Shown piece after piece: positions 1-20,120 of a stretch of 20,120 nucleotides of DNA; positions within the stretch are counted from its first letter, which is position 1; the number at the start of each line of letters is the position of its first letter. Under the pieces are notes generated by a model that worked only from the letters and a program-made list of their open reading frames with translations, was not told the DNA's origin and ran no database searches. Source of the stretch: a virus. The stretch is taken from IMG/VR virus record IMGVR_UViG_3300023117_000111, positions 1 through 20,120 of that record; one strand, given 5' to 3'. Made by a program: the position numbers and the translations under genes.

Positions 1-2
1 TA

Positions 3-623
3 GCCAACAAAGAAGGTGCTTACTGGTCTAAGTACATTAACCCTGACCAAGTAACTAATGTGCCTGTAGAGCCTAGATTCCCTGTTAACACTTACTGGGA
101 TTTAGGTGTATCTGATGCAACGGCTATCTGGTTTGTTCAGACTGTAGCCAATGAGATTAGAGTTCTGCATAGCTATGAGAACCAAGGAGAGGGGCTGGCT
201 CACTACATCAACTACATTCATGATTGGCGAGACAAGCATCAGGCTATTATGGGTCAGCATTACGCACCACATGATATTGCAGTAAGGGAATTGGGTTCAG
301 GTAAGAGTCGATTAGAAACCGCTCGAACTATGGGTATTAGCTTTCAGATTGCGCCTAATGTTGGAGTTGATGATGGTATTCAAGCGGCTAGAGCTATTAT
401 GCCTAGATGCTGGTTTGACAAAACTAACTGTGTAGATGGGTTGAGAGCGCTTAGATCGTATCGTAAAGAATATGATGATCAGAAAGGCGTATTCAAAACC
501 AAGCCGCTACACAACTGGGCTTCACACTATGCAGATGCGTTTAGGTACTTTGCGTTATCACATAGAGACTCGAATACTAACTGGGCTGCACCAGTTCAAG
601 CAGACAATTGGAGTGTATTCTAA
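3..623 (+). CDS. terL: Terminase large subunit, C-terminal part (cut by left edge)
   Basis: The reading frame is open from the left edge, so only the last 206 residues are visible; the GTG at position 60 is not a real start. The fragment is the RNase H-like nuclease domain that cuts concatemeric DNA during packaging into the prohead. The first metal-binding aspartate lies in YWDLGVSDATA (Asp about residue 33 of the fragment), a second acidic patch is in HYAPHD, and the last aspartate is in HYADAFRY (about residue 178), the usual ending of this family. The ATPase domain lies outside the window. The stop codon overlaps the next start by one base (TAATG). The family call is firm; the packaging type (cos or headful) cannot be told from this fragment. 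Confidence 0.93.
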   Translation, partial: ANKEGAYWSKYINPDQVTNVPVEPRFPVNTYWDLGVSDATAIWFVQTVANEIRVLHSYENQGEGLAHYINYIHDWRDKHQAIMGQHYAPHDIAVRELGSGKSRLETARTMGISFQIAPNVGVDDGIQAARAIMPRCWFDKTNCVDGLRALRSYRKEYDDQKGVFKTKPLHNWASHYADAFRYFALSHRDSNTNWAAPVQADNWSVF

Positions 624-1009
624 TGGATACACATCATGCTAATGACTTGGTTCATGTGGTATTTGAACAGACCAACTATAAGCACTGGATATTCAAGTTT
701 CTGCATCCTGAGTTCCAACACTGTTATGTGGTCAAATCATCGAGAGGCGGCCACTACTGGACGGTAGTTAACCAACGCAGATCCGGCTTAGAGTTTGAAA
801 CAGAGCCAAAAGACCTGTATCCAACAGTTAGGGATTACGCTGGAAAGAATGCTAAGATAGTCACTATTAAGGTGGAGCATAGCGAGAAGGGCAAAATACA
901 CCATCTTTCTATGCTTAGTTGTGTAGATATATGCAAGGCTGCACTAGGGATCAAAGCGTTCTTTATCTGGACGCCATACCAGTTATATAAGAGGTTAAGA
1001 CATGAGTAG
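623..1009 (+). CDS. Small phage protein, possible circularly permuted papain/NlpC-P60-like fold
   Basis: A 128-aa protein. The start is the ATG in the TAATG overlap with terL; an upstream TTG at 608 would add only five residues and lies inside terL. A small His-first, Cys-later protein between terminase and portal is a pattern I associate with phage papain-fold proteins. Visible candidates are His33 in FQHCYVV, at a beta-strand-like stretch followed by HYWTVV, and Cys100 in LSCVDICKAALGI, at the start of a helix, followed by WTPYQLYKRL. In circularly permuted NlpC/P60 or LRAT-type folds the histidine precedes the cysteine in this way. I infer the fold from this pattern only; catalytic activity is unproven and a purely structural role is possible. 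It has no signal peptide or membrane segment. It overlaps the next gene by 8 bases. Confidence 0.6.
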   Translation: MDTHHANDLVHVVFEQTNYKHWIFKFLHPEFQHCYVVKSSRGGHYWTVVNQRRSGLEFETEPKDLYPTVRDYAGKNAKIVTIKVEHSEKGKIHHLSMLSCVDICKAALGIKAFFIWTPYQLYKRLRHE

Positions 1010-1226
1010 TGTAATTGCACCAGGAGCAAAAGAAGCTAAACGAGCTGCAAGAGAGCAACAAGCCCAGTTAGAGAAGCAGCGACAGAAAGAGAGTCTACGA
1101 GCGGCAGAAGCAGAGGATGAGGCTATGCGTAGAAAGGCAACAGCCGCTAAGGGTGGCTCACGAGCTTCACTACTTGCTACCAGTGAAACAGGCGTACAAG
1201 CCAAACCAGCCAAGCTAGGAGGCTAA
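1002..1226 (+). CDS. Small coiled-coil protein before portal
   Basis: A 74-aa protein of unknown function. The middle (about residues 8-50) is very rich in Ala, Lys, Arg, Glu and Gln, and reads as one long charged helix or coiled coil; the tail is Gly/Ala/Lys-rich. The start ATG lies 8 bases inside the end of the preceding gene and the stop is one base before the portal start, so it is translated as part of the head operon. Its position between terminase and portal suggests a role in head assembly or packaging, but no family is recognised. A long - strand open frame over the same bases is the usual mirror of an Ala/Arg-rich gene and is not called. Confidence 0.75.
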   Translation: MSSVIAPGAKEAKRAAREQQAQLEKQRQKESLRAAEAEDEAMRRKATAAKGGSRASLLATSETGVQAKPAKLGG

Positions 1227-1227
1227 T

Positions 1228-2766
1228 ATGCCTTTACAGGATTTAGGGTCAGTAGATGACCTATTGAAGCGTTTCAATGGCGCTCGTAAGAACTACGATG
1301 AAGCTCGCTCTCTGCACCAAGAGACTTATGACTTTGTAGCACCGCAACGTGAAACCTTTCGTTTCTATTCACCTGGGCAAGAAAAGAACCGTCATGTATT
1401 TGACTCCACAGCCGTAACAGCACTAGAGCAGTTTGCATCACGTATTAAGGGTTCAATCCTGCCAGCATGGAAACAGTGGGCGCAATTAACAGCGGGTTCT
1501 ATCGTTCCAGAGAATGAGAAGGCAGAGATCAACAAGGCGTTAGAAGAAGCGAATGATATTTTCTTCAATGCGTTGAATCACTCCAACTTTGATACAGAGA
1601 TCAATCCTGCATTAATTGATATGGGTGTTGGTACGGGCGCAATCATCATTGATGAGGGTGAGTTCAATAGCGGTGATATCTTCCGCTTTACTAATGTTCC
1701 ACTGGCTGAGTTGTATGTAGAAAAGCCAATGTTAGGGCGTATCCGTTCGGGTTGGCGTAAACATAATATGCAGGTATCAGCAGTTCAGGCTGTATGGCCT
1801 ACCGCTAATATTCCTGACAAGATTCTAAAGAAAGCTGAGAAAGACCCATCTACTGAGATGGAGATCATCAACGGCAACTTGTTCAATCCTAAAGATGGCA
1901 AGTATTACAACGTCATTATTCATGAAGAATCAAAAACACTGCTATTTGATCAAGCGTTCAACACTCAACGATTGATTCCATTCCGCTGGCATGTTGTTCC
2001 AGGTGAAAGCTATGGTCGCGGTCCTGCTATGCAGTGCTTGCCAGATATTCGCACACTGAATAAGATTGTAGAGTTTAAACTTCAATCGCTAGCATTGGCG
2101 GTTGGTGGTGTATGGACGGGTATCAATGACGGTATCTTCAATCCTAATACAGTGCGTATCGCGCCTAAGACTATCATTCCGGTAGGCTCTAATAACAACC
2201 AGAACCCCACTCTACGACCGCTAGAGTTTGGTGGTGATCCTGCATCAGTTGAGATGTCTATTCGTGAGTTGCAAGAAAAGATCAATCAATCATTCTTTGC
2301 TAATCCATTAGGTGATATTACTGACCCAGTGCGATCTGCAACTGAGAATATGATTCGCCAACAAGAGATGCTGAAACAAGCTGGCGCTTCATTCGGTCGC
2401 TTATACACAGAGCTTATTGAAGTTTTGATGGAAGCGGGCATTGATATTCTAGCTGGTCTAGGTCGATTGCCTCCGTTGAATGTTAATGGTGAAGAGGTGA
2501 CAATTAAGCATGTATCACCACTAGCCAAGGCTGAGGATATTGAGGACTTCCAGAACATTCTAACGTGGGCGCAGTCCAATATTGGTATTGTTGGTCCAGA
2601 AGTATTCATGGGTTCTGTTAAGGTAGAAAACTTCCCTCAGGTTACTAGTGAAATGTTGGGTATCCCTGCCGAACTAGTCAGAACAGAAGCAGAGCGCACA
2701 CAGTTAGGACAGGCTCTTATCCAAGCATCACAACAACAAGGGGGTGAAGGTGAACAACCCGTTTGA
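1228..2766 (+). CDS. Portal (head-to-tail connector) protein, T7 gp8 type
   Basis: A 512-aa protein, close to T7 gp8 (536 aa). It forms the dodecameric ring at one capsid vertex through which DNA enters and leaves and onto which the tail is built. Typical signs are the N-terminal helical block with QETYDFVAPQRETF, the conserved HVFDSTAVTALEQFASRIKG segment (about residues 56-75) followed by PAWKQWAQL, and the mid-protein GESYGRGPAMQCLPDIRTLN (about residues 257-276). These match the head-tail connecting protein family. The C terminus is Gln-rich (QASQQQGGEGEQPV). The start ATG follows the preceding stop after one base, with AGGAGG just upstream at 1217-1222. The 3' end overlaps the next gene. 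Confidence 0.93.
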   Translation: MPLQDLGSVDDLLKRFNGARKNYDEARSLHQETYDFVAPQRETFRFYSPGQEKNRHVFDSTAVTALEQFASRIKGSILPAWKQWAQLTAGSIVPENEKAEINKALEEANDIFFNALNHSNFDTEINPALIDMGVGTGAIIIDEGEFNSGDIFRFTNVPLAELYVEKPMLGRIRSGWRKHNMQVSAVQAVWPTANIPDKILKKAEKDPSTEMEIINGNLFNPKDGKYYNVIIHEESKTLLFDQAFNTQRLIPFRWHVVPGESYGRGPAMQCLPDIRTLNKIVEFKLQSLALAVGGVWTGINDGIFNPNTVRIAPKTIIPVGSNNNQNPTLRPLEFGGDPASVEMSIRELQEKINQSFFANPLGDITDPVRSATENMIRQQEMLKQAGASFGRLYTELIEVLMEAGIDILAGLGRLPPLNVNGEEVTIKHVSPLAKAEDIEDFQNILTWAQSNIGIVGPEVFMGSVKVENFPQVTSEMLGIPAELVRTEAERTQLGQALIQASQQQGGEGEQPV

Positions 2767-3019
2767 TGAATTAGGAAAGCAACCGGAATTCTCTGATGAA
2801 GATAAGAAGCATTTTGAAAAACTTGATTATCTGATTCATAAAGTATTTGCTCAGTCAGACGAAGGAAGGGAGCTTCTGGAAATCTGGCAAGAGCATTTAT
2901 TAATGTCGCCTACGTTTCAACCATCTGATAATGATTTACAGATTGGTTATAATGAAGGCGTTAAAAGCTTTATTCGTAATATTATCTTGACCCTACGAAA
3001 GGTAGAAAACAATGAGTGA
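2750..3019 (+). CDS. Bbp19-like small head protein
   Basis: An 89-aa protein. I choose the GTG at 2750 because AGGGGG at 2739-2744 sits five bases upstream; the GTG at 2744 would add two residues but has no ribosome binding site. The gene begins inside the last codons of portal. The sequence (FAQSDEGRELLEIWQEHLL, then an IGYNEGVKSFIRNII segment) has the look of the Bbp19-like domain first named in Bordetella phage BPP-1: a short, mostly helical protein with a GRxLL-type helix and a Gly-x-(K/R)-x(2)-hydrophobic helix near the end. Bbp19-type proteins sit in the head gene block; their exact job is not established. The assignment is by pattern and gene order. It overlaps the scaffold gene by 8 bases. 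Confidence 0.72.
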   Translation: MNNPFDELGKQPEFSDEDKKHFEKLDYLIHKVFAQSDEGRELLEIWQEHLLMSPTFQPSDNDLQIGYNEGVKSFIRNIILTLRKVENNE

Positions 3020-3758
3020 CGACATTCAAACAACTGTATCAGTAGAAGCGACTACTGATACACAAGAAACACCAACAACCGAAGATCGCTATGACTTTGT
3101 GCTTGATAAGTATCGTGCAGAAGGCCGGACAGAAGCAGAGGCTATGCAGCTACAGGCACAGTCTTACTCTGAACTGCAAAGCAAGTTTGGTTCATTCACA
3201 GGTGCACCCGAAGAGTACGAGGCGGTAATCTCAGAGGAGTTGACTGAGGCAGGTGTTGAGCTAGTGGCTGATGACCCAATGCTAGAGAAAGCATTTGAGT
3301 TAGGCAAAGAACTTAATATGTCTCAAGAAGGCATGAGCAAGCTTATCAATATGTACGCTGAGATTCAGCTAGCAGAAAACAAAGCGTATGAAGAGCAACG
3401 CGCAGAGAACATGAAGCAGCTAGGTAACAATGCTGCCGCTCGTATTGAAGGCATTAACAAGTGGATTGATGCCAACCTAGACAACGAAACTGCACAAGGC
3501 TTGCGTGGGATTGCTACAACGGCTGAGGGTATCAAAGCCATTGAGCAGCTAATCAGCAAGACCAAATCAGCACCAGTAGCACCACAAGACAGTACACCAG
3601 TGCCAAGTGTTACACCGCAAGAAGTACAAGCTATGCAATTCGCTAAAGATGAGCATGGAAACAGAAAGATTAATACTGACCCTGAGTTCAAGAAAGAGTA
3701 TCAACGTAAACGAGATGCTTTATACGGAACGCAGGAACATAGACAGATGATAGGCTAA
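3012..3758 (+). CDS. Capsid scaffolding/assembly protein
   Basis: A 248-aa protein between portal and capsid, the usual scaffold position. Scaffolds guide coat subunits into a prohead and then leave. The first 25 residues are Thr/Glu/Asp-rich and probably disordered. The middle (about residues 30-180) is acidic and helical with many Glu, Ala and Gln. Residues 183-205 form a Pro/Ser/Thr/Val linker (PVAPQDSTPVPSVTPQEV). The last 35 residues are basic and charged (KKEYQRKRDALYGTQEHRQM), like the coat-binding C-terminal helices of T7 gp9 and P22 scaffold. Length is near T7 gp9 (about 307 aa) but shorter. AAGGTAG lies upstream of the ATG. A strong terminator follows the stop within about 20 bases. 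Confidence 0.85.
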   Translation: MSDDIQTTVSVEATTDTQETPTTEDRYDFVLDKYRAEGRTEAEAMQLQAQSYSELQSKFGSFTGAPEEYEAVISEELTEAGVELVADDPMLEKAFELGKELNMSQEGMSKLINMYAEIQLAENKAYEEQRAENMKQLGNNAAARIEGINKWIDANLDNETAQGLRGIATTAEGIKAIEQLISKTKSAPVAPQDSTPVPSVTPQEVQAMQFAKDEHGNRKINTDPEFKKEYQRKRDALYGTQEHRQMIG

Positions 3759-3773
3759 ACTTAGACCAACTAG

Positions 3774-3798
3774 GGAGGGGTGCCCTACCACCCCTTTT
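3774..3798 (+). terminator. Intrinsic terminator after scaffold gene
   Basis: A perfect stem AGGGGTG (3776-3782) / CACCCCT (3789-3795) with a six-base loop CCCTAC is followed directly by a T run (3795-3798). It would end the packaging/scaffold transcript and separate it from the 244-aa gene and capsid. No clear sigma70 promoter is seen between it and the ATG at 3841, so the 244-aa gene may depend on read-through. Confidence 0.85.
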
Positions 3799-3840
3799 AT
3801 CCCTAGAAGGCAAAACAATATTAACAATGTAGGGATTATT

Positions 3841-4575
3841 ATGCCATTTACACAAGATACTTTCGCACCCGTTTCGGCTTCTGCCAGCAACGCTCCTAGA
3901 ATATACTCTTACTCTTCCAGTGATAATACAGTAACAGTTATTGCGGCTGGTTACTTTGAATCCAAAAAATACCAACTAGAGGAAGGAGACTGGATTCTAG
4001 CCGTTCTCTCTGATGGTGATGTTCTTCTTCAAGTTCTGTCTGATACTTCATCTGTAAAGGTTGTGGATATTAGCGGCTTACCTGCTGATAATTATGCTGG
4101 TGGGTTCTTTGATTACAATGATGCAGCTACAAGTACAACTCCTATTAATGTTGTTGGTGGCGGTGGCTTTGTAAAGTTAACCAATGACGAGGCGGGCGCG
4201 TTTACAAACAAGGCATACGCTCCGGCTGGTGTCACTGATGTTTGGGATGAAGTAGCAAATGAGTTTGACTTCACTCAGTTAAAATTAGGGGATATGGTTG
4301 ATTTCAGGCTCGATCTTACTGTTACAACTACATCACCAAACCAAGACGTAGATGTTAGATTGTTCCTTGGTGTGGGGGCTGGTGAATATTCAATACCGTT
4401 TGTTCTGACAAATATCAAATCAACTGGGACTGTAAGCCTTAATAGGTATAACGGTATTTATATGGGCGACACCAACACCCTAAATAACCCTGGTGAATTT
4501 AGAATTCAGTCAGACTCTAACGCAACAGTCGTTGTTAATGGTTGGTATGTGAAGATTATTAAGCGTGGCCAGTAA
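3841..4575 (+). CDS. Putative head fibre / large decoration protein
   Basis: A 244-aa protein with two parts. Residues 1 to about 75 (MPFTQDTFAPVSASASN, RIYSY, AAGYF, GDWIL, SDGDVLLQVL) align along their length with the 88-aa protein encoded just after the capsid gene, sharing M-FT--TF-PVSA, RI-SY, YF and GD-IL--GSD-type positions. Residues 80-244 are beta-rich with short turns (GVGAGEYSIPFVLTNI, GEFRIQSDSNATVVVNGWYV) and look like a jelly-roll or sandwich domain of the kind found at fibre tips. I infer a capsid-bound protein whose N-terminal module attaches to the head and whose C-terminal domain faces outward. It sits between scaffold and capsid, a place where T7 has no gene. AGGGA at 3831-3835 is the ribosome binding site. 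No homologue is recognised by name. Confidence 0.7.
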   Translation: MPFTQDTFAPVSASASNAPRIYSYSSSDNTVTVIAAGYFESKKYQLEEGDWILAVLSDGDVLLQVLSDTSSVKVVDISGLPADNYAGGFFDYNDAATSTTPINVVGGGGFVKLTNDEAGAFTNKAYAPAGVTDVWDEVANEFDFTQLKLGDMVDFRLDLTVTTTSPNQDVDVRLFLGVGAGEYSIPFVLTNIKSTGTVSLNRYNGIYMGDTNTLNNPGEFRIQSDSNATVVVNGWYVKIIKRGQ

Positions 4576-4735
4576 TTTGACTATGTCTCATTGTTAGACA
4601 ATAATACACATATTCCTATCACCGATACCCTCCTAGAGGCCGGATACAACAGGATTTTGTTAGTAATTAGCAAGATCAAACCGTATTCGGCACCTTGATC
4701 AAGCTAAGAAAAGATTAAGACTTTAGGAGACAATT
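4576..4735. other. 160-base intergenic leader before the capsid gene
   Basis: The largest non-coding gap in the window. Besides the promoter it holds a hairpin GATCAA (4674-4679) / TTGATC (4695-4700) with an inner CCG-TATT-CGG stem (4681-4690), overlapping a ten-base palindrome CTTGATCAAG (4694-4703). It ends with the strong ribosome binding site TAGGAGA (4724-4730), five bases before the capsid ATG. No T run follows the hairpin, so it does not look like a terminator; it would lie in the 5' leader of a transcript begun near 4612 and might stabilise the message. No small gene with a convincing start is seen. Confidence 0.5.
4577..4605 (+). promoter_or_regulatory. Sigma70-like promoter upstream of the capsid gene
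   Basis: TTGACT (4577-4582; 5 of 6 to the -35 consensus) and AATAAT (4600-4605; 5 of 6 to the -10 consensus) are separated by exactly 17 bases. Transcription would begin near 4612, about 125 bases before the capsid ATG. The spacer itself contains an inverted repeat, TGTCT (4584-4588) / AGACA (4596-4600), which could be an operator or chance. This is consistent with host RNA polymerase driving capsid expression, though start mapping is needed for proof. Confidence 0.6.
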
Positions 4736-5611
4736 ATGTCTAAGTTTCTTTCTAATGCTGCGATTCAAGAGTTCGACAGCGAAGTAAAACACGAATACCA
4801 ATCAAGAGGCAAGCTACGTAACACGGTTACACTACGCACCAATGTTACAGGTGACGCCTACAAATTCACCCGTATGGGTTCAGGTCTAGCTAACCAGAAA
4901 GCTACTCAAGCAAGCGTAACGCCGATGGACATTTCACACGGTCGCCAAACTGCTACGCTTGAAAACTGGCTTGCACCGGAATATACGGATATCTTCGACC
5001 AAGCAGAAGTAAACTTCGATGAGAAGCAAGAGCTAGCTAAAACAATTGCTAAAGCTCTAGCACGTCGTGAAGATCAGATCATCATTGATGCTATGGCAGC
5101 GGGCACTTACTCTACTACTCCTGGTACTGATGCTGATACAGGCTTTGATATTGCAGCAGGTGCAGCAGCTCTAACTGTTGCTAAGTTGCGTTCAGCGGCT
5201 ATGACAGGTTTAACTAACCGTAACGTAGATGATGAAGACCGTACTTTGATCTGTACTGCGGCAGGTGTTGAGCAGCTTCTAGGTGATCCAGAAGTAACCA
5301 GCTCTGACTTCAACGTATTGAAAGCGCTTGTATCTGGTACTCTTCAAGATACTACTTACATGGGCTTCAACATCTGCATTATCGGTCAACGTGTGGAAGG
5401 TGGCCTTCCTGGTACAGCTAACGATCGTAAAGCATTCGCATACCACAAGCAGGCTCTAGGTTATGCTGTAGGCATCGACATGAAAACGACCATCGACTGG
5501 GTAGCAGAGAAAACTTCATGGCTGGCTAACGGTATGCTTAAAGCGGGTGCTGTTGTTCGTGAAAATGCTGGTATCGTGCGTATTGGCTACGATGAAACTG
5601 TAGTAGTTTAA
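4736..5611 (+). CDS. Major capsid protein
   Basis: A 291-aa protein expected to have the HK97 fold, the main shell subunit. Recognisable stretches are the N-terminal FDSEVKHEYQSRGKLRNTV, the TRMGSGLANQKATQ segment (about residues 45-58), and DISHGRQTATLENWLAPEYT, as in capsid proteins of T7/BPP-1-like podophages. The middle has an Ala-rich region followed by NRNVDDEDRTLICTAAGVEQLL, and the C terminus ends in a hydrophobic strand (RIGYDETVVV). It is shorter than T7 gp10A (345 aa). The very strong TAGGAGA ribosome binding site, own promoter and regular codon choice fit high expression. The stop TAA is in frame with the next gene: four sense codons separate it from the downstream ATG. Confidence 0.88.
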   Translation: MSKFLSNAAIQEFDSEVKHEYQSRGKLRNTVTLRTNVTGDAYKFTRMGSGLANQKATQASVTPMDISHGRQTATLENWLAPEYTDIFDQAEVNFDEKQELAKTIAKALARREDQIIIDAMAAGTYSTTPGTDADTGFDIAAGAAALTVAKLRSAAMTGLTNRNVDDEDRTLICTAAGVEQLLGDPEVTSSDFNVLKALVSGTLQDTTYMGFNICIIGQRVEGGLPGTANDRKAFAYHKQALGYAVGIDMKTTIDWVAEKTSWLANGMLKAGAVVRENAGIVRIGYDETVVV

Positions 5612-5623
5612 GGAGAACTAATC

Positions 5624-5890
5624 ATGGCTTTCACAGCTTCTACTTTTATTCCTGTATCTGCAATGGGTAACAGTGATGCAGCTCGTATCTTCTCTTATGA
5701 GAATACAGGTGACACACTGCTTACAATTAAAGGTGCAAACTACTTTGATGATGCAGCTTCCACAACTGGCGGTCTAGGTCTTACTGACGGTGATGTAATC
5801 CTAGTAGCTGGCTCTGATGGGACTAGCTTCTTGAAGATGACTGTTACTGCTGGCGCTGCCACTGTAGCATCAGCGAACGACTTCGCTTAA
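5624..5890 (+). CDS. Small capsid decoration/stabilisation protein (paralogue of the 244-aa protein's N terminus)
   Basis: An 88-aa, probably all-beta protein directly after the capsid gene, with AGGAGA (5611-5616) seven bases before its ATG. Almost its whole length matches the first 75 or so residues of the 244-aa protein upstream of the capsid: MAFTASTFIPVSA, AARIFSYENTGDTL, GANYF, LTDGDVILVAGSDG. Its size, position and expected high expression suggest a decoration protein bound to the outside of the shell in many copies. That role is inferred from context; no named family is recognised. It lies in the same reading frame as the capsid gene, so leaky reading of the single TAA would create a capsid-decoration fusion. 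Confidence 0.75.
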   Translation: MAFTASTFIPVSAMGNSDAARIFSYENTGDTLLTIKGANYFDDAASTTGGLGLTDGDVILVAGSDGTSFLKMTVTAGAATVASANDFA

Positions 5891-5900
5891 TGTCACTCTA

Positions 5901-5920
5901 GGGGAGGGTTCGCTCTCCCC
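5901..5920 (+). other. Stable UUCG hairpin between decoration and tail-tube genes
   Basis: GGGGAGGG (5901-5908) and CTCTCCCC (5913-5920) pair over eight bases, one of them G-T, around a TTCG tetraloop (5909-5912). No T run follows, so it is unlikely to be a full intrinsic terminator. Its position after the highly expressed capsid and decoration genes suggests an attenuator, RNA-processing site or 3' stabiliser that lowers tail gene expression. The role is inferred. Confidence 0.55.
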
Positions 5921-5937
5921 GTCCTATAGGAAAAGTT

Positions 5938-6528
5938 ATGGCCAGTGCTATCGACATTGCTTCTAATGCTTTGCTTCTTATAGGTGACGAGCCTATAAAC
6001 TCCTTTAGTGATCCAGGAGCAGGGGCTAAAGCAGCGGCAAATTTATATCCAATTACTAAGGAAATGGCGTTAAGCTATCATCCTTGGTCATTCGCTCTAA
6101 AAGAGCAATATCTATCAAGACTGACACAACAGCCTGACAGTCTGACTAATTACAAATACGCCTACCAAATACCAACCGACATGATCCGGTTATGGTTGTT
6201 AATGCCTGATGGTATTGATTATGAAATGGTAGGGCAGTTCATTTACTCTAATGAAGAAAAGCTCTTGGCTCGATATGTATACGATGTTCCAGAATCGTTA
6301 TTGCCTCCGCATTTTGTAAAGGCGTTGGAATATAAGTTAGCCTCTGAATTTGCTATCTCAGTTACAGAAGATGAAAATAAGAGTCAGATGTATGATCAGA
6401 AAGCCTCACAACATTTAGCTCAGGCTTCTAATGTTGACTCTCAAGGATACCCACAACAAGCTATCACTGATTCACCTTTCGTAGAGTCACGTTTCGGTTA
6501 TAGTGGATTTGGAACAGTTAGGCGTTAA
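5938..6528 (+). CDS. Tail tubular protein A, T7 gp11-like (adaptor)
   Basis: A 196-aa protein, the same length as T7 gp11 (196 aa). It forms the ring that joins portal to nozzle. The N-terminal IASNALLLIGDEPINSF, the middle NYKYAYQIPTDMIRLW and the helix PPHFVKALEYKLASEFAISV are characteristic of this family, which is mainly helical with a small beta insertion (residues about 70-115). The ATG at 5938 follows AGGAAAAG. The stop is two bases before the next start, and the adaptor-then-nozzle order is the same as in T7, supporting the call. Confidence 0.9.
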   Translation: MASAIDIASNALLLIGDEPINSFSDPGAGAKAAANLYPITKEMALSYHPWSFALKEQYLSRLTQQPDSLTNYKYAYQIPTDMIRLWLLMPDGIDYEMVGQFIYSNEEKLLARYVYDVPESLLPPHFVKALEYKLASEFAISVTEDENKSQMYDQKASQHLAQASNVDSQGYPQQAITDSPFVESRFGYSGFGTVRR

Positions 6529-6530
6529 TT

Positions 6531-8537
6531 ATGGGTGGAATCTGGAAAGCTCAATCGAATTTTACAAAAGGGGAGTTATCCCCTTTGTTGTATGGACGTA
6601 CAGACTTAGCTATGTTCTACCAAGCGGTAGAGGAAGCTACTAATGTTCTGTCTATTCCACAAGGTGGATTAAAGAAGCGTCCAGGCACTAAGTATGTAGA
6701 TACTCAGTTGGGTGATGGTCGGTTAGAAAACTTCTCGTTTAGCACTGAACAAAACTATCTGATGGTGTTCACTGTAGATAAGATGCGCGTCTATAAGGAT
6801 GATGTACTACAAGCAACGATAACAACGCCATACGATACGATAGAGAAGATTAGAGAGTTTGACTATATACAATCGGCTGACACGATTATCATTACTCATC
6901 CTGACGTACAGACTCAAATTATACAGCGAACATCTGATACGGTTTGGACTATCGGAAACTTAGGGTTTCTAAATATCCCTCAGTTTGATTTTAATGATGC
7001 TTCAAGCCCAACCCCTGTATCTGAAATCCAACGTGTTTCATTCAACCTGTATCTTAACGGTGATACCTTCAAGTTATCATTAGAGGGATTGCTAACAGAT
7101 ACGATTACGTTTAACGCATCAAATTACGATGACACAGCACAACAAATGCAGGAAGAACTACAGCGTCTAGCTAACACAGGATCAACGGGCATTACTGTTG
7201 TTAGCCCTTCTGCTGCTGTTTTTGATATTACCTTTGCAGGTGCATCTGCTAAAGATTGGAATTTGCTTGTAGTCCAACCTGTATCATTAGGTTCTACAGG
7301 TACAACAGCAACAACCCGCACACAAGCAGGTACAAGCAGAGCGGAAGACGTATGGAGTGCAACAAGGGGATGGCCTAGAACGTGTACATTCCATGAGTCC
7401 AGATTGTGGCTAGGTGGTTCTAAGTCGAGACCGTCTACACTGTGGGGTTCGCGTGTTGGTGAACCTTTCGACTTTGATAAAGGCAGATCAAGAGATGATG
7501 AGTCTATTGATGTTACTTTGGCTACTGATCAAGTTAATGCTGTTACAGGTATAGTAAGTAATAGATCGCTTCAAGTATTTACAACGGGTGCAGAGTTTTA
7601 TATTCCACAGTCTCCGATCACTCCGGCGGCTGTCACTGTTAAGCCTCAGACTAATTTAGGATCGAAACGGGTACGCCCTGTATTCATTGAAGGTCTGACG
7701 ATGTTTATTCAGCGTACAGGCAACGCGCTGTATCAGTTCCAGTATTTAGATGAGTTTCAATCAAATGAATCCCGCTCGATGTCATTACTTGCGCCTCACT
7801 TGATTAACGACCCCATCCAAATGTACACAAGCCAAGGGACTAGCGAGTCAGACGCTAACTACGTTTATTTAGTTGGTAGCGATGGCTCTTTGACGGTATT
7901 TAACACACAGTCATTTGAAGGCGTACAGGCGTTTACTCGATGGTCTACTGATGGGAATGTGAAGTCTGTAGCGGTGACTGATGAGAAACTTTACTTACTT
8001 GTAGAGCGAAACGGCGCATATGATTTAGACGTTGTTGATACATTGCTTAATACTGATTCGGCAGTTTACGATCCTTCATTTACTGGAACAGTATTTACTG
8101 GGCTTGCACACCTAAATGGTAAGACTGTAAAGGTTAAACTGGGCGGTGCTGCACAATCCGATCAAGTGGTATCAGGTGGACAGATTACACTTGATAGAGC
8201 GGCCAATGCTGAATCTGTAGAGGTTGGTTTAGAGTATCAGCCAGTGATTAAAACAATGCCGTTCAGTATCGACTTAAACAATGGTCCTAATTCAGCACAG
8301 AAGAAACGTATTCTCCGTTGTGCTATTAGGATTGATCAATCAAATGGTATCATTGTTAATGGACAGAGATTGTCTGACAAAGAGACAGGCGTAAATCAGT
8401 TTGACCCACCAATCCCACAGACAGGATATAAACGAGTGTTCCTTCACGGTTGGTCGCTAGAGGCTCAAGTAACAATCACACAAGACACCCCGTTCCCAAT
8501 GACGGTATTAGCTTTAGATTTAGAGGTGAAAGTATAA
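6531..8537 (+). CDS. Tail tubular protein B, T7 gp12-like (nozzle)
   Basis: A 668-aa protein, somewhat shorter than T7 gp12 (794 aa). It forms the nozzle at the tail tip and helps hold the fibres. The N-terminal NFTKGELSPLLYGRTDLAMFYQAVEEATN and LSIPQGGLKKRPGTKYV are hallmarks of this family and of related stabilisation proteins; later segments include CTFHESRLWLGGSKSRPSTLWGSR, the usual middle motif, and QVFTTGAEFYI. The predicted content is almost all beta. An inserted region at about residues 165-255 (SEIQRVSFNLYLNGD onward), rich in Thr and Ser, could be a separate surface domain. The stop overlaps the next start (TAATG). Confidence 0.9.
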   Translation: MGGIWKAQSNFTKGELSPLLYGRTDLAMFYQAVEEATNVLSIPQGGLKKRPGTKYVDTQLGDGRLENFSFSTEQNYLMVFTVDKMRVYKDDVLQATITTPYDTIEKIREFDYIQSADTIIITHPDVQTQIIQRTSDTVWTIGNLGFLNIPQFDFNDASSPTPVSEIQRVSFNLYLNGDTFKLSLEGLLTDTITFNASNYDDTAQQMQEELQRLANTGSTGITVVSPSAAVFDITFAGASAKDWNLLVVQPVSLGSTGTTATTRTQAGTSRAEDVWSATRGWPRTCTFHESRLWLGGSKSRPSTLWGSRVGEPFDFDKGRSRDDESIDVTLATDQVNAVTGIVSNRSLQVFTTGAEFYIPQSPITPAAVTVKPQTNLGSKRVRPVFIEGLTMFIQRTGNALYQFQYLDEFQSNESRSMSLLAPHLINDPIQMYTSQGTSESDANYVYLVGSDGSLTVFNTQSFEGVQAFTRWSTDGNVKSVAVTDEKLYLLVERNGAYDLDVVDTLLNTDSAVYDPSFTGTVFTGLAHLNGKTVKVKLGGAAQSDQVVSGGQITLDRAANAESVEVGLEYQPVIKTMPFSIDLNNGPNSAQKKRILRCAIRIDQSNGIIVNGQRLSDKETGVNQFDPPIPQTGYKRVFLHGWSLEAQVTITQDTPFPMTVLALDLEVKV

Positions 8538-8950
8538 TGGCTCAAGCAGCATTATTAGCAGCGGGTGGGGCTGGCCTATTAGGTGCAGCTCAAGGTATCT
8601 CAGCAGGCAAGATAGCTAAGATTGAAAGCGAAACAGAAGCTAAGTCTATTGAGACTCAAGAGGCCGCTAGAGAGGCAGACCGCAAGGAGCAACTAGCTAG
8701 AGCGCTATCAGCACAAGCGGCAATGACGGGTGCTGGTGGTATCTCGTTTGAAGGCTCTCCATTATCTGTTATGGAAGAGGACACAAGACGAGCGGCAGAG
8801 GCTAAAGAGCGCGGCGCACTAGAAGCTCAGATCGGTGCCACTGCGGCAAAAGCCCGTGGTAAGGTTGCTAAACGACAAGCCACGGCACAAGCAGCTACTA
8901 GCCTTCTAGGTGCTGGCGCTCAAATGGGCTTACTAACTCAGGGTAAATAG
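8537..8950 (+). CDS. Internal virion protein, T7 gp14-like
   Basis: A 137-aa protein. I start at the ATG in the TAATG overlap with the nozzle stop; the longer open frame from 8450 lies inside the nozzle gene and has no ribosome site of its own. The protein begins with a hydrophobic Ala/Gly/Leu run (AALLAAGGAGLLGAAQGISAGK), then a charged helix, the conserved MTGAGGISFEGSPLSVMEED segment, another Ala-rich helix and a hydrophobic end (TSLLGAGAQMGLL). This is the layout of gp14-type core proteins, ejected first and placed in the outer membrane. T7 gp14 is 196 aa, so this one is short. It is followed immediately by the gp15-like gene, as in T7. Confidence 0.8.
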   Translation: MAQAALLAAGGAGLLGAAQGISAGKIAKIESETEAKSIETQEAAREADRKEQLARALSAQAAMTGAGGISFEGSPLSVMEEDTRRAAEAKERGALEAQIGATAAKARGKVAKRQATAQAATSLLGAGAQMGLLTQGK

Positions 8951-8951
8951 A

Positions 8952-10991
8952 ATGGTTCAGCGATTCGACCAAACGGAACAACTACAAATCGGAAGTACTT
9001 CTACAGGTGCTTCTGGCGGGCTTATGGCCTTATCTCAACGGTTTGACCAGCTTAGACAACAAGCTATGCAAATTGCTGAAACTGAGGTTGTGCAGACTGC
9101 TACTCGTGAAGGTATGGAGGCGTTTAAGCCTGGGGAGAAACCAGAGTTTAAAGACGAGGAAGTATTCTTTGGTCGTACTGGCGCTAAGGCATTTAACCAA
9201 GGATTGAGAACGCAGTATCTAGCAAGCCTATCTAACGATATTAGAAAAGACCTTGCAGCTATCCAGACTGAAAACCCTAACGATGTTCAGGCATTCACTG
9301 AACAAGCTGGCGCAGTAAGAGCAGCACTACAGCAAGAGGTTGACCCCTCAGTATTGCCACAGGTGTTAAGCCAGTTTGATCAATACGCTACTAACTCGCA
9401 GATCACGGTAGCAAAGAATCAGTTTGAGACTAAGCGACAAGAGAGCATTAGCCAAACAAACGAGGCTATTAATAACATCGGTGCTGATGCCGCTAGATTG
9501 GCACGATCTGGTGATATGGTTGCAGCTCAACAGAGTTTGCAGGAAGTAAGAACTCACCTTGATAACGCAGTAGAAGCGGGTTTCATGACTCAAGCAGAAT
9601 CTAACGAGTCGTTTAAAAGCCTACAGCGTGAAGCTATTGAACAAGAGAACAAAGGTAAGTTTGACACACTAGCAGAGACAGAAGGCTTTGAAGCAGCCTT
9701 TGAAAAGCTGGATGAAATCTCAAGCAAAGTGCCTAAGGGTTGGACACCTGATCAGTGGGATACGGTTGTAAGCTCTGTTAGAACTAACTTAAACAGGAAG
9801 CAGTCTAGAGCTAAAGCAGCAAAAACAGAGGTATTACAAAAGACAGAGGAAGATTTAAAAAACTACTCTTCTGCGGTATCTCTTGGGTTTGAGGTTGATC
9901 CAGCAGAAACAGCAAGAATACAAAAAGCTGTACAAGGAACAGAGCTACAAGCGCAGTTTGATCGGGTTAATAAAGTTTCAGCTTTTTCTGTCATGTCTTA
10001 CAGTGATAGAGATCAAATTCTCAACAATGCTCAGACAGGTCAACTTTCAGACGTTCAAGACTATGCAGCACTAGTAAAAGCGCAGCAAGGAGTTAATAAG
10101 CTGGCAAGAGAGGATGCTTATAGTTTAGGGGTTAATCAGGGCATTGTTGATAAGGTGCCTTTTGATATGGATGACCCTGCATCATTTGCGGCAAGGGTTG
10201 AACAGTCGAAGATTCTATCTGATCACTATGGAGTTTCTGCTTCGCCTCTGACTAATGCAGAAGCGGAAGCCATATCCAATAGTATTGATGAAATGACGCC
10301 AGCAGAAAAAACACAACTAGCTACAACTTTCAGTCAGTCGCCTAGTATTTGGGGTCAAATTGCTGAGAAAAATCAAAGTGAATTTGCAATGATTGGTGCA
10401 ACTGGTGATCAACAACTAATGACTGTAGCATTCAAAGGAAAGGACTTAATCAAGAATGGCCTTATTAAGCCAGCTACACTAAGAGACTATTATAATATTA
10501 CTGATGAATATCTTGGCCAAGTTTACGGGCCGCAAGATAAAAAAGCTGTGATTGATGCCTCAACGTCAGTTTATGCAGCTATGGGCGGCCTCCCAGGTGA
10601 TGAGTTTGACGAAGATTTGTATGAAGAGGCATTAGCTCAAGTAACAGGAGGTGTATCAGAGGTTAACGGGTTTAGGGTTCAATTACCGCGAGGTACAGAC
10701 CCAGATGATTTCGAAGATTTTATAGATGATTTTACCTCTGAGGCAGTCGCTTTTCTTGGCGGTGTATCAGGCTTCACAAATGAAGAGGCGGCAGAGGCTA
10801 TACAAGATGGAAAGATTACATCTATTGGAGAGGGTAAATATATTGTTATGGGTGATAATAACTCTGCTTTATTTGGTGTGGACGGAAACCCTTTTGTTAT
10901 TGAATACACTGATGAATTATATTCGCTCGTTACAGCTACGAATAGCGCTCAAAGAAAGCAAGCTGCTATGAAAGTTAGAGGGCAAAGGTAA
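8952..10991 (+). CDS. Internal virion protein, T7 gp15-like
   Basis: A 679-aa protein, near T7 gp15 (747 aa) in size and in the same place between gp14-like and gp16-like genes. It is long, helical and rich in Gln, Ala and Glu through residues 15-330, with no signal peptide or evident enzyme motif. The N terminus (FDQTEQLQIGSTSTGASGGL, then LSQRFDQLRQQAMQIAETEV) is typical of podophage ejection proteins. The last 130 residues are more acidic and mixed in structure (GTDPDDFEDFIDDF, EEAAEAIQDGKITSIGEGKYI). In T7, gp15 and gp16 form the periplasmic part of the DNA-ejection channel. The family call rests on size, composition and order. Its stop overlaps the next start (TAATG). Confidence 0.75.
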   Translation: MVQRFDQTEQLQIGSTSTGASGGLMALSQRFDQLRQQAMQIAETEVVQTATREGMEAFKPGEKPEFKDEEVFFGRTGAKAFNQGLRTQYLASLSNDIRKDLAAIQTENPNDVQAFTEQAGAVRAALQQEVDPSVLPQVLSQFDQYATNSQITVAKNQFETKRQESISQTNEAINNIGADAARLARSGDMVAAQQSLQEVRTHLDNAVEAGFMTQAESNESFKSLQREAIEQENKGKFDTLAETEGFEAAFEKLDEISSKVPKGWTPDQWDTVVSSVRTNLNRKQSRAKAAKTEVLQKTEEDLKNYSSAVSLGFEVDPAETARIQKAVQGTELQAQFDRVNKVSAFSVMSYSDRDQILNNAQTGQLSDVQDYAALVKAQQGVNKLAREDAYSLGVNQGIVDKVPFDMDDPASFAARVEQSKILSDHYGVSASPLTNAEAEAISNSIDEMTPAEKTQLATTFSQSPSIWGQIAEKNQSEFAMIGATGDQQLMTVAFKGKDLIKNGLIKPATLRDYYNITDEYLGQVYGPQDKKAVIDASTSVYAAMGGLPGDEFDEDLYEEALAQVTGGVSEVNGFRVQLPRGTDPDDFEDFIDDFTSEAVAFLGGVSGFTNEEAAEAIQDGKITSIGEGKYIVMGDNNSALFGVDGNPFVIEYTDELYSLVTATNSAQRKQAAMKVRGQR

Positions 10992-12610
10992 TGCCGTTTG
11001 TATCAAATAGAGATAACAGGGAGTTGATGCAGTCCATTACTCCGGTACAGAGAGAGCAAAAGTCTAGCTTCTATGATGTTTTTAGCGCGTCCGTTGGCCT
11101 AGTTTTTGATGAAGAGCTTTCTATCTCTGGCGCTTTGAATAGAGAGGGTTGGGAGCAAAGGCGACAACTTGTTACAGAAAAGATAGCAAACGGGGAAATA
11201 GATAAATCTAAATACTTTGATAAGCGCGGGCGGTTTAATTATGACCGTTTAGCTAGAGATCTAAATGACCCACTAATAAAGACAGATGCGCAACTGACAG
11301 AAGAGAGAAATGAAATCCTTGCTCATCGTAGGGAGTATGCACAAGATGTAATTGAGCGTGGAAGCGGTATGGCGCAATTTATAGGCTCTGCAACTGGTTA
11401 TATCTTAGACCCTATCAACGTAGCAACTATGCCAATAGCCACTATAGGAACGGCTAGTCGAGGAATGACCGCTATAGGAAAGGCTTTAACTATTGGCCGC
11501 AATGAGGCGGGATTAGCACTTGCTACAGAGTTAGCAATACAACCATTGGTCTATGAGCATAAAGACGAAATAGAATCGCCTTACGGGTTTGATGATGCAT
11601 TAACAAATATAGCAACGGCGGCAGTAGGTGCGGGGGCGTTAGGTGCTTTCACGGGTGGGTTGTCTGGGTATTTTAGGAAGGTCAAAGAAAGTACGCAGGA
11701 CTTGCCGCAAGTCATAGCAGATAAAGACGCGACAGCTTCACTTGAGGTGCTTGATAGGGTAGCACACCAATTAGATGAGCTTGATGAAGGTGGTAGAGCT
11801 GCAAGTGTTAAGGCGTCAGAAGAAACGGCTATACAAGAGATCACACAAGAAATAGATCAAGAAATAATTATCTCTAGGTCAAACTTGGAAAAAGCAAGAG
11901 AGGCTGAGAAAGTAGAGCTTTCTATTATCGCTGATGAGTTAGATCGAGAGAGATTAAAAAAGATAACACGCGGCGAAACCAAAGAAATACAAAAAGAGAT
12001 ACAAACTCTCAATGAAAGAATAAATAAATTAGATCAGACTCATGACTACCAGCAGCTTGCCAAGGATCAGCTAGGGCCAAAAGCGAAATCCAAGCAAGTA
12101 AAAAAACGCGCTTCTGAAATTAAAGAAAGAGATGCGAAAGGAATTAACGCTAGAAAGAGATTTTTAGAAAATCAGCTTAAATTACAAGAAGCACCGAAAC
12201 TTGCAGAGGCAGACTTAAGCAGGTTAAAGCAAGGGATTATTCCAGACAGATTTAAGCAAAGAATAGAAGAGGCTAAAGCTAAAGCAGCAATCGAGCATGA
12301 TGTTGATGTATTAAGAACTTTAGAGAGCAAGCGGCTTGAAATGGATAAGCCATCACAAACACCTAGCACATACCAAGAAGAATCAGTACCAAAATCTATC
12401 AGCTCAAGAACAGCAACGGAAAGGCAACGTGCTGTGTTAGAATCTCAGGGTGTGGCAAAGGATTTTGATATGGACTTAGCAAAGTTTGAAGAGTTAGATA
12501 ATCCTCTTATTGTGCAAGGTGATGAGGTTGTAAATGCTAACGAGTTTATGAAATCCATTGACGATGAACTTGAAGGCTTAGAGTCAGTTTTGAGGTGTAC
12601 CATTGGCTAG
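10991..12610 (+). CDS. Internal virion (ejection) protein, N-terminal gp16-like half
   Basis: A 539-aa protein. The first 120 residues are polar with LNREGWEQRRQLVTEKIANG. Two hydrophobic Ala/Gly-rich stretches follow (about residues 128-165, and 205-228, ending ALGAFTGGLSGYF), which could insert into a membrane. Residues about 240-440 are highly charged, Lys/Glu-rich helix or coiled coil, and the end is acidic (FMKSIDDELEGLESVL). No lytic transglycosylase motif (Glu-Ser with a following GLMQ) is seen, unlike T7 gp16. Together with the next gene it is about 1305 aa, near T7 gp16 (1318 aa). I infer that it is part of the ejection channel. It overlaps the next gene by 8 bases. Confidence 0.65.
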   Translation: MPFVSNRDNRELMQSITPVQREQKSSFYDVFSASVGLVFDEELSISGALNREGWEQRRQLVTEKIANGEIDKSKYFDKRGRFNYDRLARDLNDPLIKTDAQLTEERNEILAHRREYAQDVIERGSGMAQFIGSATGYILDPINVATMPIATIGTASRGMTAIGKALTIGRNEAGLALATELAIQPLVYEHKDEIESPYGFDDALTNIATAAVGAGALGAFTGGLSGYFRKVKESTQDLPQVIADKDATASLEVLDRVAHQLDELDEGGRAASVKASEETAIQEITQEIDQEIIISRSNLEKAREAEKVELSIIADELDRERLKKITRGETKEIQKEIQTLNERINKLDQTHDYQQLAKDQLGPKAKSKQVKKRASEIKERDAKGINARKRFLENQLKLQEAPKLAEADLSRLKQGIIPDRFKQRIEEAKAKAAIEHDVDVLRTLESKRLEMDKPSQTPSTYQEESVPKSISSRTATERQRAVLESQGVAKDFDMDLAKFEELDNPLIVQGDEVVNANEFMKSIDDELEGLESVLRCTIG

Positions 12611-14903
12611 TTTTGATTATTGTATTGATCAGGCGTTTAGCGCTGGAAAAATAACACGAGACGTTGCGGATAGCATCAAGGAAGCGGCAGACCCAGAGGC
12701 GGCCATTGATGGTGTTATAGCCGACCTATCAAGACAAAAAAGAGAAGCCGCTATTCAGGCTGTAAGAATGGCCGAATCATGGGAAAAAATAACTTCTCAT
12801 CCTGGAGGTAGCTATGATGGTTTGGTTAGCTTGCTAACAAAAGACCCAACCGGAAAAGCAGGCTATCAAAACATTGAGTACCTAACTAAGTTTTATGAAG
12901 GGAAATATCAATCCCAATTTGCTGAGGCCATGAGCAGATTTAGAACTAGGGCTGTAGGATTCTCTCAGGATGAGGAAGGGTTACGCAAACTTGTAAGAGC
13001 GGTTTACGGTGAAGCAATTGATGATCCTGAAATCTCAGCTTTTGCTAGAGATTGGGAAAGCCTAACAGAAAACATAAGAACTGAATTTAATTCCAAAGGC
13101 GGCTCAATTAGCAAGAATGAGCGCTGGCTTCTACCTCAATCTCATGACATGAGAATAATTAAAAAAGCGGGCTTGGATGAGTGGAAGAATACCATTAGGC
13201 CAATGCTTGATAGAACTCAAATGACTGATGACCTTGGCAATAGGTTAACAGATGAGCAGTTTGAAGAGTCGCTTGATTTTGTATTTGAGACTATTACTAC
13301 TGGCGGCTTAAATAAGACTGAGGACTTCACAGTTCCACGGCTTGGCAAGAAGCTATCAAGAAAAGGGTCTGACAAAAGATTTTTATTCTTTAAGGATGCT
13401 GATTCATGGCTGGATTACCAAGCCAAGTTTGGTAGTGGTGATATATTTACATCACTAACAGACCACATCCAAATGAAGGCGGGTGATATAGCAAACTTGG
13501 AGGTTTTAGGTACTAGTCCTGAAACCACATACAAAGCACTTAAAACGCAAGTAGAAAAAACAAGCGGATTAAGTGAGCGCCAAAAATGGATGTCAGATGC
13601 AATATTTAAAAACGCTACTGGTATTGTAAATCAAGGTGAGTTAACTACCGTTGCAGATTTCATGCAAACAACAAAGAATGTGCTAGTCGCTTCAACACTG
13701 GGACGCGCTTTCTTATCAGCTTTTTCTGACATAGGCTTTCAAGCAATTACAGCTAGATACAATAATATCCCTGCGTTTAAGGTGCTTTCAAAGCAACTTT
13801 CGCTCATGAATCCATCTAACGAGGCAGACAGAATTGCAGCGGTTAAGATTGGGTTGACTGCTGATGCTTGGTTAGGTAGGGCGACTGCTGGCAATAGATA
13901 CGCTGATGTGTTTGGCACAGGAAAAAGCATGAAGGTTGCAGAGGGCGTAATGAGGGCTTCATTACTTGCACCGTGGACAGATGCAGGACAAAAGGCTTTC
14001 GGAATGGAATTCTCTGCTATGCTGGCTGAGAACTTCAATAAAAGCATTATACAATTAGACCCAAATCTAAGAAGAGCATTTGATACCTACGGGATCACTT
14101 CTGATGACTGGGATTTATTCAGAGCGACTAGAACACTTGACCACAACGGCGCAAGATACGCAGATATGACACAAGAGGGTGGGAAAAAGTTCCATTCTAT
14201 GGTGTTGTCTGAAACTGATTATGCAGTTCCTAACCCTGATTCTAGAGTTAGAGCAATCACTACAGGCGGGTTAAGCCGAGCCAGTATTGAGGGTCAGGCG
14301 TGGCGAGCAGCAATGATGCTGAAAAGTTTTCCGGTTACAATTGCTACGACTCATTTTTATAGAGCGGCATACCAAGCGACCATTGGCCAAAAATTGGCTT
14401 ATATAGGAACGCTAGCAGCAACAACAACCGCATTAGGTGGAATTGCTTTGCAAGCCAAAGACATTACAAGTGGCAAAGAGCCTAGAGAAGTTAATGGTGA
14501 TTTTTTTGCGGCTGCTTTTGCTCAGGGTGGCGGCCTTGGTATTTTTGGCGATTTTATTTTTTCTGATGTAAATAGGTTTGGAGGCGGTATAACCTCAACA
14601 CTGACGGGGCCAATGGGTCAGGCATTAGATACATCGGTTGGTTTAACTCTTGGTAATGTTCAGCAAGCGATAAAAGGCGAAGAAACAAATGTTCTTGGGG
14701 AATCTGTAAGATTTATTGATAGATACTCCCCTGATATATGGCAAACAACACTGCTAAAGGGAGCTTTGTTTGATCAGATCGAGGTTATGGCAGACCCAAA
14801 AGCACAAAAAAGATTCAGAAAGATCGTTAGAAAAAGACGAAAAGAATACAACCAAGACTATTGGTGGAAACCAGGACAACCAATTCCAGAGGCATTAAGA
14901 TGA
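12603..14903 (+). CDS. Large internal virion protein, C-terminal gp16-like half
   Basis: A 766-aa protein starting with TTG: GAGGTG (12592-12597) is placed five bases before it, an in-frame TGA lies at 12591, and the next ATG would lose over 50 residues. The protein is mostly helical. Conserved-looking blocks include SHPGGSYDGLVSLLTKDPTG, GGSISKNERWLLPQSHD and TITTGGLNK. A hydrophobic segment at about residues 597-616 (LAYIGTLAATTTALGGIAL) and a glycine-rich hydrophobic stretch after it could touch membrane. The C terminus is strongly basic (KRFRKIVRKRRKEYN). It belongs with the ejection proteins by position. No enzyme motif is recognised. Its stop overlaps the spike start (ATGA). Confidence 0.7.
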   Translation: MASFDYCIDQAFSAGKITRDVADSIKEAADPEAAIDGVIADLSRQKREAAIQAVRMAESWEKITSHPGGSYDGLVSLLTKDPTGKAGYQNIEYLTKFYEGKYQSQFAEAMSRFRTRAVGFSQDEEGLRKLVRAVYGEAIDDPEISAFARDWESLTENIRTEFNSKGGSISKNERWLLPQSHDMRIIKKAGLDEWKNTIRPMLDRTQMTDDLGNRLTDEQFEESLDFVFETITTGGLNKTEDFTVPRLGKKLSRKGSDKRFLFFKDADSWLDYQAKFGSGDIFTSLTDHIQMKAGDIANLEVLGTSPETTYKALKTQVEKTSGLSERQKWMSDAIFKNATGIVNQGELTTVADFMQTTKNVLVASTLGRAFLSAFSDIGFQAITARYNNIPAFKVLSKQLSLMNPSNEADRIAAVKIGLTADAWLGRATAGNRYADVFGTGKSMKVAEGVMRASLLAPWTDAGQKAFGMEFSAMLAENFNKSIIQLDPNLRRAFDTYGITSDDWDLFRATRTLDHNGARYADMTQEGGKKFHSMVLSETDYAVPNPDSRVRAITTGGLSRASIEGQAWRAAMMLKSFPVTIATTHFYRAAYQATIGQKLAYIGTLAATTTALGGIALQAKDITSGKEPREVNGDFFAAAFAQGGGLGIFGDFIFSDVNRFGGGITSTLTGPMGQALDTSVGLTLGNVQQAIKGEETNVLGESVRFIDRYSPDIWQTTLLKGALFDQIEVMADPKAQKRFRKIVRKRRKEYNQDYWWKPGQPIPEALR

Positions 14904-17029
14904 CTATCACTACAAATCCGTCACGCGACGAATACACATCAACGGCTGGTCAAACGGTATTTAATTACACGTTTAAGATTTATGCCAATACGGACCTTAA
15001 TGTATACGTTACACCATCAGGACAATCACCAGATGATTCAGCAGATTTAACCACTGATTACGTTGTTGATACAGGGACTATCGGTGAAGAGGCTGGTGGA
15101 TTTATCACATTTAACACCCCCCTTAATAACGGTGATGCGGTAACTATTGTTTCTGCTATTCCTTATGATCGAACTGTTGATTATCAAAATAACGGAGACT
15201 TTCTTCCCGAGACTGTTAACGATGACAATGACCGTCAGGTAAGCCAGATTAAGCAGATTCTTGAGCAAACAGGCAGGACGCTACAGTTCCAAGAGTCACT
15301 GCAGGGCGCTTCTACTTTATCCCTGCCTGATCCAGTATCCCAAAACTTTATGCGATGGAAAACTGATCTAACAGGCTTGGAAAACGTAGAGCTAGTGGAA
15401 GGTGCTTTGGTTGTTGGCAATGGTCAGTTACTCATCTTCCCAACTGTGGCGGCATTGAAAGCCAGTACAAGCGCATTATTGGTTCCTGGTGTTAATGTCC
15501 AAACACAGGGATACTACTCTGCTGGTGATGGTGGTGGGGCTAACTATCTAATTGTTACACCGCAATCGGCTGATGAATATGGCGATCATACGTTGGTGAA
15601 TGGTAATGTGGCTTCTATTCAGGTTGAACCGCTTGTAAAGGTAAAGTCTTTTGGTGTAAAAGGGGATGGTGTAACAGATGATACTATCGCTCTTGCAGCA
15701 GCTAAAAACCACGCTGAAACACTCGTAAACAACGGTGAAGTTAGTGGATTAGACTTGCAAGGGGCTAGAATGATCACATCTAGCACTATTACTTTTGATA
15801 CACCTATGGTTGTTGAAGGTGGTAATGCCTCTATATGGTGGGAGAATAGCGGTAATGCCGACATAATCTATGTCAATGCAGGCGGTCAAGGTGCTGGTTC
15901 AATTCGCAATAAATGGGTGTTCAGAGATATAACAATTGCTGGCGGTGACGGGACTGGGGCAGCATTGCATATTGATACAGTTGCCTATTCAGTATTTGAG
16001 AATATCAATATCCCATATTGCGGCTATGGTGTTGTTATTGAGAACTCACTATTAAATACATTTAAGCGGGTTGTTGTGTCTGGTATCGCTGTATCACTAA
16101 CAAACCCAGATGTCTCATGGATTCCTATTCCAGCACACAGAAATAGAAAAGGGTTCTTCTTGTTTGGTGGGGGAGTTACTGGTCCGAACGCAAATACATT
16201 TATCCAATGTGGCGCTCAAAACTCAACTGATGAGGCAATTCGCTGCATCGGAGGGAACAATAGTCATTTTATTGACTTTGATTCAGAAGGTCACACAGGA
16301 AATCATTTGTATGCTGATGGTTGTTTAAACTTGCAGTTTACAGGTGGAGATTTTGAAGGTGTTAGTAATACAGTATTTATAGACTGTACTAATGGGGGCA
16401 TAACAGGAGCATTCCATAACAACGTAGTGAGAGTAGAGGGTGATAGCAATTCAGTAGTTATTAAAGATAGCACTATCAAAATCATCACTATTCAAGATGC
16501 TACTTGCGAAAACTGCGTTATTGACAACGTAACCCTATATACTGGTGCATCAGGTATAACAAACAATGGTACAAATACTAGAATTGGCCGGATTTACGAT
16601 CAAGATACATCAGATCCCTATTTTGGCAATGAATGGTTTAAAACAGGGCAAGCAGTTATTAATGTGGGGGGAACCACCACAGGACATACAATTACATCAA
16701 ATTCAGTTCTAGTTCAACGATCCGGTCAGATTGCCTACGTGAATATCGACATAAACTGGACATCGCTGAATGGTACTGGTGATATCTCATTTGATATTAC
16801 AAGCTTAGTAACAACTGCAGGTGCTGAGTCAGTTTTAAGCGCGGCAGACCTTAGAGTAACTATACCTGCCGGATATTCTGGATATACTGCAAAAATGACT
16901 AGCGGCAATTTAATTGCACTAAAACTTCTAACAAACTCGTCTGGAACGAACGATGGAAATGTTAGCACCTCTGATGTATTTGGAGGTTCAACAGGTGTGT
17001 CAATATCTGGGGTTATAAGGTTAAATTAA
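14900..17029 (+). CDS. Tail spike with beta-helix (probable polysaccharide depolymerase)
   Basis: A 709-aa protein. The start is the ATG in the ATGA overlap, with AGAGG (14888-14892) seven bases before it; the open frame from 14861 lies inside the previous gene. Residues 1 to about 150 (TTNPSRDEYTSTAGQTVFNY, VPYDRT-like AIPYDRTVDYQNNGDF, VNDDNDRQVSQIKQILEQ) are the T7 gp17-type N-terminal domain that binds the tail. From about residue 248, VKSFGVKGDGVTDDTIAL marks a pectate-lyase-3 right-handed beta-helix running to about 570. Residues about 573-709 are a separate beta-rich C-terminal domain, likely for trimer folding or binding. The protein probably binds, and may cut, host surface polysaccharide; catalytic residues cannot be assigned from sequence alone. 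Confidence 0.88.
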   Translation: MTITTNPSRDEYTSTAGQTVFNYTFKIYANTDLNVYVTPSGQSPDDSADLTTDYVVDTGTIGEEAGGFITFNTPLNNGDAVTIVSAIPYDRTVDYQNNGDFLPETVNDDNDRQVSQIKQILEQTGRTLQFQESLQGASTLSLPDPVSQNFMRWKTDLTGLENVELVEGALVVGNGQLLIFPTVAALKASTSALLVPGVNVQTQGYYSAGDGGGANYLIVTPQSADEYGDHTLVNGNVASIQVEPLVKVKSFGVKGDGVTDDTIALAAAKNHAETLVNNGEVSGLDLQGARMITSSTITFDTPMVVEGGNASIWWENSGNADIIYVNAGGQGAGSIRNKWVFRDITIAGGDGTGAALHIDTVAYSVFENINIPYCGYGVVIENSLLNTFKRVVVSGIAVSLTNPDVSWIPIPAHRNRKGFFLFGGGVTGPNANTFIQCGAQNSTDEAIRCIGGNNSHFIDFDSEGHTGNHLYADGCLNLQFTGGDFEGVSNTVFIDCTNGGITGAFHNNVVRVEGDSNSVVIKDSTIKIITIQDATCENCVIDNVTLYTGASGITNNGTNTRIGRIYDQDTSDPYFGNEWFKTGQAVINVGGTTTGHTITSNSVLVQRSGQIAYVNIDINWTSLNGTGDISFDITSLVTTAGAESVLSAADLRVTIPAGYSGYTAKMTSGNLIALKLLTNSSGTNDGNVSTSDVFGGSTGVSISGVIRLN

Positions 17030-17045
17030 GGGCATTACGCCCTTA
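17027..17045. terminator. Hairpin between converging transcripts
   Basis: TAAGGGC (17027-17033) and GCCCTTA (17039-17045) pair perfectly around ATTAC. The stem overlaps the stop codon of the tail spike (+) and that of the zinc-ribbon gene (-). Neither side has a pure T run: the - strand reads on into TTAATTTAA and the + strand into TCCAT. It may be a weak two-way terminator. Confidence 0.55.
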
Positions 17046-17201
17046 TCCATACATGGGTTCCTGATCTTTCTCAAGAACCCAATTGTCATCACGCCAGCCA
17101 CACGTACACATTTTAAGCCGTTGCGATCCAATCAACACGCAAGCCTGCCCGCACTCAGGGCAGGGGCTTGCAGGGTTATTTGGGTTGCCGTGGCTTCTCA
17201 T
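17043..17201 (-). CDS. Small zinc-ribbon protein
   Basis: A 52-aa gene. It has CPECG (Cys14, Cys17) with Cys21 after it, and CTCG (Cys32, Cys34) followed by Trp, which fits a short zinc ribbon binding one metal ion. The end is acidic/hydrophilic (VLEKDQEPMYG). Its ATG overlaps the stop of the MazG-like gene (ATGA), so translation is probably coupled; the ribosome site upstream is weak. Small zinc ribbons in phages may bind DNA, RNA or polymerase, but no target can be named here. The stop lies in the convergent hairpin. The intact frame, cysteine pattern and four-base overlap support a real gene. Confidence 0.75.
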   Translation of the reverse strand: MRSHGNPNNPASPCPECGQACVLIGSQRLKMCTCGWRDDNWVLEKDQEPMYG

Positions 17202-17509
17202 ATAGCAACGTCCGTTAAGTCTGCAGACTTAACAAACACACCATCAATCATTACACCTTTACGGTCTTTAATATCGTTGTAAGCCGTTTCTAGGCACTTT
17301 TCAAAGTCTAGTCCTAACTGCGCAGCTAAAATGATTAAAACTACTGTACAGTCTCCTATGTCGTCTGCTGCGTCCTTACCTTTACAGATAGAGTCTGACA
17401 GTTCGCCAGCTTCTTGAATAAGCTTCATGTACTGGTCTTTAGGTGTAGCGCCTTTCACAAGGTTACGATCTTCTGCCCACTTTGTTACTAGATTGATCAA
17501 GTCTTTCAT
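17198..17509 (-). CDS. MazG-like nucleotide pyrophosphohydrolase
   Basis: A 103-aa protein with the all-alpha NTP pyrophosphohydrolase fold. It has QEAGELSDSI (Glu33 and Glu36 in an ExxE) followed by DDIGDCTVVLIILAAQLGLD (Asp50 and Asp53 as the second acidic pair), then the family's ending CLETAYNDIKDRKG. These acidic residues bind the magnesium that holds the nucleotide. The family splits (d)NTPs to monophosphates and pyrophosphate; in phages it may clean or recycle the nucleotide pool or lower alarmone signals, and the substrate here is unknown. It starts in a TAATG overlap with the helix-turn-helix gene, with AGAGGG upstream, and ends in ATGA with the zinc-ribbon gene. Confidence 0.88.
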   Translation of the reverse strand: MKDLINLVTKWAEDRNLVKGATPKDQYMKLIQEAGELSDSICKGKDAADDIGDCTVVLIILAAQLGLDFEKCLETAYNDIKDRKGVMIDGVFVKSADLTDVAI

Positions 17510-17796
17510 TAACTATGCCCTCTGATAATTGTTTTCACACGTTCTTCATTCATACCCATAATGTTAGCTATTTGATAGGGTTTAAATCCATAGCTTACAT
17601 ATTCAAGCAGTTCTTCATTAACCTTACTTTCTTTTTCTATCTTTCTTCCTCTACCTGATACGCCCAACTTCCAAGCCATTGTCTGTACTGCCGATGGTGT
17701 TTTGTTGTAGCGCTTTGCTAGTATCTTTGATGTTACCTTTCCGTAGTTCTTCCTTAAATCCTTAAGCTCCCAGTCCTGCCAACGATTACTACTCAT
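17509..17796 (-). CDS. Double helix-turn-helix protein, probable DNA binder
   Basis: A 95-aa basic protein. Residues about 5-46 (WQDWELKDLRKNYGKVTSKI, then NKTPSAVQTMAWKLGV) form a SANT/Myb- or GcrA-like helix-turn-helix in which Trp, Leu and the AVQxxAxKLG recognition helix are visible. Residues about 62-93 (EELLEYVSYGFKPYQIANIM, then MNEERVKTIIRG) read as a second helix-turn-helix. A Lys/Arg/Glu linker (RGRKIEKESK) joins them. It probably binds DNA as a small regulator or as a helper in DNA metabolism; a target cannot be inferred. Its ATG overlaps the stop of the 147-aa gene (ATGA) and its stop overlaps the MazG-like start. Confidence 0.7.
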   Translation of the reverse strand: MSSNRWQDWELKDLRKNYGKVTSKILAKRYNKTPSAVQTMAWKLGVSGRGRKIEKESKVNEELLEYVSYGFKPYQIANIMGMNEERVKTIIRGHS

Positions 17797-18236
17797 ACAC
17801 CAGCCGCCTCAAGCAAGAATTCGACTCTATCACTATCTAACCCTAAGCCTTCATGAGAAGCCAGCCAGCCAAGATTAATGATCTGATTACCTTTTGCCTT
17901 CTCTTCTGCAATAAAGGCTGCATGTTGATCAGAGAGGCTGTCATTGATCTCTTCATGGTAGACAGGGAAAGGTGATTCAACCTCCACCCAAGTGTATGCC
18001 TCTTTACCGTTCTTCTCTTTGATTAGAGCAGCTAACCACAATCCCCATTTATAGCGGAATTTCCAAACCGCATTAAACATGTTTCTTGATACGGTTAACT
18101 CTTTGCCTGACTTGATAGATCGAACCTTACAAGCCTGATCCTCAGCGTTGAATGTGATGATTAAATCTTTTAATCCTGCCTTGGCACATGACTGAGCAGA
18201 CTTTAACGGGTTGTATTTCTTTCTTTGTTTCGCCAT
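17793..18236 (-). CDS. Unknown early protein
   Basis: A 147-aa soluble protein of unknown function, not assigned to a family. The N terminus is basic (AKQRKKYNPLKSAQSC). The middle is Trp/Lys-rich (NMFNAVWKFRYKWGLWLAAL), followed by EVESPFPVYHEEIND, an acidic helix and a leucine-rich end (ASHEGLGLDSDRVEFLLEAAGV). AAGGAA sits just before the ATG (reads leftward), so this gene begins the second leftward cluster after the single-stranded DNA-binding protein. It is linked by ATGA to the helix-turn-helix gene, which hints at a shared role in DNA or nucleotide metabolism. Confidence 0.7.
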   Translation of the reverse strand: MAKQRKKYNPLKSAQSCAKAGLKDLIITFNAEDQACKVRSIKSGKELTVSRNMFNAVWKFRYKWGLWLAALIKEKNGKEAYTWVEVESPFPVYHEEINDSLSDQHAAFIAEEKAKGNQIINLGWLASHEGLGLDSDRVEFLLEAAGV

Positions 18237-18327
18237 AATGATTCCTTCACATTAACTATGGTCTAGTGAGTGTGAAAACTAATTTGAAGTGAGAGGGCTA
18301 CCAAGTAGGTAGCCTTTTTGCTATCTG
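18237..18327. promoter_or_regulatory. Intergenic gap between SSB and the second leftward cluster
   Basis: A 91-base gap holding the terminator, the ribosome site of the 147-aa gene, and an inverted repeat TTCACA (18246-18251) / TGTGAA (18271-18276) with 19 bases between. The repeat is a possible operator for a promoter serving the leftward cluster, but no convincing -35/-10 pair is seen. Confidence 0.35.
18296..18319 (+). terminator. Intrinsic terminator acting on rightward transcripts
   Basis: A perfect stem GGCTACC (18296-18302) / GGTAGCC (18308-18314) with loop AAGTA is followed by five Ts (18315-18319). In this orientation it stops + strand RNA, although both flanking genes are on the - strand; the - strand side is followed by CTCTCACTTC, without a T run. 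It may block late transcripts running into the early genes, and could be a weak stop after the SSB gene. Confidence 0.75.
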
Positions 18328-18816
18328 CTAGAAGGGTGGATCGTTTGGATTCATGCCGTTCTGCATAGGTTGCTGTTGCATTTGCTGGACCTGCTGAGGA
18401 TTCATAGGCTGGCCGTTGGGCTGCATATATCCCTGTTGTGGCTGTTGAATTTGCTGAGGTTGTTGATATCCCTGCTGTGCTGATTGTTGTGCAGGTTGCT
18501 GATTAGGGTTGTAAACATAACCAATTCGAGCATTAAGCATATCAATAGTTAGTTTAGTACCAGTCTGACTTTCAAAAGAATCAATCTTTAGTTGCTCTGC
18601 GGTTACCGTAACGATTGCTCCCTCAACTAATGCTTGCTGATAGAAAGCAATCTGCCCTGGTGATTTAGCAAAAATTGCTGCTTGGTAATTAGTCCATTCA
18701 TCTTGTTTAGTTTTAGGGTCGCGATACTTAACGCCCAAACGAATACCAAACCCTACTGATTCACCAGCTTGGAATTGATTGGCTGCTTGATTTAGTTTAC
18801 CTGTTACTGAGTGCAT
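18328..18816 (-). CDS. ssb: Single-stranded DNA-binding protein
   Basis: A 162-aa protein with an OB fold in residues 1 to about 103 (VTGKL, GFGIRLGVKYRDPKTKQDEW, GAIVTVTAEQLKID, LTIDMLNARIGYV) and a low-complexity Gln/Pro-rich tail from about 104. It coats single-stranded DNA during replication and recombination. The last residues NPNDPPF resemble the SSB tip (DDDIPF in E. coli) that recruits partner proteins, but keep only one acidic residue and have Pro for Ile. AAGGA overlaps the exonuclease stop, ten bases before this start, so the two are co-translated. Together with the exonuclease and ERF protein it makes a recombination set. Confidence 0.88.
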   Translation of the reverse strand: MHSVTGKLNQAANQFQAGESVGFGIRLGVKYRDPKTKQDEWTNYQAAIFAKSPGQIAFYQQALVEGAIVTVTAEQLKIDSFESQTGTKLTIDMLNARIGYVYNPNQQPAQQSAQQGYQQPQQIQQPQQGYMQPNGQPMNPQQVQQMQQQPMQNGMNPNDPPF

Positions 18817-18826
18817 TATTTAATCC

Positions 18827-19732
18827 TTACTTAATTGTGAAATATTCAGTTGATTTACCACGGTACTCTTCAAGATTTACACCTTCAAGTTGCGGCACTT
18901 TCTTGTAATTAATTGAGCCTTTGCGTGTTACCTTTAAAACCTTGTTGTAATTACCTTCAATTGATTGGCCTGCCTCTTTAGCAAACTCAATCATCTGATC
19001 CTTAACTTCTTTTAGCTTTGCCTCTGCCTTGTCAAATTCAGATTTAGCTTGAGCGTAGGATGACTCAAGAATAATAAACTGCTTATCATCTGAGACATCC
19101 TTAACCTTTGGCTCAAGATAGGGTTTAGCTAACTTTTCATCCGCAATGATAGCTTTAAACTCTTGATAGAATGCTTCCAGCTTAGGGAAGTTTTCACTCC
19201 ACCAAGATTCCGCTTCTTCTCGTGTAGCTGTTTCAAGGTGATCATCTATGTTTAGCAGACTCCCATCTTTCTCTTGAAGCACACAACAATAAAAATCCCA
19301 ATACTGCTTATCAGCCACAATAATAGAGAACATGACTTGATCACGGTAGTAGGCTTTCTCAGCTAGGCTGTAGGCTTTTTTAGCTCTATATGGAGTCTTT
19401 ACCTCAAGCCCACCATTTTCATCTAACAAACCATCTGGTGAGCAAGCAAGGTAATCATAATCCTTATGGATGATTAAGCCTGATTCTTCAATGTGCTTTG
19501 AAGTGGTAAAGAAGTATTCCTGAATGGTTAAATCCTCATACTTCTCACCAAACCGAGTTGCGTCATTACCTTGAAACTCTTGTTCAAGACCGAACGACTG
19601 GCGCACCTTATCACGCATAACATCATCACGCGATTTGTACGGATTGTTACCTAGAATCGCGCCAACGATAGAGGCCGTGATACGACCTCTTCTGGCTGCG
19701 AACCACTCACTTGAACGCTGACTAATTTCCAT
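18827..19732 (-). CDS. YqaJ/lambda-exonuclease-family recombination nuclease
   Basis: A 301-aa protein. The family chews one strand of double-stranded DNA from an end, exposing single strands for annealing. Visible motifs are RGRITAS (residues 15-21), FGEKYE (61-66), SPDG (Asp100), GGLEVK (Glu110 and Lys112) and YYRDQVMFSI (128-137), corresponding to the Asp-Glu-Lys active site of lambda exonuclease. A Lys/Glu-rich coiled coil (about residues 225-255) follows, then a C-terminal domain (EGNYNKVLKVTRKGS, YKKVPQLEGVN), making it longer than lambda Exo (226 aa). It overlaps the ERF gene by 11 bases, with GGAG just before its ATG; SSB follows by 10 bases. Confidence 0.92.
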   Translation of the reverse strand: MEISQRSSEWFAARRGRITASIVGAILGNNPYKSRDDVMRDKVRQSFGLEQEFQGNDATRFGEKYEDLTIQEYFFTTSKHIEESGLIIHKDYDYLACSPDGLLDENGGLEVKTPYRAKKAYSLAEKAYYRDQVMFSIIVADKQYWDFYCCVLQEKDGSLLNIDDHLETATREEAESWWSENFPKLEAFYQEFKAIIADEKLAKPYLEPKVKDVSDDKQFIILESSYAQAKSEFDKAEAKLKEVKDQMIEFAKEAGQSIEGNYNKVLKVTRKGSINYKKVPQLEGVNLEEYRGKSTEYFTIK

Positions 19733-20120
19733 TGTTAATCTCCATGATCTTAGCTTTAACTTTATCGTCTACTGTGTACTTAGTTTCTAGGTCGTAAATG
19801 ATCTGTTCAGGCGTAGACTCTCCACTAGCTACTTTCTCAATCATCTTAGGAAGGTGCTTTTGTAGCTCCATGTACTGAGGCTTTTTGTTAGTTACTCGAT
19901 CCATAGCAAACTCGCCATCATCATCAGCACTTGGTACGCCAGCAATGGCTTGGAGTGAGTAGCGCCTTGCGTATGTGATTGCTGAACCAGCCGCTTGAGG
20001 GTCACGCTTACTCAGTGGAAGTACCAAGGTATCTTCAATCCATTCACCTGATTTGTGCATTAATCGAGTAGTAACGCCAACACCTACATCATTCATTAAT
20101 GGCGACTGAACATAACTTAA
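19722..20120 (-). CDS. erf: ERF-family single-strand annealing protein (cut by right edge)
   Basis: The frame is open to the window edge, beginning LSYVQSPLMNDVGVGV, so the gene starts outside; the ATG at 20096 is internal. The 132 visible residues hold the ERF signature: TRLMHKSGEWIEDTLVLPLS, then AGSAITYARRYSLQAIAGVP and DDDGE. Such proteins (first in phage P22) anneal complementary strands in recombination and help circularise phage DNA. After the core come a spacer (RVTNKKPQYMELQKH) and a helical tail. Its stop lies 11 bases inside the exonuclease gene, so the annealing protein and nuclease are linked, like bet/exo in lambda. Confidence 0.9.
   Translation of the reverse strand, partial: LSYVQSPLMNDVGVGVTTRLMHKSGEWIEDTLVLPLSKRDPQAAGSAITYARRYSLQAIAGVPSADDDGEFAMDRVTNKKPQYMELQKHLPKMIEKVASGESTPEQIIYDLETKYTVDDKVKAKIMEINNGN

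Follow-up and report, generated by a model that had tools for sequence, protein, structure and literature searches.

What use might a phage have for two copies of one small protein module, set on either side of its major capsid gene? The question is raised by DNA of an uncultured virus of bacteria (IMG/VR record IMGVR_UViG_3300023117_000111, positions 1 to 20,120; this whole stretch of 20,120 nucleotides is referred to as the window, and all features lie on its + strand). The gene order is: scaffold gene; a strong terminator-like hairpin (3770..3806; -22.6 kcal/mol for a 57-nt segment, z -3.0); the gene of a 244-aa protein (3841..4575); a promoter and leader segment (4577-4738); the major capsid gene (4736..5611; 291 aa, PF19821 at E 2.2e-69); the gene of an 88-aa protein (5624..5890); a G+C-rich hairpin, recognized by folding, that has no U tract in the window (5901..5920); and the tail genes. 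The capsid gene and the gene that follows it are separated by 12 bases, and ~160 bases lie 5' of the capsid gene. The initial annotation proposed that the two small proteins share an attachment-like domain of about 75 residues that docks on one and the same capsid site, plain in one and extended by an outward domain in the other, and that the two genes stand in separate expression contexts, which would set how many sites are plain and how many display the extension.

That the 88-aa protein and the start of the 244-aa protein are one and the same domain is established at several levels. A BLASTP alignment of the two spans 72 columns, with residues 1-65 on the side of the 244-aa protein, and has 40% identity (E 6e-11), the local alignment score is 100 vs 34.0 +/- 6.1 for 1000 shuffles (maximum 61; z 10.9), and the motifs that had been named by eye occur in the same order in both. 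When the 88-aa protein is aligned with the C-terminal part of the 244-aa one instead, the score is 32, inside the shuffled range, and the 244-aa protein searched against the window's record matches only itself and the 88-aa gene (E 3.6e-8). The sharing is thus far beyond chance. PHROG 18004, a family of unknown function, matches both proteins over residues 1-79 (E 2.6e-7 and 9.4e-7), and a separate family, PHROG 8270, takes up residues 78-243 of the long protein (E 1.4e-27). These profile searches, together with the AlphaFold2 (AF2) model, bear out the extra beta-rich domain of the 244-aa protein. The shared N-terminal module also stands, with its extent corrected to about 80 residues: profile, BLASTP, relatives and tree place the anchor of the long protein at residues 1-80 (3841..4080), and PHROG 8270 and Foldseek place its payload, a beta jelly-roll-like domain, at residues 78-244 (4072..4572). 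Pfam has no family for the plain or the long protein, even at E 10. The AF2 models, built with alignments of relatives as input, are confident (mean pLDDT 90.8 for the plain and 88.8 for the long protein) and predict an equal order of secondary-structure elements in the 88-aa protein and in residues 1-75 of the long one. Invariant or nearly so in both types are M1, Y25, D30, Y40, F41 and D57 (plain-protein numbering). Weak profile matches to periplasmic proteases (domain i-values 0.27 to 1.1, PDZ-like motifs) were dismissed.

The nature of this domain is indicated by a single structure. When the PDB is searched with a profile built from 53 plain proteins, one clear relative comes up, 9EG4 chain H, 'orf16' (E 1.1e-9); a profile of the long protein reaches orf16 at E 0.0027, and phmmer with the single 88-aa sequence finds no relative in the PDB, so that only the profile does. 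Foldseek with the plain model, for which the 50 best matches were listed, returns the same chain as its only significant PDB match (E 3.7e-5, TM 0.75); the matches listed for the long model are dominated by its payload. 9EG4, released 2025-04-16, is the icosahedral capsid of the LME-1 phage, and its chain A matches the window's capsid protein at E 4.6e-45, which makes the two capsids homologous. (Another candidate source of 9EG4, phage Peru-2, was rejected, since it has entries of its own, 9ZKX for the capsid.) The entry holds seven capsid and seven orf16 chains, the numbers expected if a T=7 shell bears decoration and capsid subunits in a 1:1 ratio. LME-1 orf16 has 269 residues in sequence and 89 modelled in 9EG4, lengths that are in line with an ordered anchor and an extension that was not modelled; orf16 itself was not found in phage or plasmid collections. 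Since domain and capsid both match 9EG4, the term 'attachment-like domain' is well founded: the shared domain is identified as a capsid-docking module by its homology to a protein solved together with a homologous capsid; the 88-aa protein consists of it in plain form, and in the 244-aa protein a further domain is attached to it.

The arrangement is not unique to this phage; it is a widespread, mix-and-match one. Eighty IMG/VR loci were collected by capsid similarity, independently of the small proteins, and the 73 with enough downstream sequence were counted, with the window included and near-copies kept. Directly 3' of the capsid gene, 66 of these have a plain copy (<=130 aa), four a 181-189-aa version and three no copy, the tail-tube gene coming next instead. 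Where both flanks are covered, 16 loci have long and plain copies, 10 the plain copy only, two the long copy only and two a mid-length copy only. An anchor protein is kept after the capsid gene in more distant relatives as well, which come from bins of Gammaproteobacteria, Rhodobacteraceae and other groups. Of the isolates, Methylophilales phage MEP301 and Pelagibacter phage Hodr carry just the plain copy, and Dunaliella viridis virus SI2, the only match to the plain protein by tblastn in annotated phages, has a 164-aa version (L095:1880-2374); no anchor protein is found in HTVC010P, Baldr, CKB-S2 or MW202742.

Several loci depart from the common plan. Directly after the capsid gene of SI2 and of loci L040, L052, L076 and L079, a 164-189-aa version replaces the plain 88-aa copy, and no separate long gene is seen in such loci where both flanks are covered. 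L085 and L086 have tandem plain anchor genes (89 and 84 aa) 3' of the capsid gene, L085 with an upstream long copy as well. Two fragments have a long copy (L018:4411-5829, L020:4085-5503) and no plain copy within their sequence. In phages with a related capsid and no anchor protein, the slot after the capsid gene is filled by an unrelated protein of 150-165 aa (HTVC010P gp10, L092:5368-5865; Baldr, L100:5380-5832), which is perhaps another decoration protein.

Among related viruses the anchor is kept while the outward part is swapped: when 48 different long proteins (161-724 aa) are compared by their C-terminal parts, 12 groups emerge that have no detectable similarity to each other at E 1e-4, some of them matching PHROG 16509, PHROG 3614, a BclA-like domain (weakly), coiled coils or tail-fibre families. 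Conversely, the payload family of the window, PHROG 8270, sits on other N-termini in unrelated phages, in some beside head genes; in Shewanella phage SppYZU01 and Oceanospirillum phage PD0307 it lies between the portal and protease genes. The payload model resembles the Sf6 tail-needle knob, the exosporium protein ExsF and TNF-like lectins (Foldseek; E 1e-5 to 1e-4, TM to target about 0.4-0.6). The payload may be a jelly-roll resembling lectin and phage-knob domains, and carbohydrate binding by it is plausible. The anchor can be used at either end of a protein: the L071 phage, on a 37,642-base contig, has a third copy at the C-terminus of a 1035-aa protein (L138:914-4021), behind a putative Ig domain (PF05345). 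The N-terminus of that protein looks SGNH-hydrolase-like by eye, for which Pfam offers no confirmation.

The plain (S-type) and long (L-type) anchors form two old lineages. In a tree of 109 anchors the two separate, with four label changes vs about 36 for shuffled labels (85 columns, with weak support for deep branches), and their signatures differ, for example DK..QL in L vs AA..LGL in S. As judged from these sequences, the S/L duplication is an ancient one, and the long type is marked by a signature of its own. LME-1 orf16 scores 45 bits with the plain-type profile vs 28 bits with the long-type one. The long anchors thus form one lineage that has persisted beside the plain one, which suggests a maintained function; at the same time, since S and L are separate old lineages and the only solved relative is closer to S, the L-type could bind elsewhere. 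It is likely, all the same, that plain and long anchors dock at the same capsid site.

The proposal of two expression contexts holds as a matter of anatomy. In relatives, the long gene precedes the promoter and leader or else comes after the plain gene, at positions that range from ~3.6 kb on the 5' side of the capsid gene to 0.4 kb on the 3' side, and its place outside the promoter-leader-capsid-plain unit in close relatives supports separate contexts. (The exception, L135, is a distant alphaproteobacterial contig in which the long gene directly follows the capsid gene.) In the window, the unit is headed by a sigma70-like promoter (TTGACT, 17, AATAAT; 4577..4605), and most relatives have such a site about as far upstream (on average 8.6 of 12 positions match, vs 7.2 in shuffles). 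Where the long gene lies downstream of the plain gene, a hairpin is found 3' of the plain gene in all 11 loci, and some of these hairpins carry a U tract like that of intrinsic terminators; since the 60 bases 3' of the plain gene fold with an energy that improves only moderately on that of sequence within the capsid gene, terminators are suggested here at most.

Between the long and the capsid genes lies a second element, a conserved leader RNA, present at the corresponding place in most relatives, that had been overlooked in the initial annotation and is possibly more novel than the paired proteins. In the window, it is ~122 nt long (4617..4738, with its 3' end at the capsid start codon; identified by folding, covariation and conservation) and folds into a three-way junction (-40.6 kcal/mol, z -6.2) with helices at 4630-4638/4721-4729 (anti-SD/SD), 4639-4647/4683-4691, 4653-4662/4668-4677 and 4694-4700/4713-4719. 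Of 59 different leaders, 56 fold at z < -2 (mean -4.4), and nearly all 59 have most of the ribosome-binding site in paired positions. When 30 leaders are aligned with a model, pairing is seen in 90.5% of cells vs 64.3% after shuffling, and 34 of 35 pairs show two-sided changes; this alignment was fitted to the structure, which makes an alignment-free swap test the cleaner evidence. In that test, on 15 leaders <70% identical to each other, the anti-SD/SD helix reaches -14.7 kcal/mol with own partners vs -9.6 +/- 0.7 with swapped ones, and the second helix -15.8 vs -11.5 +/- 0.7 (0 of 20,000 for each); two control pairings show no effect. A local 5' hairpin (CCG..CGG with an inner stem; 4622..4643) also has two-sided changes, and since it and the anti-SD/SD fold are mutually exclusive, the pair of structures is arranged as in a switch. 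In a subgroup (L025-L043 in part), the SD is paired with a nearer anti-SD. These properties make the leader a candidate regulatory RNA that would bury the capsid ribosome-binding site.

Models built from the leader find one match per genome, abutting the capsid start, at loci outside the training set as well, and an independent DNA pattern scan of IMG/VR finds matches mostly before capsid genes, with one, L110, left unassigned. Two pattern matches, L121 and L122, were taken as chance ones in unrelated G+C-rich sequence. In another, L111 (IMGVR_UViG_2162886013_000006), the pattern precedes a capsid gene only distantly related to that of the window, and no anchor protein was detected there; leader model R3 does not recover it. 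No Rfam 15 family matches the leader at gathering score (matches below threshold were set aside as chance), and a model search of eight isolates finds no leader in any. Phages in which no long gene is seen conserve the leader and the plain gene too, so that the leader is to be counted with the capsid-plain unit rather than with the pair of paralogues as such.

The two proteins are probably paralogous decoration proteins built on one ~80-residue anchor, the plain one coating most capsid sites and the long one displaying its payload on some. Both would be present in the virion and would dock at a common site on the outer capsid through that domain. The capsid and plain proteins would be made together, from their own promoter and behind a leader that must open for translation, and the plain protein would then cover most sites at about the copy number of LME-1 orf16, one for each capsid subunit. 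The L-type protein, made outside the capsid unit and probably in smaller amounts, would take some of the sites and display an exchangeable outward domain, which probably holds the virion near its host or a surface. The anchor has a homologue, a decoration protein, in a structure that also contains a homologous capsid; this, the conserved gene order, the exchange of payloads and the separation of the long gene from the capsid unit all argue for the account. Loci L018 and L020, with a long copy and no plain one, and L135, with its long gene directly after the capsid gene, do not fit it readily.

The same observations can be read otherwise. The separate contexts may be meaningless, the long gene being a freely moving accessory that merely spares the capsid unit, with no ratio tuned. 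The shifting position of the long gene and the conservation of leader and plain gene where no long gene is seen give this reading some standing, but the long lineage persists beside the plain one and never enters the capsid-plain unit in close relatives, and on balance the reading is somewhat doubtful. The S/L split in the tree and the different signatures raise a further alternative, rather unlikely on present evidence, in which the L-type anchor now docks at another capsid position (the pentons or a subset of the three-folds, for example) and the S-type covers the rest, as with Soc and Hoc of T4, so that copy number is set by geometry rather than by competition or dosage. Against it stand the identical invariant residues and the agreeing predicted secondary structure of the two types, as well as the existence of phages with a long copy only. 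Least probable of all is that the long protein is off the head altogether, in a tail or vertex fibre or as a non-virion protein that inherited the domain for another contact. The several places of the long gene and the tail-fibre-like repeats of some payloads would suit such a role, but it is the anchor that is conserved in the protein, the one relative with a solved structure is bound to a capsid, and the head module contains the long gene in most cases. Display of the payload from the capsid by some of the anchors remains the preferred reading.

A more ambitious version of the account joins pair and leader into one dosage system: the RNA switch would keep the ribosome-binding site of the capsid gene hidden until it detects a signal (capsid or decoration protein in free form, or a metabolite of the host), with the long protein outside the switch. 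This is improbable as it stands. If true, RNA control would set the number of payload-showing capsid sites, with capsid and plain protein rising together and the long protein not. Even short of that, the locus supplies a likely function for PHROG 18004 and for a capsid-adjacent gene in a widespread group of uncultured T7-like phages, and a natural clip-and-payload display in which one anchor is combined with a dozen unrelated outward domains. A strongly covarying leader over the ribosome-binding site of a major capsid gene also makes RNA control of capsid dosage directly testable.

In the open literature we find no described pair of plain and displayed paralogues with one anchor and separate expression units, and no description of the leader RNA; the elements have precedents nevertheless. 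Leader RNAs that sequester a ribosome-binding site, translational riboswitches among them, are structured, pair to that site in the gene that follows and have a competing 5' hairpin. The leader described here has the same layout and may switch between its two folds; it differs in having no Rfam family and in preceding a major capsid gene. T7 makes a plain capsid protein, gp10A, and a minor form with an extra C-terminal part, gp10B, by a frameshift of the capsid gene itself. There a plain and a minor, C-terminally extended form share one lattice; here the plain and long proteins are encoded by two separate ORFs with their own start codons.

Head fibres composed of anchor and spike, and pairs of decoration proteins, are known from phi29 gp8.5 and from T4 Soc and Hoc (PMC7602432). 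Like gp8.5, which places a small beta base domain on the capsid and a spike outward (PMC7602432), the long protein would be anchored at one end and exposed at the other; however, there is no sequence match, phi29 has no plain paralogue, and no structure of the beta-tulip decoration proteins lambda gpD and phi29 gp8.5 is among the 50 best PDB fold matches listed for the plain model. T4 likewise combines an abundant plain decoration protein with a displayed, adhesion-like one on the same head (PMC7602432), but Soc and Hoc are unrelated and occupy different sites, whereas here both proteins carry the same anchor. The closest likeness is to LME-1 orf16: its N-terminal domain and partner capsid are homologous to those here, decoration chains equal capsid chains in number, and its C-terminal extension is unmodelled. 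LME-1 has one such protein, nearer the plain type, whereas the phage of the window has a plain protein and a separate long paralogue with an unrelated payload; since the S-type protein of LME-1 is itself extended, the plain and display roles are not fixed to the two lineages.
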